This document shows positions 1-64,000 of a stretch of DNA of 64,000 bases, piece after piece. The translations under genes were made by a program, and so were the position numbers. The stretch spans positions 1 to 64,000 of the forward strand of contig RHGE01000033.1 in the NCBI GenBank assembly GCA_004296775.1, given 5' to 3'. The stretch comes from Marinilabiliaceae bacterium JC017. Its GTDB lineage: Bacteria; Bacteroidota; Bacteroidia; Bacteroidales; Marinilabiliaceae. Below the pieces are notes generated by a model. The model was not told where the DNA came from. It saw nothing but the letters and a program-made list of their open reading frames with translations, and made no database searches. Position 1 is the first letter of the stretch. Each line of letters starts with the position of its first letter.

Positions 1-71
1 CTAATCAATGAATGGATGCCTCTATTAAAACCAAAAATCTATCACAGTAATTACTCAGCAAAACCGGGTTA

Positions 72-155
72 AGAGGAACCGTATGCGGGAAAGCCGCTCG
101 TGCGGGTCTGTGGGGGAGCGGTGAGGTAACAAGCCGCTCTACCCGGAAGGATATC
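72..155 (+). ncRNA. group II intron 3' end remnant (domains V and VI)
   Basis: The stretch folds like the last two domains of a bacterial group II intron. A domain V hairpin has AACCGTATGCGGGAAAGCCG on one side and the CTCGTGCGGGTCT arm on the other, with a GAAA-type tetraloop. A domain VI stem follows, GGGAGCGG...CCGCTCT, with the GAGGTAAC segment where the branch-point A normally lies. No reverse transcriptase ORF is present in the 71 bases before it, so the intron body is either cut off by the window edge or lost. The exact 3' splice junction is uncertain by a few bases. Confidence 0.75.
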
Positions 156-792
156 GTCTGGGATCAGTTTGGAAATAATTCACTTTTTGCGTTACGAATA
201 GAGGCACGATCTAATACAATGCATCCATAATAGAAAACTATTTTATCTGGTAACTGCAGACCAAAGGTCATGGTTTAAACGACAAAGCGGGATGTTTTGC
301 CGAATGGAGGCTGCTTAAGGTAATGCGGCGGATGTAATTGTTGATGGTACTTTGACTCTGATCACGGAGGATAACCTGTTACTACAGGAGTTTGTCAACC
401 TTGTCAAAATCCCTACCTGTTGAGATGGCTTTTTCAAAGATTGTGGAAGAAGCTTTTTTCATGATCTTAAATTTTAAGGTTATCAATAAGTAGTAAATCG
501 CTGAATTATGTTACTTTTGGGCAGTATCAGACTGGATTAGTGGTATTTTGTTTAATATTAGTTCATGAATGGTTGTCGTATGGTATTAAATTCAAAGGTT
601 GTAGTCCGTTTTAAGTTCGGTATAGCCGGACTGGAAAGGATTATCAATAGATAACTAATCAGAAACTTTAATCATTGAACAGGCTTTAAGTTAAAATCCT
701 TTACTTGTTATTTTATCATATTGTCAAGTTGATAATGCTAATTAAAGGCTCACTATTATAAATGAATTTCCCAATAATTTAACATACAAAAT
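156..792. other. intergenic, no gene recognised
   Basis: No open frame or RNA could be supported. The sequence looks like decayed coding DNA with scattered stops. A TACTTTTG box near 515 matches the -7 consensus TAnnTTTG, but there is no TTG at the right distance upstream. Confidence 0.4.
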
Positions 793-2427
793 ATGCTAAA
801 GGTTTACCATTTTAAATGTATTTCATTAATTCTTGTAATGGGATTAACTCTTTTTCAACTCAATGCACAAGTTAAATGTCTCGTTTTCTGGGCAGGACAG
901 AATACCTCAACAGGTACATATCCGCAAGCAGGAGATAATCTTGATTTTTCTCTGAAAGCAGCATGCCAAAATTACAGTGGTCTTTCAACTTATAATGATG
1001 GTCGAAATGTATGGAACAATCCATATTCATCAAATGTGTTAGATGTGGCCACTGCGCCCTACTTGTCTTATATGGTTGAGCTAAAAGATGGGGCCATAGT
1101 TGATTTTGATCGCTTCGTGATTAACTGTGCTGCTTCGTTAAATCCCGAGCTTAAAATGCAATTACGATGGAGTGTTGACCAATTTTCGACATCACTGGGA
1201 GAATTTGTTTATGATGGCGGTAGTTATAGTTTAACATCTGTAGACTTGTCCAAAACTGCTTCGGTATCAGAAAATGTTGAATTTAGAGTTTATGTTTATA
1301 ACGGAAGCGGTTTGTTATTTCTTCCTTCAGGTAATACTTATCCAAGTGTTGATAATACACCCAAATTATATAATTCAGTGTGTGCAACCGCAAGTATTTG
1401 GGGGGTTGGTAAAATTAATCCTGCGATTACAAAATGGCCAACAGCTAATCCAATTACATACGGGCAAGATTTATCGGTATCAACTCTGACTGGTGGTGTA
1501 AGTGATGTAGAGGGAATATTTACTTTCAACGATTCCTCTTTTAAACCAGAGGCCGGCGTCTATAATGCTGAGGTTATATTTACGCCAACTGATGTTGAAA
1601 AATATAACAAGGTGTCCGGTAATATCTTTGTTGAAGTAAATAAAAAGGATTTGACGATTACTAACATAACTGCATCAGATAAAATATACGATGGCACAAA
1701 TATTACTGAATTATCCGGAGGAGAATTAAGTGGTAAGATAAACGGAACAGATGTTGAAGTGTCATGGAAAAATGAGGCCTGGTTTGCATCAATAGATGTG
1801 GGCCATAATATCAGTGTGAAGGGGGAGTTTGTTATAACGGGAACGCATAAAAAGAATTATAATTTTATTCCTCCGGTTATCACCGCCAATATAACTCCTA
1901 AGGAGTTAACTGTAATCAATGCTAAGGCTGAGGATAAACAATATGACGGCACCAACACTGCAATAATTACAGGTGCTGAATTATCCGGTATAATCGATAA
2001 TGATGTGGTTGTATTGGAAAATGCCGGTATGGGAACATTCAAGTCTATTGAAGTAGGATCTAATATTGAAGTTACAACCAATATAACCATAAGTGGTGTT
2101 GATGCCCATAACTATATTTTGAAACAACCAGAAGGTTTAATGGCTAATATTACAGCAATTCCAACATCTGTTGCTGAACAGAATCAATCACCTAAGATCA
2201 GAATTTATGCCACCATAAGTGGTTGTGTTGTTGTTGATAATGGTGATCAAACTAATGAATATGTCATTACGGCCTACAACCTGGTGGGTCAGCTGGTTTA
2301 TAAAAAAGCTGTCACCCTCAACCATGGAGTTAACTCTATTCTTATGAATGATATTATTGCGGGGTATTACATTGTTAATGTAAAAGGTAATGGTGCACAA
2401 GTGAGCCAAAAATTGATATTGCGATAG
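793..2427 (+). CDS. secreted MBG/YDG-domain protein with T9SS sorting tail
   Basis: A 544-residue exported protein. Residues 1-25 form a signal peptide ending LNAQ. The N-terminal ~200 residues are a Cys-containing region I do not recognise. From about residue 208 there is an MBG-type beta module (ITKWPTANPITYGQ...), followed by two YDG modules marked by YDGTNITELSGGEL and YDGTNTAIITGAEL. The last ~75 residues (NLVGQLVYKKAVTL...GYYIVNVKGNG...LILR) have the pattern of a type IX secretion C-terminal domain, so the protein should cross the outer membrane and be anchored or released at the surface. MBG/YDG repeats are typical of large adhesins, and no catalytic residues are visible. It stands alone and ends at a strong terminator. 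Substrate or partner is unknown. Confidence 0.85.
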   Translation: MLKVYHFKCISLILVMGLTLFQLNAQVKCLVFWAGQNTSTGTYPQAGDNLDFSLKAACQNYSGLSTYNDGRNVWNNPYSSNVLDVATAPYLSYMVELKDGAIVDFDRFVINCAASLNPELKMQLRWSVDQFSTSLGEFVYDGGSYSLTSVDLSKTASVSENVEFRVYVYNGSGLLFLPSGNTYPSVDNTPKLYNSVCATASIWGVGKINPAITKWPTANPITYGQDLSVSTLTGGVSDVEGIFTFNDSSFKPEAGVYNAEVIFTPTDVEKYNKVSGNIFVEVNKKDLTITNITASDKIYDGTNITELSGGELSGKINGTDVEVSWKNEAWFASIDVGHNISVKGEFVITGTHKKNYNFIPPVITANITPKELTVINAKAEDKQYDGTNTAIITGAELSGIIDNDVVVLENAGMGTFKSIEVGSNIEVTTNITISGVDAHNYILKQPEGLMANITAIPTSVAEQNQSPKIRIYATISGCVVVDNGDQTNEYVITAYNLVGQLVYKKAVTLNHGVNSILMNDIIAGYYIVNVKGNGAQVSQKLILR

Positions 2428-2453
2428 GTTCAGTATTTTTTTAAAGGTATTTA

Positions 2454-2490
2454 AACATCGTTTTCAGGTTGGCTGAAAACGATGTTTTTT
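2454..2490 (+). terminator. intrinsic terminator of the MBG protein gene
   Basis: A perfect 14-bp stem, AACATCGTTTTCAG with CTGAAAACGATGTT, has a 5-base loop and is followed by a T run. It lies 27 bases after the stop codon. Confidence 0.9.
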
Positions 2491-2559
2491 ATTAAATGGA
2501 TGCGGTTATTGAGGTATTTCATAGTAATCCGCTGACCATATGTATGTGCATCCTATTTC

Positions 2560-2591
2560 TGTTTTACCCATTATGCGGTCGTTTGTTATTT
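2560..2591 (+). repeat. direct repeat, left copy, flanking the thioredoxin-fold gene
   Basis: A 32-base sequence beginning TGTTTTACCCAT and ending GGTCGTTTGTTATTT recurs with few differences about 1.1 kb downstream at 3693. The two copies bracket one gene and nothing else. Confidence 0.65.
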
Positions 2592-2696
2592 CGAGGTTAT
2601 AGGTTACATGATTTAGGTTGATTTTAGGCCGGTATGATTTGAACGACATTGCGGGATGGAGGTACGTATCGTTAGATATAATTAAATTCAGAAATT

Positions 2697-2704
2697 TACG
2701 TTTG
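2697..2704 (+). promoter_or_regulatory. possible -7 box TACGTTTG
   Basis: The box matches the Bacteroidota -7 consensus TAnnTTTG and would start a transcript about 9 bases before the chosen start codon. The -33 element upstream is weak (TTAG rather than TTTG), so this is a tentative call. Confidence 0.35.
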
Positions 2705-2719
2705 AATAGAAAAATCAAA

Positions 2720-3616
2720 ATGAAAAAAATACTGATTATTCTATTTTTTGTCTTTCCATTAACGAGTTTTGGTCAAGTAAAAGTAAACTTGTTCAACGGA
2801 GATTTAAATAAAGCATTAGACACTGCTTCAATAGTGAATAAAAATGTTTTATTAATAATTGGGACAGCCTATTGTTCCCACTATATTCACTTTTCTGAAG
2901 AAGTGTTAAGTGATTCAAATATTATATCCTATTTAAATTCAGAATTTATAACCATGATTTTTAGAGCCGATTTAGCGGATAAAAAATCAAGAAAGGAGAT
3001 GAAAAAATATAATCGAAGTTGGCCAGGTTGGCCCCAGTTTTATGTGTTAGATTCAAATAAGAATTTAATTGCTGATTTTACCTATCCTTTAAATGTTACA
3101 AATGAGGAATTTTTAAAAATTATTAAAAGTTATAATACTATTGAAGAAGAGTGGCGGAAAATAAGAAAAGAAGCAAGACAAGGACAGCTATCTTATGACC
3201 AATTATTAAAATATATCAAATTTAGAGATATTAATTATAGTGCTTTTGAGGCTATTCAAATCAATAAACAAATTTCCAAATATTTAAAGGGATTAAATTC
3301 AAAAGATTGTTGCAATAAAAATAATTGGTATTTGTATAAAAACTATATAAAGGTTCATGAATTAGGTGTAGATGATAAGTTAGTGGCCTTTGTTGCTTTG
3401 CACAGTGCGGAATTCAAAAAGATAAATGGAGAAGAAGAAGTGTCTAATTATCTTTTAGAGAATTATCAACGAGAAATAAATTGGAGGAAGCCCGAAAAAG
3501 TTGATAAAATGGCTAGTAAGTATCCATATGACACGATTCCGGAGGCAATTAAAGCAGTTGAGCTATATAGAATGAAGGAACATACGCAAAGGATGATTAA
3601 AGAATACGAAAAATAG
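2720..3616 (+). CDS. exported thioredoxin-fold protein of unknown role
   Basis: A 298-residue protein starting MKKILIILFFVFPLTSFG, which is a clean signal peptide; an upstream in-frame start at 2618 would put 34 unlikely residues in front of it, so the later ATG is chosen. Residues ~20-130 look like a thioredoxin fold. LLIIGTAYCSHYIHFSEEV occupies the active-site region, but the second Cys of the CXXC motif is replaced (YCSHY), and WPQFYVLD carries the usual cis-Pro. The protein is therefore unlikely to be a normal disulfide reductase. A paired Cys (KDCCNK) appears near residue 190. The C-terminal half is charged and helical with no recognised domain. The gene lies between two 33-bp direct repeats and is more AT-rich than the genes around it, which suggests acquired DNA. 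Confidence 0.7.
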   Translation: MKKILIILFFVFPLTSFGQVKVNLFNGDLNKALDTASIVNKNVLLIIGTAYCSHYIHFSEEVLSDSNIISYLNSEFITMIFRADLADKKSRKEMKKYNRSWPGWPQFYVLDSNKNLIADFTYPLNVTNEEFLKIIKSYNTIEEEWRKIRKEARQGQLSYDQLLKYIKFRDINYSAFEAIQINKQISKYLKGLNSKDCCNKNNWYLYKNYIKVHELGVDDKLVAFVALHSAEFKKINGEEEVSNYLLENYQREINWRKPEKVDKMASKYPYDTIPEAIKAVELYRMKEHTQRMIKEYEK

Positions 3617-3692
3617 TCAATCCCCCGTTCAGGAAAGCGTCTTGCTTCGCTGTAACTATACGGCCTCATATTAATTCAGGTATCATATTTAT

Positions 3693-3725
3693 TGTTTTAC
3701 TCATCATTCCGGTCGTTTGTTATTT
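3693..3725 (+). repeat. direct repeat, right copy, flanking the thioredoxin-fold gene
   Basis: This is the partner of the repeat at 2560; it begins TGTTTTACTCATCATTCC and shares GGTCGTTTGTTATTT at its end. Confidence 0.65.
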
Positions 3726-4029
3726 AGTAGTTGTAAATCCCACGGAATAAACCGATTTGCCACCGGCATGGATTGTAGTCATAAGGGTTCGGAATTAACG
3801 ATAACCTGTCGATGCAAAATCTTTGCGTCTCATGTGGCTTTGCGTGAACAGATTTAGGGTTTCGCTGTCAACTGCCACTAATTTTGATAAAACAGGTACC
3901 GGCTTTTTTGCCTTAAAAAAGGTGGATAAGTTTTTGTCTTTGCCAACAAAAGCATATGCTTTTGAAAGGTTGAGTCTTTATTTTTCTTTTTTCATAGATG
4001 ACGAGTTGCATTTCTTTTCTTTAATATGT
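3726..4029. other. intergenic spacer between convergent genes
   Basis: No gene or clear terminator is seen. The plus-strand open frame that crosses into the following minus-strand gene has no domain and is judged a shadow. Confidence 0.4.
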
Positions 4030-5763
4030 CTAATTTTCCCCTATTTGATAACATGGAAATACTTGATTTCTAACTTTGTTCAGAAAATCCTGATCCCGTT
4101 CCCATCTCTCTTTGCGCAGTCTCTCTTTGTACAAAATGGTTTGTTTTTTTAGGTCAACCAATATGTTATTAGGCCGATTGTAACGGCTGAATTCCCGCAA
4201 ATGTCTTTTAATATTTTTATCCGGAAGTATTTCAAGGTTCAGGCTGTCAGTCATCGTTTTTTGTTGTTGAGTTATGATCTTTTGTATGGCCGGTTGCTCT
4301 TTCATAAACCCAATGGAAACAATATGGACATTCTGACTTCTTTTAAGCAGAAGGATGTTATCCAATTTGTGACCCATATCGAATGTGATGTGATCGTTGG
4401 AGAAGAGGGCAAACAGGCTCTTGATTTCGGGATTGATGACATAGGTGTGTACCCGGTCGAAGTCATTACCATTGGTAACAGTTACCTTCAGGTTAAATTC
4501 ATCCAGCTCTTCCATGTTTACCTCCCTGGCAAAGTTGTACCAGCCTGTATGGGTTAGTTCAAAGCCGAAACGTGTCATGCGGATTTGTTGGCGTTTGGTT
4601 ATAAGCTTCTCATACTCTTTGGTTTCTTTTTGAACCAATTTCTTTTGCTTTTTCATACTTCTCAGGTACTTACTTCTGTCGTTTTCCAGGGCCGTTTTGA
4701 TAAAGGCCTTTTCGCGCTGGTAATATTCAGCTAAACGATGCAGGCGTTTGGAGCTGTTTTTGACGTTTGTCAGTTTCTCCTGATAAAAGCTGAGAAAGGT
4801 ATTTGCCATTTCATCTTGTTTTGTAAGATAATTTGCTGCCAGGGAATCGGCCACGTAAAGGTTCTTATCCAGGTTGTCGATGTAAATGTTTAATATTTCT
4901 TCATTGCAGGTTTTAAAAATGGCTTTCAACCGGCGTTCAAATTCCCGGGTGCTGATATAGGTATTTTCAAATAGTCGGGATTTGAGGGCGGCAATAGAAG
5001 CCGGATCAATGCCATAGCGCTCAAGGGCTACTGATTCTGTAGGTATCTCTTCTTGAGGAGTAGAAAGGAAGCCGGCTGTTTCCATGTGGGTGGATGGCAA
5101 CGGGTTGACAGCAAAACTATAAAAAAGGCTGTCCAGGAATTCCCTTGAAGTACTGTAATGGTTCCTGAATGGTAGATTGTTCTCTACGGTCTCTTCAAAT
5201 CCCGGCGGATAGAAATCCAATTCTTTCAGGTCAAAGGGGATCAGGTATTTGACAGGCTCATGTGATTGTTGCCAATGGATTTGTTGATCAGTCTCTTCAC
5301 CTTGAAATAGTTTCCGGTTATTAGAGTCGTTAGGTGAGGGTAGTTCAATGTAGATAGGCTTCTCCGGATCAATGGTTAACGTTTTTGTTGGATGCTGTGC
5401 TTCAAAGTAAAAAACCGTTTCACTATCAAGAATCAGGTTGGGATTGGAGGTGTTGATACCATTCCCGATGAGGTCGGTCAGGTTGCTGATGCTTCTGAAT
5501 TCAATTTCGATAGAATCGGTTATTGCATCGCCTGCAGTATCTTTAAAAGCATATGGAGGAATAAAAAGGACGATACCGGACGAATCTACCAGGATATTAT
5601 CCCGGTCTGTAGCGATGGTAAAGGTTGTCTTTTCAATACCGGAGTAGTAGGAAATATGTTCTTTTTTATTGTGGGTTATGGTATAAATGATAGTTCCCCC
5701 AAGCAAGATGATAAGCAAGTAGGTTAAGGGTTTCAGAGATTTCATAGAAGATTCTTTAATCAA
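4030..5763 (-). CDS. large N-terminally anchored protein, ZU5-like beta domain plus coiled coil
   Basis: A 577-residue protein. One hydrophobic segment at residues ~10-27 (LTYLLIILLGGTIIYTI) serves as signal anchor, with the rest presumably periplasmic. Residues ~45-150 resemble a ZU5-type beta domain, with the SGIVLFIPPYAFKD motif followed by ITDSIEIEFRSI. Residues ~255-400 are rich in Lys, Glu and Gln and probably form a coiled coil. A second beta-rich region carries TGWYNFAREV. The start could also be the internal Met at residue 7 (MKSLKPL). I know of no defined function; ZU5-like Bacteroidota proteins are often periplasmic or surface structural proteins. It ends against convergent DNA and has no operon partner. 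Confidence 0.7.
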   Translation of the reverse strand: MIKESSMKSLKPLTYLLIILLGGTIIYTITHNKKEHISYYSGIEKTTFTIATDRDNILVDSSGIVLFIPPYAFKDTAGDAITDSIEIEFRSISNLTDLIGNGINTSNPNLILDSETVFYFEAQHPTKTLTIDPEKPIYIELPSPNDSNNRKLFQGEETDQQIHWQQSHEPVKYLIPFDLKELDFYPPGFEETVENNLPFRNHYSTSREFLDSLFYSFAVNPLPSTHMETAGFLSTPQEEIPTESVALERYGIDPASIAALKSRLFENTYISTREFERRLKAIFKTCNEEILNIYIDNLDKNLYVADSLAANYLTKQDEMANTFLSFYQEKLTNVKNSSKRLHRLAEYYQREKAFIKTALENDRSKYLRSMKKQKKLVQKETKEYEKLITKRQQIRMTRFGFELTHTGWYNFAREVNMEELDEFNLKVTVTNGNDFDRVHTYVINPEIKSLFALFSNDHITFDMGHKLDNILLLKRSQNVHIVSIGFMKEQPAIQKIITQQQKTMTDSLNLEILPDKNIKRHLREFSRYNRPNNILVDLKKQTILYKERLRKERWERDQDFLNKVRNQVFPCYQIGEN

Positions 5764-5792
5764 TAATTAAAGTGCTAAAGCTATAAAAAATG

Positions 5793-5822
5793 TTGATTAG
5801 TTAAATAGTTTTATTACATTTG
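5793..5822 (+). promoter_or_regulatory. sigma-ABfr-type promoter of rtcB-prfH
   Basis: TTG at 5793-5795 and TACATTTG at 5815-5822 are separated by exactly 19 bases, which matches the Bacteroidota -33/-7 promoter (TTTG/TTG, then TAnnTTTG). Transcription would start near 5829, about 300 bases before rtcB, leaving a long leader. Confidence 0.7.
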
Positions 5823-6127
5823 CAGCCGTTTCACTAGGGTAGGGCATGTAGCATGCTGTATGTCTTATATAAATGTGGAGGACTTAATTATGCTTTGGTT
5901 ATACTAACACATATCAATTGAACCACTTTTTCACGGGATGTGAAGAAGCTATTTCTTATCTGGTTCGCACATACTATTTCTAAGATTTTATTGCTTGGCT
6001 GATGCTGTTGTGATACAGGCCATCTGTTTGTGATTATGACACATGCTGTATTTCGTATTGTCATGATCCCGGGATGGGTATGTTCTTGACATTGGTCACA
6101 GCTCATGTTCAAATTGAATAATTATTT
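5823..6127 (+). promoter_or_regulatory. long leader of the rtcB-prfH operon
   Basis: The predicted 5' untranslated region is about 300 bases. It contains a tiny ORF with a strong Shine-Dalgarno (5877-5907), an imperfect GTAGCATGC palindrome at about 5847 that resembles the REP palindrome near the RAYT gene, and several short inverted repeats. No known riboswitch was recognised. Confidence 0.45.
5877..5907 (+). promoter_or_regulatory. candidate leader peptide MLWLY with strong Shine-Dalgarno
   Basis: GGAGGA at 5877-5882 sits 7 bases before an ATG at 5890 that opens a five-codon frame (Met-Leu-Trp-Leu-Tyr-stop). Strong Shine-Dalgarno sites are uncommon in Bacteroidota. The position in the leader of a ribosome-rescue operon makes a regulatory uORF plausible, but this is inference. 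Confidence 0.35.
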
Positions 6128-7534
6128 ATGGGCAATTTTAAATTGCGTGGCAAGGATTTGTCAAAAATTGGAATTACTGAAAATCATATTCGCAGTATTA
6201 TTATTGATATAGCCGGTAAATACGGTAAACACATTACTAAAGATGAAATGCTTACCCAGGTAAGTCAGGTGCTGGCAAAGCCGGAAGCTTTTATGAAGGA
6301 TCAGGTGTGGGTGAAATTGGCTTCGCTCTTAATCGAAGAGGAAGAAGAGCAGTCGGGCACAGTGTATGATCTGAAAACAGAAAACCGTGACTTTGTGTCG
6401 GTGGGACGGGAGCTGATAGCGGCCAATACGTGGCAGCAGATGCAGGTGGCCATGCGGTTACCCATAGCTGTTAAAGGGGCATTGATGCCAGATGCCCATC
6501 TGGGCTATGGCTTACCCATCGGCGGGGTGTTGGCAACTGATAACGCCGTTATCCCCTATGGTGTTGGATTAGACATCGGGTGCATGATGCATCTGACCCT
6601 TTTTCGGGAAAACACGGCCTTCATAAAACGGTATGGTTATCAGATTAAGACGGCTCTGAAAAAGCATACTTTTTTCGGTACCGGTTGCGAAAACGATAGT
6701 TCTTTTGTTGAGCACCCTGTTTTGGAGGAGGCTCTGTTTAATGAATCTTCATTAATGAAAAAGCTAAAGGGGAAAGCAGCCCGCCAGTTGGGGACTTCAG
6801 GTTCGGGTAACCACTTCGTTGAATTTGGTGAGGTTACCTTATCTGAAGAGAATCCATTGGGCTTGACTCCCGGGTGTTACACAGGACTGTTATCGCATTC
6901 CGGTTCAAGGGGATTAGGGGCTGAAATTGCCAGGTACTTTACCCAGGTTGCCATTCAGAAGTGTTTGTTACCCAAAGGCGCCAAACACCTGGCATGGCTT
7001 GATTTAGATTCTGCCGAAGGGGAGGCGTACTGGCACTTAATGCATCTGGGTGTTAAGTATGCCAAGGCCTCGCATGAAGTGATTCATCAGCGCCTGGCAA
7101 AGGTTTTAGGGTTGTCAGAAGCCATCACCATACAGTGTGTTCACAATACCGCCGATAAGGAGGTGCACGATGGGCGAGAGGTGATTGTGCACCGTAAAGG
7201 CGCTACCCCGGCAGCATTAGGGTGTGTGGGGATTATTCCCGGTTCCATGGCCACGCCGGGTTACCTGGTGCAAGGTAAGGGATATGGGCCGGCGCTGCAG
7301 TCGGCTTCGCACGGGGCCGGACGGGCCATGAGTCGTGATAAGGCGAAGAACAGCATTACGGGCAGTTGGTTACGTAAATGCCTGTCGGAGCAAGGTGTGC
7401 ACCTCATAGGTGGTAGCGTGGAAGAGGCTCCCATTGCCTATAAAGACATTGACCGGGTGATGACCTTGCAAAAGAAGCAAGTAGAAGTATTCGGGTCATT
7501 CACTCCCCGAATAGTACGAATGGATAAAGCATAA
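6128..7534 (+). CDS. rtcB: RNA-splicing ligase RtcB (RtcB2-type, paired with PrfH)
   Basis: RtcB joins 2',3'-cyclic phosphate or 3'-phosphate RNA ends to 5'-hydroxyl ends using GTP and Mn2+. All the hallmark motifs are present in this 468-residue protein: PDAHLGYGLPIGG at 121-133, GVGLDIGC with metal ligands Asp149 and Cys152, GSGNHFVEF at 225, SHSGSRGLG at 256, HRKGATPA at 355 and SASHGAGRAMSR at 392, whose His395 corresponds to the guanylylated histidine. Full length, no lesions. The stop codon is 5 bases before prfH, so the two are co-transcribed. In E. coli this gene pair repairs 16S rRNA cleaved at the decoding centre by colicin-E3-like toxins and rescues the stalled ribosome, so the same job is likely here. 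It is driven by the promoter at 5793 through a long leader. Confidence 0.97.
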   Translation: MGNFKLRGKDLSKIGITENHIRSIIIDIAGKYGKHITKDEMLTQVSQVLAKPEAFMKDQVWVKLASLLIEEEEEQSGTVYDLKTENRDFVSVGRELIAANTWQQMQVAMRLPIAVKGALMPDAHLGYGLPIGGVLATDNAVIPYGVGLDIGCMMHLTLFRENTAFIKRYGYQIKTALKKHTFFGTGCENDSSFVEHPVLEEALFNESSLMKKLKGKAARQLGTSGSGNHFVEFGEVTLSEENPLGLTPGCYTGLLSHSGSRGLGAEIARYFTQVAIQKCLLPKGAKHLAWLDLDSAEGEAYWHLMHLGVKYAKASHEVIHQRLAKVLGLSEAITIQCVHNTADKEVHDGREVIVHRKGATPAALGCVGIIPGSMATPGYLVQGKGYGPALQSASHGAGRAMSRDKAKNSITGSWLRKCLSEQGVHLIGGSVEEAPIAYKDIDRVMTLQKKQVEVFGSFTPRIVRMDKA

Positions 7535-7539
7535 ATAGA

Positions 7540-8163
7540 ATGGAACGAATTATACATATTACATCAGGGCGCGGGCCGGCAGAATGCTGCCTGTTTGTAG
7601 CCCGGCTATTAAAAGAATTTCTCAAGGCCGTGGATAGAGAAGGCGGAAAGGCAGAAGTACTTAATCGTGAAACAGGTCCGCTCAATGGGACCTTGATGTC
7701 AGCCATGGTCAGGGTAAGTAAGGTGTCGGAATCGTTTTACCAGCAATGGGAGGGCAGTCTGTTATGGATCTGTAAAAGTCCTTACCGTCGGTTTCATAAA
7801 CGCAAAAACTGGTACATAGGTGTTTTTGGAATGGAATACAAGCCTAATAAATGGTCGTCGAAAGACTTCACGTTTCAAACTTTACGTGCCTCCGGACCTG
7901 GTGGTCAACATGTGAATAAAACCGAGTCGGCAGTGCGTGCCCTCCACGCTCAAAGCGGATTAAGTGTATTGGCCAGCGATTCGCGGTCGCAGTACCAGAA
8001 CAAGCAATTGGCAGTGGAACGGTTGCAGCATAAACTCTATGAGTGGGAACTGGAACAGTTGAGTCGGCAAAAAGTGGAAGGCTGGAACAATCATAATAAC
8101 CTGGAGCGAGGAAATCCCATAAGGATATATGAAGGGGATAAGTTCTTAGTAAAGAAGAGATGA
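7540..8163 (+). CDS. prfH: peptide chain release factor H (PrfH)
   Basis: A 207-residue release-factor homologue. It has the universal GGQ peptidyl-tRNA hydrolysis motif at residues 121-123 within SGPGGQHVNKTESAVRA, and the conserved N-terminal ITSGRGPAECC signature of the PrfH group in place of the codon-recognition domain of RF1/RF2. By analogy with studied RtcB2-PrfH pairs, it recognises ribosomes whose 16S rRNA is cut at the decoding site and releases the nascent chain, so that the neighbouring RtcB can seal the cut. It begins 5 bases after rtcB and ends before a strong terminator, giving a two-gene operon. It is not a general termination factor, since it lacks the anticodon-like SPF/PxT domain. 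Recognition is confident; the substrate in this organism is inferred. Confidence 0.95.
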   Translation: MERIIHITSGRGPAECCLFVARLLKEFLKAVDREGGKAEVLNRETGPLNGTLMSAMVRVSKVSESFYQQWEGSLLWICKSPYRRFHKRKNWYIGVFGMEYKPNKWSSKDFTFQTLRASGPGGQHVNKTESAVRALHAQSGLSVLASDSRSQYQNKQLAVERLQHKLYEWELEQLSRQKVEGWNNHNNLERGNPIRIYEGDKFLVKKR

Positions 8164-8204
8164 CTTACCGGTTACTACTGTTTGAAATAATTTAATCGGT
8201 AAAC

Positions 8205-8250
8205 AAAGGTTGTTTCCATCGTATTATCACGATTGAAACAACCTTTTCTT
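8205..8250. terminator. terminator between convergent prfH and the DUF4136 lipoprotein gene
   Basis: AAAGGTTGTTTCCATCG pairs with CGATTGAAACAACCTTT across an 8-base loop and is followed by a pyrimidine-rich T run on the plus strand. It lies between two converging genes and could serve both. Confidence 0.85.
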
Positions 8251-8252
8251 TT

Positions 8253-8840
8253 TTATCGCTTCACCGGTTTTATGGGGAACGATCGCATTAAGGCTTTCAC
8301 GGCATAGGGAATACTTTTTTCCCGCATGCGTGGATTTTCATCAATGGTTTTGGTAGCCGCACCCTCCCAAATCAGCTGTTTCTTTTGGGCATCGAACACC
8401 GAACACATCAGGGTGCCAACCGTGTAGTCGTGCTCATAGATTTGCGTCGATGACATGCCGCCGCCCCAGCCCCAACCGGGGCCATAACCATAGTAACGGC
8501 CATAGCCATAGGTATACCCCATGCCAACATGGGTTGTGGAGGCCGTTCGCTGCGTTTGTTTTTTGGTAACAATGTGCAGGGTCACGATCAAGTCGCCACT
8601 TCCCGGCTTTTCTATATGGTGTAAATCCCTCTTTTTAAATTCCTCTGCAAAAGCTTTCTCAATACGTTGCTTGTCAAAATCGCCGATGAGGGCATCGCTG
8701 CCTTTGTCCCAGCCAAAATATTCGAAGGTTTGGTAGGCAGTGAAGTCGATAGTGCGATCATAATCATACGTGGTTTTAATCCCCGAGCAGCCGGTCAGCA
8801 TCACCGTGAGGGTAAACAATGCAAATACGAGTTTTTTCAT
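8253..8840 (-). CDS. DUF4136-type lipoprotein
   Basis: A 195-residue lipoprotein. The start chosen gives MKKLVFALFTLTVMLTGCSG, a signal peptide with lipobox LTGC; an upstream in-frame start would add 18 poorly fitting residues. The body begins TTYDYDRTIDFTAYQTFEYFGW, which is the DUF4136 opening, and contains DLIVTLHIVTKK and a Gly/Tyr-rich loop GYTYGYGRYYGYGPGWGWGG, ending with DENPRMREKSIPYAVKALMRSFP. DUF4136 proteins are small envelope lipoproteins of unknown function. It is monocistronic and shares the terminator at 8205 with the convergent prfH. Confidence 0.88.
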   Translation of the reverse strand: MKKLVFALFTLTVMLTGCSGIKTTYDYDRTIDFTAYQTFEYFGWDKGSDALIGDFDKQRIEKAFAEEFKKRDLHHIEKPGSGDLIVTLHIVTKKQTQRTASTTHVGMGYTYGYGRYYGYGPGWGWGGGMSSTQIYEHDYTVGTLMCSVFDAQKKQLIWEGAATKTIDENPRMREKSIPYAVKALMRSFPIKPVKR

Positions 8841-9374
8841 GTGGTTAAATTTAGATATTAAACTGAAAGATAAGAGATAATAGGCAGAAAACACAAGGAT
8901 TAGTAGCCAGGTTTCTTCATTTTAATCCTTGATTTCATCGATCTTTCGATTCTTTTGTGTGTATAAAGTTTAATCATGATAGGTTCTTCCGATCAAAACT
9001 GTTTTCGAATGAACTCTTGCTAAAGGTATTATAAATTTCAGGCAGGGCCATAGTGATAGTTGTGTATTTTCTGACAAAATATTTCCTTTTTGTTGTTTAA
9101 AGGCTTGGTGCTTGCTACTCATATCTTAATACTTTTCCGGCTTGGGTTAGTTTTTTGTCACTATTTATGAGTTCGAATTTTATGCCATGCAATGATTAAG
9201 CTTTTCTTTCCAATGTACTTCTCAATCTGTTATTTAATAGTTTGTGCTGATTTGGTACTCAAATCTTTTAAAGGGTTAAAAATAAGATTGATGTAAATCG
9301 TTCTATGGTCTATTGTCTAAAATCTAGCGATCTATCGTTATTACTTGCCTCATGATGGTGTTGTGTTGTTCGTG
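8841..9374. other. intergenic, dispersed ATCTA-type repeat
   Basis: No gene is seen. Bases 9309-9335 (TCTATTGTCTAAAATCTAGC...) are a member of a short dispersed repeat that recurs at 28717 and, less exactly, at 29563. Confidence 0.45.
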
Positions 9375-9408
9375 AAAAAAAACCGGACTAACAGAATCCG
9401 GTTTTTAA
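9375..9408 (-). terminator. terminator of the beta-propeller gene
   Basis: Read on the minus strand, AACCGGATTC and AGTCCGGTT form a stem followed by a run of eight T residues. It lies 22 bases after the stop codon of the PQQ-type protein. Confidence 0.88.
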
Positions 9409-9429
9409 TATGTATTCTGATGTAAACAA

Positions 9430-11370
9430 TTAGTTCAGATCGAAAGTGACCAATTTACCATTATCCAGGTAATAAAGTTTATTGGTTACTTTATCCAATT
9501 CGTAAATCACTTTGCGGTTGTCTCCAAAGTCAAAACTATCTACTTCTTTGCCTGTTTTCTTTTCAACTTTCACAATTGACATGTGATCCTGACCATCAAG
9601 TTTTTCTCCTTTCAGGAAGAAGGCAAAGTCTTTGGTTGATCGCGCAGCACCTCTTAATTTGGCGTCGTTCTTAAGCTTTCTGATTGCATCCGATTGGGCT
9701 CGTGATATTTCTCCCATGGCACGAGCATTGCTGGTGCTCATAAATAAGCCGCCGGAGTATAGCTCTTCACCTGTTTCACTGTCGGAAAATGTGACTTCGG
9801 TAGCCATTACACCCGTTGCTATGGATGCAGTCGACAGGGCCGCTTTTAATAAACGATCTGTTTTTAAGGGCTTAAAGTAGTTGTGGTTAACAACTTCACC
9901 CGTTTTGCTAAGCATGATATATTCATTCATACCGGTGATGAAATATCCACCCTTCATGGTTTCAAAACCAATAATTTCAGATGGTTCTTCAATATCCAGT
10001 TTAATCTTTTCTGCTTTCTTTTTAACGGTGTTAGGATCGAATACATAGAACTTCTTGCCATCCAGGATGGCTACCTTATTATTTCTATTATCAAAGGCAG
10101 TCTTCGAGTCCGGTGATAAGCTCATTTTCCAGATCTTCTTACCAGTTGCTTTGTTAAACAGTCCCACGAAGGTGGTGCCAACGATAAATGTCCCTTTTTC
10201 GTATTCTCTTTTAATCATGTCGCCTTCCGCATCTTCAGGCACATCATCAAATTCAATGGGTTTTTTCCAGGCTTTCTTACCGGTAGTCTTATTGATCAGC
10301 ATTATTTTATTGCCATAAAACACCTCTATGCCATCAGTTTTAACTACGATATCTTGAACGCGTTTAGTATCGTAATCTTTCTTCCACTTTTTGGTGCCGG
10401 TTTTAAAGTCGTAGATATTCACCCCTTTTTCATGAGCCACAACGAAAAGTTCATCATCGAGATTCACCTGCATGGTGTATTTTTCAGAAAGTTTCACGGG
10501 TTTTTTCCAAAGCTCCTTGCCGGTTTTAAGATCAATCGCAAACATTTCTTTTCCAAAGGCTTTGGGACCTTTTATGGCCATCAGGTTGCTGGCACCTGAT
10601 GCCTGGTTAATCACAACCAATGCCTGTTGCTTATTATCTAAGAAAAAAGTGCCGGGTTTACACTCATTCTGCCAAATTATGTCACCATTGCTGGAGTTAA
10701 TTAGAAAGAGCACTTTATCATGTTTGTAAACAATGTTATTGTCAGCAGTGGTTTGTGGGGTAAAACCATCCACATTCAAAGCACCCAGTGAAGAGGAGGC
10801 TTTAGCCGCCTTCATAATGTCTTTAGCACCACTGGGTGCGGCAAGTGTTTGTTTCCATTGTAATGATTTTGATTTAAGATCGATGCAGTAAAGTACTTTG
10901 GCTCCGCTTTCGGCTTTAACCTTTACCAATAACTTGTATAAATCAGGCAGGATGTTGTGGCTGATAATGTTTTTATACTTATCCTCACCTTGGCCAATTA
11001 AAACCTTACCAGTACTTACGTCAGCAAAATGGTTGTTGATGGAAACAAAAGGCGTAAAAGGAATTTCCCGGTACTTTTCATATTGACTGCCGGTAGTTAA
11101 TTCGCTTCCCGCCCCGGTCATAGCACTAATATTCTCTGCTTTGTTTAGTGCTTCCTGACCAGCAGCTTTTTTTACCGACCATAAAATCGATTTGTCCACA
11201 TAGTTAATGCCATAATAATAGTTGGAGGTTTCCACTATGGGAATGCCGGTAAAGCTGTGTTTAAAAATAGCCATAGGCTTTCCTTCCATAGGTAGCGTCC
11301 AATCTGGCTGCTTTTCTGCCATGGCCGATAGGCAAAGTATCAGACCGAATAAGAGTGTTAGTTTTTTCAT
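9430..11370 (-). CDS. exported PQQ-type (BamB-like) beta-propeller protein
   Basis: A 646-residue protein with signal peptide MKKLTLLFGLILCLSAMA. From residue ~20 to the end it is built of PQQ-type propeller blades, seen as repeated motifs such as DLKTGKELWKKPVKL, DFKTGTKKWKKDY, NKTTGKKAWKKPIEF and NKATGKKIWKMSL, with further blades in the N-terminal part. The final section has SDSETGEELYSGGLFMST and a second propeller-like segment. No dehydrogenase active-site residues or cofactor ligands are apparent, so it is more likely a scaffold or binding protein than an enzyme. Lys-rich repeats are unusual for outer-membrane BamB itself, and no lipobox is present. It is monocistronic with a strong terminator; the role is unknown. 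Confidence 0.85.
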   Translation of the reverse strand: MKKLTLLFGLILCLSAMAEKQPDWTLPMEGKPMAIFKHSFTGIPIVETSNYYYGINYVDKSILWSVKKAAGQEALNKAENISAMTGAGSELTTGSQYEKYREIPFTPFVSINNHFADVSTGKVLIGQGEDKYKNIISHNILPDLYKLLVKVKAESGAKVLYCIDLKSKSLQWKQTLAAPSGAKDIMKAAKASSSLGALNVDGFTPQTTADNNIVYKHDKVLFLINSSNGDIIWQNECKPGTFFLDNKQQALVVINQASGASNLMAIKGPKAFGKEMFAIDLKTGKELWKKPVKLSEKYTMQVNLDDELFVVAHEKGVNIYDFKTGTKKWKKDYDTKRVQDIVVKTDGIEVFYGNKIMLINKTTGKKAWKKPIEFDDVPEDAEGDMIKREYEKGTFIVGTTFVGLFNKATGKKIWKMSLSPDSKTAFDNRNNKVAILDGKKFYVFDPNTVKKKAEKIKLDIEEPSEIIGFETMKGGYFITGMNEYIMLSKTGEVVNHNYFKPLKTDRLLKAALSTASIATGVMATEVTFSDSETGEELYSGGLFMSTSNARAMGEISRAQSDAIRKLKNDAKLRGAARSTKDFAFFLKGEKLDGQDHMSIVKVEKKTGKEVDSFDFGDNRKVIYELDKVTNKLYYLDNGKLVTFDLN

Positions 11371-11641
11371 TTAATTAATCTTTAAGTAATTAAAAAATTA
11401 TAGAGTTATATACAATTTTGGTATAAGATATAAAAAATTAAGAAATAAATATATTATACACAACGAAATTGAATAGTTGTATAAATACCTTTAAAGGTCA
11501 TGTTACGCATTTCATAACAGTTTTATGGATGTGATTGTTGCGAATCGTGACATTTATAGATTTTTTTAATTCCGGCATTATTAAATGACGCATGTTTGAT
11601 TGAACGATATTTTTTGTGAAGGGATATCTACTGTTTCCGGT

Positions 11642-11949
11642 AATGGGAGATTCCTGTCTCTGTAATGGAATTACCATCTCAGTAGCGGGAGATGACTATC
11701 TCAGTAGCGGGAGATGACTATCTCAGTAGCGAGAGATAACTATCTTTGTCGTGGAAGATTACTATCTCCGTTGTGGGAGATGACTATCTCTGTCGTGGGA
11801 GATGACTATCTCTGTCGTGGAAGATTACTATCTCTGTTGTGGGAGATGACTATCTCTGTTGTGGGAGATGACTATCTCTGTCTTGGGAGATGACTATCTC
11901 TGTTGTGGGAGATGACTATCCCTCTCATGGGAGATTACCGTCGCCAGAG
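11642..11949. repeat. 22-bp satellite of about 14 units with internal GAGAT/ATCTC dyads
   Basis: About fourteen consecutive units of 22 bp (one is 20 bp) run through this spacer. A typical unit reads TGTGGGAGATGACTATCTCT plus two bases, and each has the small inverted repeat GAGAT-gact-ATCTC. Units in the centre are nearly identical and those at both ends are degenerate. Both DNA strands lack a usable ORF. The remaining parts of the spacer (11371-11641 and 11950-12143) show nothing else. Confidence 0.9.
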
Positions 11950-12143
11950 GTTAGAGAATAATGTCATTCAATAGAAAAATGATAGGATTAGCGGCTATTG
12001 GTTAAATTGCCTAAGTAAGGATGAAACTTTGCATATCGGTTCAAGTGTTGGAAAATGTAGGACTTGTATTCCATGCGTCAATAATATTAACAACCATGGG
12101 AATATTCCAATATGTCAGGCTGGTGTGTGGTGAAAGTAGCTAT

Positions 12144-12179
12144 AAAAAAAACGGCTGCCTCAATAAATGAGGCGAGCCG
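12144..12179 (-). terminator. terminator of the HU/DUF4469-like gene
   Basis: On the minus strand CGGCTCGCCTCA pairs with TGAGGCAGCCG across a short loop and is followed by eight T residues, 28 bases after the stop codon. Confidence 0.85.
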
Positions 12180-12206
12180 GCAAATAGGATAGAAGGTGAT
12201 AAAGGC

Positions 12207-12908
12207 TTAATTACCGATCAATAAATCAATATCATACACGAATTTATATAATTGTTTATTGTCTTTATAACGTTTCCTCACTTCCAGGGTACAACTGGAA
12301 CCTTCCGCCAATATGTTTGGAACTTTAATGAGTAGAGAGGAATTCGTATTGCTAAAATACTTTTCAGCTTTCTGGGTTGTGCCATCAAATTTAAAATAGA
12401 GGCCTTCATCTTCAGCAGAGGTATTGAGTTTCAAATCCACGCCGCGTATATTCAAGGTGCCGTTTGGTGTAATGCGTTCATTTTGTGTTTCGCTAAAATG
12501 ATCTTCTACTTCCAAAATCATCGGCGATTTGATTGTGGCTTTTACCTTTTGTACTTTCATGTTACTGGTATCAAGTTTAAGGTCTTTACCCAGTTTTGCA
12601 TTGAATTCAATGGAATGGCGCTCCGGATCAAATGTATCATCGGAGTCATTGAATTTTCCACGAATAGTCGGTTTAATGGTCACCAGAGGGGTTACAATGG
12701 TATAACCGTCTAATAGAAACTCGATTATTGCGTGGGATTCTTCATTCATAACGCTTTTTACCTCGGTGTCGGTCAATGTCAGTCCCCGTGAGGTCTTTCG
12801 TTTAATGAGTTCATCCCAGGTTATTATTTTTCGGTTTTGAATAATTGCTCTGCAATCATTGGGATCTAGTGTTAAGGGATTGGGATAAAGGGCATATTTT
12901 AATTCCAT
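12207..12908 (-). CDS. HU-like DNA-binding protein with DUF4469-type C-terminal domain
   Basis: A 233-residue cytoplasmic protein without signal peptide. It opens MELKYALYPNPLTLDPNDCRA, followed by WDELIKRKTSRGLTLTDTEV, the signature start of the Bacteroidota HU-related DNA-binding family that carries an N-terminal IHF/HU-like fold. Residues ~120-233 form a beta-rich domain (GTLNIRGVDLKLN...GLYFKFDG...YFSNTNSSLLIKVPNIL...YKDNKQLYKFVYD) matching the DUF4469 Ig-like module. Members of this family are usually abundant and often occur in several copies; they are proposed nucleoid or accessory DNA-binding proteins, but the function is not settled. The gene is monocistronic and flanked by long spacers on both sides. 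Confidence 0.8.
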   Translation of the reverse strand: MELKYALYPNPLTLDPNDCRAIIQNRKIITWDELIKRKTSRGLTLTDTEVKSVMNEESHAIIEFLLDGYTIVTPLVTIKPTIRGKFNDSDDTFDPERHSIEFNAKLGKDLKLDTSNMKVQKVKATIKSPMILEVEDHFSETQNERITPNGTLNIRGVDLKLNTSAEDEGLYFKFDGTTQKAEKYFSNTNSSLLIKVPNILAEGSSCTLEVRKRYKDNKQLYKFVYDIDLLIGN

Positions 12909-13794
12909 AATAGGTAATGTTAGAAGATTAATATTATAGCTGTTGATGCCGTCAGGTTACCGTTTTTTTTATTTCACACTTCAAATTATTCTAAAATTAT
13001 TAAACCTCATAAGTGTTTTTGACTAATGTGTCTTTTTGTTGAATAAATGATGGAACTTCTTTTATGAACTTCATTCATGCCTGATTTCGATGTTTATATA
13101 ACACGCATACGATGATTGTGTCATTAAAAAGTAGGCCAAAAAATCATAACATAGAAAAGATATTCATGCGTTAATGATTGATACCGGTTGATGGGGTAAT
13201 ACAGGTAGGGAGAATTTAGTGGTGAGCAAGCCTGGTTGTGGTGCCTGTGGCCTTTTTAATCTCCAATCGGTATCAGTTAGTCATCGTAAAATCAAACATG
13301 AATCTTTTTCATTATTGCTTCCTTCTAAGAGTTGATCACTTTAAGGTATTGTTTAAGTTCAATAAAAATTAGATTGATTATTTGCAAAAAGTAATCGTTA
13401 ATTAATGTATGTATAAAAATAAGTTCAAAAAAGTAGGGTGTGTAATTTAGGCGATGTGAGTGTTGATGGGGTGAGCAAGGAGTGGGTTATGTTATGGATG
13501 TTATATTGAAAGACTTGCTTCTTATTGGATTGAGTAATATAAATGGTCTGTAATAAAGGATGATGTATGACAGGTTGTGTTAGGGGGTAAGTTTCATGAT
13601 AATTGTCATGGATTAATATAATAATGGTAATCGTTGTGTTGGTAGGTGAGGGGAAGAACTGGTTTGTTAGGATTTGTATTGATCAAATTGTTAATAATTT
13701 TTTGTGCATTATGAATGCGAATTAATAGTGGATTGTTGATTACGTGTTAAATATATTATTATATTCGTGCTCTATTTTAACATTTGTAATAATT
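12909..13794. other. long AT-rich intergenic region
   Basis: Nearly 900 bases without a supportable gene. It leads into a small gene remnant at 13795. No repeat array, RNA or convincing promoter was identified. Confidence 0.45.
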
Positions 13795-13902
13795 CGTAAA
13801 CAGAAATTAGAAAGTGGTCAATATTCCATTAGTGAAGCAGCCAAATGGGAAGCCGGACGGACTTATCAATACAAGAAAAAAATAATCTACAACTTCAGAT
13901 AA
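13795..13902 (+). pseudogene. 3' remnant of a fimbrillin-like gene
   Basis: The frame ending at 13902 reads SEAAKWEAGRTYQYKKKIIY and then NFR-stop. The W-x-AG-x-x-Y-x-Y pattern near a C-terminus is common in fimbrillin-like and related Bacteroidota surface proteins. No start codon or upstream domain exists, and a terminator-like hairpin follows at once, as expected for the true 3' end of a gene whose 5' part has been deleted. The family assignment rests on this one short motif. Confidence 0.35.
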
Positions 13903-13914
13903 TTATTTCAACAG

Positions 13915-13957
13915 AGGGCTGGGTGCGGAGAGTGTCTTGCGTCATTCAGCCCTTCTT
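13915..13957 (+). terminator. hairpin after the fimbrillin-like remnant
   Basis: AGGGCTG pairs with CAGCCCT and is followed by TCTT. The loop is long (25 bases), so this may be a weak terminator or the 5' leader hairpin of the next gene. Confidence 0.5.
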
Positions 13958-13970
13958 AATCTAAACAATC

Positions 13971-14747
13971 ATGAGAAATTACCTTTTTTATGTGTTAGGC
14001 CTGTTATTATTCGCTTCATGTAGTAAGGAGGAAGTGGATAACAGAGAATCTATTGACTTTTATTATTTGCCACGACCATGTGAATTGATGGAAATCAACC
14101 ACGCCTGCAGACAGGATATGGGTAAAGAAACAGGGGAAAGTGATATGGATGGAGTGTATTATGTAAATGACAATGTAGAAGAAAGCGTTAAGGTGGAAGA
14201 TTATCTCTTCCGGGTAGATGTGGGAAATATAAATAGCGAGATTGTCAGTGATCCTGATTATAGTCTGGAAGATTATCTGGGTGAGCATGATGTAGATATG
14301 GAAAAGGAGCTGGATAGGTACCTGGAAAAGAAAGTGGACGGAACGTTAAAGTCTGGCAGGTTAAAATCCTCTTCAGAGGTGTATGCTATTATGGCTGGGA
14401 TTGAATATCGGACAGACGAAGTGAAACGCCTGGAGGTGATCAGTGATGTGGAATTGTTTGGGGTAGTTGCCGGATCATCCTTAAATGGGTACGTTGAATT
14501 GTTTTCTGCTCCTCAATATCACAGTTTTCTTTTTTCTCATAATAAACAGCTGATTGGTTCCATTGAGCGAGGGTGGTCCCTCGAAAAGTATATGAGTGTT
14601 CGTCCCCTGGCCGCAGCCAGTCTTTACCTGCGCTTTAAGTCCGTGCCTGAAGAAACTCCTGTAAAAGCTAAAATAATTGTAGAGATGGAGTTGGCCAATG
14701 GTAAGGTGTTACGCAGCGAGAGTGATGCTGTAAATTTATTGCCCTGA
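13971..14747 (+). CDS. lipoprotein of unknown function, first mosaic paralogue
   Basis: A 258-residue lipoprotein with signal peptide MRNYLFYVLGLLLFASCSKE and lipobox FASC. The middle (residues ~25-205) is acidic and has a pair of Cys residues near the N-terminus. The C-terminal segment RPLAAASLYLRFKSVPEETP through NLLP is nearly identical to that of the next gene, and the signal-peptide region is almost identical too, while the middle has diverged heavily. It sits upstream of a second paralogue, a DUF4249 lipoprotein and a TonB receptor, so a role as a surface or periplasmic accessory of that uptake or signalling locus is likely. I do not recognise the domain family with certainty. Confidence 0.75.
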   Translation: MRNYLFYVLGLLLFASCSKEEVDNRESIDFYYLPRPCELMEINHACRQDMGKETGESDMDGVYYVNDNVEESVKVEDYLFRVDVGNINSEIVSDPDYSLEDYLGEHDVDMEKELDRYLEKKVDGTLKSGRLKSSSEVYAIMAGIEYRTDEVKRLEVISDVELFGVVAGSSLNGYVELFSAPQYHSFLFSHNKQLIGSIERGWSLEKYMSVRPLAAASLYLRFKSVPEETPVKAKIIVEMELANGKVLRSESDAVNLLP

Positions 14748-14824
14748 GGGACGTTGAGACGTGGGGATGTTGGGATGTAAGTGTTATTAGAAGAATATTC
14801 AGTTCTTACAAATTTCAAACAATC

Positions 14825-15622
14825 ATGAGAAATTACCTTTTTTATGTGTTAGGCCTGGTATTATTGGCTTCTTGTAGTACTGATGATTCGGATGCTGAAG
14901 GAAGTTTTATGTTTCTGTTCTATCCTCGAAATTGTCAGAATGTGCGTGTGGATAATGCCTGTTTTTCTATTTTGAATCAAGGAGAAGAGAAGGAGGGGTA
15001 TGTGCTGGATGCTTTACACGAAAGTAGTGTCAAGGCATCTAATTTTTTAATTGTTATTCAGACCAATAACACAACAGTAATTCTAAATCAGGAATACACA
15101 AATTCGAATCAATACAATCCAATAGAGCAGTCGCCCTATAAGCAGTTCTGGTATTTGGATGATCCTTTAACCGATGCACATGATCAACAATTGGAGCGTC
15201 AATTAGAAGAGAGCTATAATCGTACTTACAGGCATTTGTTAAAAGGGGATTTTATATCTACACCTGTGCCTATGGATTACAGGTTAGATGAAGTAAAACA
15301 GTTACGTATTTTAAGTGATGTGCCTTTGTTTGGACAAAATCCTGGACGTCTGTTAAATGATTATTTTACAATAGTTGAACTTGAACCTGCTTGTGTATTT
15401 TCTTCCAATAATCAGATGATTATGGGTTTTGAAGATGATACAAAGGGTTTAACCATTGCCAAGTGGCTAAGCATGCGTCCCTTGGCCGCAGCCAGTCTTT
15501 ACCTGCGCTTTAAGTCTGTGCCTGAAGAAACTCCTGTAAAGGCTAAAATAATTGTAGAGATGGAGTTGGCCAATGGTAAGGTGTTACGCAGCGAGAGTGA
15601 TGCTGTAAACTTATTATCCTGA
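14825..15622 (+). CDS. lipoprotein of unknown function, second mosaic paralogue
   Basis: A 265-residue lipoprotein starting MRNYLFYVLGLVLLASCSTD, with the same leader and lipobox as its neighbour. The central part differs strongly (FYPRNCQNVRVDNACFSIL; YNRTYRHLLKGDF), but shared landmarks remain, for example YRLDEVKQLRILSDVPLFG against YRTDEVKRLEVISDVELFG. The last ~48 residues are again nearly identical to the first copy at both protein and DNA level. The 77-base gap before it and the spacer after it both contain GGATGT-type short repeats. Tandem duplication followed by divergence of the middle, or conversion of the ends, explains the pattern. Probable partner of the downstream DUF4249/TonB pair. 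Confidence 0.75.
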   Translation: MRNYLFYVLGLVLLASCSTDDSDAEGSFMFLFYPRNCQNVRVDNACFSILNQGEEKEGYVLDALHESSVKASNFLIVIQTNNTTVILNQEYTNSNQYNPIEQSPYKQFWYLDDPLTDAHDQQLERQLEESYNRTYRHLLKGDFISTPVPMDYRLDEVKQLRILSDVPLFGQNPGRLLNDYFTIVELEPACVFSSNNQMIMGFEDDTKGLTIAKWLSMRPLAAASLYLRFKSVPEETPVKAKIIVEMELANGKVLRSESDAVNLLS

Positions 15623-15845
15623 TGGATGTTTGGATGTGGGGATGTATGATGTGAAGATGTTGGGCTGTGATTATAACGATATTTTCCTGTGGTTTTTTCT
15701 ATCCTCAAACATCCAACAAGGTCTATCCCACAGTGAATCTTTCAATATCTAACCTCTAACCCCTATTCTCTAGTATCTAAATTATAACCTCTCAATATCC
15801 TAACAATCCTATAGTCATCTTCTTTTTCTTTTAAGAATCAATCCA

Positions 15846-16724
15846 ATGAATCAAAAAATCTTTTGTTATTGTATCTGCTTGTTGGGGTGTCTTTCCTGTG
15901 TGGAGGATATCAACCTTGATGAGAAACACGAGCGGCAGGTAGTTGTTAATTGTGCCTTACATAGTGGCCCGGCGCAAATCCTTACCCTTACCTACAGTAA
16001 TCCGTTAGGAAAGTTTTATTACGATGAGGTGGAGCAGGCTGTGGTAACCCTGTTTGAAGATAATCAGCCGGTAGGGCAGTTTACAAAAAACGGGTTTATG
16101 CAATGGAAATTAGAGTTTACACCAACCGAAGGGCGTGCCTATAAGTTGAAAGTGGATGTACCCGGAGAGCCTGTTATTACTGCATCCACCACCATGCCCC
16201 CAAGGGTATGTGTATCGCAGGTAAAGAGGGGAGGGCTGGATGAACCTATATACTTCAGACAGAATAAAACTGCTAACTCCTGTTATGTGTTTATCATTAA
16301 TAATTATGGCGATGAAGTTGTTGTTGACCCCATCGTATATCCCCATAATGAGCTTGCTGACCAAATAGGAACCAACCATCCTTGCGTGGATCAATTCAAC
16401 ATGGAAGAAGCGTCTGACATAGGCGATACAACCCCGGCTTTTTTATCTTATTTGCGGATAAGTAATGAGGTGAAGGATGTTGACTGGCCTGTTGAGTTTT
16501 GTGTAGATGGAAGTTTGCAACAAAGTATGTTGTTTTTCAGGGCTGCGTCGAAGGAGTATGACCGCTATTTGAAAACCAGTTTGCAAAAGATGTTGGTCTA
16601 TGAGGCCTTTGATGATCCTTCTCAATGGTTTGATGAGAATGTGGTTTATTCCAATATCACCAATGGCTTAGGGATTTTTGCTGCCTACAACGATAAGGTG
16701 TTTAATTATACAATTCCTGAATAA
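15846..16724 (+). CDS. DUF4249 outer-membrane-associated lipoprotein
   Basis: A 292-residue lipoprotein with signal peptide ending CLSC (lipobox) and the DUF4249 opening VEDINLDEKHERQVVVNC. Further family features are the Ig-like start LTLTYSNPLGKFYYDEVEQAVV and the GRAYKLKVDVPGEPVITASTTMP segment, plus the late NGLGIFAAYNDKVFNYTIPE ending. DUF4249 proteins are nearly always encoded beside a TonB-dependent receptor, as here with a 12-base gap, and are thought to act as surface partners of that receptor. The transported ligand is not known. The upstream spacer (15623-15845) has loosely phased TATCTAACCTC repeats and no promoter I can point to. Confidence 0.87.
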   Translation: MNQKIFCYCICLLGCLSCVEDINLDEKHERQVVVNCALHSGPAQILTLTYSNPLGKFYYDEVEQAVVTLFEDNQPVGQFTKNGFMQWKLEFTPTEGRAYKLKVDVPGEPVITASTTMPPRVCVSQVKRGGLDEPIYFRQNKTANSCYVFIINNYGDEVVVDPIVYPHNELADQIGTNHPCVDQFNMEEASDIGDTTPAFLSYLRISNEVKDVDWPVEFCVDGSLQQSMLFFRAASKEYDRYLKTSLQKMLVYEAFDDPSQWFDENVVYSNITNGLGIFAAYNDKVFNYTIPE

Positions 16725-16736
16725 TAATTTGTATTC

Positions 16737-19112
16737 ATGATGAGAATTAAAAATTACAAAAGATATATGGGAATGTTGCTATTGGTGTTTAGTACGCTGG
16801 CAGGAGCGCAACAGACCATTGAGGTGAAGGGCTTTGTTTACGATCAGGTGCGTAAAATTCCTTTGGAGGCTTGTAACGTGAAGGTAGTGGATGAGGCCGG
16901 GAACCTGCGGGGAGGTGCTATTACCGATCATAAGGGTTTGTTTTCAATGCCGGTTAACCAAACCAATGATAGCTTGCAGCTGGTAGTAACCCATGTTATT
17001 TATGAATCCGGGCAATTGCCGGTATCAGGCTTAAAAGATGGCGTGTATAATATGTATTTGATCCCCCGGGTTTACACCATTCAGGATGTTACTGTGTGTT
17101 CGGCCTACAGTTCCGATAACAAGGGTAATCAGTTTGTTTATACCCCCATGGAGGCGGCATCGAGTATATCCATTATTGGCGAACCGGATGTGGTGCGGCA
17201 TATATCCAGTATGCCCGGGGTGGCGCAGGGAATGGAAGGAACGTTGGGTTTATTTGTGAGGGGGGCTAATAACGGGAGTAACCGTATTGTGTTTAACCAG
17301 GTACCTATCTACTCTTTTTCCCACTTGATAGGTTTGTTTTCGGCTTTTGCACCCGATGTCATAGAAAAAACATCCTTTCGGCCGGGAGGCATACCTGCTG
17401 CTGCCGGTAATCTCTCTTCTTCACTTATACAAATAACTCCTAAGATGGCGACCTGTTCTCCTTTTGGGGGAAAGGTAACCGTGTCGCCTTACATGACGGG
17501 GGGGTACCTTTCTTTGCCGGTAAAAAAAGATGAGTTGTCGGTGCAGGTGGCAGCCCGAACCTCATTTTTACCCTGGGCTATCAACCGTTTTATGCAGGGA
17601 GAGGATGAGATGAAAGCAAGTGTGGTGGATGTTACCTCTATTGTTGACTGGCGGATTAATGCCACAAACCGGATGGATTTAATGTTTTATTTGTCGGATG
17701 ACTATTTCGATTTTAAGGATGCAGAAATTCAAAGCAAGCAGAATTGGGGAACCCGGGTGTTTAAATTAGGTTGGCACGGTCAGTTGTCTTCCCGGCTGCA
17801 ATGGTCGGCATGGGCGTATTACAACCATACTTATGCTGCCCAGGAGCAGATCAACTTTGATCAGTGGGGGATGGAGACCGACGTGCAAGCGGATTTGAAA
17901 GTAGGTTCCCAACTGGATGAATATGCCCTGAACGCCCGGTTTGATTACCAGATCAGTACACAGCTTTCGGCATTAGGGGGTGTTGAGTATCAACATCAAC
18001 GCTTCATGCCATCTGTTCAGAAAATGTTGCTGCATCAAAACGAAAACTCAAACTATGAGCAGGAAAAGCCTGTTGATTTGTTGTCGGCCCATGGGCAATT
18101 GAATTATGAGAAGTCAGGTAAGTATAAGCTGATGGCAGGGTTCCGGCAGGGGTGGTTAACGGGCGAGCAGTATCATTGCACCAATTTTGATTTGCACCTG
18201 CTGGCCGATGTGTACCTGTTGCCGGAGTGGGGCATGGAATTGACCTATGAAAAGCTCACGCAATATTTTCATGTGATGGAAGGGATGCCCACCGGCTGGT
18301 CGTTTAATGTATTGGCACCGGCCGACCAACTTTTTCCTGAAGAAGTGACCCGCCAGGGGTATGGTGGGTTCTTTTGGCAAAAGCGACTGCATGAAATCCT
18401 GATCAATGCCACATTGGGTGGCTACTACCGCCATATGGACAACCTGGTGAGTTATAAAAGCACGGTTAATATGTTTGGAATCACCGATGCTACCTGGAAT
18501 GATGAAGTGGCGCTTGGCGAGGGAGAGTCTTATGGCTTGGAGGCATCTGGTATGATACAGGGGAAGCGGCTGGGCGCCACCATGGCTTACACTTTGTCAA
18601 AGGCAGAACGTCTTTTCCCAGAGATGAATAAAGGAGAAGTGTTTCCTTTTAAGTTCGACCGGCGTCACATGCTTAACCTGCAATCGAAGTATGAAGTTGT
18701 GTCGGGAGTCAACCGGAAAGGGAAGAAACGGCAGCAATATTGTAATGTGGTGCTGGCGTGGTCAACCGGGCACCGTGCTACTATGCCCATTGGAACTTAC
18801 CAGGGGCTTATGCCGCCCTATTGGGACCAGCGACAGAAGGGGCATCATTTCCCGCACGAGGTGGATGATAATGCCTACCATCGGCAGCAGATGACACCCC
18901 GAAACGGGTATAAGATGGAAGATTACCTGCGACTGGATGTGGCCTATACCTTTGTGAGGCACCGTAAGAAAAGTACGCGCGAGTTATCTTTCTCAATATT
19001 TAATGTGCTTAACCGTCATAACCCCTATCTCTATTTATACGATGATGATCAATGGCAGCAGTTGAGTATTGCGCCCATTATGCCCTCGGTAAGATGGTCG
19101 CTCCGTTTTTGA
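16737..19112 (+). CDS. TonB-dependent receptor with carboxypeptidase-regulatory-like N-terminal domain
   Basis: A 791-residue outer-membrane receptor. After a signal peptide (LLLVFSTLAGAQ) residues ~28-120 form the CarboxypepD_reg/CNA-B-like domain (VKGFVYDQVRKIPLEACNV...TDHKGLFSMPV). The plug follows (SSISIIGEPDVVRHISSMPG, LGLFVRGANNGSNRIVFNQV, HLIGLFSAFAPDVIE), then a 22-strand type barrel ending FNVLNRHNPYLYLYDDDQWQ...SVRWSLRF with the terminal Phe. It is co-transcribed with the DUF4249 lipoprotein. No SusD partner is present, so it is not a standard glycan-utilisation pair. The ligand is unknown. Confidence 0.9.
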   Translation: MMRIKNYKRYMGMLLLVFSTLAGAQQTIEVKGFVYDQVRKIPLEACNVKVVDEAGNLRGGAITDHKGLFSMPVNQTNDSLQLVVTHVIYESGQLPVSGLKDGVYNMYLIPRVYTIQDVTVCSAYSSDNKGNQFVYTPMEAASSISIIGEPDVVRHISSMPGVAQGMEGTLGLFVRGANNGSNRIVFNQVPIYSFSHLIGLFSAFAPDVIEKTSFRPGGIPAAAGNLSSSLIQITPKMATCSPFGGKVTVSPYMTGGYLSLPVKKDELSVQVAARTSFLPWAINRFMQGEDEMKASVVDVTSIVDWRINATNRMDLMFYLSDDYFDFKDAEIQSKQNWGTRVFKLGWHGQLSSRLQWSAWAYYNHTYAAQEQINFDQWGMETDVQADLKVGSQLDEYALNARFDYQISTQLSALGGVEYQHQRFMPSVQKMLLHQNENSNYEQEKPVDLLSAHGQLNYEKSGKYKLMAGFRQGWLTGEQYHCTNFDLHLLADVYLLPEWGMELTYEKLTQYFHVMEGMPTGWSFNVLAPADQLFPEEVTRQGYGGFFWQKRLHEILINATLGGYYRHMDNLVSYKSTVNMFGITDATWNDEVALGEGESYGLEASGMIQGKRLGATMAYTLSKAERLFPEMNKGEVFPFKFDRRHMLNLQSKYEVVSGVNRKGKKRQQYCNVVLAWSTGHRATMPIGTYQGLMPPYWDQRQKGHHFPHEVDDNAYHRQQMTPRNGYKMEDYLRLDVAYTFVRHRKKSTRELSFSIFNVLNRHNPYLYLYDDDQWQQLSIAPIMPSVRWSLRF

Positions 19113-19149
19113 TGGAAGTAGGGAGTTAATTTGAAATATTATGAAAAGG

Positions 19150-19210
19150 TATTGTCAAAAACAGGGCTTATCATTTCGGTGAGATCCGGAATAAGCAAAT
19201 GGTGTACATC
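19150..19210 (+). pseudogene. fragment of the nearby RAYT transposase gene
   Basis: About 60 bases match bases 19792-19853 of the intact RAYT gene with few differences and encode the same KNRAYHFGEIRNKQMVY stretch. No flanking coding sequence survives, so this is a relic or a partial duplication. Confidence 0.75.
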
Positions 19211-19305
19211 TGCGTAATAAAAATGAATTTCATACCTTGGGTTATGATAGTGTTAGTAATCTAGTGATTATGAAAGCTTAATGAATTATTTAAAAATCAT
19301 CTACC

Positions 19306-19557
19306 ATGGAATCCAATGAGATTATAAGAAAGCAAATGCTGGAAGTCGTCAATAATCAGCTAAAGGCGAATGATCCCCCTGAGACTAAGAAAACATTAAA
19401 ACGTTTGATGTTGTTGAAATATACCGAGTTGGAAGCAAAACAGCTTATCGCTCAATGTGTATTAGTTGAGATATTTGATGCCTTGAAGAATAAGAAGCCC
19501 TATAACCAGGAGCGCTATATCAGCAATCTAAATAATTTACCTGAACCACCCTTTTGA
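19306..19557 (+). CDS. small conserved helical protein
   Basis: An 83-residue soluble protein, MESNEIIRKQMLEVVNNQLK... with ETKKTLKRLMLLKYTELEAK, LIAQCVLVEIFDALKNKKPY and NLPEPPF. It looks like a small helical family found in many Bacteroidota, with the pattern of a ligandless helix bundle, and I cannot name a function. The start ATG follows ATCTACC, without clear Shine-Dalgarno. It lies between a RAYT fragment and the intact RAYT gene, which is a context I would expect for a repeat-prone spacer rather than an operon. Confidence 0.65.
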   Translation: MESNEIIRKQMLEVVNNQLKANDPPETKKTLKRLMLLKYTELEAKQLIAQCVLVEIFDALKNKKPYNQERYISNLNNLPEPPF

Positions 19558-19722
19558 TGAGTGATGGGAAGGAAAGGGTATGCACCAGTGTTATTGTGTA
19601 TTTTGGTGAAGTGCTGAAGCGCATGGCTTCTGTTATCGGTCTGGCGTTTGAATCTTTTATGTTTTGAATAAACACTCATGTCGGAATGATTGTTATTTAG
19701 CAGACAATTAAAATGGCTGATT

Positions 19723-20256
19723 ATGAGAAGAACCCGCAAACACATTCGTCTCCGTAATTACGATTATGCCTCGCCAGGGTGGTATTTCGTTACTATCTGC
19801 ACCAAAAACAGGGCTTATCATTTTGGTGAAATTCGGAATAAGCAAATGGTGTATACGCCCATAGGAAAGCAAGCCCGGTTGTGTTGGGAGGAGATTCCGC
19901 AGCATTTTCCACAGGTGAAATTGGGGGTATTTGTGGTGATGCCTAATCATGTGCATGGTGTTTTGGGGATCAGTGGGGCTGTAGCATGCTACAGCCGTAC
20001 GGCTTGTGATGATTCTCCGGTAAATCCGAAAAATGCATATATGGCAGCCTTATCTCCCAAGGCCGGATCATTAGCGGCCATGATACGATCGTACAAATCG
20101 GCTGTTACGCGGTGGTGTAAGGCAAATGGGCAAGGGCATTTTGGCTGGCATGTCCGGTTTCATGATCATATCATTCGCGATAAGGGGGAATTTGATCGCA
20201 TTAAGAATTATATCATGCGCAATGTGGAGAAGTGGGAGGAGGATCGGTTTTGTTAG
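19723..20256 (+). CDS. REP-associated tyrosine transposase (RAYT, Y1/HUH family)
   Basis: A 177-residue single-strand transposase of the TnpA-REP type. The start at MRRTRKHIRLRNYDY is chosen over an ATG 33 bases upstream because the family begins at RLxxYDYxxPGxYFVTICT. The HUH motif is MPNHVHG and the catalytic Tyr lies in IKNYIMRNVEKWEED. A short segment encoding GAVACYSRTACDD between the HUH motif and the AAMIRSYKSAVTRW segment is produced by a perfect 20-bp palindrome in the DNA, which looks like a REP sequence lodged in frame. Such enzymes cleave and move REP hairpins; they are usually domesticated single copies. Confidence 0.92.
   Translation: MRRTRKHIRLRNYDYASPGWYFVTICTKNRAYHFGEIRNKQMVYTPIGKQARLCWEEIPQHFPQVKLGVFVVMPNHVHGVLGISGAVACYSRTACDDSPVNPKNAYMAALSPKAGSLAAMIRSYKSAVTRWCKANGQGHFGWHVRFHDHIIRDKGEFDRIKNYIMRNVEKWEEDRFC
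19977..19996. repeat. REP-like perfect palindrome inside the RAYT gene
   Basis: GGCTGTAGCATGCTACAGCC is a perfect 20-bp palindrome with a GTAGCATGCTAC core and is followed by GTACGGC. It has the same layout as the palindrome at 20284. Confidence 0.8.
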
Positions 20257-20283
20257 GGTTGTGGTCGCTGGGAATTGTGGTGG

Positions 20284-20303
20284 GGACGTTGCATGCAACG
20301 TCC
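20284..20303. repeat. REP-like perfect palindrome downstream of the RAYT gene
   Basis: GGACGTTGCATGCAACGTCC is a perfect 20-bp palindrome, 28 bases after the RAYT stop codon, followed by GTACTGC; a smaller palindrome TCCGTACGGA follows at 20319. It shares GG--GT-GCATGC-AC--CC and the trailing GTAC with the in-gene copy. Confidence 0.8.
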
Positions 20304-20339
20304 GTACTGCATGAAATATCCGTACGGAATTTATTCAAT

Positions 20340-20512
20340 TATCTCCATCTATCTCAATAAATTCCTATCATATTTCTAATTATATCTCCCTCATATTGCC
20401 TCTCTATCTCCATTTATTTCTGCCCTATTTCTCTCTATCTCCACCATATTTCCCTTTATCTCCATCTATTTCAATAAATTTCTATCATATTTCTAATTGT
20501 ATCTCCCTTCAT
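20340..20512. repeat. pyrimidine-rich 21-bp phased array (TATCTCC/TATTTC)
   Basis: TAT(C/T)TC boxes recur about every 10-11 bp, giving a composite period near 21 bp. The first and last thirds repeat the same longer segment (ATCTCCATCTAT(C/T)TCAATAAATT). The array ends at the stop codon of the converging JetD-like gene. Confidence 0.75.
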
Positions 20513-20513
20513 A

Positions 20514-21374
20514 TTACTTCCCAATCATCCGTTCCTGCTCCAATCCTTTCCCGTATTTTTTGATGGTATTGATCAATTCCAGTAATTCGGGTTGGTTGAA
20601 GTTACTGGAGTCAGGCAGCTGGTGTTTCTGTTTGTTGAATAGGTCAGCATTACCAAAAATGTGGATTAGATCATCTATGTTGTTGGGTACTAAGAAACGG
20701 CACCGGTGGGCGCCCAGTTTCGAGAGGTATTCGTTGAAGTAGATGGCGATGCCGGCGGGGTCGAAATCACCGAAGTGAAGGTATTGATTGGGAATGGTGG
20801 CCAGCCACTTGTTGGGACTGATGCTTAGGTAACGCATCACCACCAGTATCTCTTGTTGGGGAAACAGGTGCAATAGCTTGTGAAACTTGATGAAGCATTC
20901 GGGGTTTTCCACCCCAATAACCAGGGCGGAGGGAGAGAGGGTGAGCAATTCGGGTTGGTGCACAAAGAGTTCGGCGCCAGGGGGCAGCTCAGGTACCGGC
21001 TTGTTAGAAAGGGTAATAGACGTGTTAAACGGCTTGATGAAAAAACCCTGCAGGCTGTGCTTCCGAAATGTCTTGGTGGAGGTGGTGGCTTGCAGTGAGG
21101 CCTGTCCGTCAATGGCCGTCTCGTTGAATGAGTTTATATACTCCTTCAACGAGTGGATGTCAAATTGCCGGTTCAGGTAGGCAGCCAGTTCTTCTTCTGC
21201 TACACAACGGTAGTTAAACCGTCTGCTGCCGGCCGGCATCCTGAGGATGATGCCGTCTTCAACAAACTGTCTTAACAGCGCTTTGGATGAAAAGTCGCTG
21301 TAGTTCAGCATTTCGCCTGTCAGCATTCGCATCAGGCACCGGGCAAAAGCCTGCGTAATGGGTTTAGATGGCAT
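20514..21374 (-). CDS. jetD: Wadjet JetD-like Toprim nuclease subunit
   Basis: JetD is the nuclease that cuts closed circular DNA once JetABC has extruded it. This 286-residue protein carries a Toprim core in its C-terminal half: the catalytic Glu in LVIGVENPECF (Glu156) and the DxD pair in HFGDFDPAGIAIYFNEYL (Asp203, Asp205). The N-terminal half is a DUF3322-like helical arm. It is shorter than the JetD proteins I know of (nearer 380-400 residues), mainly in the N-terminal part, so it may be a compact variant. It overlaps the JetC-like gene by 11 bases and is the last gene of the operon; the pyrimidine-rich array follows. A topoisomerase VI A relationship is expected for this fold. Confidence 0.88.
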   Translation of the reverse strand: MPSKPITQAFARCLMRMLTGEMLNYSDFSSKALLRQFVEDGIILRMPAGSRRFNYRCVAEEELAAYLNRQFDIHSLKEYINSFNETAIDGQASLQATTSTKTFRKHSLQGFFIKPFNTSITLSNKPVPELPPGAELFVHQPELLTLSPSALVIGVENPECFIKFHKLLHLFPQQEILVVMRYLSISPNKWLATIPNQYLHFGDFDPAGIAIYFNEYLSKLGAHRCRFLVPNNIDDLIHIFGNADLFNKQKHQLPDSSNFNQPELLELINTIKKYGKGLEQERMIGK

Positions 21375-24300
21375 TGCTAATCAGTTTTGTGACACTTGTT
21401 TTATTAGTTGTGCGGTCTTTTCTAAACATATAAATGTGTTTGTAGTCCTGTTCGTTGTGCGAGTTGGGCGATCCGTTGATCAGGTGGATGTGGCGTTCTT
21501 CGGCAAAGCGAATCAGTCCGGTCACATTGCTATCGTGTAAGATACCCACTTCGTCAATAATACAATGCAACCGCGTGTCTGTCTTTAATTTGTTACCATT
21601 TGATTTGAAGATATGCAACAGGTTGATGTAAATCATTGATTTCACCAGTACGTCGGTACCATTGGAACCCACATTGGCCAGGCGGCTCACCCAGCTGGTG
21701 TCGTTATCGTTCTCGCGTATTCGAAACTCCAGGTCGAAGGCATCTTCCAGCTGTAATAATTTGGATTTGTGTTGCCCGATCTGTTTTAAAAGGTTCTCCA
21801 GAAGCTCAACGGCTTGTTTGTCATTTTGTCCTGTTCCACCCTGGTTGAAGAGGTTGATCTCCCCAAAACTGATCCCCTTATCGGCCTGGAAGTTGCGTAT
21901 TTGTCGCAATACTTGTATCACTTTGTTGGTACTCTCTTGCAGGCGCATCTCAATGCTTTTGACTACCCCCACAAAATTCGATCCTTTGAAATCGGCGTTA
22001 ATCTTCTTGATGATTTTGTGAATGTCGCCCTCTTTTTGCAACAGGTTATTGGTTTCATTCACAATATTATTGAGCACCATGGCATATTTACGTGTCACCT
22101 CCGTCTGGTATTCGATGATTTTTTGTTCACGCACAAACTCGGTGAGGTTTTCGGCGTAAGCCCTGTATTGAATCTTACCGATGATGTGTGTTTCGAAGCC
22201 CAGGCAATTCCCCTGTTTGAAATAGCCGGACAGTTCAGTGATTCGTTCTGCCAGTGATTTATCGTTTTTCTCGTAGGCCAGGGCCAGGTTTCGGATGCTA
22301 TCGATCAGCTCCAGGCAGGAAGCTTCGTTGTATTTATCGTGATGCTCAATGAAGGTCCGCAATTCTTCAAAGAGGCTCTCTTTTGAGAATCGGAGATAGC
22401 TATTTATTTGCGTTTTGATGAGATCGAGCTCTTTCTCCAGCTTTTTTAAGTTCTCGGTTTGTTCTTTGAGGTTGTTGTTCTCCAGTTGCATGCGTTTGTT
22501 ATGCAACGTTTGTTTATGATCAATATCGGCCTCAATAGCTTTGCGTCGACGGCGAAAGGCATCGAGCTGGTGGATATATTCATTGCAGTCTTTCTCGTAC
22601 TCGACAATTGTTTTGTAGTGATTATCTATTTTTTTCAGATGCAGTTTTGCCTTTCCAATGACTGCTTCCAGTTTTTTAATCTGGTGGGTGTCGATACCTT
22701 TTTCCTCCAGGGTGCGCTGTCGTTGTTCATTTAATTTTTCCAATTGCTCCTGAAGCTGTTCCTGTAAAAGCCTTATTTGGGTGTTGGTGTCATCCAGGGA
22801 CTGTTGCATGTTTTTCTTAATGCTTTTTTCCTTGGCATTAAAGTTCCTGGTAAGCTCTTCTATTGCTTTTTCTTCCTGTTTTTTAAGTTCCTGAATGAAG
22901 GTGTTTAGCTCGGCTAACTGTTGGTTAATCTGATGTTTCTGCAGGCTTTTCTTGTCCAGTTCTTTGCTTTTTTCTTCTTTCTGCTTTTCTTCTATTTGAT
23001 TAAGATGCAGGATGTGTTTTTCTATCGCAATCTCGCACTGTTGATATTGATAAATAGCGATCTTTATTTGCTCCCCCGCCTCATTGATGCGTTTATTATA
23101 TTTCTGGGTGGTTTTATCTTTTTTCTTTTGCGCTTTTTCAAGTTCATCATTTATCTGTTGGTTCAGGCTGGTCAGTTTAGCACTGCTGTTTTTGAGATCC
23201 AGTTCAAGCTCTTTTTTAGAGAGGGTAACGGGTTGGAGATGGTCCAGGTTCAAGGTGAGCCCATATAGGTTATCTCCTTGTTGCAGGCGTGGCTCCAGTT
23301 CACTGTGTAAAAGTACGTCGCGACGAATTACCTTGCCAATGGTGTTTTGCCATTGGGGGTGCTCCTCCTCCAGGAATTCCAGCAGCGAACCGCTAAGTGA
23401 TTTTAGTTCATTATCCAGTGTGCTTAGCTTATCTTCTAACGTCTCTCTTTGTTGGTAGAGAGGTTGCAATATTTTTTCTGATTCCAGCGTTGCCATTCTT
23501 TGCTGACTTTCTCCCTCTTTCAAGAGGGTTTCTTTCAGTATTTCGGCTTGCTCTTTTTTAGCTTTCCAGGCTTGCTTCTCTTTTTCGCTTTTCTGCTTCT
23601 GCTCCAGTGTAGTTGCTTTTTCTTCCGCGAAGAATATCTTTTGGTCTAATGCTTTAATCTCATAATCGAGTTGCTTGAGAGACATCAAAATCTCTTGTCG
23701 CTCTTCCTGTTGTACCTGTGTTTTATCTCTGAACTCTTTGTTGGTAATCTCTTTGTTGGCATAGAAATCATCTTTTAATTGTGCTAGCTCCTGTTGCCAT
23801 TGTTCTTTTTTTTGGTTCAGATTACCGGTGATGCTATTTATTTGTTGCTGACAGTTGTTTTTTAGGTTTTGGGTACTATGGCGGTAGTTCTGTTCCAGGT
23901 CTTTTAGTCCCGCAGTAACGATCTTAAGTTGTTCCTCAGCCTGGGTTTGTTCTTGTTTGTAGAGGCTTTTTTTATTGTATTCGGCAATGACCTGCTCAAT
24001 CTTTTTGTTTTCGTACTCTTTCTCCAGCTGATTGGCCTTTGAAATATCGTTCTTAACCACTGATAATTTGCCTTGCAAAATGCGTTTAGTGTCGGCAAAC
24101 TGAGCGGTTAGTTTCTGTATTTTCGATTTTTGGTCCTGAATGGTTTGGCTCAGGGCTATTTTATTTTCCTCAGTAACTCTTGAGATCTCTTTATTGTGGT
24201 TGTAGGTACCACCTATTTTCCAGGCTAACTCTTTGCGATCGTTTTCTTGTTTGAGTATTTCTGCATAAAGATTAACGATACTCTTTGCTTTCAACTCCTG

Positions 24301-24978
24301 TTTCAGATAAACCGTGACCGCTTCATAGTCATTGCGTGCCGTTTCTAAGTGGTGCCGGTTGGTATCAAGATTTATTTCAAAGGAGTCGTCACTGATGGAG
24401 TTGATGATTGTCTTTTTTATGAAACCAGCATCGAGTGATGAATTAAGGAATATGTTAGATATGGTACGCGGAATATTCTGGTAGGTCTGGTTTTGGAGCA
24501 GGCTGAACCGACGCTCGGCCTTGTTGGCCCCATAGATGATATCCAGGTACTCGGTGAAATTATAGATGGGGCGTCCTACCTTGTAGCCCAACGAATTGGC
24601 TTTTACAATGATGCCTGATTCGCTAAGTGCATGATTGTCTTTTAATACCAATTCTTTTTCGTAGGCACCATCGATAAAACGGAAGCATAACCGATTTTGT
24701 TTTCGGTATAACCACACGCAAAAATTCCGGTCTTCCTGTTTTATTTCGTATAGGATATAGGAATCAGCATGGGGGAAGTAGTATTCGCTAAATGATTTTT
24801 TCTCACTGGAGATGCCCAGTTTCCGGGAATTGGCATTATAGAAAAACAGGATAGCCCGTAAAAGGGTGCTTTTTCCGGTTCCTTGCGTGCCAATGAAGTG
24901 TATGTTACCATCAAGTTGCATCTCACGGAAATTGAAATTGGCACTGTTTACTAATATTATGCGTTGCAACTGATTCAT
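21364..24978 (-). CDS. jetC: Wadjet JetC-like SMC/MukB-type ATPase
   Basis: A 1,204-residue SMC-like motor. The Walker A motif is GTQGTGKST at residues 30-38 and the Walker B is CIIDEVGIL near 1139-1147; a signature-like NVGSNGTDVLVKSMIYINLL lies between them, so both halves of the head are present. Residues ~250-900 are almost entirely long coiled coil (KQEEKAIEELTRNFNAKEKS, QEQLQEQLEKLNEQRQRTLE) with a hinge-like interruption. In Wadjet the JetC dimer with kleisin JetA and JetB extrudes DNA loops until it senses a small circle and licenses JetD to cut it. It starts within ATGA shared with the JetB-like stop codon (4-base overlap). Full length. Confidence 0.93.
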   Translation of the reverse strand: MNQLQRIILVNSANFNFREMQLDGNIHFIGTQGTGKSTLLRAILFFYNANSRKLGISSEKKSFSEYYFPHADSYILYEIKQEDRNFCVWLYRKQNRLCFRFIDGAYEKELVLKDNHALSESGIIVKANSLGYKVGRPIYNFTEYLDIIYGANKAERRFSLLQNQTYQNIPRTISNIFLNSSLDAGFIKKTIINSISDDSFEINLDTNRHHLETARNDYEAVTVYLKQELKAKSIVNLYAEILKQENDRKELAWKIGGTYNHNKEISRVTEENKIALSQTIQDQKSKIQKLTAQFADTKRILQGKLSVVKNDISKANQLEKEYENKKIEQVIAEYNKKSLYKQEQTQAEEQLKIVTAGLKDLEQNYRHSTQNLKNNCQQQINSITGNLNQKKEQWQQELAQLKDDFYANKEITNKEFRDKTQVQQEERQEILMSLKQLDYEIKALDQKIFFAEEKATTLEQKQKSEKEKQAWKAKKEQAEILKETLLKEGESQQRMATLESEKILQPLYQQRETLEDKLSTLDNELKSLSGSLLEFLEEEHPQWQNTIGKVIRRDVLLHSELEPRLQQGDNLYGLTLNLDHLQPVTLSKKELELDLKNSSAKLTSLNQQINDELEKAQKKKDKTTQKYNKRINEAGEQIKIAIYQYQQCEIAIEKHILHLNQIEEKQKEEKSKELDKKSLQKHQINQQLAELNTFIQELKKQEEKAIEELTRNFNAKEKSIKKNMQQSLDDTNTQIRLLQEQLQEQLEKLNEQRQRTLEEKGIDTHQIKKLEAVIGKAKLHLKKIDNHYKTIVEYEKDCNEYIHQLDAFRRRRKAIEADIDHKQTLHNKRMQLENNNLKEQTENLKKLEKELDLIKTQINSYLRFSKESLFEELRTFIEHHDKYNEASCLELIDSIRNLALAYEKNDKSLAERITELSGYFKQGNCLGFETHIIGKIQYRAYAENLTEFVREQKIIEYQTEVTRKYAMVLNNIVNETNNLLQKEGDIHKIIKKINADFKGSNFVGVVKSIEMRLQESTNKVIQVLRQIRNFQADKGISFGEINLFNQGGTGQNDKQAVELLENLLKQIGQHKSKLLQLEDAFDLEFRIRENDNDTSWVSRLANVGSNGTDVLVKSMIYINLLHIFKSNGNKLKTDTRLHCIIDEVGILHDSNVTGLIRFAEERHIHLINGSPNSHNEQDYKHIYMFRKDRTTNKTSVTKLISNAI

Positions 24979-25559
24979 ACGGTCTCGTTTTCTATGGTTT
25001 CACTTGTTTCTTCTTGGGTGATGCTAACAGCCATTACAATTTGTTCCATGTAATCCCAGGCATCCAACAGTTTCCAGGTTTGGTTTAATTCATTTTCCAT
25101 GTCAATAAATCCATCCCGTTGCAACTCCTTGAGTAAGGCCGACACCATCTCCTGGAAGTTTTTATCCGTACTACTTCTTTTACTGATGGCACTAAGCTGT
25201 TCGCGTAAGGAGAGGTTAACATCTACCTGGCTCAGTATATCATGCGGGGTGAAGCGGGCGCCGCGGCATAAATCTTTGCGAAAGGTTGTGAAAAAAGCCA
25301 GGATGTCTAACCAGCGTAAGGCCTTATTGATTTTTGCTTCGGTGGCATGATTGTTTTCAATGGGCTTAGAGAAATAGTAATAGTTATTACCACTCTCCAG
25401 TGTGAAACCAATCTCTTCAAATTTTTCTTTCAGTTCCTCGTAATGTTCTTCCGTGTATTGAAACAGGTAGCGTTGGTCTGATTCTATTGCGTTGGAGCAG
25501 ATGAAGTTTCCTTTGCTGAGCTGATCAAATATATCTGCGGTGTAATTATTGGTATTCAA
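24975..25559 (-). CDS. jetB: Wadjet JetB-like (DUF4194) subunit
   Basis: A 194-residue protein of the MukE-like DUF4194 type, which forms paired winged helices on the kleisin. Helical segments such as KALRWLDILAFFTTFRKDLCRGARFT and LREQLSAISKRSSTDKNFQEMVSALLKEL fit this family. The only sensible start is a TTG that overlaps the last 14 bases of the JetA-like gene, so translation is probably coupled. The gene ends in a 4-base overlap with the JetC-like gene. The order A-B-C-D with overlaps is the canonical Wadjet layout. There is no catalytic motif, as expected. Confidence 0.88.
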   Translation of the reverse strand: MNTNNYTADIFDQLSKGNFICSNAIESDQRYLFQYTEEHYEELKEKFEEIGFTLESGNNYYYFSKPIENNHATEAKINKALRWLDILAFFTTFRKDLCRGARFTPHDILSQVDVNLSLREQLSAISKRSSTDKNFQEMVSALLKELQRDGFIDMENELNQTWKLLDAWDYMEQIVMAVSITQEETSETIENETV

Positions 25560-26760
25560 TGTTGGCTGTTTTGATAGTTGGGTAAATCATGGCGTACTCC
25601 ATGTTGTTGTAAATAGCGGTCTCTTCCGTGAAATATAGTTCCGATTCAAAGAGGGAAGCTAAGCGGCAGTAGAGCCGTACTCGCTCTATGGTATCTACCT
25701 CTTCTGCAAACTGATGCTGTTGCATAAACGAAAAGAGATCTTGTTGGTTTTGAAGGAAGAGATCTTTTAAACCTCCCATGTTTACAGTGTTTTCGATACT
25801 CTCATTGTTGATTAACGCATCCGGTGGTATCTCGCCGGCTACATTCATTTTCAGTTCATGTTTGTTCTTTAGTTTATCTTTGATTTTCAAGATCATGATT
25901 TGAAGCTCTTCCTTCTCCTGCATATCAGCTATCGATAGCTTCGATCGGGTAGGTTCGGGTTTCTTAACCGGTAAATGGTTTATCCCGCCTGCCAGCTCAT
26001 AGAAATTGGTTTGTTCCCGCAGGTAATGCTTGTCGCGAAGTGTTTTTAAACGTAACACTTTCTCTACCACCTGAACCCGTTTCTCGATATAATTTAAATA
26101 ATCAATCACCTGTTGTTGAATCTCAATCAGGTTGTTATAGCTGTCGTGTAACGCCACTTTTAATCGATGTACAATCATTAGTAACTCGTCATCGGCGGCT
26201 GTTTTGAAGAAGAGATCATTTTCCAGCAGGTGTTCAACTGCTTTGATAACACCTTCCAATGCATCGCGTTGGGTGCGAATGTTATTTAATTTTTCCCGCT
26301 TTATGTCGAAGTTACTTTCTCCTTTGTAGGTTTCATCCGTATTGTTACGAAGGGTTTTCACATTCATCAGGGTGATGCGCGAAATACTTCTCAGGCTTTT
26401 CTTTATCCTCAGCAGGTATTGATCCTTTTTAATGGCTTGCTGCTCCTTCAGGTAGTAAGACTGAAATTCCTTTATTCGATCCAGATTTTCCTGTATATAA
26501 AGGATATGCACGGTTTCGTCCACTTCCATGAACTCCTCGAAGAACTCCTGCAGGCGTGACTCCAGGGTTATCTGTGTCTGACTGCGAAATAAGAGGCCAT
26601 AGGCCGTTAGTCGTTCCAACTTCTCTTGATCGTCATCCAGTAAGGATAATACCGCATCTTCATTGATGGTATTGATTCGTTTATCGAACAGGGCGGCAAA
26701 GAGCTTTCTGTTGCGATACAGCTCACTGATGAGATCTTCTATTTTATCAAACTTAGGCAT
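25546..26760 (-). CDS. jetA: Wadjet JetA-like kleisin subunit
   Basis: A 404-residue, highly helical protein in the JetA position. The start ATG (MPKFDKIEDLISEL) is chosen because the 30 bases before it only extend the frame to a TTG. Segments DETVHILYIQENLDRIKEFQSYYLKEQ and EVDTIERVRLYCRLASLFESELY fit the DUF3375-like kleisin group, with an N-terminal winged-helix-like part (ISELYRNRKLFAALFDKR) and a C-terminal part that should clasp the JetC head. It is the first gene of the four-gene operon, with a candidate promoter just upstream. Sequence similarity within JetA proteins is low, so this assignment rests mainly on gene order and size. Wadjet subtype not assigned. Confidence 0.82.
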   Translation of the reverse strand: MPKFDKIEDLISELYRNRKLFAALFDKRINTINEDAVLSLLDDDQEKLERLTAYGLLFRSQTQITLESRLQEFFEEFMEVDETVHILYIQENLDRIKEFQSYYLKEQQAIKKDQYLLRIKKSLRSISRITLMNVKTLRNNTDETYKGESNFDIKREKLNNIRTQRDALEGVIKAVEHLLENDLFFKTAADDELLMIVHRLKVALHDSYNNLIEIQQQVIDYLNYIEKRVQVVEKVLRLKTLRDKHYLREQTNFYELAGGINHLPVKKPEPTRSKLSIADMQEKEELQIMILKIKDKLKNKHELKMNVAGEIPPDALINNESIENTVNMGGLKDLFLQNQQDLFSFMQQHQFAEEVDTIERVRLYCRLASLFESELYFTEETAIYNNMEYAMIYPTIKTANIEYQ

Positions 26761-26787
26761 AATGCTTGCTTCAGGGCGTTGCGAGGC

Positions 26788-26795
26788 CAAAAATA
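26788..26795 (-). promoter_or_regulatory. candidate -7 box of the Wadjet operon
   Basis: Read on the minus strand this is TATTTTTG, a match to TAnnTTTG, placing the transcript start about 20 bases before the JetA start codon. The -33 region reads TTA instead of TTG, so the match is partial. Confidence 0.4.
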
Positions 26796-27200
26796 CTTTT
26801 TTTTAGTGGGAGCTTAAAGTTTTTACATATCTATTCCAGTGAGTAAAACCAGTAAAGGGAGGGACGCCAGATGTATATGTGTTATCAATATGGAAGTGAG
26901 GAGGCGGAACCAGAGGATGGTTATGATGTCTTTATTTGTGCGCAGAAAAATGCAAGGAGTGGTTTTAATTGGTTTTAATTCAGTGGGTTTAATGGTTGTT
27001 ATTGTTTGCGAATAGTTTGTTTCTTGACTGAATTAACTGTAGGAGGAAAATAGAACTACTATAGGGCTTGTCAGCAAAGAATCAGGTTTTTAAATGAAGA
27101 CAATTCTTCAGTATAGTAAAAATAGGTGAGTTGTCTAACTTTTTGTTCCACTGAGAAGTGGTGGGGACTTTATTTGGAAAAGGAGGATTAATCTTTTTTA
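26796..27200. other. intergenic between the Wadjet operon and the DUF5320 locus
   Basis: Divergent spacer with no gene recognised. A purine-rich AAAAGGAGGATTAATC stretch around 27178 has no start codon after it. Confidence 0.4.
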
Positions 27201-27243
27201 ATTGAGAATATTCTCAATACATTTGTATTAAGAATATTCTCAA
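27201..27243 (+). promoter_or_regulatory. double palindromic operator bracketing a -7 box
   Basis: Two copies of an AGAATATTCT dyad, ATTGAGAATATTCTCAAT at 27201-27218 and TTAAGAATATTCTCAA at 27228-27243, lie with centres 26 bp apart. Between them is TACATTTG (27218-27225), a perfect TAnnTTTG -7 box, so a bound regulator would overlap the promoter on both sides. No -33 TTG is seen. The downstream gene is the DUF5320 gene, about 240 bases away. Confidence 0.6.
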
Positions 27244-27468
27244 AATAAGTTCATCGGTCAAAGAGACTCATCAGTAGGATATACTAATGTGTCCGATATA
27301 ACCAACGGATTATAATGTGTTTGTTTATTAATAGTTACTTGTTAAGTTTTTGTAATTATTTGAGCTACAGCTTGTGATTGTTTTTAACCAAAACTTTTAT
27401 AGTTATACAAATAAGCCAGATGTAGATAAGGTTAAGGACTATTTTTGATGATCTATTTTTTAAAATAA

Positions 27469-27476
27469 AAGGAGGT
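27469..27476 (+). promoter_or_regulatory. strong Shine-Dalgarno of the DUF5320 gene
   Basis: AAGGAGGT, 4 bases before the ATG, is a near-perfect anti-SD match. This is unusual in Bacteroidota, where most genes lack such a site, and supports the short ORF. Confidence 0.7.
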
Positions 27477-27480
27477 AATT

Positions 27481-27690
27481 ATGCCACGTTTTGACAGAAC
27501 AGGTCCGGAGGGACAAGGTCCCCGAACTGGAAGAAAAATGGGAAAATGTAACTCTGATAACAACCAGAGTGGTAATGGAAACAATTTTATGGATAGAGAA
27601 ATCCGACGTGGATTGGAAAGAGGTATCCGTCGAGGATTGGAAAGGTTATTTGGCAGAGGTTCGGGAAGGAGTGGTAAAGGCCGTATTTAA
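27481..27690 (+). CDS. DUF5320-type small Gly/Arg-rich protein
   Basis: A 69-residue protein beginning MPRFDRTGPEGQGPRTGRKMGKC, the hallmark start of DUF5320 proteins, followed by a linker (NNQSGNGNN) and the repeated IRRGLERGIRRGLERLFGRG amphipathic stretch. Family members are small proteins found in anaerobes beside Mrp/MinD-like ATPases, NifX/NifB-related proteins and MBL hydrolases, possibly in Fe-S or metallocofactor handling. An excellent Shine-Dalgarno and the operator upstream support it as real and regulated. A small Cys count (one) distinguishes it from Cys-richer members. The function is unknown. Confidence 0.8.
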   Translation: MPRFDRTGPEGQGPRTGRKMGKCNSDNNQSGNGNNFMDREIRRGLERGIRRGLERLFGRGSGRSGKGRI

Positions 27691-27885
27691 ATAAAACCTT
27701 TGCTCTCACTATTGTTATAAAATATCCTTTCTGCAATGTCATTGATTGCAGTGTTGGAATTATATGTGCTGTTTCAATTTTTTTAATTGAAAGGTATGGA
27801 AGTCTTGTTGTTGGATTCGAATGGACGGAAGAACCTGTACGGTAAATAATTGGGTTATTGAAAAGAAGATTTAAATCTAAGTGTT

Positions 27886-28614
27886 ATGAAAATCAATAAA
27901 AATAAATGGAATTTCATTATTGATGTGGTCATGTTTGTTAATATGATGATCGTGGCAGGAATAGGATTTATGATTAAGTTTGTTCTTGTTCCAGGATTTA
28001 AACGAAATGAGATTTATGGAAGAGGTGTTGAATTGTATTATTTAGGTTTGGATAGACATGCATGGGGAACTGTCCATTTAATTTTTAGTTTGTTCCTGCT
28101 TTTTCTTTTACTGCTTCATGTTATCCTTCATTGGAAGTTGATTGTTTGCCTTTTCAAAAATAATGTTTGTAAAAGAACACATAGGATCGTTTTAACTACT
28201 TCCTTTATCGTACTGTCACTATTATTCGGAGTGATGCCTCTATTTGTTATACCGGAACTTCAGAATGGGGAGCCGCATCATTTTCACCAAACCCAAAATG
28301 AGACCGGGAAGCATCAGAAAGGAGTTGCTTCGGAACAATACGGGGATGATGAAAAATCAGCTAATCAAACTGTTGAGTTATTGCCTGACAAAAATAACAG
28401 TGCTAAACATAGAAAGTATCAAGATATTGAAATAAATGGCTCTATGACTATCGACCAAATTGCTTTAAAATACCATATATCTGCTGCCGAAATTGCCGCA
28501 TTCATACATGTTCCGAATAAATTTGTAGATGAAAGGCTTGGCAGGCTTCGGCGTAAATATGGTTTCTGTATGAATGATGTGAGGGATTTTATTGATACAA
28601 AAATTAATAGATAA
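27886..28614 (+). CDS. DUF4405-type membrane protein with C-terminal helical module
   Basis: A 242-residue protein with three predicted transmembrane helices: VVMFVNMMIVAGIGFMIKFV, LIFSLFLLFLLLLHVILHW and IVLTTSFIVLSLLFGVMPLFV. His residues in the second helix region (DRHAWGTVHLIF, LLHVILHW) resemble the heme-ligating helices of the DUF4405/cytochrome b561-like group. After a hydrophilic linker (~120-185) comes a module, GSMTIDQIALKYHISAAEIA ... LRRKYGFCMNDVRDFID, which recurs in DUF4405 proteins and looks helix-turn-helix-like. A role in membrane electron transfer is suggested by family only. It follows the DUF5320 gene by ~195 bases and precedes ribA. Confidence 0.75.
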   Translation: MKINKNKWNFIIDVVMFVNMMIVAGIGFMIKFVLVPGFKRNEIYGRGVELYYLGLDRHAWGTVHLIFSLFLLFLLLLHVILHWKLIVCLFKNNVCKRTHRIVLTTSFIVLSLLFGVMPLFVIPELQNGEPHHFHQTQNETGKHQKGVASEQYGDDEKSANQTVELLPDKNNSAKHRKYQDIEINGSMTIDQIALKYHISAAEIAAFIHVPNKFVDERLGRLRRKYGFCMNDVRDFIDTKINR

Positions 28615-28755
28615 TTGATTGTTAGAGGTTAGGTTATTAGAATGAAGATAATAGACAAACTGATGGTGAAAGATTCAATGCTGTTTCAGGTGAATTAGAG
28701 GTACATCAGTCTCACTTCTATTATCTAAAATCTAATGATCTATTTTAAAGAAGAG

Positions 28756-29388
28756 ATGATGGAAATAAAAGAAAAGTTAACCATAGAACAAGAATTAGTT
28801 AAAGGAGAAATGATTAAGCTGCCAACGAAAGTTGGTTTTTTTTCTTTAATCCCATTTCAAGTGGGTGTAAATGGAATGGAACATATTGCCCTGATAAAGG
28901 GAGAACCAAAGAAAGGTGATGCGATACTTACGCGTATTCATTCGGCTTGTGCCACCGGTGATCTTTTTGGTTCCATGCGATGTGATTGCGGGGATCAACT
29001 AAAACGGTCGATGGAGATTATTGAGGAGGAGGGTACAGGTGTTATCTTGTATCTGCAACAAGAAGGTCGGGGGATTGGATTGATGAATAAAATAAAAGCC
29101 TATAAGTTACAGGAAGAGGGAATGGATACGGTTGATGCCAATATTCATCTTGGCTTTGCTCCTGATGAAAGGGATTACGGTGTGGCGGCGGCCATATTAA
29201 AGGAACTGGATGTAAATAAACTCAGGTTGTTAACCAACAATCCGGCGAAGGTTAATGGGTTAACTGAAAATGGGATAGAGGTAATTGAAAGGGTTCCTTT
29301 GATTATTAATTCTAATGTTTACAATGCTTATTATCTTGAAACCAAAGAGGCCCGGATGGGACATTGCCTTACGGTGAAAATGCAATAA
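28756..29388 (+). CDS. ribA: GTP cyclohydrolase II
   Basis: RibA converts GTP to 2,5-diamino-6-ribosylamino-4(3H)-pyrimidinone 5'-phosphate, formate and pyrophosphate, the first step of riboflavin synthesis. From the chosen start (MMEIKEKL) the protein is 210 residues, the usual length for a stand-alone enzyme. Zinc ligands are in HSACATGDLFGSMRCDCGD (three Cys), and QQEGRGIGL, DANIHLGFAPDERDYG and LLTNNPAKVNGL are further conserved motifs. An in-frame ATG 21 bases upstream lies in a dispersed ATCTA repeat and is less likely. There is no ribB domain fused and no FMN riboswitch upstream. Its presence between DUF4405 and an MBL hydrolase suggests flavin supply linked to that locus, which is inference. 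Confidence 0.95.
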   Translation: MMEIKEKLTIEQELVKGEMIKLPTKVGFFSLIPFQVGVNGMEHIALIKGEPKKGDAILTRIHSACATGDLFGSMRCDCGDQLKRSMEIIEEEGTGVILYLQQEGRGIGLMNKIKAYKLQEEGMDTVDANIHLGFAPDERDYGVAAAILKELDVNKLRLLTNNPAKVNGLTENGIEVIERVPLIINSNVYNAYYLETKEARMGHCLTVKMQ

Positions 29389-29613
29389 ATGATGATGTGC
29401 TAATTTTCGGAATTTGAGAAGATGAGAATTCGAAAAACTGATAATTCGAGAAATTGAAAAACTGTTGGGGAGAAAATGTCAATCGATTGTGTAAATTCCA
29501 TTCTCCTACCGGAAGATGATTAAGATAATGGACTCTGGGGCTCAGCAAGTCTGTGTAGGGAGTCTATTATCTATCGATCTATTGTATAAGTCTCTTGTCT
29601 AAAAAATAAACAT

Positions 29614-30396
29614 ATGAAATTAAGTGTATTAACCGAAAACTTTGCGGGTGGTCGTTTTCAAGCCGAACACGGGCTTTCCTATTTTATTGAGTATAAAAAT
29701 AAAAGGATACTATTTGATACTGGAAATAGTGATCTGTTTTTAGCAAATGCCGCTAAGCTGGGTATTGATATTGAAAAGGATGCTGATACGGTAATATTGA
29801 GTCATGGTCACTGGGATCATGGGGATGGATTGCGGTATATTAAAAATAAGCCCCTTATTTGTCATCCGTCGGCGTTTATGGCCAGATACCGCAAGCGTGA
29901 CATGTCATACATTGGTTTGTCATTAACCCGAAAGGAGGTGGAAGAGCAATTCCAGTTAATCACCACTGCTCAACCGTATCGAATTGATCGTGATATTATT
30001 TTCCTTGGGGAGATACCCTCAAAAAACAATTTTGAAAGACAAACCACCACTTTTGTTGATAAGAAAGGGGAACCTGATTTTGTCCCTGATGATACGGCTC
30101 TTGCCATAATAAAAGATAATGAGTTGGTGGTTGTTACTGCCTGTTCGCATGCAGGTATTTGCAACATTGTTGATTACGCCATGGAGGTAAGTGGTATTCG
30201 GCAGGTAAAAGCTGTTATTGGGGGATTTCATCTGAAAAAGAATGATGCTCAAACGAAAGAGACCATTCGTTATATGAAGGAGTTGAATATTAAGGAAATT
30301 CGACCTTCCCATTGTACTGACTTACCCGCTATGGCCGCGTTTCATGAGGCATTTGAATGTGAGCAGGTGAAAACCGGTATGGTATTTAATTTTTAG
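29614..30396 (+). CDS. MBL-fold metallohydrolase (COG1237-like)
   Basis: A 260-residue metallo-beta-lactamase-fold protein. Metal ligands are in LSHGHWDHGDGL at residues 62-73 (His64, His66, Asp68, His69), with further conserved motifs ILFDTGNSDLF, VVTACSHAGICNIVDYA, VIGGFHL and IRPSHCTD. This pattern matches the COG1237 group, some members of which are annotated 7,8-dihydropterin-6-yl-methyl-4-(beta-D-ribofuranosyl)aminobenzene 5'-phosphate synthase, but the reaction cannot be inferred here. Such genes are common neighbours of DUF5320 proteins in anaerobes, which fits. A GTAGAACCC...GGGGTTCTAC hairpin follows at 30423-30446 without a T run. Confidence 0.87.
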   Translation: MKLSVLTENFAGGRFQAEHGLSYFIEYKNKRILFDTGNSDLFLANAAKLGIDIEKDADTVILSHGHWDHGDGLRYIKNKPLICHPSAFMARYRKRDMSYIGLSLTRKEVEEQFQLITTAQPYRIDRDIIFLGEIPSKNNFERQTTTFVDKKGEPDFVPDDTALAIIKDNELVVVTACSHAGICNIVDYAMEVSGIRQVKAVIGGFHLKKNDAQTKETIRYMKELNIKEIRPSHCTDLPAMAAFHEAFECEQVKTGMVFNF

Positions 30397-30599
30397 ATGT
30401 TAGCAATTAATGTATATCAAGGGTAGAACCCTGAATGGGGTTCTACATACATAGTGTTAATAATCTCTCCCGGATAGGATGGTTCGAAGGGCATAAGTAT
30501 TAGTAAGCAAAAAGGTCTAGTCAAATAAACGCTTCCGCCCGCCTCCTTGATGAATTTTTGCTGACCCACTGGCCGGAATTCCTGCATTCATCTGCGTCG

Positions 30600-31026
30600 C
30601 GCCTGCCCGCTTCGGATATAATTTGACAGGATTCACAAGATTTACATGATTGGGATTCTGGATTTTTTTGTCGTGTTGATGGCCCTGGATGATACAACTT
30701 TTCTATCATTTCTCTGTGGCTCGGTGAATACTATATAACTCTTTTAATCCTCACTGTTTATATTATAATCAAACCACCCCGATTTTCATTGCTTACTCAA
30801 TGAAAATCACCCCTCCTAATTCTTTTAGGAGGGGAAAGAAGTGACCGGGCGAAAAGAGAATGAATTACGAGTATTTGAATCCTTTTAGTAGATGTGTAGC
30901 ACAATCTTCTCTGCATCTCTTGGGGTTTGCGGAAAATCGGCATGAGACTTAAGGTACTGGTAGCGTCAATTTAGAGTTATCTTACCTTTTGTTAGGATGT
31001 CAAGACTTGAAGACTCTGTATTTTAA
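30600..31026 (+). repeat. ~420-bp intergenic repeat, copy 1
   Basis: This copy and that at 31179 share most of their length, including two hairpins: TTTTCATTG ... CAATGAAAA and CCCCTCCTAATTC ... AGGAGGGG. Neither copy has a credible ORF. The spacer from the MBL gene to here (30397-30599) begins with the GTAGAACCC hairpin and has no gene. Confidence 0.85.
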
Positions 31027-31178
31027 TCGGGACGTTGTCCCGGCCCCTAGTTCCTTTTTGGCATCGCCCCAAAAAGGAACCAAAAAACTCTAGTCAATTA
31101 CTCACAGAGTGTTTATTCTGGTGTTCGTGATTTAGCTTCGCTGATTTTCAATTCCGCTTCGCTCCAATTAAACGTTTT

Positions 31179-31587
31179 CGCCTGCCCGCTTCGGATATAA
31201 TTTGACAGGATTAACAAGATTTACATGATTGGGATTCTGGTTTTTTCTGTTGTATCGGTGGCACTGGATGATACAATTTCTTTATTATTTCTCTGTGGCT
31301 ACTATATTACTCACTGGTTGAAATTACAATCAAACCACCCCGATTTTCATTGCTTACTCAATGAAAATCACCCCTCCTAATTCTTTCAGGAGGGGAAAGT
31401 ATTGACCGGGCGAAAAGAAAATGAATTACGAGTATTTGAATTCTTTTAGTAGATGTGTAGAATAATCTTCTCTGCCTCTCTTGGGGTTTGCGGAAAATCG
31501 GCATGAGACTTTAGGTACTGGTAGCGTCAATTTAGAGTTATCTCACCTTTTGTTAGGATGTCAAGACTTGAAGTCTTTGTGTTTTAA
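31179..31587 (+). repeat. ~410-bp intergenic repeat, copy 2
   Basis: Direct copy of the element at 30600, with scattered substitutions and small deletions. The stretch 31070-31180 between the copies holds a CCCCAAAAAGGAACCAAAAA-type dispersed sequence, also present in part near 44760. Confidence 0.85.
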
Positions 31588-31856
31588 ATTGGTATATAGT
31601 CCTATGCCCTACTTTCTTTTGAGTATTGTTCTAAAAAGAGTAAGCAAAAAATGCTCGTCAAATAAACGCTCCTGAAATAACTCAATAATTTACAATTTGC
31701 GCAGTGCTGTTTCTGACGTGACTTAGTTATTTGGTTTTGCGTTCCTGGTTAATGGTTTACTTAGTGATTGGTTGTATTGCTTCCGGCTGATGGTGGGTAA
31801 GGGGTGTGTTGATAGTAGGGGAAAGCCTTCGTCTAAGCCTCGATAGGTGGTCTTAG

Positions 31857-31956
31857 GATTGTACGGTGCGCTGGATTGGATCGTACGGTCCAATTTTCTG
31901 GATCGTACGATCCGCAGGACTGGATTGTACGATCTGCTCAATTAGATCGTACGGTA
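31857..31956. repeat. GATCGTACGATC palindrome array, exact 22-bp period
   Basis: Five copies of GAT(C/T)GTACGRTC-like palindromes start at 31857, 31879, 31901, 31923 and 31945, a spacing of exactly 22 bp, with unrelated spacers between them. A G-rich strand region follows (31990-32130). No gene is supported in 31588-32181. Confidence 0.85.
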
Positions 31957-32181
31957 TTTATACCCTCACAGCCTCGGTGCAGGGAGGGACAAAGGGGTTA
32001 TGTGGTGAGGGACAAAGGGTAATGTGGGGAAGGGGGGATGCAGGGTTTGGTGGTATAGGTGTTGTTAAGTGGGTGGTTGCGAAAAGGGTATTGTCTGCCA
32101 GGGGGATTGGGACGGATGGGAAATTAGTACGTTATTAGGATATTGAGGATGCGGCAGGGGGCGCAGTGGCAGCCGCTTGCC

Positions 32182-32256
32182 GCCGGGGCTGATGTGGCGT
32201 GCCGGGCGGAGGCGACGAAGGAGCCCACGTACCGGCAGACGCCACACAGCCCGGGG
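32182..32256. other. GC-rich long hairpin of unknown origin
   Basis: CCGGGGCTGATGTGGCGTGC pairs almost throughout with GCAGACGCCACACAGCCCGG, around a 26-base loop. The surrounding ~150 bases are far richer in G+C than the rest of the window. It may be a structured RNA, a mobile-element end or a REP-type element; none could be shown. Confidence 0.55.
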
Positions 32257-32344
32257 GGTAAGCGCTATAACGGAGCACCCGCCCGGCCGCCCAAATAATA
32301 AAAAAGGGAGCCTCCGTAGTTTTAGAGAGTTCCCTTTTACAATA

Positions 32345-32384
32345 GAAAAAAGGCACAAACCCCCTAAGGGATTTGTGCCTTTTT
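32345..32384 (-). terminator. terminator of the giant T9SS protein gene
   Basis: AGGCACAAA and TTTGTGCCT form a stem with an inner CCCCTAAGGG part. On the minus strand a T run follows, 37 bases after the stop codon. Confidence 0.88.
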
Positions 32385-32421
32385 TTATTGTAGTGTTTCA
32401 GGACTCAGAGAGCCCGTGTGG

Positions 32422-35400
32422 CTATCTTTTCAGAACTTGTTTTACCATGTTTCCATCAGTAGTTTGCAATTGAATCAGGTATGTTCCTGCGGGCAGTCCG
32501 GACATATCCAGTTTTTCTTTGGATATATTATGGAATTGCTTTTGCATGACTACATTTCCGGCAATATTCACAACGGAAATAAAAACTTCGCCATTGTAGT
32601 TGTCCATTTCCAGCCATAAATAATCCTGGCATGGGTTAGGATACAACTTCATTTGCATTTGTTTCACTTCATTAATGCCAGTAGCAGTGTTCACTGTTAC
32701 CGTGAACGAGGTTTCTACTGATTTGCCATTAGAGGTTCCTTTCAATGTAATTTGAGTTTTCCCCAAAGCATTAGGAACAAATGATAAACGCAGTTTTCTG
32801 TTCTCAATAACAGCGGTAAGCAGATCAGGATTACTTTGCTCTTTTATGGAAATTTCAATTAATGCATCGTCGTTATCCGGATCGGTAAACAACTGGCTTA
32901 AATCAATCAGCTTGTCTTCCGTAGTATTCACCAAGTCCATATTGGCTATGGGGTGATTTACTTCAGGGGCGAAATCAATCTTCTCTCCGTTGAAATTATC
33001 GATACAGAAATAGGCCGGAGTGGTTAATCCCTGGTCATTGTTACGGGAACCGGAAACAATAAACCGAATGGTTTTAACCTTTCCAAGTGATGACAGATCT
33101 ATCCATTTCCATTCTTTCAGCATAAAATGCTTGTCGGGATTAGTTGATCGGTAATCGGCCAGGTAAATGTCTTTACTATTGGTTATTGTTCCGTTATTAT
33201 CGTAGCCTGTAACGGTTACCATATAGTAATCACCCTGGGTGAATTCTCCACCTACATAGGAATCTCCATTTTCCATGGAATATAAAGTGTATACACTATT
33301 AGTGATGTACATACCTTTTACATTATCCTTTGTTGCGCCATTGTTCAAATGAATTTCCGGTACATAATTACAGGCATAAACAACGGCGTAATTACCTTCA
33401 TGGTTTACGTCTCCTCCTGCTGCATTTCTGAATTGTTGAGTAAGGTATTCAGAAGGATCAAATGTGGTACTGGTTTCATTCGAAATTCCAAATCCTTTCC
33501 AGGAATAATTGTTGGGTTGATAGAAATTGGAAAATTTGTATGACCCGCTATAGAAGAAACTACTTTCTTGCTCAGGATCACCTATCAGGTAACTTTCAGG
33601 TGTTAAAGCAATTTCTTCAAAGTCGGCTGTTTTAGTGACTGATGAGGTTACATTTACCAATACCTGATCGGAAATTTCCGAACCATACTTATCGGTTATT
33701 TCAATGGTGTATGCGGTAGTTGTAACAGGGGAAGCCTCCGGATTTAAAATGGTGGCATTGGATAAGGCATTAGCTGGTGACCATTGGTATTGGTAGGGTT
33801 TTACACCTCCGGATACCACTGGAGATAGTTGAATGCTCTCCCCTTCATTCACTGATAGTTCATCGGGCATATTTACCTGTAATGGTAATGGCATACCGCT
33901 GAAGTTGTCAATGGCGTAGCCACTGGCATTGGCAGCAAATTCAACACCGACAATACTTCCCAGTTCACGCATATCCACATAGGTCCAGCTGTCTGATGGC
34001 AACACGTTGATGCTTGTTGTATTGCTTCCATCCTTCAGTTTTCCGGTGATTTGTAATTGGGATGCTGACTTGATGAAAAAGCCGTTAAGAATTAATCCTT
34101 CTTCGGTATTCAGGATTGATACTGTTGCAGCGGTGTTGGCTGCGACGTTGGCGTACTGCAGGCTGCTTTCCACTCCTTCTCCCTTGGTGACAGTGAATCC
34201 TTCGAAGTGTGCGGTACCATCATTAAAGCTGGTAGTTCCTTCGGCAAGTGTTTCAAATGATGAAGGTTCTGTGATTTTATGAGTGGTAGCAAAAGCGCAT
34301 TTTACCGGTGCTTCCATGCAGTTACCCAGGTTGTCTTCTGCAACAAGGTAAGCATCATATTGGGTATGATCGGTCAGGTTAGTGATTGAGAATGTCTCCT
34401 CCCGATCTTTGTTGATTTCAATACTACCTGCCATTCCGGCTTCTAATGCTGTGTTAGCCGCATTGGTTCCTGCTTTTACCTGTGCTACCGATGGTGTTGC
34501 CGCATCTTTATTTAAAGTCACAAAATAAAGTTTTCCGTTTTGATCCGTTTGGGCGGCCAGTTGAGCGGAATAATGATTCGTCATCACCACTTTGGGGTAA
34601 CCTTCAGCAAATACAGGTGCGGTGGTTGAAGCCGCCTGGTATTCATCTGCCCCCATGGTTGGATGCTCAGTATTTCGCTCATCACCATCGATATCTTCAG
34701 TAATCAATAAGCCTGAAGTACCGGTGTTTAAGTTTCCTTTAGCCTTTATGTGCAAATCAGTTTCGGAATAGAATACCACCTCCTCGGAGATGGAATGAGC
34801 TCCTTTACCAATGGCTTTCCAGGCAGCGAGGTTTTCGTACTGGACTTGTTTATATCCTTTTACAAGGATTCCTTCGCTGTATAAATTGTTATAGTCCAGG
34901 TGACATTGGTCCAGTTTGTTTTCACTATTTACTACCAGGGCAGGGGCTTGTCCTTCGCTTATCAGGATGTTGTTTTTCATGTTAACACTCTGTACCGGGT
35001 AGTTCAGTACAAAGGCAGCTTTCCCTATACCACTACCGGTAATTTTAATCGTGTTGTGGTAAATTCCAATGTGTTCAGCGGAACTGATGGATATTCCGCT
35101 AGCATTTTTGTTGGATGAAGAGATGTTCACAATATTGTTGAATACCATGAGTTCATCATTTTCATTTCCAACGGCTTTTTGGAGGTAGATGCCTTTAGCT
35201 TCTTCTATGCTGACATCTAAACGAATGATATTATTGGATACAATTGTTTTTCCTTTAGGATTTCGAATTGTAAGAGCATTAAAATCACTCTTGGTAGTGC
35301 TGTTATTCACCACCATGTTGCCCTGAATTGTTCCATCTGTAATATCAGAAAACCAAAGTGCTTTTGAGTGTTGTTTTTCGAACCGGTTTCCTTGAATGAG

Positions 35401-38400
35401 GTGTCCTTTCTCTTTGGGCAGTCTTGTATAGCCAGTACCCCAAATGCTTATGCCGTTGTATCCACCACTAACCAGGTTATTGATAAAGCTCAGGCGATCG
35501 TTGTTTTTATTGGCTTCATTCTTGGCTTTAGTTGATACGCAGCAAACTCCACTAATACTTGTGGAATTAGGAGCAATCAGCTTATTTCCTTTAAAAACCA
35601 GGTCGGTACTTACATCACGGATATAAACCAAAGCTACCATGCTTTTATTGGTAGTTTTAATAGTCATGTTTTCAAAGTGAAAGTAATCACCTCCTTCAAA
35701 GGTCAGTACTCCATATTTGGGTTTATCATACCCCGGATCAATATATCTGTTGTAGATCAAAGTCACGTCATCCGCATTGCCCGTTTCCGATTTAAAGGTG
35801 ATGGTGTTATCTGTGGAGGTACCCTGTATGGCAGGAATTTTTACTTGTTCGAGGTAAACGCCTGATTCCACGTTGAAAGTTACCGGGCCATCCACACCAT
35901 TTTTTAATGCTTCAACAGCTGTAGAGAAAGAGGTATAATCACCAGTTTCTCCAATGGTATACTCTCCATGGAAACCAGTCTGAATTTGTCGTCCTGGTGT
36001 TGTCTCACCCGGTTGAAGTGTATGAATATCGCCATTGATGCTGATATTTTTACACTGGCCATTAACAATGTTACCTGGTGTAGCTGATTTGGTTATGTCG
36101 TATACCAACCAGAAGTAATAGGTCTCTTCCGCCGCAATTTTTATATCTCCGGTGATGGTAAATTCTCCGGAGGGTGCAAGTACTGTTTCGCCAAATTTGG
36201 TAGCTCCGGCTAAATTGAATTCTTCGGATGTTCCTGTATAAAACACAGAAGCTGTGGCGATGTCGCTATCCAGGGTGGTTCCTTCGGTAGTGAAGGTTAT
36301 TGATTCCACTTTGGCGGGTTGTATTTCGCCTTTGAAACCAACGGCCAATTGGAGTATGTTGGTCTCTTTTTCCGACTTCAAAACCTTGCCTGTTTCCGGT
36401 TGTGAGTCTGTCGCTGATTCAAAGTGGATGGGTTGTTGAACAAAGCTCTTCACGTCAGCTTCCCAGCCTGTTTTAGCGGAACCATACGATGGAGAAGTAA
36501 ATTTAACTGTTAACTTTCCATCATCAGTAGATGACTTAAAGAAATAGGGCTGGTCGGTTTTGTTGATGTTCTCATCATCATCCATTTTTTTTAACAACGC
36601 ATCGTCGCTAACTTTCCCTCCATTATAGATATATAGTTTAGGCCCATCATTAATATCCAGTTTGGAGATAGTCAGCCGTACTTTATGAGTAATGTCTTCC
36701 GGAATAAAAGTTACGACACCGTTGAATTTCTTACTGTATTTTTCAGATATACCACCGTTGTCATAAAACATAGTAGAGAATTGATTCACAGTTACCTGAT
36801 TTACTCCTGCCTCCATGTTATAAATTTTCTTTATGGGACGGTTGCCCTCCGGGGACGGATTTTCAAGGGTATGGGTCTCTTCATTAATTTCCACATCCAG
36901 GCATTGGGCATCCAGCACATTTCCCGGGGTCGCATTCGCTTTTACGTCATACACTAACCAGAAGTAATTATTTCCCTCCATCAGTGTTTGGGAGTAATCA
37001 AAGCTAAATGTACCGTTGGGATCAACAATTGTTTCTCCTACCTGGGTGGTAGTGGCAAATTGATTACTACGTCCGGTAGTATATAATTTGGCTGATGCAA
37101 TATCGGCCGGAGAGGTAGATCCGTTGGTGGAAAAGTTTAACTGAAGGTTTTTAAAGGGATTTAAAGCACCTTCAGTCTTTACAATAGCTCCAAGAATCAA
37201 TTGATCATTACTACCTGCACGGATAATATCCGTGTTTTGTGTCAGGAGTGTTTCCTTGTAAACCATCGGTGAAGGGATATAGGTTTTTACCTGCGCTTCC
37301 CAGCCATTTTTGGTATGGGATGAACTGCTGGCCTTTCCTTCAAAACAGACAGTTAAGCAGCCATCTTCTGTAGTGGAGCAGATAGGTGCCCCAGGACCTG
37401 TTTCACAATCTTCGGCTTGCGTTTTATACAGGAGGTTATCTGTTGTTTTCTCACGGCCATTGTAAACTTCAAATTTTGCTTTGGTCCCGTAGCTATAGCT
37501 TGAAAAATAGAGTGCGAATGAGGAGAATGTAATCTTTACTTTTTCACCCGCATTAGCCGGTTCAAAAGTAACTGTTCCTTTGGCATTGTAAGTGTATTTA
37601 CCGCCTGTTCCTTCATTGTCATCGGTAAAATCAAAGGGAGTATAGACTGTTTTGGTATGGGTGCCTGATTTTGGCATGTGGTAGGTGTTATCGATAACCC
37701 GGTTCCCTTCCGGTGATGTGTTGGAAGGAGTCTTCTCCTTTTTGTCTATAACAATAGCGTTACAAACGGCATCCACTTTATTCCCATTTGCTGCCAAAAT
37801 GGCTATGTCGTAAGTAACCCAGAAATAGTTTTTACCATATTTCAGAGCCTGATCTTGTTGAATTTCAAATTCACTTGCCGGGTTGTCAACAGAACCAAAC
37901 AGTGTTGCATCTGAAAACTCCTTCGAGTTTCCGGAATAGAAAATGTTGGCTTTGGCAATATCAGAAGCTGCTGTGGTTTCTCCCAGGCCAAGTTTTATTT
38001 TAGAAACAGTTAATGTATTTAACGTGTTTTCAGTCACTACTTCTAAACGCAACATTTGTGTGTTTTGGTCTCCTGCTGCCACTATTTCGGTTGAGGGGTG
38101 GACGGCATCGGAAGAGACATACACCATGTTCTGTGGAACAATTTCTGATACATCAGCTACCCAGCCTGACCATGGAGTTCCGGTATTAACCTTGAAATAA
38201 ATGGTTAGAGAACCATCGGGTGCTGAAGATATTATTTTCGACGGAAGATTTTTGGGTCCGGAATAGTATTGGCTTTCCTTTCCGTAGTATTTTCCAATCA
38301 GTATGTCCTCATTGGTTGTATTACCATTAAATACCTTAAAAATATCGTTGGTGCGGGTAATTGATTTATTCTGAAATATTTCAAATGAAGACCAGTCGAT

Positions 38401-40338
38401 TTGTATTTTTCTGTTTGGATCGGAGGGAACGAAAGTTATTGTTCCTTCAAAGTCGTCACTGTACTTATTCGCTTCACCACCATTGTCGTAGAATAACAGA
38501 TTCTCTTTTACCGTACAGGTGTTTTTGCCAGAAGGCATATTCAACATCCGTTTTAAAATCCGGTTACCTTCTGGAGCGGTGATTGTAGGTGTTTCATTTT
38601 CTGTTCCAAAGGAAACAGAAGTGCATTCAGCATCTACAACATGATCCTGGATGGCATCGGAATTGATATCATAGGTTAGCCAAAAATAATTTTTTCCTTC
38701 CATTAGTTCCTGACTGCCCTCAATTTTAAATGATCCGTTTGGAAGGGAAAAATTACCAAATTGAGTGGTGGTGGAAAATTCTTCCGATTTACCTGTATAG
38801 TATACCTTGGCATTGGTAATATCTGCAGGATCAGTTGTTCCATTAGTGGAAAAGGTGATGGCGCTGGCATGCAGTTTATCTTTAGCACCTTTGGTAATAA
38901 TCTTTAATCTAATAATCTGATTATTGGTTGTACCGATGGATAACAGATCGGTGTTGCATTGTTCGGTGGTGGAGCTCACATATTGCATGGGTGATGGTTC
39001 AAAAACTTTAATCTGATCGAGGAAAAGATTATTTGAACCATAATCGCTTGTAGCTTTGAACTGAATCAGTGTTTGATCGGTTGCTCCTGTCAAGTCTAAT
39101 TGTACTTCCGTCCATTGGTCAACACTACCATCTGCATCCTGATTGTAAATTTCGGTGAAGGTTAATCCGTTATCGACAGAGATATTCACGGTAAGGTTGG
39201 CATCCGGATCGGAATCCTTTTCGCATTGCCACCAGAATTTGAGCTGGGGCGAATTGAGCGTTGATATCGCCAAAGGAGGGGTGGTAAGGGTAGCGATTTT
39301 TCCGTTACTCATGTAAGTTACCTTAGCCATGGCAGCTTTTTTACCCTCAGGTACGTTACCTGGGCCATTTGAAGTACCATTATTACTTGACCAGCCATAT
39401 TTGTTATGATTGGAGGTAGTTTGCCAACCAATCGGAGGAAATTGAGTGGCTTCAAAGCCCTCGAACCATGGGAATGTGCGTATGGTAGGATCATCCTTTA
39501 CGGTAAAACTCCAAACGGGTACCTGGGATGTTTCACCATAATCATTGTAAGGTGCTACTTTCCAATAGTAGGTAGTGGCAAAGGCTAATTTAGTAGCAGG
39601 AAAAGTTGTTACCTTGCCCAGATCTTTCCCGTTAATTATATTGGTAGCGGCAGCATCGGTTCCCAGGTACATTTTATAGCCCTTAGCATAGTCAGCTTTG
39701 TTCCAGGATAATTGAATTTGTTTATCCATTCCGGTACTCTCATCAGCAGGAAGCAGGACGGTAGTGGCCAACGGTGGTTCCTGAGGAATATAAAGAGCAG
39801 GGCCTGAAATATCATCGATGGCGATATTGCATTGGCCGCTACTCCATGAACTGGATGCCCAAAATCGAATTTGAACTTTATTACTTGTTGAATAGGCTGA
39901 GAGGTCCAGGGTATGTGCTGTCCAATCGCTTTCATTGGCGCTATTTTCAATATTTAGCACATCAGTGGTCCATGTTTGCCCACCATCATTAGAAACATCT
40001 ACATGTAAGCCGTTACTTTTGGGTGTGACAACAGTATAAAAGCTTAATATTTTTATACTTTGGGTTAAATCCAATAATGGAGTATATAAATGAGCTGTTT
40101 TACCTTTGTAGGTAACACAACTCTCAAATTCTGCAAAATAGGTACCTGTGTGAGGTGTGGAAATGCTGTGGTTTCCTGATTCTGTTAATTGCCAGCCTTT
40201 TGTGTTTCCCTGGCTTTTCTCGTGTTGCCAGCGTTCAGGGGGATACGTTTCCCCTTCAAAGCTCTCGTTTAAAAACACCTGTGCTTGTAGCAAGGAGCTT
40301 AAAATCATTAGAATTGATAAAACGTAAGTTTTCTTCAT
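32422..40338 (-). CDS. 2,638-residue surface protein with T9SS tail, DUF4465-like domain, B12-riboswitch controlled
   Basis: Signal peptide 1-19 (MKKTYVLSILMILSSLLQA). Then a choice-of-anchor-J/cleaved-adhesin domain (~20-185), an FN3-like domain (~190-280) and a second adhesin/MAM-like domain (~285-450). Four BNR-associated N-terminal-type modules start near 451, 739, 1024 and 1303, with three CUB-like modules between them (near 600, 886 and 1174; motif FYDNGGxxxKYS). Residues ~1460-1870 look like a right-handed beta-helix, followed by Ig-like parts, a DUF4465-like domain (~2230-2450) and a T9SS C-terminal domain from ~2560 (LYPNPCQDYLWLEM...KQVLKR). It is probably exported and anchored at the surface. 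The cobalamin riboswitch upstream implies a role in corrinoid capture or B12-replaceable metabolism; DUF4465 proteins recur under such riboswitches in Bacteroidota. No catalytic residues were identified. Confidence 0.9.
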   Translation of the reverse strand: MKKTYVLSILMILSSLLQAQVFLNESFEGETYPPERWQHEKSQGNTKGWQLTESGNHSISTPHTGTYFAEFESCVTYKGKTAHLYTPLLDLTQSIKILSFYTVVTPKSNGLHVDVSNDGGQTWTTDVLNIENSANESDWTAHTLDLSAYSTSNKVQIRFWASSSWSSGQCNIAIDDISGPALYIPQEPPLATTVLLPADESTGMDKQIQLSWNKADYAKGYKMYLGTDAAATNIINGKDLGKVTTFPATKLAFATTYYWKVAPYNDYGETSQVPVWSFTVKDDPTIRTFPWFEGFEATQFPPIGWQTTSNHNKYGWSSNNGTSNGPGNVPEGKKAAMAKVTYMSNGKIATLTTPPLAISTLNSPQLKFWWQCEKDSDPDANLTVNISVDNGLTFTEIYNQDADGSVDQWTEVQLDLTGATDQTLIQFKATSDYGSNNLFLDQIKVFEPSPMQYVSSTTEQCNTDLLSIGTTNNQIIRLKIITKGAKDKLHASAITFSTNGTTDPADITNAKVYYTGKSEEFSTTTQFGNFSLPNGSFKIEGSQELMEGKNYFWLTYDINSDAIQDHVVDAECTSVSFGTENETPTITAPEGNRILKRMLNMPSGKNTCTVKENLLFYDNGGEANKYSDDFEGTITFVPSDPNRKIQIDWSSFEIFQNKSITRTNDIFKVFNGNTTNEDILIGKYYGKESQYYSGPKNLPSKIISSAPDGSLTIYFKVNTGTPWSGWVADVSEIVPQNMVYVSSDAVHPSTEIVAAGDQNTQMLRLEVVTENTLNTLTVSKIKLGLGETTAASDIAKANIFYSGNSKEFSDATLFGSVDNPASEFEIQQDQALKYGKNYFWVTYDIAILAANGNKVDAVCNAIVIDKKEKTPSNTSPEGNRVIDNTYHMPKSGTHTKTVYTPFDFTDDNEGTGGKYTYNAKGTVTFEPANAGEKVKITFSSFALYFSSYSYGTKAKFEVYNGREKTTDNLLYKTQAEDCETGPGAPICSTTEDGCLTVCFEGKASSSSHTKNGWEAQVKTYIPSPMVYKETLLTQNTDIIRAGSNDQLILGAIVKTEGALNPFKNLQLNFSTNGSTSPADIASAKLYTTGRSNQFATTTQVGETIVDPNGTFSFDYSQTLMEGNNYFWLVYDVKANATPGNVLDAQCLDVEINEETHTLENPSPEGNRPIKKIYNMEAGVNQVTVNQFSTMFYDNGGISEKYSKKFNGVVTFIPEDITHKVRLTISKLDINDGPKLYIYNGGKVSDDALLKKMDDDENINKTDQPYFFKSSTDDGKLTVKFTSPSYGSAKTGWEADVKSFVQQPIHFESATDSQPETGKVLKSEKETNILQLAVGFKGEIQPAKVESITFTTEGTTLDSDIATASVFYTGTSEEFNLAGATKFGETVLAPSGEFTITGDIKIAAEETYYFWLVYDITKSATPGNIVNGQCKNISINGDIHTLQPGETTPGRQIQTGFHGEYTIGETGDYTSFSTAVEALKNGVDGPVTFNVESGVYLEQVKIPAIQGTSTDNTITFKSETGNADDVTLIYNRYIDPGYDKPKYGVLTFEGGDYFHFENMTIKTTNKSMVALVYIRDVSTDLVFKGNKLIAPNSTSISGVCCVSTKAKNEANKNNDRLSFINNLVSGGYNGISIWGTGYTRLPKEKGHLIQGNRFEKQHSKALWFSDITDGTIQGNMVVNNSTTKSDFNALTIRNPKGKTIVSNNIIRLDVSIEEAKGIYLQKAVGNENDELMVFNNIVNISSSNKNASGISISSAEHIGIYHNTIKITGSGIGKAAFVLNYPVQSVNMKNNILISEGQAPALVVNSENKLDQCHLDYNNLYSEGILVKGYKQVQYENLAAWKAIGKGAHSISEEVVFYSETDLHIKAKGNLNTGTSGLLITEDIDGDERNTEHPTMGADEYQAASTTAPVFAEGYPKVVMTNHYSAQLAAQTDQNGKLYFVTLNKDAATPSVAQVKAGTNAANTALEAGMAGSIEINKDREETFSITNLTDHTQYDAYLVAEDNLGNCMEAPVKCAFATTHKITEPSSFETLAEGTTSFNDGTAHFEGFTVTKGEGVESSLQYANVAANTAATVSILNTEEGLILNGFFIKSASQLQITGKLKDGSNTTSINVLPSDSWTYVDMRELGSIVGVEFAANASGYAIDNFSGMPLPLQVNMPDELSVNEGESIQLSPVVSGGVKPYQYQWSPANALSNATILNPEASPVTTTAYTIEITDKYGSEISDQVLVNVTSSVTKTADFEEIALTPESYLIGDPEQESSFFYSGSYKFSNFYQPNNYSWKGFGISNETSTTFDPSEYLTQQFRNAAGGDVNHEGNYAVVYACNYVPEIHLNNGATKDNVKGMYITNSVYTLYSMENGDSYVGGEFTQGDYYMVTVTGYDNNGTITNSKDIYLADYRSTNPDKHFMLKEWKWIDLSSLGKVKTIRFIVSGSRNNDQGLTTPAYFCIDNFNGEKIDFAPEVNHPIANMDLVNTTEDKLIDLSQLFTDPDNDDALIEISIKEQSNPDLLTAVIENRKLRLSFVPNALGKTQITLKGTSNGKSVETSFTVTVNTATGINEVKQMQMKLYPNPCQDYLWLEMDNYNGEVFISVVNIAGNVVMQKQFHNISKEKLDMSGLPAGTYLIQLQTTDGNMVKQVLKR

Positions 40339-40525
40339 GAATAATTAATTTGAAAAAATTTATAATGGAGGTGTTGACTCGATGATCTTAAGCATCAGCA
40401 GGCAAACCTCATAGTTATTCTATGAAGCATTGGGTTTTGTAAAGGCTATAAAAAATAAGACGACAGCTATTGTTCGATTATTTTTCATCCCTTCAGCTTT
40501 AACTCCCGAAAGCTTCAAGTATTGA

Positions 40526-40716
40526 TAATGCTGGCAGGTTTTCTGACTTATCCCATTTCAGACGCCTTCCCATCACTCCCCGGTATTATCCGGGATAGAA
40601 AACAGTGGCAGAGGTATTGTCTGAAACTTTTAGGAATTACAGCAGCGGGTACTGTTCCGGATTTCAACCGGATTCCCTTTTCATTTCGTCAACCGAATGG
40701 TTGACTGAAACACCAG
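40526..40716 (-). ncRNA. cobalamin (B12) riboswitch
   Basis: Read on the minus strand it shows the conserved elements in order: GGGAATCCGGTTGAAATCCG with ACAGTACCCGCTGCTGTAA, then GCCACTG, then GGGAAGGCG, and the B12 box AGTCAGAAAACCTGCC. It lies ~190 bases before the giant T9SS gene with no other gene between, so it should control that gene, normally switching it off when cobalamin is plentiful. The spacer 40339-40525 contains an AGCTTT...AAAGCT hairpin and a CTTCATAG...CTATGAGG hairpin that could form the expression platform. Confidence 0.95.
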
Positions 40717-41839
40717 AATTATTTCACAATTAGTACTTTTAAAATGTCATTTTAAGCATGAAGCTTTTTAGCTTGAATTGTCTTCCCTGGTTCTTTCCAT
40801 TAGATTAAGTGTTTTGTATTTGTTTTAATTAGTAATTGAATTCGTTTATCTATTGTGATAGATAGTCTATGGTTATATGTGTATCGGAATTGTTATGGTG
40901 TGCTAAATAAGCGGATTGACTATTTATATTATGTGTATAAGTTAAGGTCGTATCTCTTATAAAGGATTTTTTTAGTGAAAAACGGTCTTTTCGTGAGTGA
41001 TTCTTACCCGATGGAATTTAGCCGGAATCCACCCAATTGTTTGCCAGAACTTTTGTAATAAGTATCCACTGGTTGGTTGTTACGGGCAAAAATATGGTTA
41101 TTCTCTATTTCCTCTTCGTCTTTGGTCGTGATAGTATGATCAGGAAAACAGCGTAAGGTTTTAGTAGTCTTGGGAAAAGGGTTTTTCATTAGTTCAGGTT
41201 GAGAAATTGGTATTAGTGTCTTATCAATAATGTTTGTGTATTTTTTAGCAGGCTATTGCAATACCGGTTATGTAAAAATCTTGATACTCATATCTGTGTG
41301 CTTTTCTGGCTTGTCCAGGTTAGGTATAGATATTTTGATGGGCAAATATAGTAAATATGACCATTGGAAGGTTCGAATAATGGGGGAAAATGTTTGGATG
41401 GATCGCGGAGGTGGGGCTGTGGGAGAGGTGGTTAGTGTGTTTAGTGGTTTTAGAGTTTTGAGTTTGTGTGTTTTGGGTTGGCAGTTTCATTCCTGATGAA
41501 GGGAATAATGACCGGAGAGAGGGGAAGCTTGATAGATGATCCATGATATTTAATTTCTGTTTTTTCTTGTAAAGGTGCCAGGGGATGCGAGGTGTGATGA
41601 TATTATTCAATCGTACACACCACCTAGCGTTTGTAAATCCACTATTCAACCCCCTAAGATTAGGGGGACTAAGGGGGTAAGCAAGCAGGTGGAAGAAAAT
41701 GTTGAATGCATAATCCTCAGTTTTGCATTTATTTATAACCTCTGTTTCCATTGTCTTAACACTAAATTTTAAGTGAATGTAAAAAGCACCAGAGAAATAC
41801 AGGGTAATTAAGAGTAAACTATAATTTACTGTTGTTTTT
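40717..41839. other. intergenic, repeat-bearing
   Basis: No gene is confidently supported. A 61-codon minus-strand frame at 41004-41189 has no recognised domain. An ACCCCCTAA-type hairpin sequence at about 41650-41680 is a dispersed element of the kind common in Bacteroidota spacers. Confidence 0.4.
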
Positions 41840-41938
41840 AACCGCGAATTATACGAATTAAACGAATTTTAAACCACTGTGTGGTTTTATGAGCTTTTCA
41901 ACGAAAAGCAATTCGGATAATTCGATAAATTCGCGGTT
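41840..41938. repeat. inverted repeat with AACCGCGAATT arms
   Basis: AACCGCGAATTATACGAATT at one end is mirrored by AATTCGATAAATTCGCGGTT at the other, around a ~40-base centre. It is a long imperfect hairpin of unknown role. Confidence 0.75.
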
Positions 41939-42078
41939 GTATTTTGACGCGACAAGGACCGGTTGAAAGGTTATGTAAGCCGGTATAATCAGCAGACAAG
42001 GAGAAATTAGTCAAATGATGATAAAAACAAGGTTGCTTTCTGTGTAATCCCAGATGGCAACCTTGTTTGTTTTTTTTG

Positions 42079-42230
42079 CCGCGGGACAGGAAAAATAGCC
42101 GCGGGACCCTATTCCAGCCCGCGGGACGATTCCCCTTATCCGCGGTGTTTAACTCCTTTTTCGCGGGATTAAACAAACATCCGCGGGAATGGAATATTTT
42201 ACCGCGGGAACAGATCCCCAATCCGCGGGA
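42079..42230. repeat. CCGCGG(GA) array, eight cores at 20-21 bp
   Basis: The palindrome CCGCGG (once reduced to CGCGG) starts at 42079, 42099, 42119, 42140, 42161, 42181, 42202 and 42223, spacing 20-21 bp, usually followed by GA. Spacers differ in sequence. No ORF or known element explains it. Confidence 0.85.
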
Positions 42231-42344
42231 TGAACTCCTGAATGGGAAACTAACTGTTAGCAATGGAACGCGATACAATCGCGCACCAGCGGGGGACAAA
42301 GATGAAACTCCATGCTGCATTAACATAACAACACCAGCGATAGG

Positions 42345-42534
42345 GGTTAATTAGTTGAAGAAAAATTATAACGATCGCACGCCAGGTTTCAATCCTACGT
42401 AAAAGTCAACCACCTTGCCTTCTTTCTCCTATTTTGTTTCCTTTCTTTATTTTATTTGAATATTGATTATGGTGGTAGTTTTGAGATTATTGTTTGTTTT
42501 AGGGCATTGAATTTTTAGACAAAGCATGGGATGG
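42345..42534 (+). repeat. shared ~190-bp upstream module, copy before the pentapeptide gene
   Basis: The sequence from GGTTAATTAGTTGAAG to GCATGGGATGG recurs at 60879-61065 with moderate divergence. Both copies end 70-90 bases before the start of an unrelated gene, so they look like a common leader. Confidence 0.75.
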
Positions 42535-42620
42535 AAATAGGCGAAATATAAAACATGTGATGTCTATTATTAAGTTGTGCATCATCGAAAAGAATTTGCG
42601 AATAATTAGAGAAATATAAA

Positions 42621-43199
42621 ATGACAAATGAAATAATCACTCATGAGAACAAAGTATTTGAAAATGTTAACCACTCTGGAAAAATATTGAGAAACAGAGA
42701 ATTTTATAAATGTACATTTGTAATGTGCGATTTTACAAAAAGTGATTTGAGAGGTAATGATTTTGAAGATTGCACTTTTCAGGACTGTAACTTTTTAATG
42801 ACAGAAATAGAAGGTGTGGGTTTTAGAAGTGCAGCCTTTATAGGGTGCAAAATTCTCGGAATTGATTTTACAAGGTGCAATAAACTTATGTTTTCTTTCA
42901 GGTTTGAAAATTGCATTATGGACTATTGCACATTTTTTGGTACAAAGTTAAAAAAGACGCATTTCATAAAATGTTCTCTCAAAGAAGTCGATTTTGCCGA
43001 AACGGATTTATCTTCTTCAATATTTACTAATACCGACTTGATGGGAGCGCAATTTTCAAATACCGTTCTTGAAAAGGCAGACTTTCGTAGCTCAACAAAC
43101 TTTTCTATCGATCCTGAATCTAACAAACTCAAGAAAGCCAAATTTTCTGCATTTCAACTTGAAGGATTGCTGTATAAGTATCAATTGGATATTGTGTAA
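42621..43199 (+). CDS. pentapeptide-repeat protein (Qnr/McbG-like)
   Basis: A 192-residue protein built of A(D/N)LXX-type pentapeptide repeats through most of its length (CDFTKSDLRGNDFEDCTFQDCNF, CSLKEVDFAETDLSSSIFTNTDLMGAQF), giving a right-handed quadrilateral beta-helix. It lacks a signal peptide and membrane segment. Its size and repeats resemble the McbG/Qnr proteins, which protect gyrase from toxins by DNA mimicry, but an assignment to that function needs more than the fold. It is preceded by the shared leader module and followed by an attC-like hairpin, so it looks like a single-gene cassette. Codon use is AT-rich compared with the core genes in the window. Confidence 0.85.
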   Translation: MTNEIITHENKVFENVNHSGKILRNREFYKCTFVMCDFTKSDLRGNDFEDCTFQDCNFLMTEIEGVGFRSAAFIGCKILGIDFTRCNKLMFSFRFENCIMDYCTFFGTKLKKTHFIKCSLKEVDFAETDLSSSIFTNTDLMGAQFSNTVLEKADFRSSTNFSIDPESNKLKKAKFSAFQLEGLLYKYQLDIV

Positions 43200-43227
43200 C
43201 TATTAAAAAATACGAACAAATTACGAA

Positions 43228-43372
43228 TGCACAACAAGCTGCATAAAGTAGCTCTGGCTTTGGCGGTGCTTGGAAGTTCAGCTCCCGCGCAAACTACAGG
43301 AAAACTTAGAAAGCGAATATACCACACGCCACCCGGGCTACTTCATATAGCCGAGCCGTTGTGTGGTATATG
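43228..43372 (+). repeat. attC-like long imperfect hairpin with CACAAC/GTTGTG ends
   Basis: The 5' arm TGCACAACAAGCTGCATAAA... (43228-43268) pairs with the 3' arm ending ...GCCGAGCCGTTGTGTGG (43325-43366), through shared CACAAC, GCT, AAGTAGC and TGGCG blocks with bulges. The loop is ~55 bases. This resembles an integron attC in size and layout, but the ends do not match the canonical RYYYAAC/GTTRRRY cores. It lies 28 bases after the pentapeptide gene. Confidence 0.7.
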
Positions 43373-43808
43373 ATAAAAACATAATTTAACCTGAGTAACT
43401 ACCTCGATTTTGTTACATTTGGAAACCCTAAAATTAGATTATGATTGTTATATCCTCATCCCTTAATTATTCTTGGCCATTCCTGGCAAGACTACGCTAC
43501 TTTATAAGCAATACTTTTGAAAGAGATACCGTGATTTTATTGGATGATGTTTCTGATAATTCTTAGAGGTGTATTTATTATGTCAAAATTGCTTGGAGTG
43601 AGCATCTTTTTAAGAATTAAATAAGATGTATATACACTTGGTAGGGATACTGAAACGTTGTGTTTCATGGTAAAAATACCCTGCAAAAAAAAGCAAGACA
43701 CATTTAATAGCCCTTTTGTCAATGCAAATAAAAACGGCCAAAGGGAATGGTTGGCAACCGTACAATGAGACAGTTGATGAAAATAAGAAAACAAGTTAAA
43801 TATTTATA
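43373..43808. other. spacer with a possible 41-codon remnant
   Basis: A short frame at 43441-43566 (MIVISSSLNYSWPFLARLRY...) has no domain and is probably a remnant. No terminator or RNA is seen before the UDG gene. Confidence 0.35.
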
Positions 43809-44393
43809 ATGTGCAATTTGGAAGAATTAAAACAAGTAGTGTTATCCTGTTCTAAATGTCCATTACATCCAACAAGAAATAATGCGGTTTTTGGTAATGG
43901 CAACTCAAATGCTGAGATAATGCTAATAGCAGAGGCGCCCGGATTTTATGAAGATAAAAGCGGGATAGTGTTTCAGGGAAAATCAGGTGAGTTGTTAGAT
44001 AAAATATTGGCTGCATGTGGTTTTAATAGAAATGACCATGTTTATATCAGCAATATTGTGAAGTGCCGTCCGCCAAACAACAGAGAACCAAATGATGCTG
44101 AAAAAAAGGCCTGTCTTCCCTATTTATATGAGCAAATAGAGATAATAGATCCAAAAATTATTATACTGCTGGGAGCAACAGCATTAAAAGGATTGATTAA
44201 TCCAAATGCTAAAATTACCAAGGTAAGAGGACAATGGATTGACTGGAAAGACAGATTGGTAATGCCAACCTATCATCCTTCAGCATTGTTACGAAACCAG
44301 AATTTAAAGCGCCCTGTTTGGGAAGACTTTAAGAAAGTAGTTGCTAAATACCGGGAAATGATAGATCCTGATCACTATTCGGCTCATTGTTGA
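43809..44393 (+). CDS. uracil-DNA glycosylase, family 4-type with Fe-S cluster
   Basis: Family-4 UDGs remove uracil from DNA in base-excision repair and carry a [4Fe-4S] cluster. This 194-residue protein has the four Cys pattern: Cys14 and Cys17 (SCSKCPLHPTR), Cys86 and Cys102. Catalytic-site motifs are AEAPGFYEDKSG (residues 41-52, where canonical family 4 has GEAPG) and PTYHPSALLRN near residue 160. The start ATG follows AAATATTTATA, with no other candidate. It lies downstream of the attC-like hairpin and stands alone. AT-rich base use suits acquired DNA. Family-4 versus the related family-5 group is not fully resolved, but the motif favours family 4. Confidence 0.88.
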   Translation: MCNLEELKQVVLSCSKCPLHPTRNNAVFGNGNSNAEIMLIAEAPGFYEDKSGIVFQGKSGELLDKILAACGFNRNDHVYISNIVKCRPPNNREPNDAEKKACLPYLYEQIEIIDPKIIILLGATALKGLINPNAKITKVRGQWIDWKDRLVMPTYHPSALLRNQNLKRPVWEDFKKVVAKYREMIDPDHYSAHC

Positions 44394-44445
44394 TGGTTCA
44401 TTCGGCATTTGGGGTGATGTCAAAAAAGTAAGTAGGGTTTGGGAT

Positions 44446-44531
44446 AACGTCCCAGGTCAAAACACAGAGACGCAAAGGCACAGAGTTTTTAAAAGGAGAG
44501 GGGGTTAGTTAGTATATTTTTTCCGAAAACC
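44446..44531 (+). repeat. 86-bp direct repeat, copy 1
   Basis: AACACAGAGACGCAAAGGCA and the following AGAGTTTTT...GTATATTTTTT are repeated at 44766 with a period of 320 bases. The shared sequence is the widely dispersed CACAGAGACGCAAAGGCACAG type. Confidence 0.8.
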
Positions 44532-44640
44532 ACTAGTTCCCATTTTGAAGCGGTTCCAAGAGCAATTTTTCAACATAGAACTATTCCCAAATATTACCAA
44601 TCAGGCCTCGATGATCCGAAGTGCGCGAGCCGGACAAATA

Positions 44641-44750
44641 AGCGGGCCGGTGTAGGCGCGACGAAAATGAATGCGGGAATTCCGGGTAGTGGGTTGGAAG
44701 AAATTCATCGATGAGGTGGGTGGAGGCGTTTATTTGACTAGCGTTTTCTG
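44641..44750 (-). repeat. inverted partial copy of the 30.5-kb spacer repeat
   Basis: On the minus strand this reads GTCAAATAAACGCCTCCACC and continues with CATTCATTTTCGTCGCGCCT, matching 30508-30612 in the opposite orientation. Confidence 0.7.
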
Positions 44751-44765
44751 CTTCGTTTTTGGGGC

Positions 44766-44850
44766 AACGTTTCAGGTTAAAACACAGAGACGTAAAGGCA
44801 CAGAGTTTTTAGAAGGAGAGGGGGTCAGTTAGTATATTTTTTTCGAAACC
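44766..44850 (+). repeat. 86-bp direct repeat, copy 2
   Basis: Partner of the repeat at 44446. It is followed by the hairpin CCGCACGAA-TCCT-TTCGTGTGG (44858-44879), which leads towards the group II intron relic. Confidence 0.8.
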
Positions 44851-44955
44851 CCTGCTGCCGCACGAATCCTTTCGTGTGGTGTAACTAAAAAGAAAAAAGT
44901 GATCTATTTATTTGCTAAAAATTGGTAATCTAAATTGTCTTTTATAAAAAGCAAA

Positions 44956-45083
44956 GGAGCCGGATACGGGAATCGACTGGAAGGAAATCAGGAACACCAT
45001 AATGACAATAACTCAAGGAAATAAAATTGTACGTCCGGTTCTGCGAGGGGGGTAGGCAGAGAAATCTGCTATCCTATCTCGGT
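44956..45083 (+). ncRNA. group II intron 3' end remnant with interrupted domain V
   Basis: GGAGCCGGATACGGGAA is the 5' arm and GTACGTCCGGTTCT (45029-45042) the 3' arm of a domain V, separated by an unusual ~56-base insertion where a short GAAA-type loop is expected. Domain VI (GGGTAGGCAGAGAAATCTGC) follows. The intron ends about 45083, right before GTTGTGTCGCATA, which resembles the 3' arm of the hairpin at 43228. No RT is present, so it is a relic. Confidence 0.7.
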
Positions 45084-45134
45084 TGTGTCGCATAAAATAT
45101 TTGATCCGTAATATTATAACCTAAAAATTGCATA

Positions 45135-45527
45135 ATGAAAATTGATCAAAATGCAGAAGATAATCTTCATGATCGACTGGCTCCGTATTGGGCAATTAGT
45201 TTATTAATTCTAATAGCAATTGGAATAGCAACAGTTTGGGTTGATTATGGAGCAATGTGGAGAGGGTATGTATTGGACATAGTTGGACCTGCATGGACCT
45301 ATATTTTGTTTAGAGGACTCTTTACTTACAAATTTAATAATAGATGGACTCGTTTTTTTACACCATTAAAAACCTTTCTTATTTTATTGAGTGCTTGTTA
45401 TGGAATTGAAGTTGCACAGTTTCTTAGATTGTATGAGGCAACATTCGATCCATGGGATTTTTTAGCTTATGTTGTTTTATTAGGGCCGATGTTTTTAATT
45501 GATCTACTCCTTAATACCAAGGAATAG
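45135..45527 (+). CDS. small integral membrane protein, DUF2809-like
   Basis: A 130-residue protein with four predicted membrane helices: YWAISLLILIAIGIATVWVD, LDIVGPAWTYILFRGLF, TFLILLSACYGIEVAQFLRL and DFLAYVVLLGPMFLIDLLL. The pattern WTYILFRG...GIEVAQFLRLYEATFDPWDF resembles the DUF2809 group, a family without known function. The gene starts ~50 bases after a group II intron 3' end and stands alone. A GTGTGCG...CGCAC imperfect hairpin follows at ~45580-45630. The codon use is AT-rich. The DUF assignment is tentative. Confidence 0.65.
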   Translation: MKIDQNAEDNLHDRLAPYWAISLLILIAIGIATVWVDYGAMWRGYVLDIVGPAWTYILFRGLFTYKFNNRWTRFFTPLKTFLILLSACYGIEVAQFLRLYEATFDPWDFLAYVVLLGPMFLIDLLLNTKE

Positions 45528-45686
45528 ATTAAGGGATCAGTATTAAAATGCCTGAATCGTAGGCAGGGATTGAAGATTAGGTGTGCGAAAGGCAAATTAC
45601 TTTGTATGCATAATACTGGCACGCACGGTTATTAGGGAGTGTTAAGGATTTTAAAAGAGATGGTGTAATTATAAACAAGGATAGTA

Positions 45687-46331
45687 ATGACAGCGGTAAT
45701 TTTTGATATGGATGGAGTACTCGTAGACTCTGAGCCTTTGTGGCAGAAAGCTGAAAAGGAGGTTTTTTCATCTCTTGGTGTTGAGGTAAATAGTGAATTA
45801 TGCAAACAAACCAAAACCATGACAACAGATGAGGTTACAAGATTTTGGTTTGAGAGAAATCCCTGGCAAGGTAAAAACTTCCAGGAAGTTGAACAGATGG
45901 TTGTCTCGCGAGTAATTGAATTAATTGAAAAAGAAAATTGCGAAATTCAAGGGGTGAATAAGTTTATTAAGAAACTTAAATCATCAGGTATGAAAATTGG
46001 ATTAGCGACAAATTCACCATATCGAATTATAGGACCAGTATTACAAAAAACAAGACTATCCCATTTGTTTGATTCAGTCTCATCAGCAGAGTTTGAAGAG
46101 AACGGAAAACCAGCTCCTGACATTTATCTGACGGCCTCAAAAAAGTTAGGTGTTGCTCCAAAGAGTTGTGTAGTAATTGAAGATTCTCACTCGGGCATAG
46201 AAGCGGCAAAAAAAGCGGGAATGACCACAGTGGCATTTACAAACAATAATAGAAATGGCGTGATTAATACTGCAGACTATCGAATTGATGATTTTGAAAC
46301 TGAAAACTTAATGATATTCAGGCAGCAGTAG
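45687..46331 (+). CDS. HAD-family phosphatase (beta-phosphoglucomutase/HxpB-like)
   Basis: A 214-residue haloacid-dehalogenase hydrolase. Motif I FDMDGVLVDSE holds the nucleophile Asp7 and the acid/base Asp9; motif II is ATNS, motif III is the Lys in GKPAPDIY, and motif IV is VIEDSHSG. A cap domain lies between motifs I and II. Its closest look is hexitol phosphatase or 2-deoxyglucose-6-phosphatase of the HxpB/YniC type. Substrate cannot be told from sequence. It is preceded by the start codon at GTA-ATG and followed by a 740-base block of tandem repeats. It is not obviously tied to neighbours. Confidence 0.88.
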   Translation: MTAVIFDMDGVLVDSEPLWQKAEKEVFSSLGVEVNSELCKQTKTMTTDEVTRFWFERNPWQGKNFQEVEQMVVSRVIELIEKENCEIQGVNKFIKKLKSSGMKIGLATNSPYRIIGPVLQKTRLSHLFDSVSSAEFEENGKPAPDIYLTASKKLGVAPKSCVVIEDSHSGIEAAKKAGMTTVAFTNNNRNGVINTADYRIDDFETENLMIFRQQ

Positions 46332-46344
46332 GTGTTAGCTTGAA

Positions 46345-47085
46345 CCGTTTATTCTCTCGCTACGCCGCTTAAGTTGCCAAAGCATCTTAAGTATTCCGGC
46401 CTGTAACTCGTAACCCAGAACTCAGAACGCCAAAGATGGTATCGCAGAGAGCCGCGGAGAAAACACGAAGATCCGCCGAGGTGCCATAAACCGTTTATTT
46501 TCACGCCAAGCCGCATAAGGCGCAAAGAAACCCAAATATTTTACAGGCCTGTATAACCCGTAACCCAGAACTTAGAACATACTCGAACTCAGAACCCAGA
46601 ACCCCAAAACTGTATCGCAGAGAACCGCAGAGAAAATACATAGATCCGCCGAGGTGCCGTGAACCGTTTATTTTCACGCCAAGCCGCATAAGGCGCAAAG
46701 AAACCCAAATATTTTACAGGCCTGTATAACCCGTAACCCAGAACTTAGAACATACTCGAACTCAGAACCCAGAACTCCAAAACTGTATCGCAGAGAACCG
46801 CAGAGGTGCCATAAACCGTCTACCACAAACGTCGGTAAAGCATCTTAAGTATTCCGGCCCGTAACTCGTAACCCAGAACCCCAAAACGGTATTGCAGAGA
46901 GCTGCGGAGGAAACGCAAAGATCCGCAGAGAAGCCATAAACCATTTATTCTCTCGCCAAACCGTGTAAGGTGAAAAGCATCTTAAGTATTCCGGTCCGTA
47001 ACTCATAACCCAGAACTCAGAACATACTCCGAATCCAGAACCCAAAATGGTATCGCAAAGATTAGCAGAGGGATCATGAAGGAAT
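46345..47085 (+). repeat. five tandem spacer repeats of 125-173 bp
   Basis: Five units start with CCGTTTATT-like sequence, contain GCCAAGCCGCATAAGGCGCA and ACAGGCCTGTATAACCCGTA, and end GCCATAAA or similar. Units 2 and 3 are nearly identical; units 1, 4 and 5 are variants with internal deletions. A further cluster lies at 60613. No ORF is credible. Confidence 0.85.
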
Positions 47086-47222
47086 GCTGAGGGGGCTTAA
47101 ACATTGTACGTAAAGCCCTGTATCTTGAGCCTTTTAATGATGAATTCAGACTATGTCTGGCAGGGGCCTGCTCCTTAAATAACAGATCAAAAAATCATCA
47201 TTTATTGTTATTGTGTCATAAA

Positions 47223-47240
47223 AAATGAACACCGTTCTTT
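47223..47240 (+). promoter_or_regulatory. operator half-copy, TGAACACcGTTC-type, upstream of the TetR remnant
   Basis: AAATGAACACCGTTCTTT is a slightly imperfect version of the palindrome at 47546. It lies 25 bases before the TetR start codon. Confidence 0.6.
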
Positions 47241-47264
47241 GTCTGGTGAAATTTGGTTTAGGTT

Positions 47265-47530
47265 ATGCAAGCCCTGAAATTAAACATACGGAAATTCATA
47301 CAAGAAGTAGCAAGGACTGAATTCTTGGAAAATGATTTCAAGAATACTTCGATACGTTCAATAGCAAAAAAATCAGGGGTAGGTTAAGTAAAGATTACAT
47401 AAGTTCTTGTTGGCTAAGTTTTATGAAAGAGCTAGTTTCTCATGATTTGTCCAAAAAACAAATGAAAAAAATTGTATTAGAATACATGGCTCATGGAACT
47501 GCTGGGTGGAAAGAAATAATAAGGGTATAA
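47265..47530 (+). pseudogene. TetR-family regulator, central part deleted
   Basis: The first 40 codons encode a normal TetR helix-turn-helix start (FIQEVARTEFLENDF ... SIRSIAKKSGVG) and then hit TAA at 47385. Later, a frame ending TAA at 47528-47530 encodes ELVSHDLSKKQMKKIVLEYM and AHGTAGWKEIIRV, which resembles the C-terminal end of such regulators. The middle ligand-binding part is lost. The stub ends just before an operator copy and the ABC exporter genes it probably controlled. Confidence 0.8.
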
Positions 47531-47545
47531 ATTTTTTTTGAACAC

Positions 47546-47564
47546 AAATGAACACTGTTCATTT
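47546..47564 (+). promoter_or_regulatory. TetR-type operator upstream of the ABC exporter
   Basis: AAATGAACACTGTTCATTT is a palindrome with 8-bp arms around ACT, 40 bases before the exporter start codon. It matches the site at 47223. Confidence 0.7.
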
Positions 47565-47603
47565 TTGAGGTAATAATTGAAATATATAAATCAAACAAGT
47601 AAA

Positions 47604-49379
47604 ATGAATACATTATCAAAACTACAAGCTTTTATGACGGGCAGAAAAGCTCTGTTGCCAGGGGCATTGGTTTTTTCTGCTATTAGTACCATTACCGGTA
47701 TGGTGCCATATGTTTTAATATGGTGTATCGCAAAAGAGTTATTTAGCAATAGTGAGACCTATTCCCATTTGCTTATTACTAATTATGCATGGTGGGCAGT
47801 AGGAACAGCTGTGGCAAGCGTTGTTTTTTATTTCACAGCACTTACCTTTTCCCATTTAGCTGCATTTCGTGTAGAAACAAATATGAGAAAACAAGCTATG
47901 CAGAAAATTGTGGGACTTCCTCTCGGTTTTTTTGAGAACAATACTAGTGGTCGTATCAGGAAAATTATCGACGAAAACATTAGTATAACACATAGTTTTC
48001 TTGCTCACCAATTACCCGATCTTGCGGGAAGTATTGTAATGCCTTTAACCACTTTGGGACTGATTTCCGTATTCGAATGGAGATTAGGATTAGCCTGTCT
48101 TATACCTATAGTTGTATCTATGATTATTATGAATTTTATGATGGGGGGTAGTAACGGTAGAAAATTCATGACAAGTTATATGAATTCATTGGAAGATATG
48201 AACACCGAAGCGGTCGAATATGTTCGTGGTATTCCTGTTGTAAAAGTTTTCCAGCAAACAGTTTATTCGTTTAAAAATTTCCATGATAGTATACTTAAGT
48301 ATAAAAATATGGTTATAGCATATACTAAGTTAATGGAAAAACCCATGTCTATTTACACTGTTATTATAAATAGTTTCGCATTTATATTGGTACCTGTTGC
48401 CATTATAATGATGGGAAATTCAGGTAATTTCACAAGTGTTATTCTTGACTTGTTTTTTTACATTTTGATAACTCCTCTTTTTGGTCAGAGGATAATGAAA
48501 AGCATGTATCTAAATCAAGCAATTGGTCAAGCCAGTGAAGCAGTTAATAGAGTGGAAGATTTAATCAATGTTGAAAGTCTTCCGGTTGTGAAAAATCCCC
48601 AAAAAATTAAAGGACATGATATTTGCTTTAATAATGTCTCTTTTGCCTATCCTGGAGCGAAAAAGAAAGCCATTGATAGTATAAATCTTGAAATTCCAGA
48701 TGGAAAGACAATTGCTTTAGTAGGGGCATCAGGAAGTGGAAAAACTACAATTGCAAGACTTGTGCCCCGTTTTTGGGATACAGACAAAGGAAAGGTTTGT
48801 ATTGGAGGTGTTGATGTACGGCAAATAGATCCGGATGATTTGATGCAACATATTTCTTTTGTTTTTCAAAATAACAAATTGTTCAAAACTACCTTGCGCG
48901 AAAATATCTTGTATGGAAACCCAACTGCAAGTAACCAAGATGTGGAACGGGCATTGGAATTGGCTCAATGTCGGGAAATTATAAATCGATTGCCTAATGG
49001 ATTAAATACCAAAATAGGTGTGGATGGAACTTATCTTTCCGGGGGTGAACAGCAGCGTATTTCTTTGGCGAGAGCAATTTTGAAAAATGCCCCCATTGTG
49101 GTATTAGATGAAGCAACCGCTTTTACAGATCCTGAAAATGAACATCTTATTCAACAGGGGCTCGAAGAACTGACTGAAGGGAAAACGGTGCTTATGATTG
49201 CTCATAGACTTACGAGTGTTCAAAATGCTGATAAAATTTTAGTAATTGATAAAGGTAAAATTGTTGAGCAAGGAAGTCACCAGAATTTGATCAGTGAAAA
49301 TGGAATATATTCTAAAATGTGGAATGAATATCAGCAATCCATAAAATGGACAATTAAAAAGGAGGAACAACATGCTTAA
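47604..49379 (+). CDS. ABC exporter half-transporter, permease-ATPase fusion (A)
   Basis: A 591-residue type IV exporter half. The ATG giving MNTLSKLQAFMTG is chosen over a TTG 27 bases upstream. The N-terminal ~330 residues hold six membrane helices. The ATPase has Walker A GASGSGKTT (~373), signature LSGGEQQR (~478) and Walker B VVLDEATAFTDPENE (~500). The DEATAFTDPENE form is typical of YbtP/YbtQ- and IrtA/IrtB-like heterodimers. It overlaps the second half by 8 bases. In family members the substrate is often a siderophore or peptide; here it is unknown. It was probably repressed by the TetR protein whose gene is now broken. Confidence 0.9.
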   Translation: MNTLSKLQAFMTGRKALLPGALVFSAISTITGMVPYVLIWCIAKELFSNSETYSHLLITNYAWWAVGTAVASVVFYFTALTFSHLAAFRVETNMRKQAMQKIVGLPLGFFENNTSGRIRKIIDENISITHSFLAHQLPDLAGSIVMPLTTLGLISVFEWRLGLACLIPIVVSMIIMNFMMGGSNGRKFMTSYMNSLEDMNTEAVEYVRGIPVVKVFQQTVYSFKNFHDSILKYKNMVIAYTKLMEKPMSIYTVIINSFAFILVPVAIIMMGNSGNFTSVILDLFFYILITPLFGQRIMKSMYLNQAIGQASEAVNRVEDLINVESLPVVKNPQKIKGHDICFNNVSFAYPGAKKKAIDSINLEIPDGKTIALVGASGSGKTTIARLVPRFWDTDKGKVCIGGVDVRQIDPDDLMQHISFVFQNNKLFKTTLRENILYGNPTASNQDVERALELAQCREIINRLPNGLNTKIGVDGTYLSGGEQQRISLARAILKNAPIVVLDEATAFTDPENEHLIQQGLEELTEGKTVLMIAHRLTSVQNADKILVIDKGKIVEQGSHQNLISENGIYSKMWNEYQQSIKWTIKKEEQHA

Positions 49380-51108
49380 TATATTAAAAAAACGATTTGT
49401 TTTAACAGATAAGGGAGCAAAAGATTTCTGTAAAGGAGTATTGTATACTACTGCGTTAGATATATCTCTTATGTTTCCTGCTATTTTTCTTTATCTTTTT
49501 TTTAAAGATTACCTAAGACCGATTATTGATCCTCTGGTAAAAACTGAAAATGGTTTATGGTTTTACATTATTCTAGGTCTGTTGTTCATGTCAATAATGT
49601 GGGTGATTGCCAGATTTCAGTATCGAAACACCTATACCAAAGTGTATGATGAAAGTGCGAATCGTCGTATTTCATTAGCTGAAAAGCTTCGTAAATTACC
49701 TCTGGCCTTTTTTGGAGAGAAAAATCTATCCGATCTTACATCTACGATTATGGAAGATAGTACTGAATTGGAACATACTTTTTCTCACGCAGTACCTCAA
49801 CTATTTGCTTCGATTATAAGTTTGATTCTTATTGGTATCGGAATGTTTACTTACAATTGGCAAATGTCATTAGCAGTGTTTTGGGTTTTACCTGTTTCGC
49901 TTCTAGTAATTTTAATGGCTAAAAAACTATTACATAAGGATAATAAAATATTTTATCTAAAAAAGAGGGAGGTAACAGAGAAAATACAAGAAGGGTTAGA
50001 CAATATTCAGGAAATAAAAGCCTATAATCAGGAAGGAAAATATTTAAATCAGCTGGACACAACCCTTAATGTTTTTGAAAAACAACATATTAAAAGTGAA
50101 CTCCTGGCAGGTTGTATTGTAAATACTACACAGAGTCTTCTTAAATTAGGATTGGCAAGTGTTATTATCGTGGGGGCCAATCTATTTTCAAGAGGAAGCA
50201 TCGATTTATTTATGTATCTCATTTTTTTAATGATTGCTTCTAGTATCTATAATCCCATAAACGAGGTGTTTAATAATTTAGCTGCGTTATTTTTTCTTGA
50301 TATTCGGATTAATCGCATGGATGAAATGGAGGCGTTACCTGTTCAACATGGAATTCATGATTTCAAGCCCCAAAATTATAATATCGTTTTTGAAAATGTA
50401 AATTTTTCATACGAAACAGGTAGTAATGTTTTGCAAAATGTTTCTTTTACGGCAAAACAAGGAGAAGTAACAGCTTTGGTGGGACCTTCTGGCTGTGGGA
50501 AAAGTACTTCTGCGAAACTTGCTGCTCGTTTTTGGGATGTAAATTCCGGAAGAATTCTTTTGGGAAATAAAGATATTAAAGAAATCGAACCGGAAACCTT
50601 ATTGAAAAATTATTCGGTTGTTTTTCAGGACGTGGTATTATTTAATACTTCTGTTATGGATAATATTCGTGTTGGGAAACGGAATGCTACTGATGAAGAA
50701 GTGATACGTGTAGCCAAGCTTGCTCAATGTGATGATTTTATCAGAAAAATGCCCAATGGTTATAGTACTATTATTGGAGAAAATGGAGAAACCCTTTCCG
50801 GAGGTGAGCGACAACGTATTTCTATTGCTCGTGCATTACTAAAAGATGCACAAATTGTTCTTTTGGACGAGGCAACAGCTTCACTTGATGTTGAAAATGA
50901 AACTAAAATTCAAGCTGCGATTTCTGAATTAGTGAAAAATAAAACAGTTATAATTATTGCTCACCGTATGCGTACTATTGCCAATGCCGATAAAATAGTT
51001 GTTTTAGAAAATGGTGAGGTTGTGGAATGTGGGAATACCGAAGAACTTAAAAAACAAAATGGCATTTTCTCCAAAATGGTAGAAAGACAAATGATGAGTT
51101 TGAATTAA
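49372..51108 (+). CDS. ABC exporter half-transporter, permease-ATPase fusion (B)
   Basis: The 578-residue partner of the preceding gene, with six N-terminal helices (ILGLLFMSIMWVIARF, TYNWQMSLAVFWVLPVSLLV). The ATPase has Walker A GPSGCGKST (~370), LSGGERQR (~475) and VLLDEATASLDVENE (~498), a fuller match to the canonical form than the first half. An 8-base overlap implies coupled translation and a heterodimer. No third gene follows in the transcript. Confidence 0.9.
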   Translation: MLNILKKRFVLTDKGAKDFCKGVLYTTALDISLMFPAIFLYLFFKDYLRPIIDPLVKTENGLWFYIILGLLFMSIMWVIARFQYRNTYTKVYDESANRRISLAEKLRKLPLAFFGEKNLSDLTSTIMEDSTELEHTFSHAVPQLFASIISLILIGIGMFTYNWQMSLAVFWVLPVSLLVILMAKKLLHKDNKIFYLKKREVTEKIQEGLDNIQEIKAYNQEGKYLNQLDTTLNVFEKQHIKSELLAGCIVNTTQSLLKLGLASVIIVGANLFSRGSIDLFMYLIFLMIASSIYNPINEVFNNLAALFFLDIRINRMDEMEALPVQHGIHDFKPQNYNIVFENVNFSYETGSNVLQNVSFTAKQGEVTALVGPSGCGKSTSAKLAARFWDVNSGRILLGNKDIKEIEPETLLKNYSVVFQDVVLFNTSVMDNIRVGKRNATDEEVIRVAKLAQCDDFIRKMPNGYSTIIGENGETLSGGERQRISIARALLKDAQIVLLDEATASLDVENETKIQAAISELVKNKTVIIIAHRMRTIANADKIVVLENGEVVECGNTEELKKQNGIFSKMVERQMMSLN

Positions 51109-51586
51109 ACTTAATTCAATATTGGATATACTAATGTAAGGTATTTCTGCGGGTGTTAATTTGACTAGAGTAAGTTGAATGGATCACAGAGGTTGACAAT
51201 TATTCATGTATAGTCACTCAACGGTTTTTAGATGTGCATTGAAACCCAATTAAATATGAAGGATAATTTTGATATGAATAAAAATGCTGTCCGTTAATGA
51301 ACGGACAGTGCAATTATTTCACAACAATTTTATAATTGGGTATGTTACTCTGTTAATAGGGTATAGTTATCACCTGAAAATATAAAAATGAATTAATATT
51401 CAATAATTAGGGCTCTGTGTGAGTTAGGGATGAAAAGTTTTTGGGAAATAACTATTTATCTGCTAGATAATTATACTGTTCTTATTACCACCGAAACAGT
51501 ATGACAGATTAATAGTTGATTCACGATGTTATTATTCCAAAAATAAAAACATCTTTAATTTACGCAGAGCTTAAAAACCAATAGCT
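51109..51586. other. spacer between ABC exporter and aldolase genes
   Basis: A CTGTCCGTT...AACGGACAG hairpin (51287-51308) without T run is present. The GTTAATTTGACTAGAG sequence near 51155 is a small piece of the 30.5-kb dispersed repeat. Nothing else is seen. Confidence 0.45.
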
Positions 51587-52654
51587 ATGTTACAAATAAA
51601 CCAAATACAAGAACTACTGAGAAATGACGTTTCACTACTGTCCTTTTCATCTCCAAGAATAAAAAAAGAGGCTATAACCATACCTGGAAAAGAAATGGTT
51701 GATAAAGTTTTTATGGCATCCGACCGCAATAATAGGGTCTTGGGTAATTTGAACTGGCTGTATAATACAGGTCGCTTGGCTGGTACCGGTTACCTTTCAA
51801 TATTGCCAGTTGATCAAGGGGTAGAACATTCTGCAGGAGCTTCCTTTGCAAAAAATCCCATGTATTTTGATGTTGAAAATATTGTTAAGTTAGCAGTTGC
51901 AGCAGGATGTAATGGTGTGGCGTCAACGTTAGGTGTTTTAGGCTTAGTTTCCCGAAAATATGCACATAAAATTCCGTTTGTTGTAAAAATAAACCATAAT
52001 GAATTACTAAGTTCCCCAAATACATTTGACCAAATATTATTTGCTTCGGTTGATCAGGCATACAATATGGGAGCGGCAGGAGTAGGAGCCACTATCTACT
52101 TTGGTTCTCCTGAATCAAACAGGCAAATAGTAGAAATTAGTAAAGCCTTTGCTTATGCTCATCAAAAGGGATTGTTTACTATTCTGTGGTGTTATCTTCG
52201 CAATAGTGATTTTCAGAAAGACAAAGCATACAATGTTTCGGCCGACTTAACCGGTCAGGCAAATCATCTTGGTGTAACCATTGAAGCCGATATTATCAAA
52301 CAAAAACTTCCGGAAAACAATGGCGGGTATATTGCTTTGAATACAGCGGGGAGTAAATTCGGGAAATATGACGAACGTATTTATTCCGAGTTGAGTTCTG
52401 ATAATCCTATAGATTTAGCACGCTACCAATTGTTGAATAATTATGCCGGACGCATACCTTTAATCAACTCTGGCGGAGCGTCAGGGGAAAATGATATGGC
52501 AAACGCTGTAAGGACTGCTGTTATTAATAAACGTGCAGGAGGAAGCGGGTTAATACTTGGCAGAAAAGCTTTCCAGAAACCTTTTGAAGATGGCGTTTCT
52601 ATTATTGAAGCTGTGCAGTCAGTGTATTTAGACCATGCAATAACAATCGCATAA
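51587..52654 (+). CDS. fbaB: class I fructose-bisphosphate aldolase (FbaB/DhnA type)
   Basis: Cleaves fructose 1,6-bisphosphate to DHAP and glyceraldehyde 3-phosphate through a Schiff base. The 355-residue protein has the bacterial/archaeal class I motifs [56 protein letters not shown] (candidate Schiff-base Lys region) and [20 protein letters not shown]. It is full length. It lies 13 bases before a dead gpmA gene, which suggests that a short glycolytic cluster once stood here. Confidence 0.95.
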
Positions 52655-52667
52655 TATCAATATATCC

Positions 52668-52807
52668 ATGGTAAAATTAATTTTACTAAGAAACGGGGAG
52701 TCGGTATGGAATAAAAAAATGTTTTTACTGGCTGGGTTGATGTGCCTCTTTCTTTAAATGGGATTATAGAAGCTGTAAAACCGATTTTGTATGAATTAAA
52801 AAACTGA
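52668..52807 (+). pseudogene. gpmA: gpmA fragment (2,3-BPG-dependent phosphoglycerate mutase)
   Basis: The start reads MVKLILLRNGESVWNKK, which is the gpmA N-terminus. The catalytic His in RHGE is replaced by Asn, and after an oligo-A run (WNKK) the frame shifts by one base. The second frame reads VFTGWVDVPLSLNGIIEA and VKPILYELKN-stop. Only ~45 residues of a ~250-residue enzyme remain. A short hydrophobic frame at 52861-52935 (MNLWILWLFVLLVIF...) follows but is not recognised. Confidence 0.85.
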
Positions 52808-53009
52808 ACGTTAAAATGTTGTTGGAAATGATGAGTTTTTGTTTTTTTAATTTATAAAAATGAATCTATGGATTTTATGGTTGTTTGTACTATTAGTGAT
52901 ATTCAGTTTTTTTAGGGTTTCAAGAAAGAACTAATACTGTAGGACTAATTTATTCCATTAGTAGGGATTCCCGCTCTTTTAGCTGGATTGAAAAATTTAA
53001 AAAATTGAT

Positions 53010-54165
53010 GGCTCTATTCTAAATAACGAGTGAAAGGTGATTTTTTGCTATCTTCGCCCACAATAAAAATTTTGAATGACAACAAAAGAGGAAATTCTAA
53101 GCCTATTTACTCAACTATCAGACACAGAAAAAGGTGCTGTATTAGAGGAGTTGAATAGTAAAGCTATTTCGGAAACCATTTTAATAGAAGATGCCCCAAT
53201 CTTAAGTTGCCCTCATTGTGAATCCAGGTTATTTGTAAAGAATGGTAAACGAGGAGATTTACAAAAATACAAGTGTAAAACATGTTGCCGGGTTTTTACT
53301 TCTAGAACAGGAACCCCATTTCATAAGTTACAAAAGCTTGACAAGTTTGAAGCATACAAGACCTTAATGTTAGACGGCTATTTACCCATAAAGAAAATTG
53401 CTGAAAAAGTAGGTATTAGCGTACAAACTGCATTTGATTGGAGACATAAGATACTGGCAAGTTTAGGCAATAACAATGGAAAATTCGAGGGTATTACAGA
53501 AATCGATGATGTCTGGTTTTTATACAGTCAAAAAGGAAGAAAAGGGTTAGACTATTCTCGCAAACGAGGAGGAAGTAATCGATCAGGAGATAATGATTAT
53601 CAGGCAAAACTATTGATTACAGCAGATAGGAACAAAACATGTGATTTTTCTTTAGTGCGAATTGGTCGTTTGAAAAAATCAGATATTCAACGAAAGATTA
53701 GTGGTAAATTTTCAGAAAATAGCACATTAGTATCTGATAAACATCGAAGCATTGCCTCTTTTGCAAAAGCAGAAGGAATAGAGCATATTAGCTTCAAGGC
53801 TTCGGAACATACGGCAGGAGGTGAATATCATGTTCAGACCGTTAATAATATGGCTTCAAGATTAAAAGGGATAATTAACCATTCATTAAGAGGGGTGTCG
53901 ACGAAATACCTTCAAAGTTATGCTAATTGGTTTCATCTAAAAACCAAAAGACCTAAAAAGGCAATGTTAGATGAAATGCTATTACAAAATAAGGAGGCAT
54001 GGAATATTCATAAAAATAAAGAAGGCATTTATAAACGGTTCATAAAGACTTTTTCAAGAAGGACATACAGGTGTCCTGTTAAGAAACATTTTATTGGAGA
54101 ATTTACTCCAGAAATGATCGCAAAGCTGAAATTTATCTAAATCATTCAATATTTAGAATAGAGCC
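53010..54165 (+). mobile_element. complete IS1595-family insertion sequence
   Basis: The element has perfect 15-bp terminal inverted repeats, GGCTCTATTCTAAAT at 53010-53024 and its complement at 54151-54165, and is flanked by the 8-bp target duplication AAATTGAT (53002-53009 and 54166-54173). Total length 1,156 bp with one transposase gene and no passenger. The intact repeats and duplication suggest a recent insertion. Confidence 0.95.
53076..54140 (+). CDS. IS1595-family transposase (ISXO2-like DDE)
   Basis: A 354-residue transposase. A zinc-ribbon-like N-terminal part carries CPHC...CKTC. A helix-turn-helix region (LPIKKIAEKVGISVQTAFDWRHKIL) precedes the catalytic ISXO2-type domain with TEIDDVWF (first acidic residue), VSDKHRS and NNMASRLKGIINHSLRGVSTKYLQSYANWF. 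Full length and uninterrupted, so the element may be active. Confidence 0.94.
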   Translation: MTTKEEILSLFTQLSDTEKGAVLEELNSKAISETILIEDAPILSCPHCESRLFVKNGKRGDLQKYKCKTCCRVFTSRTGTPFHKLQKLDKFEAYKTLMLDGYLPIKKIAEKVGISVQTAFDWRHKILASLGNNNGKFEGITEIDDVWFLYSQKGRKGLDYSRKRGGSNRSGDNDYQAKLLITADRNKTCDFSLVRIGRLKKSDIQRKISGKFSENSTLVSDKHRSIASFAKAEGIEHISFKASEHTAGGEYHVQTVNNMASRLKGIINHSLRGVSTKYLQSYANWFHLKTKRPKKAMLDEMLLQNKEAWNIHKNKEGIYKRFIKTFSRRTYRCPVKKHFIGEFTPEMIAKLKFI

Positions 54166-54210
54166 AAATTGATTAATATAAAAAAAGAAATAAATACGTG
54201 TCCGATATTT

Positions 54211-54248
54211 AAGCATCGTTTTCAGCTTTGCTGAACAGGTGCTTTTTT
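54211..54248 (+). terminator. terminator-like hairpin right of the IS element
   Basis: AGCATCGTTTTCAGC and GCTGAACAGGTGCT form an imperfect stem followed by six T residues. Its first arm is nearly the same as that of the terminator at 2454, so it may be a decayed copy that once served the genes left of the IS. The rest of the spacer to 54499 has no gene. Confidence 0.5.
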
Positions 54249-54499
54249 GTAGTACGGGCTTCCGTTATGCAAACGCTTATATTTCATGGAATTGATTTTT
54301 AGTTGTTATTGCTACTGGAAGTATTTTGAGATGGAGCGTTAATTGGAGCGAAGCGGACATTACGATTGCAAAAATTAACAAACTTAAAAGGCGTGATGCT
54401 CCAATTTGTGTACTTTTCTGGCTTGTCCAGGTTAGGATGGAGTAAATCAGGGTCATGATCAAGATGACCTTTATTTTGTTTTATTCCTTATGTCATGTG

Positions 54500-55546
54500 C
54501 TAAGTGAGAATTTTAGTTGTTTTTCTTTCTCCCCGTATAGATTTTGAGGATGCCCCACCAATAAATTTTACATCTACATTCAGCCTTAACTCTTTGGGGC
54601 TAATACCGAAATGCCGTTTAAAAGCTGAAGTAAAATGCGACGGGTGTTCGTATCCTGACTTATATGCTATTTCAGAAATTGTTATTGAAGAGTCAGTTAA
54701 GTACTTTTTTGCTATGTGCATACGGTACCTTAGAATGTAACCGTAAATTGTAGTATTAAAACAAATTTTAAAATTTGCTTTTAATAATGTTTCGCTCATT
54801 CCAACCTGCTGTGCTAATTGGGCAATGGTAGGGGGATTTTGATATTGATTTTCAATGATGTTTCTTGCTTCATTTAACTGTTGTTCGTAGTGGTTAAAAC
54901 ATTTTCGTTTAGGATAATCAATTCTGCTTATTTGTTGTATTTGCAGGGCTAAAAGTTCCTGTATTTTGGTTTCAAGGTAGAATGGGGCAAGTGTTCCCAT
55001 ATCTGAAGCGTTTTTGATTTGTTCAAGCACCATTTTCATTTCAAGGGTGGTTGTCAGGTTTCTTTCCCACATAACCGGGCATTGCTTTTTTATCATCGTT
55101 GACAAAGCACCGAAAACCAACGGGTGTTTTTCCGACATTGAATGGATATAATCAAAGGGAAGGAAAAATTTGAAATAGGAGTAATTTTGATTTTTTCTGA
55201 ATTTGTGCTTAAAACAATCGCCGGTTAGGCAAAACAGGTTATTGGTGTTTTTATTTATAACAGACGGATATACCCGGTTGTGTGTGATTTGGGTTTCACC
55301 TTCACAAACAAAATGAAGCATTGCAAATTCTCCGGAAGCCCCTCCTGTAATTTGAATGTCCTTTTGTGAATTGATATGTAACAGGTGAGCTTTAAAATTG
55401 GAGGTTTTCCATTCATCAACACTCATCTTTAACACGTCCATATCTATTTGATCTTGCTTGAAAGAGAAAACTGAATTTGAATTATTGTGCAGATATCGAT
55501 TGTTATAGAATGATTGTATCTCTTTACTTGCTATCGAATATTCCAT
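54500..55546 (-). CDS. AraC-family transcriptional regulator
   Basis: A 348-residue regulator. Residues ~250-335 hold the two AraC helix-turn-helix units: NPPTIAQLAQQVGMSETLLKANFK and TISEIAYKSGYEHPSHFTSAFKRHFGISPKEL. The N-terminal ~220 residues have no recognised ligand fold. It is divergent from the TudS-like/PepSY/TonB-receptor operon across a 243-base gap. In Bacteroidota this AraC type often controls siderophore or metal uptake operons, so activation of that operon in response to the ligand or metal is likely, but no operator could be assigned. The C-terminal tail after HTH is ~20 residues. Confidence 0.9.
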   Translation of the reverse strand: MEYSIASKEIQSFYNNRYLHNNSNSVFSFKQDQIDMDVLKMSVDEWKTSNFKAHLLHINSQKDIQITGGASGEFAMLHFVCEGETQITHNRVYPSVINKNTNNLFCLTGDCFKHKFRKNQNYSYFKFFLPFDYIHSMSEKHPLVFGALSTMIKKQCPVMWERNLTTTLEMKMVLEQIKNASDMGTLAPFYLETKIQELLALQIQQISRIDYPKRKCFNHYEQQLNEARNIIENQYQNPPTIAQLAQQVGMSETLLKANFKICFNTTIYGYILRYRMHIAKKYLTDSSITISEIAYKSGYEHPSHFTSAFKRHFGISPKELRLNVDVKFIGGASSKSIRGERKTTKILT

Positions 55547-55789
55547 GCTAAAATAGTTAATTATGCTTCTTTAGTTATTATCCCTTGCATTCATTTCCGC
55601 CGTATTGTTAAAATGAACAACCGTTTTACGTAAGTCTACTTGGGTAATGCCTTCCTACTTTTATGAAAATTTTAGCAGCAAAAATATTTTTAATAATGAG
55701 TTAGATCAATCCCTATTAATAAGGATTGTTTTGAAGGCGACTAATGTGTCGGAGAATGTGTGATGGAAACAAAAATATAACGGTATTGA

Positions 55790-56317
55790 ATGGAAAATTT
55801 AAAAACTGAGAGGAAAAGAATAATGGATAACGTGGATAAAAAGATATTGCTTGTTCCCCATTGTTTTTTAACAAAGGGATTTACACCTAAACATCGAAAC
55901 CAGATGGATGAAGTGTTAAAAATATTACAGGATTTTAAAACAGGAATAATTCAAATGCCTTGTCCTCATTTAATGCTGATGAAAAACCGGCGTATCACTC
56001 ATGCAAATAGTAGTTATCAGGCTTATGAACAATTCTGTAGTTCAATCGGATCGGAGGAGTTGAATGGTTTGTTTTCCAGTTTTATATCACCCTTTATCAA
56101 ACAGGTTGAAGAATACAAACAACAAGGATTTAAAATTGCCGGATTGGTTGGGATAAAAGATTCTCCCAGTTGCGAGGTGAGGCAGGTGGAAAGTGGGGAA
56201 TGTGATACTCAGGGGCTGTTTATGGAAACAATAAAAAGAAAGCTTAAGGAAAGGGCTATTAATACAAGTCTGGTAAATGTAAGTGTGTCACCTAAAACTG
56301 ACTTCGATTTTTTATAG
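55790..56317 (+). CDS. TudS-like (DUF523-related) desulfidase-type protein
   Basis: A 175-residue protein with three conserved Cys positions in KKILLVPHCFLTKGF, QMPCPHLMLMKNRR and GLVGIKDSPSCEVRQV, the pattern of the TudS/DUF523 group in which three Cys hold an open-site [4Fe-4S] cluster. TudS removes sulfur from 2-thiouracil; related proteins act on other thio-compounds, so the substrate here is open. An internal start at 55823 (MDNVDKKILL) would fit family length better. It is the first gene of the operon with a PepSY membrane protein and a TonB receptor, which is an unusual neighbour for this family. Confidence 0.75.
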   Translation: MENLKTERKRIMDNVDKKILLVPHCFLTKGFTPKHRNQMDEVLKILQDFKTGIIQMPCPHLMLMKNRRITHANSSYQAYEQFCSSIGSEELNGLFSSFISPFIKQVEEYKQQGFKIAGLVGIKDSPSCEVRQVESGECDTQGLFMETIKRKLKERAINTSLVNVSVSPKTDFDFL

Positions 56318-56372
56318 TGTTAAAAGAGGTAATTATAAAGCCGTTTGGTTTACAGGCTAAAAGAATTTATCA

Positions 56373-57428
56373 ATGAGTAGTAGAAAAATAGTTCGTAAAA
56401 TGCATTTATGGCTGGGATTACCCAGTGCTGTTCTTGTATTTGTTATTTGTTTAAGTGGAAGTGTATTTGTTTTTGCCGATGAAATTATATGCCTTGTCAA
56501 CAGAGAGAATGCACATGTTGTTCCTCAATCCAGGCAGATCCCTATTGATGAGATGATCACCACTGTCCGAAAAACCTTCCCTGACCATATTTTATTGTAT
56601 TGCATCAGCTATAAACAAACGGATAAGGCTGTTTTATTTGTCGTTGGGAAAAAATCGGAAGGCTTGAGTTATGTATATGTAAATCCGTATAACAAACAAA
56701 TAGTGGGGCAAAGCCGGGTGGTTAATTTTTTTTCACTTACGGCCCACCTTCATAAACAATTACTATTGGGCCGTACAGGTTCGTGGATTGTACTGATTGC
56801 TACCTGTGTTTTTTTAATCGAATTGATAACCGGTCTTATCATCTGGTGGCCTAAGAATAAGAATAAAAAGTACTTCAAAAAGACATTGAAAGTAAAACGC
56901 AACTCCACTGTGTTGCGAAAAATAATCGATTGGCACCGGGTGTTGGGATTGTATTTCCTATTTGTAATGCTCCTGCTCTCTATTACCGGTATCGTACTGT
57001 TTTTTATTCCCAAACAGGGTATCGAAGCTCAAAAAAACAAACCTTTGTTGGCAGCGTTGGATACTTCTCAAAAAGCAATGCCTATTGCCCCAATCGTAGG
57101 TTCATTGATGAAACATCAACAGGTTGAACTGGTGAAAACGGAACTGTGGGATATTGAAAAATCAACTCAAATGCAATGTATTGCAGCTTCCGAATCCGGC
57201 GTGTTAACTTTTAATGGCACCTTGTATTTGTTTAATAAATACACCGGTTGTAAATCCAATGATGTTGAAACGGTTAGTAATGTAGAGCTCAGAAATATTT
57301 TCAGAAAACTCCATGTAGGAGATTGGATGGGGTGGTTTGGAAAACTTATAACCTTTACCACAGGCCTCGCCGGTGCCTTCCTGGCCTTATCCGGTATTAT
57401 TATCTGGTGGAAGAAAAGTACTAAATAA
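56373..57428 (+). CDS. PepSY-associated membrane protein (iron/siderophore reductase-like)
   Basis: A 351-residue inner-membrane protein. Four hydrophobic segments are present (PSAVLVFVICLSGSVFVFA; IVLIATCVFLIELITGLIIWW; VLGLYFLFVMLLLSITGIVLFF; FTTGLAGAFLALSGIIIWW), with conserved His pairs in KMHLWLGL, TAHLHKQLLLG, DWHRVLGL and RKLHVGDWMG, typical of the PepSY-TM family. Periplasmic loops would carry the PepSY parts. Members next to TonB receptors are linked to reductive iron release from siderophores. It sits 55 bases after the TudS-like gene. Confidence 0.87.
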   Translation: MSSRKIVRKMHLWLGLPSAVLVFVICLSGSVFVFADEIICLVNRENAHVVPQSRQIPIDEMITTVRKTFPDHILLYCISYKQTDKAVLFVVGKKSEGLSYVYVNPYNKQIVGQSRVVNFFSLTAHLHKQLLLGRTGSWIVLIATCVFLIELITGLIIWWPKNKNKKYFKKTLKVKRNSTVLRKIIDWHRVLGLYFLFVMLLLSITGIVLFFIPKQGIEAQKNKPLLAALDTSQKAMPIAPIVGSLMKHQQVELVKTELWDIEKSTQMQCIAASESGVLTFNGTLYLFNKYTGCKSNDVETVSNVELRNIFRKLHVGDWMGWFGKLITFTTGLAGAFLALSGIIIWWKKSTK

Positions 57429-57534
57429 ATCCGCCGTCAGGTTAAAGAAAGTGGTCGTTTTTCGTTACTGGTAAGCTGTGTTGTTTCTCTTTCTTTGATC
57501 CGAAAAAAAAATCAATTATTTAATTAGTGGAAAA

Positions 57535-59766
57535 ATGAACCGGTCGAATCTTACATTTTTATTTATTCTTTTATGTTTCATTGGTAAGGGTCAAACATAC
57601 CTTACAGGAAAAGTAACCGATGAAGAGGGCGCTCCTTTAGCCGGGGTGTCGGTTTATGTGCCCGATCAGAGTAAAGGCACACTTAGTAATCAGGATGGAG
57701 AATATTCTTTAGAACAGGTCCCTTTGGGAAAAGTGGTTGTTCAGTTTTCTTGCTTAGGGTATAATACCGCGATAAAATCGCTTATCATAGAGCATGGGAA
57801 AAATGAACTAAACGTTTTATTAACTGAATGCTCCATTGAAATGTCAGAAGTTGTTGTGTCGGGCGGAAAAATATCTTCTCAACGAGATAATGCAGTAAAG
57901 ATAGATGTTATACGAACCAGGAAAATGCAGCTTTTAGGCACTCCAAATCTGATGGAGGCACTGGCTGATGTTCCTGGTGTAGATATGATAGCAAAAGGGC
58001 CAGGGGTGTCAAAACCAGTTATCAGGGGGCTTTCGATGAATGGCATTTTGATTGCCAGAGACGGGATAAGAATAGAAAATTACCAATATAGTGAAAACCA
58101 CCCGGCAGGAATTGATGATAACGGAATTGGTAGAGTGGAAATTATCAAAGGACCCGCTTCCTTACTTTATGGATCGGATGCTGTGGGTGGCGTCATTAAC
58201 TTTATTAGTGAAACGCCTGCTCCCCAGGGAAAAATGATGGGTGATTATCAAATGCAAGCTCACTCAAATACTTTAGGGATTAATAACAGTCTTGGGCTGA
58301 AAGGAGCTTCAAAACATTTTTTTGCAGGGATCAGATTAAGTCATAAAACGCATTCTGATTATCTGCAAGGAGGGGGGACCTATGTTCCAAACTCTCGTTT
58401 CCATGAATGGTCGTCAAGCCTAAATACAGGGTATAAATCTAAAATTGGCACATTTAAGCTTTCGTATTACTACTTTAAGCAACAACTCGGAATGACTCTT
58501 CCCATGGTTGTGCCTTTGATAAAAGAAAGAAGCCGAAAAAACGAAATATGGTATCAGGATCCGCATCATCATCTTATTTCATCGCGTAATAAACTGTTTT
58601 TCGGTAAAATGCGCTGTGATGTAAATGTCGCCTGGCAGAGTAATGTGAGAAGTGCATACAATGTAACGGATGTTCCCTTTGTGGAGATGAAGCTTAATAC
58701 CCTTACTTATGAAACTAAAATCCATTTGCCGTCAAATGAAAAATCGGATTATACCATTGGTATACAAGGGATGGAGCAGGTGCATAGGAATATAAACGAC
58801 CGGATGCAGAAAAAGCTTCCCGATGCGGATATAAGCCGCCTGGGTGTTTTGTTTTTTGCTCAATATACTTTCTTCTCAAAATTGAAATTGCAGGGAGGGT
58901 GTCGCCTGGATTTAAGTTCAATAGAATCATATGCGTTGGGAACAGAAGGCACGCCATCGTACCGTGCTCCTCTTACCGATGACTTTATAAGTCCCAACGG
59001 CTCGTTAGGTGCAACCTATCGTTTAAACGAACGCGCCACTGTTAGGGCAAACTTTGCAAAGGCATGCCGTATGCCCAACCTGAGGGAGTTATTGTACACC
59101 GGGTTAAGCGGCAACAGATATGAAATTGCCGGGGAAAATCTGAAGCCGGAGGATGCGTATGAATCGGATTTTAGTTTCCACTACCAAAGCAAAAGTGTTT
59201 CGGTGGATGTGGCTGTATTCAATAATCAAATTAAAAACTATATATATTTGGCTCCCACAGCTGATACCACAGGAAATGGCGTTGGTATCTACAAAATATC
59301 TCAAAGCAATGCCAAGCTTTATGGAGGTGAAGCAGGACTTCATTATCATCCCTCATTCATCCCCTGGTTGCACCTGAAAACCACCTTTTCATCCGTCATC
59401 GGCAAACAGAAAAACGGCAAATATCTACCGTTTATTCCTGCTCATAAATTAAAGTATGAAGCGGGTTTCGAGAAGAAAACATGGTGGGTATTTAATCAGC
59501 CCGCGTTATATCTGGGGGCCTTAACTGCCATGGCACAAAACAATCCTTCTCAATTTGAAACAGAAACAGATGGTTATACTATCTTCAATGTAAGAGCCAA
59601 TGCAAAAATAAAAATCAGCAACCAGCTTATGGTGGTCGGCGTAAGTGTTAACAACGTTTTTGATGAAAGCTATATCGATCATCTGTCTACCCTAAAATTC
59701 CTAAACTATTATAACCAGGGACGAAATATCTGTTTGAGCTTAAAGGTTCCATTTGGGATAAAATAG
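57535..59766 (+). CDS. TonB-dependent receptor, putative metallophore uptake
   Basis: A 743-residue outer-membrane receptor with signal peptide (LFILLCFIGKGQ), a CarboxypepD_reg-like domain (LTGKVTDEEGAPLAGVSVYV, residues ~22-105), a plug (EALADVPGVDMIAKGPGVSK, RVEIIKGPASLLYGSDAVGG) and a C-terminal barrel ending CLSLKVPFGIK. The SENHPAGIDDNGIGRVEII segment in the plug is shared with heme- and siderophore-type receptors. With AraC, PepSY and TudS-like genes beside it, metal uptake by a metallophore is a fair guess; the ligand is not known. A hairpin terminator follows. Confidence 0.9.
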   Translation: MNRSNLTFLFILLCFIGKGQTYLTGKVTDEEGAPLAGVSVYVPDQSKGTLSNQDGEYSLEQVPLGKVVVQFSCLGYNTAIKSLIIEHGKNELNVLLTECSIEMSEVVVSGGKISSQRDNAVKIDVIRTRKMQLLGTPNLMEALADVPGVDMIAKGPGVSKPVIRGLSMNGILIARDGIRIENYQYSENHPAGIDDNGIGRVEIIKGPASLLYGSDAVGGVINFISETPAPQGKMMGDYQMQAHSNTLGINNSLGLKGASKHFFAGIRLSHKTHSDYLQGGGTYVPNSRFHEWSSSLNTGYKSKIGTFKLSYYYFKQQLGMTLPMVVPLIKERSRKNEIWYQDPHHHLISSRNKLFFGKMRCDVNVAWQSNVRSAYNVTDVPFVEMKLNTLTYETKIHLPSNEKSDYTIGIQGMEQVHRNINDRMQKKLPDADISRLGVLFFAQYTFFSKLKLQGGCRLDLSSIESYALGTEGTPSYRAPLTDDFISPNGSLGATYRLNERATVRANFAKACRMPNLRELLYTGLSGNRYEIAGENLKPEDAYESDFSFHYQSKSVSVDVAVFNNQIKNYIYLAPTADTTGNGVGIYKISQSNAKLYGGEAGLHYHPSFIPWLHLKTTFSSVIGKQKNGKYLPFIPAHKLKYEAGFEKKTWWVFNQPALYLGALTAMAQNNPSQFETETDGYTIFNVRANAKIKISNQLMVVGVSVNNVFDESYIDHLSTLKFLNYYNQGRNICLSLKVPFGIK

Positions 59767-59780
59767 TTATGAATTAGCCG

Positions 59781-59829
59781 TGGTTGAGTTTAGTATTAGA
59801 TCTGAAAGAGGCAATGCCAAACTCAACCA
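59781..59829 (+). terminator. stem-loop after the TonB receptor gene
   Basis: TGGTTGAGTTT and AAACTCAACCA form a perfect 11-bp stem with a 27-base loop, followed by TTTATT. It is a probable terminator separating the receptor from the methyltransferase gene. Confidence 0.65.
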
Positions 59830-59902
59830 TTTATTAGTTGTATGTTTTCAATAATGAAGAAGTTAGGAGAATTTATCTCTTTGTAAATAAAACAATAACG
59901 GA

Positions 59903-60544
59903 ATGGATAACACATTTGTGAAAAAGACTTTTAATTTAAAAAGTCACGCCGGGAATTATGATTTAAGTGCAAAAAAATCGAACTGGCATGCTCCCGAAAT
60001 TGCCTTTGGTTTATCGTACCAATATATTAAACCCGGGGAGGCAATTCTTGATCTGGGCATAGGAACAGGCCTTTCGTCGGTTCTGTATCATCAGGCAGGA
60101 CTGCGGATTTATGGAATAGATTTCTCTGAAAAAATGCTTGAGGTATGTGCTGGTAAAAAGATGACGGTTGATTTAAAACAACATGATTTGTTGCAGGCTC
60201 CCTATCCATATGAAAGCAATTCAATAAATCACGCGGTATGCTCAGGAGTCTTTCATGTTTTTAAAGATTTGTCGGTTATATTTAATGAAATGCAGAGGAT
60301 TCTTCAAAACAACGGCCTATTTGTATTTTCTGTTATAGATTGCGATGAAAATGAAAGCCGGGCAGAAATAATTAAATCTCATAAATTTTCAAACGAACAA
60401 TTTACTAGTTACCGGTATACCTATGCTGAAATAAATGAATTAATACAAAGCCATGGTTTTTCATTACGTGCCAGTGTTGTTTTCGAGGCAATACATGTTG
60501 ATAGAAAAACAAAATTAAAAATGTATTTGGCGCAAAAGGACTGA
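59903..60544 (+). CDS. class I SAM-dependent methyltransferase
   Basis: A 213-residue enzyme with motif I ILDLGIGTGLSSVLYHQAG, motif II-like IDFSEKML and the acidic/aromatic post-motif region SINHAVCSGVFHVFKDLSVI typical of the Methyltransf_11 group. Substrate unknown. It lies 137 bases after the TonB receptor and behind the hairpin, so it may have its own transcript, but it is in the same orientation and may belong functionally to the metallophore locus. Confidence 0.85.
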   Translation: MDNTFVKKTFNLKSHAGNYDLSAKKSNWHAPEIAFGLSYQYIKPGEAILDLGIGTGLSSVLYHQAGLRIYGIDFSEKMLEVCAGKKMTVDLKQHDLLQAPYPYESNSINHAVCSGVFHVFKDLSVIFNEMQRILQNNGLFVFSVIDCDENESRAEIIKSHKFSNEQFTSYRYTYAEINELIQSHGFSLRASVVFEAIHVDRKTKLKMYLAQKD

Positions 60545-60612
60545 TAACATGTTAAAACTAGTTGGAACAGAACGTTTGTAAAAACGTATTAATCTTAGTT
60601 TGATTATTAAGT

Positions 60613-60856
60613 TAGTTATTCTCTCGCCAAGCCGCTTAAGGCGCAAAGAAATCTAAATGTTTTACAGGCCTGTATAACCTGTAACCCTGTAACTTAGAAC
60701 AGACTCGAACCCAGAACACCAAAATGGTATCGCAGAGATTCGCGGAGGAATCACGAAGATCCGCAGAGATGCCGTGAACCTTATACTTTGAACTGTTTAT
60801 TCTCTCGCCAAGCCGTATAAGGGGCAAACCTAAATATTATACAGGCCTGTGTTAAT
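60613..60856 (+). repeat. second cluster of the 46-kb spacer repeat
   Basis: About one and a half units of the repeat seen at 46345-47085, with TTATTCTCTCGCCAAGCCG, ACAGGCCTGTATAACC and GAGATGCCGTGAACC landmarks. Confidence 0.8.
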
Positions 60857-60878
60857 GCCTGAAAACACCAACTCCAGC

Positions 60879-61065
60879 GGTTAGTTAGTTGAAGAAAAAT
60901 AAGAACGACCGCGTCCCAAGTTTCAATCCTTCGTAAGTCTACCGTTTTGAATCCTTTCGCATGATTTGTTTCCTTTCATTACTTTAATTTAATAATGATT
61001 ATGGTGTGAATTAGAGATTGTTGTTTATCTTAGGAGGTCGAATTTTTCGACAAAGAATGGGGTGG
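60879..61065 (+). repeat. shared ~190-bp upstream module, copy before the TlpA-like gene
   Basis: Matches 42345-42534 from GGTTAGTTAGTTGAAG to GAATGGGGTGG. The following gene is unrelated to the pentapeptide protein. Confidence 0.75.
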
Positions 61066-61134
61066 TATGTGGTAAATTTAAAACACGCTCAGTATATCAT
61101 CAAGTTGTTCAAAACAAACCCAATAAAGCAAAAT

Positions 61135-62325
61135 ATGAAAAGATTAATACTGATACCTTTAGTCTTAGTGGTTTTTGGAGTAATATGTTGTAAAAATTAA
61201 TCAAATACAAGTTTAGGTCTTCCTGCTGTTTTAGAAAAAATTAGACAAATTGAAACGGCATCATACAATTCAACGAATTATTTTTGTTATTCAGGAGATA
61301 CAATCCCAATAGAGGAGAAGAGGTATGAATACTACAAAGAATATACTTTGCCATCCGATACAGCCGTGGGAGCTTCTTATGTGCAATTTGAACTAAAAGA
61401 TACCACGAAAATGATTTATGCTTACGATGGAACAATTCAAACAAAAGTGAATTGGAAAGATTATTGCTTTAAGACTAATGATTTTAGTAATAACCCATGG
61501 CCGTATAGAACAGTGATGGCACCTTTTTTTGCTAAAACTAAAGCTTTAATTGAATATGTATTAAGAACTGAAGATAGCCTTCAGATTGATTCGATTATTG
61601 ATAAGAATAATGTAGTATATAAAATATCCATTGTGAACGAAAGGATTGAATTTGTAGGAAGATTGCCGATACATATTAATGAATTAGGATCTAACGAAGG
61701 TATAGTATCTGAATATGTACTATATGTTAATAAGAAAACAAATCTTCCTTTTAAACTTCAAAGAACATTGCCAAGTAATACTATGATTGAAGAAATTAGT
61801 CATTTGAAAATAAATCACCTTATTAAAGATAGTTTTAGTATCTCAAACTACATACCAAGCAATATGCCTCGAAGGTCACAGAAGGAAGAGAATTCCAATA
61901 GAGATTTGTTAAATTCATTGGCATTTAATTACAAATTACAGGATATGAAAGGCCAATTCCATTCGCTGGAAGATGTCTCAAGTAAAGTGCATGTGATAAA
62001 TATTACTAGTTTGTTTTGTGGCCCCTGTAATCTATCAATTCCTTATCTAAAGGAATTAAATCAAAAATATAGTGAAGTAGATTTTAGTTTTGTTAGTTTG
62101 TATCAGGAAATTGAGAAGAAAGGCCTAGAGAAATATGTTAATAAGAATGAATTAAAATATGAAATTCTACTTTCTGATAAACAAACACTAGAATCTTATA
62201 ATATAAATCTGACTCCGACCTTTATCATTTTAGACAGCAATAAGAAAATTAGAAAAATAATTTACGGTTTTAGAAAAGGGAAAACTGAAACTGAAATTGA
62301 AAATGCAATTAAACAACAATTATAA
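61135..62325 (+). pseudogene. TlpA-like thioredoxin lipoprotein interrupted by one in-frame stop
   Basis: One frame of ~396 codons runs from ATG 61135 to 62325, broken only by a TAA at 61198-61200. The first 21 codons give MKRLILIPLVLVVFGVICCK, a lipoprotein signal peptide. The body has no recognised domain until residues ~290-390, where a thioredoxin fold carries the active site FCGPCNLSIPYLKEL (CXXC intact) and the LTPTFIILD cis-Pro. Restart at 61348 would yield a 325-residue protein without signal peptide, unlikely to reach the periplasm. The lesion may be a recent point mutation or a sequencing error. It is preceded by the shared leader and followed by a hairpin. Confidence 0.8.
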
Positions 62326-62340
62326 AAGTTCAGCACACAA

Positions 62341-62402
62341 TATATAGGCCTTCATACGGTGCGCCCCACCCAGCAATGAAGGTTCGGTTGGACTATATAT
62401 CC
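62341..62402 (+). repeat. imperfect hairpin after the TlpA-like gene
   Basis: ATATATAG and CCTTCAT in the 5' arm are matched by ATGAAGG and CTATATAT in the 3' arm, with a 10-base bulge. It resembles the position and style of the hairpin at 43228 but shares little sequence. Confidence 0.55.
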
Positions 62403-62868
62403 TGCGGGCAAAATACGCTATGGTTTTTGCAAGGGATTCCTCTTCTTGAATTTATAAAAAGCGCTTTGGAAAGAGAGTTGTTTTTGAGGGTGATCCAGGG
62501 TTAATTTGCTTTCATATTTATTTTTTAACCTGCATCATACAATGAACGTGTAGATGAAAGCTGAGGTTTTGTCCGCAGGAATGCAACAGTCAAACGGCAC
62601 CGCTCTGAGCACTAAAATAGCTGTGCCAGTATGCCAGAAGGACATGCAATATAGAGGCAAACAGGTGGGCGTGAAACCAGCTGGTGAATGGCATTGAGTT
62701 CATGTGGCAGGGTAAAAACGATGTGGTAATGCTTTGTTGGATAGGTATTTTTGATGGGGTCTTGGAAGGGGTACGGAGAATTACTGAAGCATTTTAAACT
62801 TCCCCGGCCAAAGAATATTCATAATAATGTATAAATTTATGCTGACAGATTGTGAAATGTAATAGCAG
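62403..62868. other. spacer, probable group II intron body residue
   Basis: No ORF is supported. The stretch ends directly in an intron domain V, so part of it may be degraded intron domains I-IV; I could not fold or match it by eye. Confidence 0.35.
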
Positions 62869-62944
62869 AGGAGTCGGATACGGGCAATCTGTATGCCAGG
62901 TTCTGTGAGGGGGTAGGCAGAGTAATCTGCCATCATATCTCGAT
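62869..62944 (+). ncRNA. group II intron 3' end remnant (domains V and VI)
   Basis: AGGAGTCGGATACGGGCAAT with GTATGCCAGGTTCTGT is a domain V with a few mismatches, and GGGTAGGCAGAGTAATCTGC with CATCATATCTCGAT forms domain VI. The 3' junction is at about 62944, with the exon starting in (AT)TGGCGGTTATT. It is closely related in sequence to the relic at 44956, which suggests the same intron lineage. Confidence 0.7.
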
Positions 62945-62955
62945 TGGCGGTTATT
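62943..62955 (+). repeat. left inverted-repeat arm flanking the last gene
   Basis: ATTGGCGGTTATT here is mirrored by AATAACAACCGCCAAT at 63985-64000, which is right after the gene's last codons; the window ends there, so the right element is cut off. Confidence 0.6.
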
Positions 62956-62969
62956 AAGAAACTACATAA

Positions 62970-63989
62970 ATGAAAAACTTTTTAAACGAATATGGAGAAT
63001 CAATATTTCTAATAATTCTAGGAATAGTAGTGTTTACTTATATTCGAAACCCTGAGTCATATTCTAAAGAAAATACCAATTTTATTAAAGGGGTACTAGT
63101 TGAGAATCCTAAAGAAGGCGTCCATGATGAAAGCCAAGATTACATTGGCCTCTGGATTAAAGGTCATCCAGATTTCTATGAGTTTACTGGGTGTTCTTAT
63201 AGTGACAGAATTGAATCTACTGTAAAAAAGCTTAAAAAGGGAGATAGAATTTCTTTTTATGCAAGGAAAAAAAGTTCATCCACAACATTTCCTTGGAAAG
63301 GAAAGAAATATAAGACTTATAAAATTTGTGATGCAACATCTCATGAATATGGAAAGATAATTAGCTTCAGGCAGTTTAATCAATGTAATGACTATAAGTC
63401 AAATATATTCATACCCATTTTATGTGGCATTATGGTATTGATTGGAGTTTTTAAAATTATACGGAAACTAAAGGATAGAGAAAATATTAAGGAAGTTGAA
63501 TCACTAACTATAAGTGCTACAAAAAATGATGCAACTATTAAACTAAGACCAGACAGGTTGACTTTTATTTTGAGAAATAGTTATTATTCGTTTTTTCTAA
63601 TTGGATTAGGACTGTTTTTTAACTATCCGTTTGATTTAAATAACTTGAGTGTATTTGGTTTAATAATCTTTACTGTTGGTGTATATTTCATACTACAGTC
63701 AACTATGATACATGACAAAATTTACTATATAGTAGATTCATCAGGTATTCGTATTAAAAAAATATCATTTTTATTTCAAAGCGAAATGAAGATAGTAAGA
63801 TACGATTCTATAAAAGGAGTAATTTACAGACAAGCTTTTTATGAATCAGGAAAGAATATTGGAACAATTTTAATTGATAATGGTGAAGAAAGTGATGAAG
63901 GAGATACAATTTATAGTAAAATAATTGGTGTTGAAAACTACAAAGAAATTGCCAAAGTGATACTAAGAAGGGCTGAGCTAAGCAAATAA
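62970..63989 (+). CDS. integral membrane protein with PH-like cytoplasmic domain
   Basis: A 339-residue protein with a first helix IFLIILGIVVFTYI, an extracytoplasmic region of ~120 residues, a helix IFIPILCGIMVLIGVFKII near 150, and two further helices around 215-250 (YYSFFLIGLGLFFNYPF; LIIFTVGVYFILQST). The C-terminal ~90 residues (KIYYIVDSSGIRIKKISFLF...VRYDSIKGVIYRQ) resemble the bacterial PH domain seen in YdbT/bPH2 proteins. The function is unknown. The gene starts 26 bases after an intron 3' end and is bounded by inverted repeats. The stop codon is at the very end of the window. Confidence 0.6.
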   Translation: MKNFLNEYGESIFLIILGIVVFTYIRNPESYSKENTNFIKGVLVENPKEGVHDESQDYIGLWIKGHPDFYEFTGCSYSDRIESTVKKLKKGDRISFYARKKSSSTTFPWKGKKYKTYKICDATSHEYGKIISFRQFNQCNDYKSNIFIPILCGIMVLIGVFKIIRKLKDRENIKEVESLTISATKNDATIKLRPDRLTFILRNSYYSFFLIGLGLFFNYPFDLNNLSVFGLIIFTVGVYFILQSTMIHDKIYYIVDSSGIRIKKISFLFQSEMKIVRYDSIKGVIYRQAFYESGKNIGTILIDNGEESDEGDTIYSKIIGVENYKEIAKVILRRAELSK

Positions 63990-64000
63990 CAACCGCCAAT

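Follow-up and report, generated by a model that had tools for sequence, protein, structure and literature searches.

The closest described counterparts of the protein analyzed here are BtuJ1 and BtuJ2 of Bacteroides thetaiotaomicron (PF14717 / IPR027828) and D5EK51 of Coraliomargarita. They belong to DUF4465, the published BtuJ family, for which B12 binding has been documented in eight divergent members (PMC13398666) and, by InterPro co-occurrence, the T9SS tail entry IPR026444 has been recorded on 229 of 824 members (PMC12751083). The original prediction that a giant T9SS corrinoid-capturing or corrinoid-scavenging adhesin would be new is therefore not upheld as stated, as T9SS-delivered DUF4465 proteins were already known in kind. 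The parts of the two papers covered here describe no giant multidomain forms and none with a beta-helix or a protease. Gut Bacteroidales compete to an important degree through surface capture of B12, in which BtuG and BtuH also take part.

Here we describe a gene in a 64,000-nucleotide stretch of DNA from Marinilabiliaceae bacterium JC017 (the window) whose product shares with BtuJ1, BtuJ2 and D5EK51 the family, the fold, the key tyrosines and a predicted extracellular location and which, like the BtuJ genes, lies in a cobalamin-riboswitch locus. DUF4465 and a T9SS tail are also what it has in common with the T9SS-tailed proteins of PMC12751083. Whereas the solved BtuJ-family proteins are small and single-domain, DUF4465 here makes up only a short stretch towards the C terminus of a 2,638-residue T9SS giant, which adds a beta-helix and a stalk and has a gene of its own. 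BtuH and BtuG resemble the giant in their riboswitch loci and in the surface capture proposed for it, and they adjoin giants in many relatives, but their folds differ. The open-access literature searched yielded no description of T9SS giants with DUF4465 or of a B12-linked clostripain; the giant beta-helix form, its spread, its Btu operons and a paralogue with a clostripain before DUF4465 appear to be undescribed.

Results

The sole Rfam match in the whole window is a cobalamin riboswitch aptamer (RF00174; cmscan) at 40516..40732 on the minus strand, which also carries all of the features below. The match spans the full model (positions 1–189) with 94.9 bits (E 2.5e-22) against a gathering score of 31.5 bits, and its B12 box, AGTCAGAAAACCTGCC, is intact. 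Directly 3′ of the box lies a P13-like hairpin (GCTTT-CGGGAGTT-AAAGC; 40497..40514) that recurs at this position in other loci with compensating stem changes and is probably a regulatory part of the riboswitch. The start codon of the giant gene follows ~178 nt 3′ of the end of the Rfam match. The predicted B12 riboswitch directly upstream of the gene is thus present, but it extends to 40732 rather than ending at 40716. A short ORF between the riboswitch and the giant gene (40420–40488; MKNNRTIAVVLFFIAFTKPNAS) was rejected as a candidate, with no conserved counterpart in relatives.

The giant gene is an intact ORF with an ATG start (32422..40338), and its product is a T9SS protein that belongs to DUF4465, a family of B12 binders. 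A signal peptide, read from the sequence by eye (MKKTYVLSILMILSSLLQA, residues 1–19; 40282..40338), is followed by a MAM/jelly-roll domain (residues 37–178; 39805..40230) that matches PF00629 in two stretches (E 7e-16) and by a second MAM-like stretch whose limits were read from the sequence (approximately residues 289–446). Over approximately residues 449–1450 (35989..38994), four BNR_assoc_N repeats and CUB-like modules take turns. This alternation had been predicted; the BNR part is secured by PF14873 (four stretches, E 3e-47), whereas the window protein has no Pfam match to CUB, and its CUB-like modules are assigned by homology to modules of L012, L051, L052 and L138 that do carry such matches. 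In the AF2 model, a parallel beta-helix (residues 1457–1905; 34624..35970) leads into three linker domains (33643..34623) that appear fn3-like (residues 1906–2020), jelly-roll (2026–2150) and Ig/PKD-like (2152–2232), the last with weak matches to SprB and decoration-protein entries. The DUF4465 domain, of the BtuJ-type B12-binding family (residues 2234–2455; 32974..33639), is separated by a spacer, read from the sequence and probably Ig/cadherin-like in fold (residues 2456–2560; 32659..32973), from a T9SS type A C-terminal sorting domain (residues 2565–2638; 32425..32646). This tail matches TIGR04183 (E 2e-12) and PF18962 (Por_Secre_tail; residues 2565–2635, E 6e-11), bearing out the predicted T9SS assignment, and its position at the extreme C terminus, together with the N-terminal signal peptide, gives both signs of type A cargo. 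A likely intrinsic terminator, GGCACAAA...TTTGTGCC followed by a T run (32352..32379), was identified by eye ~43 nt past the stop codon; it was not flagged by a simple scan, which permits short loops only.

The DUF4465 domain had been called merely DUF4465-like; its presence stands, and the qualifier falls away, because residues 2278–2449 match nearly the whole PF14717 profile (model positions 4–176 of 176, E 5e-52) with 177 bits against a cut-off of 25. Comparison with known B12-binding surface proteins, which the original prediction had proposed as a check, turned out in its favor: the structure model of the domain (pLDDT 95) overlays the B12-bound structure 9HMU with Z 28.4 (1.8 Å over 206 residues) and BtuJ1 structures 9FCT and 9QPM with Z 26 (26.1 for 9FCT), and it shares the augmented beta-jellyroll of the B12-bound structures. 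Residues Y2350 and Y2443 are the counterparts of the B12-contacting Tyr146 (DE helix) and Tyr245 (HI loop) of BtuJ1, a mapping with which the 99-residue spacing of the BtuJ1 tyrosines agrees, and T2440 corresponds to Thr242; Y2443 is invariant across 35 aligned domains. In BtuJ1, the Asn of the HI-loop NTPxY motif (Asn241) belongs to a set of four conserved residues that form hydrogen bonds; Thr2439 takes its place here. Because this position also varies in other aligned DUF4465 members, we regard the Asn as common in the family and not as defining it. With family membership and the retained pocket tyrosines both in line with the earlier assignment to a B12-binding family, the domain is strongly predicted, from sequence and model, to bind cobalamin between its conserved tyrosines.

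The predicted beta-helix is likewise supported by its AF2 model (pLDDT 90), which matches parallel beta-helix proteins with Z 24–30 (2pyg, 30.4; pectate lyase 1ru4, 26.6) and has carbohydrate-active beta-helices and the PfbA adhesin as its best structural matches; the region has no Pfam match in the window protein. It ends C-terminally in a DIDGxxR..GADE motif and is kept across the family of DUF4465 giants, where its invariant columns are mostly structural Gly and Asn and include no recognized lyase or hydrolase catalytic set. The idea that beta-helix and protease heads are alternatives was discarded, as the alignment places the beta-helix in both forms.

Giant DUF4465 proteins are, on sequence evidence, a widespread Bacteroidales family. 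Among 50 usable proteins of at least 1,000 residues, 24 have a riboswitch-like B12 box directly upstream, as found with a pattern and not with a full model; the pattern missed 2 of 15 known cases. Twenty lie in what appear to be operons, most of them alongside BtuB, BtuG or BtuH, as called with small home-made profiles. The BtuH neighbor family was identified via 7BIZ (E 3e-44), and its profile was built without the T9SS tail, an earlier 'PAPGQ' profile having been partly tail-driven. Rfam confirmed the riboswitches of L051–L055, L057–L062, L079, L085, L096, L138 and L144. Of the two closest relatives, L071 (43% over ~2,270 residues) has the gene order BtuB–BtuG–giant and L072 from Carboxylicivirga the order BtuH–BtuB–BtuG–giant. 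As controls, 16 T9SS clostripain giants that lack DUF4465 were examined; none carries a B12 box, with Rfam agreeing for the eight tested, which indicates that the switch goes with the B12 domain. Giants also occur in cultured species (Bacteroides salyersiae and Prevotella pallens); the riboswitch of L096, which has its homologue in Bacteroides salyersiae DSM 18765, lies at L096:3743–3937. Strong cobalamin effects near riboswitches are reported for X. ruminicola, and the main text of that transcriptomic study names no giant of the window type (PMC11575231).

At the window locus, as predicted, no BtuB-type receptor lies beside the gene: BtuB, BtuG and BtuF genes are all absent from its neighbors, the nearest of which encode a pentapeptide-repeat protein, a uracil-DNA glycosylase, an MBL-fold protein and RibA. 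Elsewhere, the host genome holds eight cobalamin riboswitches, BtuB/BtuG operons, salvage genes (read from the sequence) and the T9SS component PorV (E 6.7e-158). CbiC was not found in this genome, which probably makes synthesis of the corrin ring impossible for the host. In scans of genome contigs for relatives, a six-row alignment worked as query; the whole window protein returned none. A paralogue in the same genome, L012, has a cobalamin riboswitch upstream and a clostripain (C11) domain just before DUF4465 (PF03415, E 1e-51) with the His and Cys motifs DHGGGW and FDVCLA.

Discussion

We propose that the window carries a B12-repressed, solitary gene for a giant cell-surface B12-capture protein that is exported, anchored and relieved of its ligand as follows, a reading to which we assign a probability of roughly 0.83. 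When corrinoid is scarce, the riboswitch would permit expression, as published Bacteroidales riboswitches suggest. The signal peptide and T9SS tail would direct export, and the C terminus would probably be attached to the outer surface. DUF4465, ~110 residues from the tail, is predicted from its fold and residues to grip cobalamin between the conserved tyrosines and may deliver it to the BtuH, BtuG and BtuB proteins that other loci of the genome encode. The beta-helix and the MAM/BNR/CUB-like stalk are N-terminal of the B12 site; with an anchor at the C terminus, both would face outward and would more likely reach and hold a B12 source, such as glycan, cell debris or another cell, than extend the B12 site. 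The lack of a transport gene adjacent to the window gene and the Thr2439 counterpart of Asn241 count against this explanation.

The sequence fits an anchored or a released protein, and anchoring is the form that we infer. T9SS cargo can take either route (PMC10202324), and vesicle-borne BtuJ of B. thetaiotaomicron aids B12 uptake and has been compared to siderophores (PMC12751083). Modelled on that proposal, the giant could be a soluble 'cobalophore' that is secreted by T9SS, binds B12 at a distance and passes it to surface receptors. We consider this unlikely for a protein of ~280 kDa whose adhesive modules would make it a poor diffusible carrier. Type A tails, moreover, often attach proteins to the surface, and we know of no receptor that would recapture a released giant; both points speak against release. 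Less likely still is that the protein serves mainly as an adhesin or glycan-active enzyme made under B12 starvation, with DUF4465 as a passenger of little B12 role. The typically adhesive MAM and BNR/CUB modules and the family-wide beta-helix, with its resemblance to carbohydrate-active folds and PfbA, would suit such a role, but the riboswitch tracks DUF4465 rather than the T9SS scaffold of the giants, the tyrosines of the B12 pocket are retained, relatives lie in operons with BtuB, BtuG or BtuH, and the invariant beta-helix columns offer no recognized catalytic set.

The capture reading could also be extended, doubtfully, to a 'cut and catch' scheme in which the outer part frees B12, through a glycan-active beta-helix or, in the sister form, proteolysis, and DUF4465 then catches it. 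L012, whose C11 gene is the only one found in the host genome, and L052/L053, with the same arrangement, carry intact-looking clostripains before DUF4465 and behind a cobalamin riboswitch; against this, a protease domain is missing from the window protein, whose beta-helix has no recognized active site, and the C11-bearing form was found in four genomes only, in one clade of a quick tree. Gingipains and haemagglutinins of Porphyromonas gingivalis, like the giant as we read it, are large T9SS surface proteins that combine MAM/cleaved-adhesin-like modules with cofactor capture, and L012 adds a clan CD protease, as in gingipains. Their ligand is haem and not B12, however, the C11 peptidase occurs in the sister form only, and the likeness is one of working principle and not of membership. 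It is a tentative and rather improbable thought that the family comprises B12-regulated giant machines, each a 'gingipain for vitamin B12', that first grip or attack B12-holding material, with the beta-helix head and, in the sister form, also the clostripain, and then catch the freed vitamin in the membrane-near DUF4465; if so, B12 would be obtainable from carrier proteins or cell debris.

If surface capture by the giant is correct, BtuG, BtuH and BtuJ would be joined by a widespread class of capture proteins several times larger, and it would become conceivable, given the form with a protease, that bacteria tap protein-bound pools of B12.

Cobalamin riboswitch and gene layout

Rfam identifies a single element in the window, a minus-strand cobalamin riboswitch (40516-40732; 94.9 bits, E 2.5e-22) that matches the model over its full length. 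The first gene downstream is an intact open reading frame (32422-40338, minus strand) encoding 2,638 residues. The short hairpin between them (40497-40514, minus strand) appears to be the P13 element expected of cobalamin riboswitches; a hairpin after the B12 box is common to many relatives, with compensating stem changes. Its loop resembles CGGGAGTTA, and a similar loop occurs at the same place in many loci; such a hairpin right after the B12 box fits the L13 half of the known cobalamin riboswitch kissing loop. The giant gene is probably its own transcription unit, because a hairpin and then a T run can be read at its 3′ end and the flanking genes on both sides point in the opposite direction. 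We found no BtuB-type gene adjoining it. Elsewhere in the window, CCCGCGG motifs cluster between the riboswitch and a pentapeptide-repeat gene (intergenic, 42070-42230), two near-identical intergenic stretches ~540 bases apart (30600-31620) both carry GGAGGGGTGATTTTCATTGAGTAAGCAATGAAAATCGGGGTGGTTTGATT and a common flank, and a four-gene cluster including a 1,204-aa DUF3584 ATPase (20514-26790, minus strand) possibly encodes an SMC-like (MksB/Wadjet-like) system.

The giant carries a BtuJ-like domain

The protein opens with a signal peptide and a MAM domain, followed by four BNR_assoc_N domains with CUB-like modules between them. A beta-helix comes next, then three small beta domains and DUF4465, which an Ig-like spacer separates from the T9SS type A tail at the C terminus. 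Structural matches to the model of the beta-helix (pLDDT 90) include epimerases, lyases and phage tailspikes, at Z 24-30; this speaks for the fold only, and no active site was recognized in the beta-helix. Very tight B12 binding is reported for the DUF4465 proteins BtuJ1 and BtuJ2 of B. thetaiotaomicron (PMC12751083), and B12 binding for eight distant members (PMC13398666). Our model of residues 2234-2455 (pLDDT 95) aligns with B12-bound 9HMU at Z 28.4 (1.8 Å over 206 residues) and with BtuJ1 at Z 26; the best matches outside the family reach Z no higher than 9.5. The DE helix and HI loop tyrosines are retained as Y2350 and Y2443, a mapping consistent with the 99-residue spacing of BtuJ1 Tyr146 and Tyr245, and Thr occupies the position of BtuJ1 Asn241.

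Riboswitches accompany DUF4465 in related giants

DUF4465 is common in the order Bacteroidales (120/295 genomes) and rare in a phylum-wide sample (11/392), and DUF4465 giants recur across many families. Our survey covered 79 named loci, with 50 DUF4465 proteins of at least 1,000 aa having a usable 5′ side: 24 directly follow a B12 box, 20 lie in apparent operons (two of them preceded by another DUF4465 giant) and six are unclear. Prevotellaceae operons usually run BtuB-BtuG-BtuH-giant, and those of Carboxylicivirga BtuH-BtuB-BtuG-giant; the BtuH family was identified via 7BIZ. The closest relative (L071; 43% over ~2,270 residues) starts 43 nt downstream of BtuG, and Rfam confirmed riboswitches upstream of the Bacteroides salyersiae and Prevotella pallens giants. 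Several Prevotellaceae proteins contain two to four tandem DUF4465 domains (L103:5372-10819, L112:6581-11512, L113:7964-12190, L118:7961-11506 and L133:512-4069), their genes mostly immediately 3′ of BtuG; these are possibly multivalent B12 binders.

A paralogue of 2,818 aa in the same genome (L012:3722-12178, contig C490) lies behind a riboswitch (C490, 91352-91556) and combines the same scaffold with a C11 clostripain domain (E 1e-51) between beta-helix and DUF4465. Both the His and the Cys motif of this domain are intact, and we found no other C11 gene in this genome. In a quick tree, its DUF4465 forms one clade with those from three other genomes. The same T9SS architecture of beta-helix, clostripain and DUF4465 also occurs in L052 and L053, as well as in L050, whose contig is cut. 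As controls, we used 16 T9SS clostripain giants of similar size and style lacking DUF4465. None had an upstream B12 box (0/16), nor did the eight tested have an Rfam riboswitch, whereas all three DUF4465-bearing clostripain giants with readable upstream DNA had a riboswitch. Riboswitch presence thus accompanies DUF4465.

Genomic setting and proposed mechanism

The 6.65-Mb genome contains eight cobalamin riboswitches, three DUF4465 genes and PorV. BtuB and BtuG genes follow two other riboswitches (L020 and L017), so a candidate handover partner is encoded at other loci. Inspection by eye identified genes for the lower ligand and for salvage at L016 and L018, and CbiC was not found in the genome; JC017 is therefore probably a corrinoid scavenger. 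At L020, a riboswitch-BtuH-BtuB-BtuG operon begins with a gene for an 882-aa T9SS protein whose tail is its only Pfam domain (L020:854-3502) and which may represent a further type of B12 binder. L020:3569-5032 and neighbors in L064 and L065 are BtuH-like, with a T9SS tail replacing the lipoprotein signal, and precede BtuB.

Published work already covers both the binding of B12 by DUF4465 and the occurrence of T9SS tails in this family; in the open-access literature searched, we found no account of giant members, how widely they occur, their Btu operons or the protease fusion. Computation established the riboswitch, T9SS tail, BtuJ fold, pocket tyrosines and Btu operon company of the relatives. 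We propose that B12 would repress the giant gene and that the giant, anchored by its C terminus, would bind B12 through DUF4465 and hand it over to BtuH, BtuG and BtuB. In anchored T9SS cargo, the C terminus is the point of attachment. Because DUF4465 lies ~110 residues from the tail, C-terminal anchoring should place the B12 site close to the membrane and leave the beta-helix and stalk facing outward. This arrangement suggests that it is the outer portion of the giant that meets the B12 source.

Follow-up and report, generated by a model that had tools for sequence, protein, structure and literature searches.

The systems closest to the one considered here are the IntI integrons, both those of class 1 and the sedentary chromosomal or super-integrons, with which it shares an attI-like insertion point, attC hairpins carrying R and L boxes and conserved unpaired bases, and a crossover between G and TT (hereafter G/TT, the slash marking the boundary). 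Equally shared are the arrays, in which cassettes mostly hold a single gene and point the same way, and the occurrence of lone cassettes and of arrays devoid of an integrase. The I2 insert of IntI has been described as necessary for cassette capture, as the element that gives single-strand recombination and as present in no other protein (PMC7790495), and the insertion has also been called essential, though not fully conserved (PMC8138268); in addition, intI genes have been selected by their additional domain (PMC2426708). The integrons of the Bacteroidetes/Chlorobi group (Chlorobi, Ignavibacteriae and Salinibacter; PMC9024848) belong to the same broad phylum as the present locus but have a canonical IntI, a complete integron being reported, within Bacteroidetes proper, only in Salinibacter (PMC9024848). 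As far as the catalytic part of the recombinase is concerned, the closest solved folds and sequence profiles are those of XerA and of the archaeal XerC-like proteins (NF040815; PDB 5hxy, 4a8e). Xer resolves chromosome dimers at dif sites; the gene described below differs in having an added N-terminal domain and in being tied to cassette arrays.

The window, i.e., the whole stretch of 64,000 nucleotides analysed, comes from a genome of 6.65 Mb in 500 contigs. An initial annotation had pointed to an imperfect palindrome with CACAAC/GTTGTG ends starting 28 bases 3' of a pentapeptide-repeat gene, without canonical RYYYAAC/GTTRRRY cores and without an integrase in the window, and had suggested that it may be a cassette-recombination site of a system not yet described in Bacteroidota. 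The palindrome was confirmed, its best bounds being those of Table 1 vs the 43228–43372 first given; the core boxes are GCACAAC and GTTGTGT, so that the canonical ones are indeed absent, and a whole-genome search found no integron-integrase-like gene on the window's contig, leaving the cassette without an adjoining recombinase. The hairpin is very likely an attC-type site that closes a gene cassette, the cassette being part of an integron-like system found in Bacteroidia; this reading was reached without a recombination assay.

Table 1. Features of the cassette and of its surroundings in the window
Feature	Position	Strand	Evidence
Conserved leader of ~230–250 bp, ending at the cassette start	42330..42574	+	75–78% identical copies before other genes
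Gene cassette, 784 bp	42575..43358	+	From just after G42574/TT to G43358 of the attC site
Pentapeptide-repeat protein, 192 aa, sole gene of the cassette	42621..43199	+	ORF; Pfam Pentapeptide_4, E=9e-37
attC-like recombination site	43223..43368	+	Covariance model R1; three ~79% copies in the genome
R'' arm ATGCACAAC	43227..43235	+	Sequence; AAC invariant in the 23-sequence alignment
L'' arm, pairing with L'	43238..43254	+	Arm fold; covarying pairs of the stem in relatives
L' arm	43335..43352	+	Arm fold; covarying stem pairs in relatives
R' arm, crossover inferred between G43358 and T43359	43358..43366	+	Sequence; CGTT invariant in the family
Weak attI-like sequence	43604..43660	+	GATGTATATACAC also present in the attI-like site on contigs C23 and C155

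The start of the cassette, TTGTGCAT (42575–42582), is the exact reverse complement of ATGCACAA (43227–43234) in the 5' arm of the attC site, the element before the pentapeptide gene beginning G42574/TTGTGCATC and the hairpin terminating CCG43358/TTGTGTGG. Such a complementarity characterises integron cassettes, for in the circular form the cassette's own start rebuilds R'; in the window the match amounts to 8 of 12 positions, below the usual 9–11. One strand of the hairpin folds moderately, and folding of the single sequence (z = -1.66, with 13 of 200 shuffles equally good) is weak evidence when taken alone; since it barely beats the shuffles, the case for this hairpin rests on comparison. The exact unpaired bases of this copy also remain uncertain, its own arms folding slightly differently in the arm-folding script.

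The comparison was made with a covariance model (R1), for which 23 array attCs were drawn from the arrays of other genomes and from other contigs, with no window sequence included. This model matches the hairpin with 45 bits (E=2.3e-9) and finds no second attC in the window, the next best match having E=0.12. In the alignments of 23 and of 86 sites all six stem pairs display two-sided changes, and in the larger one 174 two-sided cells stand against 3 one-sided, so that both structure and covariation of the site are shown; G-U pairs are nearly missing and therefore a pairing of DNA rather than of RNA fits. The arm fold consists of ~7 bp, one unpaired base per side, 4 bp, one unpaired base per side and 6 bp, with short unpaired spacers separating the R and L boxes, and resembles known attC sites in its boxes, its spacer and its extrahelical bases. 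At its gathering threshold Rfam returned nothing for the hairpin, and the DNA adjoining 13 canonical IntI loci (46 kb, a small sample) gave no match to the model. The only Rfam match in the window is a cobalamin riboswitch (RF00174, 94.9 bits) at 40516–40732 on the minus strand, upstream of the gene of a 2638-aa protein (32422–40338).

Three further copies of the hairpin, with ~79% identity, are present in the same genome, each behind a different and unrelated gene or unit (a SUKH protein, a two-ORF unknown and an unknown). Contig C46 has two of them in short arrays, together with further sites (L010:11978-12118 and L009:18334-18477), and there, for example, a cassette starting TTAGCGGT has the attC arm ACCGCTAA. 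On contig C23 a tyrosine recombinase of ~400 aa is followed by a terminator-like repeat, by the junction GATGTATATACACCTGGGAAAACTTACTGGGGTG/TTAGCGGTC, by a NACHT-domain gene and by an attC with the arm ACCGCTAAC, while contig C155 carries the same recombinase end and a nearly identical attI-like sequence followed by different first cassettes, the start and arm of which are TTATGCGC and GCGCATAAC for the first and TTAGCTGC and GCAGCTAAC for the next. Another recombinase of the genome, on contig C262, was dropped as a platform because neither attI nor attC could be recognised behind it, yet it is a member of the same clade.

The surroundings of the window cassette are less clear. Further copies of the leader lie at 60864–61111 of the window and on contig C468 (L011:7294-7525 and 10663-10792); the possibility that it represents a second attC was rejected, the covariance model giving no match there, and the leader stays unexplained, although it may conceivably be an attI-like platform without an integrase, or the remnant of one, which is an inference. 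The weak attI-like sequence downstream has an 81% copy behind another cassette on C46, and its resemblance to attI, judged by eye, is no more than a possibility. The window copy thus appears as a lone cassette with intact ends, the location of which outside any array is unexplained, and it cannot be ruled out that this single copy is a decayed remnant.

Several other recurring elements were observed. The sequence T(C/T)(G/A)AG(N)AGCCAGCC, which starts immediately behind ...AA at the expected C of the attC R'' arm, occurs in L026 (behind two cassettes), in L011 at ~10291 and 11985 and in L004 at ~2170, as if another element had been inserted there or a second type of site existed, either of which is possible. 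A repeat of ~120 bp (GGCCTTCA...TGAAGG) occurs three times, following genes, at the end of the contig that holds the window (window 62331–62460; L023:1498-1617 and 3195-3312), and a cassette-like start, TTGGCGGTT (~62941), matches AACCGCCAA before the second of these copies. Finally, an intergenic repeat of ~170 bp, 82–89% identical, is dispersed over several contigs (window 44591–44780; L009, L011, L025).

The search made with the genome's own recombinase yielded 18 loci, eight of which are Bacteroidota loci with usable downstream DNA (among them Paenimyroides, Aequorivita, Flavobacterium frigoris, Saprospiraceae and Chitinophagaceae), and all eight have G/TT behind the recombinase and a matching arm downstream. 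About half of 40 further loci from relatives display the same combination, with chains of up to six cassettes directly behind the recombinase; for many of these 40 too little DNA was left on the contig for the downstream test, while L077, L082, L107 and L110 have enough downstream DNA, yet no scoring attI/cassette pattern. Altogether, judged by sequence only, an attI-like G/TT is found 24–267 nt 3' of the recombinase stop codon in about 25 loci. In the controls behind Xer or short recombinases with at least 2.5 kb available the runs were of 4–8, those of the positives being mostly of 8–12; since scoring of the first cassette at single loci is only moderately powered, weight is put on whole arrays.

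The arrays themselves, their association with the recombinase and the rule governing cassette ends are shown by sequence. Sites resembling attC were found in 84 of 119 related genomes, in clusters of up to 30, and they co-occur with the recombinase (56 vs 1 against 28 vs 34; Fisher p=2e-11, a value that is overstated, related genomes not being independent). In the 28 genomes having sites and no detected recombinase, fragmentation or decay is possible. Most of the genomes are drafts. Two complete genomes contain 139 clustered attCs, all on a single strand within each array region, G041 having 74 in four clusters over ~210 kb with the recombinase at one end and G036 having 65. In these two genomes the start of the cassette matches the arm of its own attC at no fewer than 8 of 9 bases in 114 of 130 cassettes, compared with 4.4–4.7% of shuffled pairs. 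GTTRRRY fits merely 11 of 118 cassettes, the R' of the window being GTTGTGT. The typical unit is one accessory gene followed by an attC of ~125–195 nt; the longest ORFs lie in the attC orientation in 39 of 43 cases and their functions are varied or unknown. A plasmid of Chryseobacterium also bears the recombinase and cassettes. Such an integron-like system of gene capture is common in this order of Bacteroidota.

The covariance-model check therefore supports the cassette-recombination-site reading of the initial annotation, the structure being found between unrelated single genes in one orientation; a restriction to the pentapeptide gene family, which would have refuted it, was not seen, and a tyrosine recombinase does occur in the same genomes, adjoining the arrays. 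That the system had not been described also held, inasmuch as no published account of these arrays was found in the open-licence literature searched, preprints and most subscription papers being outside the search.

A sign of mobility is a 1286-bp cassette that is 100% identical in two genera, g13 and g21 (G066, L078:7515-8804; G020, L096:9428-10717), its flanks having identities of only 0.22/0.32 and both its edges being placed exactly at G/TT. Its gene, above the Erm family cut-off, encodes an Erm(F)-related 23S rRNA methyltransferase and runs counter to the attC orientation of the cassette, on the opposite strand. Cross-contamination of the two drafts is not excluded, although the difference between the flanks speaks against it.

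Within the cassette arrays genes for reverse transcriptases of the group II intron type were also observed (L114:15678-16994 and the G036 array, L140-L141); IIC introns are known at classical attC sites. Multi-copy short tyrosine recombinases (~280–314 aa; G008, G031, G036, G041), one G041 copy of which is inside an array region, form a separate clade (100/99).

Of the alternatives, the one that survives best, and is nevertheless very unlikely, is that these are canonical integrons with a normal IntI that profiles score poorly. In its favour, relatives of the recombinase reach ~170–218 bits with the NCBIfam integron integrase model TIGR02249, and IntI4 is, with XerA and the archaeal XerC-like protein, among the closest solved folds; the product name already in use at NCBI for such proteins is "site-specific tyrosine recombinase/integron integrase". 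Against it, these scores are under the 265-bit cut-off and the alignment falls into two stretches, skipping model positions ~180–239 where the IntI insert (I2) lies. The distance between KDR and RHSFA is 61–65 aa vs 103–105 in IntI and 70–71 in Xer (only 3 of 16 IntI rows were usable in the motif scan, and there were outliers, namely 12 and 54 for the new family and, for Xer, two of 28). In a tree of 87 rows IntI forms one clade (100/100) beside recombinases of the Patescibacteria type (96/96), the new family remaining outside; an AU test rejects IntI and the new family as a single clade (p=0.009) and does not reject the new family as one clade (p=0.46). True IntI above the cut-off is present in 84 of the 296 genomes of a phylum sample, and just one of these 84 belongs to the present class. 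An AlphaFold model (pLDDT 79.5; pTM 0.48, which leaves the packing of the domains uncertain) predicts a beta-alpha mini-domain at the N-terminus, and the position of I2 is without a helix. The enzyme is thus a relative of the integron integrases without the IntI-specific insert, integron-like yet failing IntI membership, its activity being inferred; nor is it the Xer that resolves chromosome dimers in these genomes, since there is a distinct Xer clade (100/100). It also differs from IntI in pointing towards its array, with attI behind its 3' end, and in an R' of the form GTTR followed by variable bases.

A second alternative, namely that the hairpin is an ordinary intrinsic terminator or an RNA structure behind a gene, could draw on its position 28 nt past a stop codon and on the moderate fold of one strand; it is all but excluded, since a length of ~145 nt with AAC/GTT ends is atypical of terminators, the gathering threshold of Rfam leaves just the riboswitch, a covariation almost free of G-U suggests pairing of DNA, and the outer arm follows the sequence with which its own cassette begins. 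A third alternative, that of a REP- or MITE-like repeat landed by chance behind genes, has the many dispersed intergenic repeats of the genome in its favour and can be practically dismissed, being refuted for the family by sites that separate genes in same-strand, head-to-tail arrays adjoining a recombinase, by outer arms that vary from site to site so as to match the cassette closed, and by a common cassette that starts and stops at G/TT.

With the integron-like reading retained, the mechanism that may be proposed is inferred in its single-stranded nature, in the strand used, in the recombinase taken as agent and in recombination activity itself. The gene upstream of the array, which points the same way, encodes a tyrosine recombinase that lacks the I2 insert and has an additional N-terminal domain; this enzyme would act on an attI-like G/TT site behind the stop codon of its own gene. 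One strand of attC would fold to a hairpin, the recombinase would cut R' between G and TT, and the cassette would exit as a circle to re-enter at attI or at another attC. A bolder reading, which in our judgement is as likely to prove wrong as right, is that Bacteroidia evolved a second kind of integron independently of IntI, in which an Xer-like recombinase without the I2 helix acts on folded single-stranded cassette sites, some other feature, perhaps the N-terminal domain, recognising the hairpin and avoiding exchange of the second strand; its "independent origin" hangs on a single long-branched tree.

A widespread cassette system without the I2 helix makes the view that I2 is necessary directly testable. 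Surveys requiring the additional domain (PMC2426708) would miss such systems, which may explain why the class Bacteroidia looks nearly free of integrons. The system holds large unseen pools of genes and can reside on a plasmid, as in Chryseobacterium, and these pools include an Erm-family methyltransferase gene in an identical cassette of two genera.
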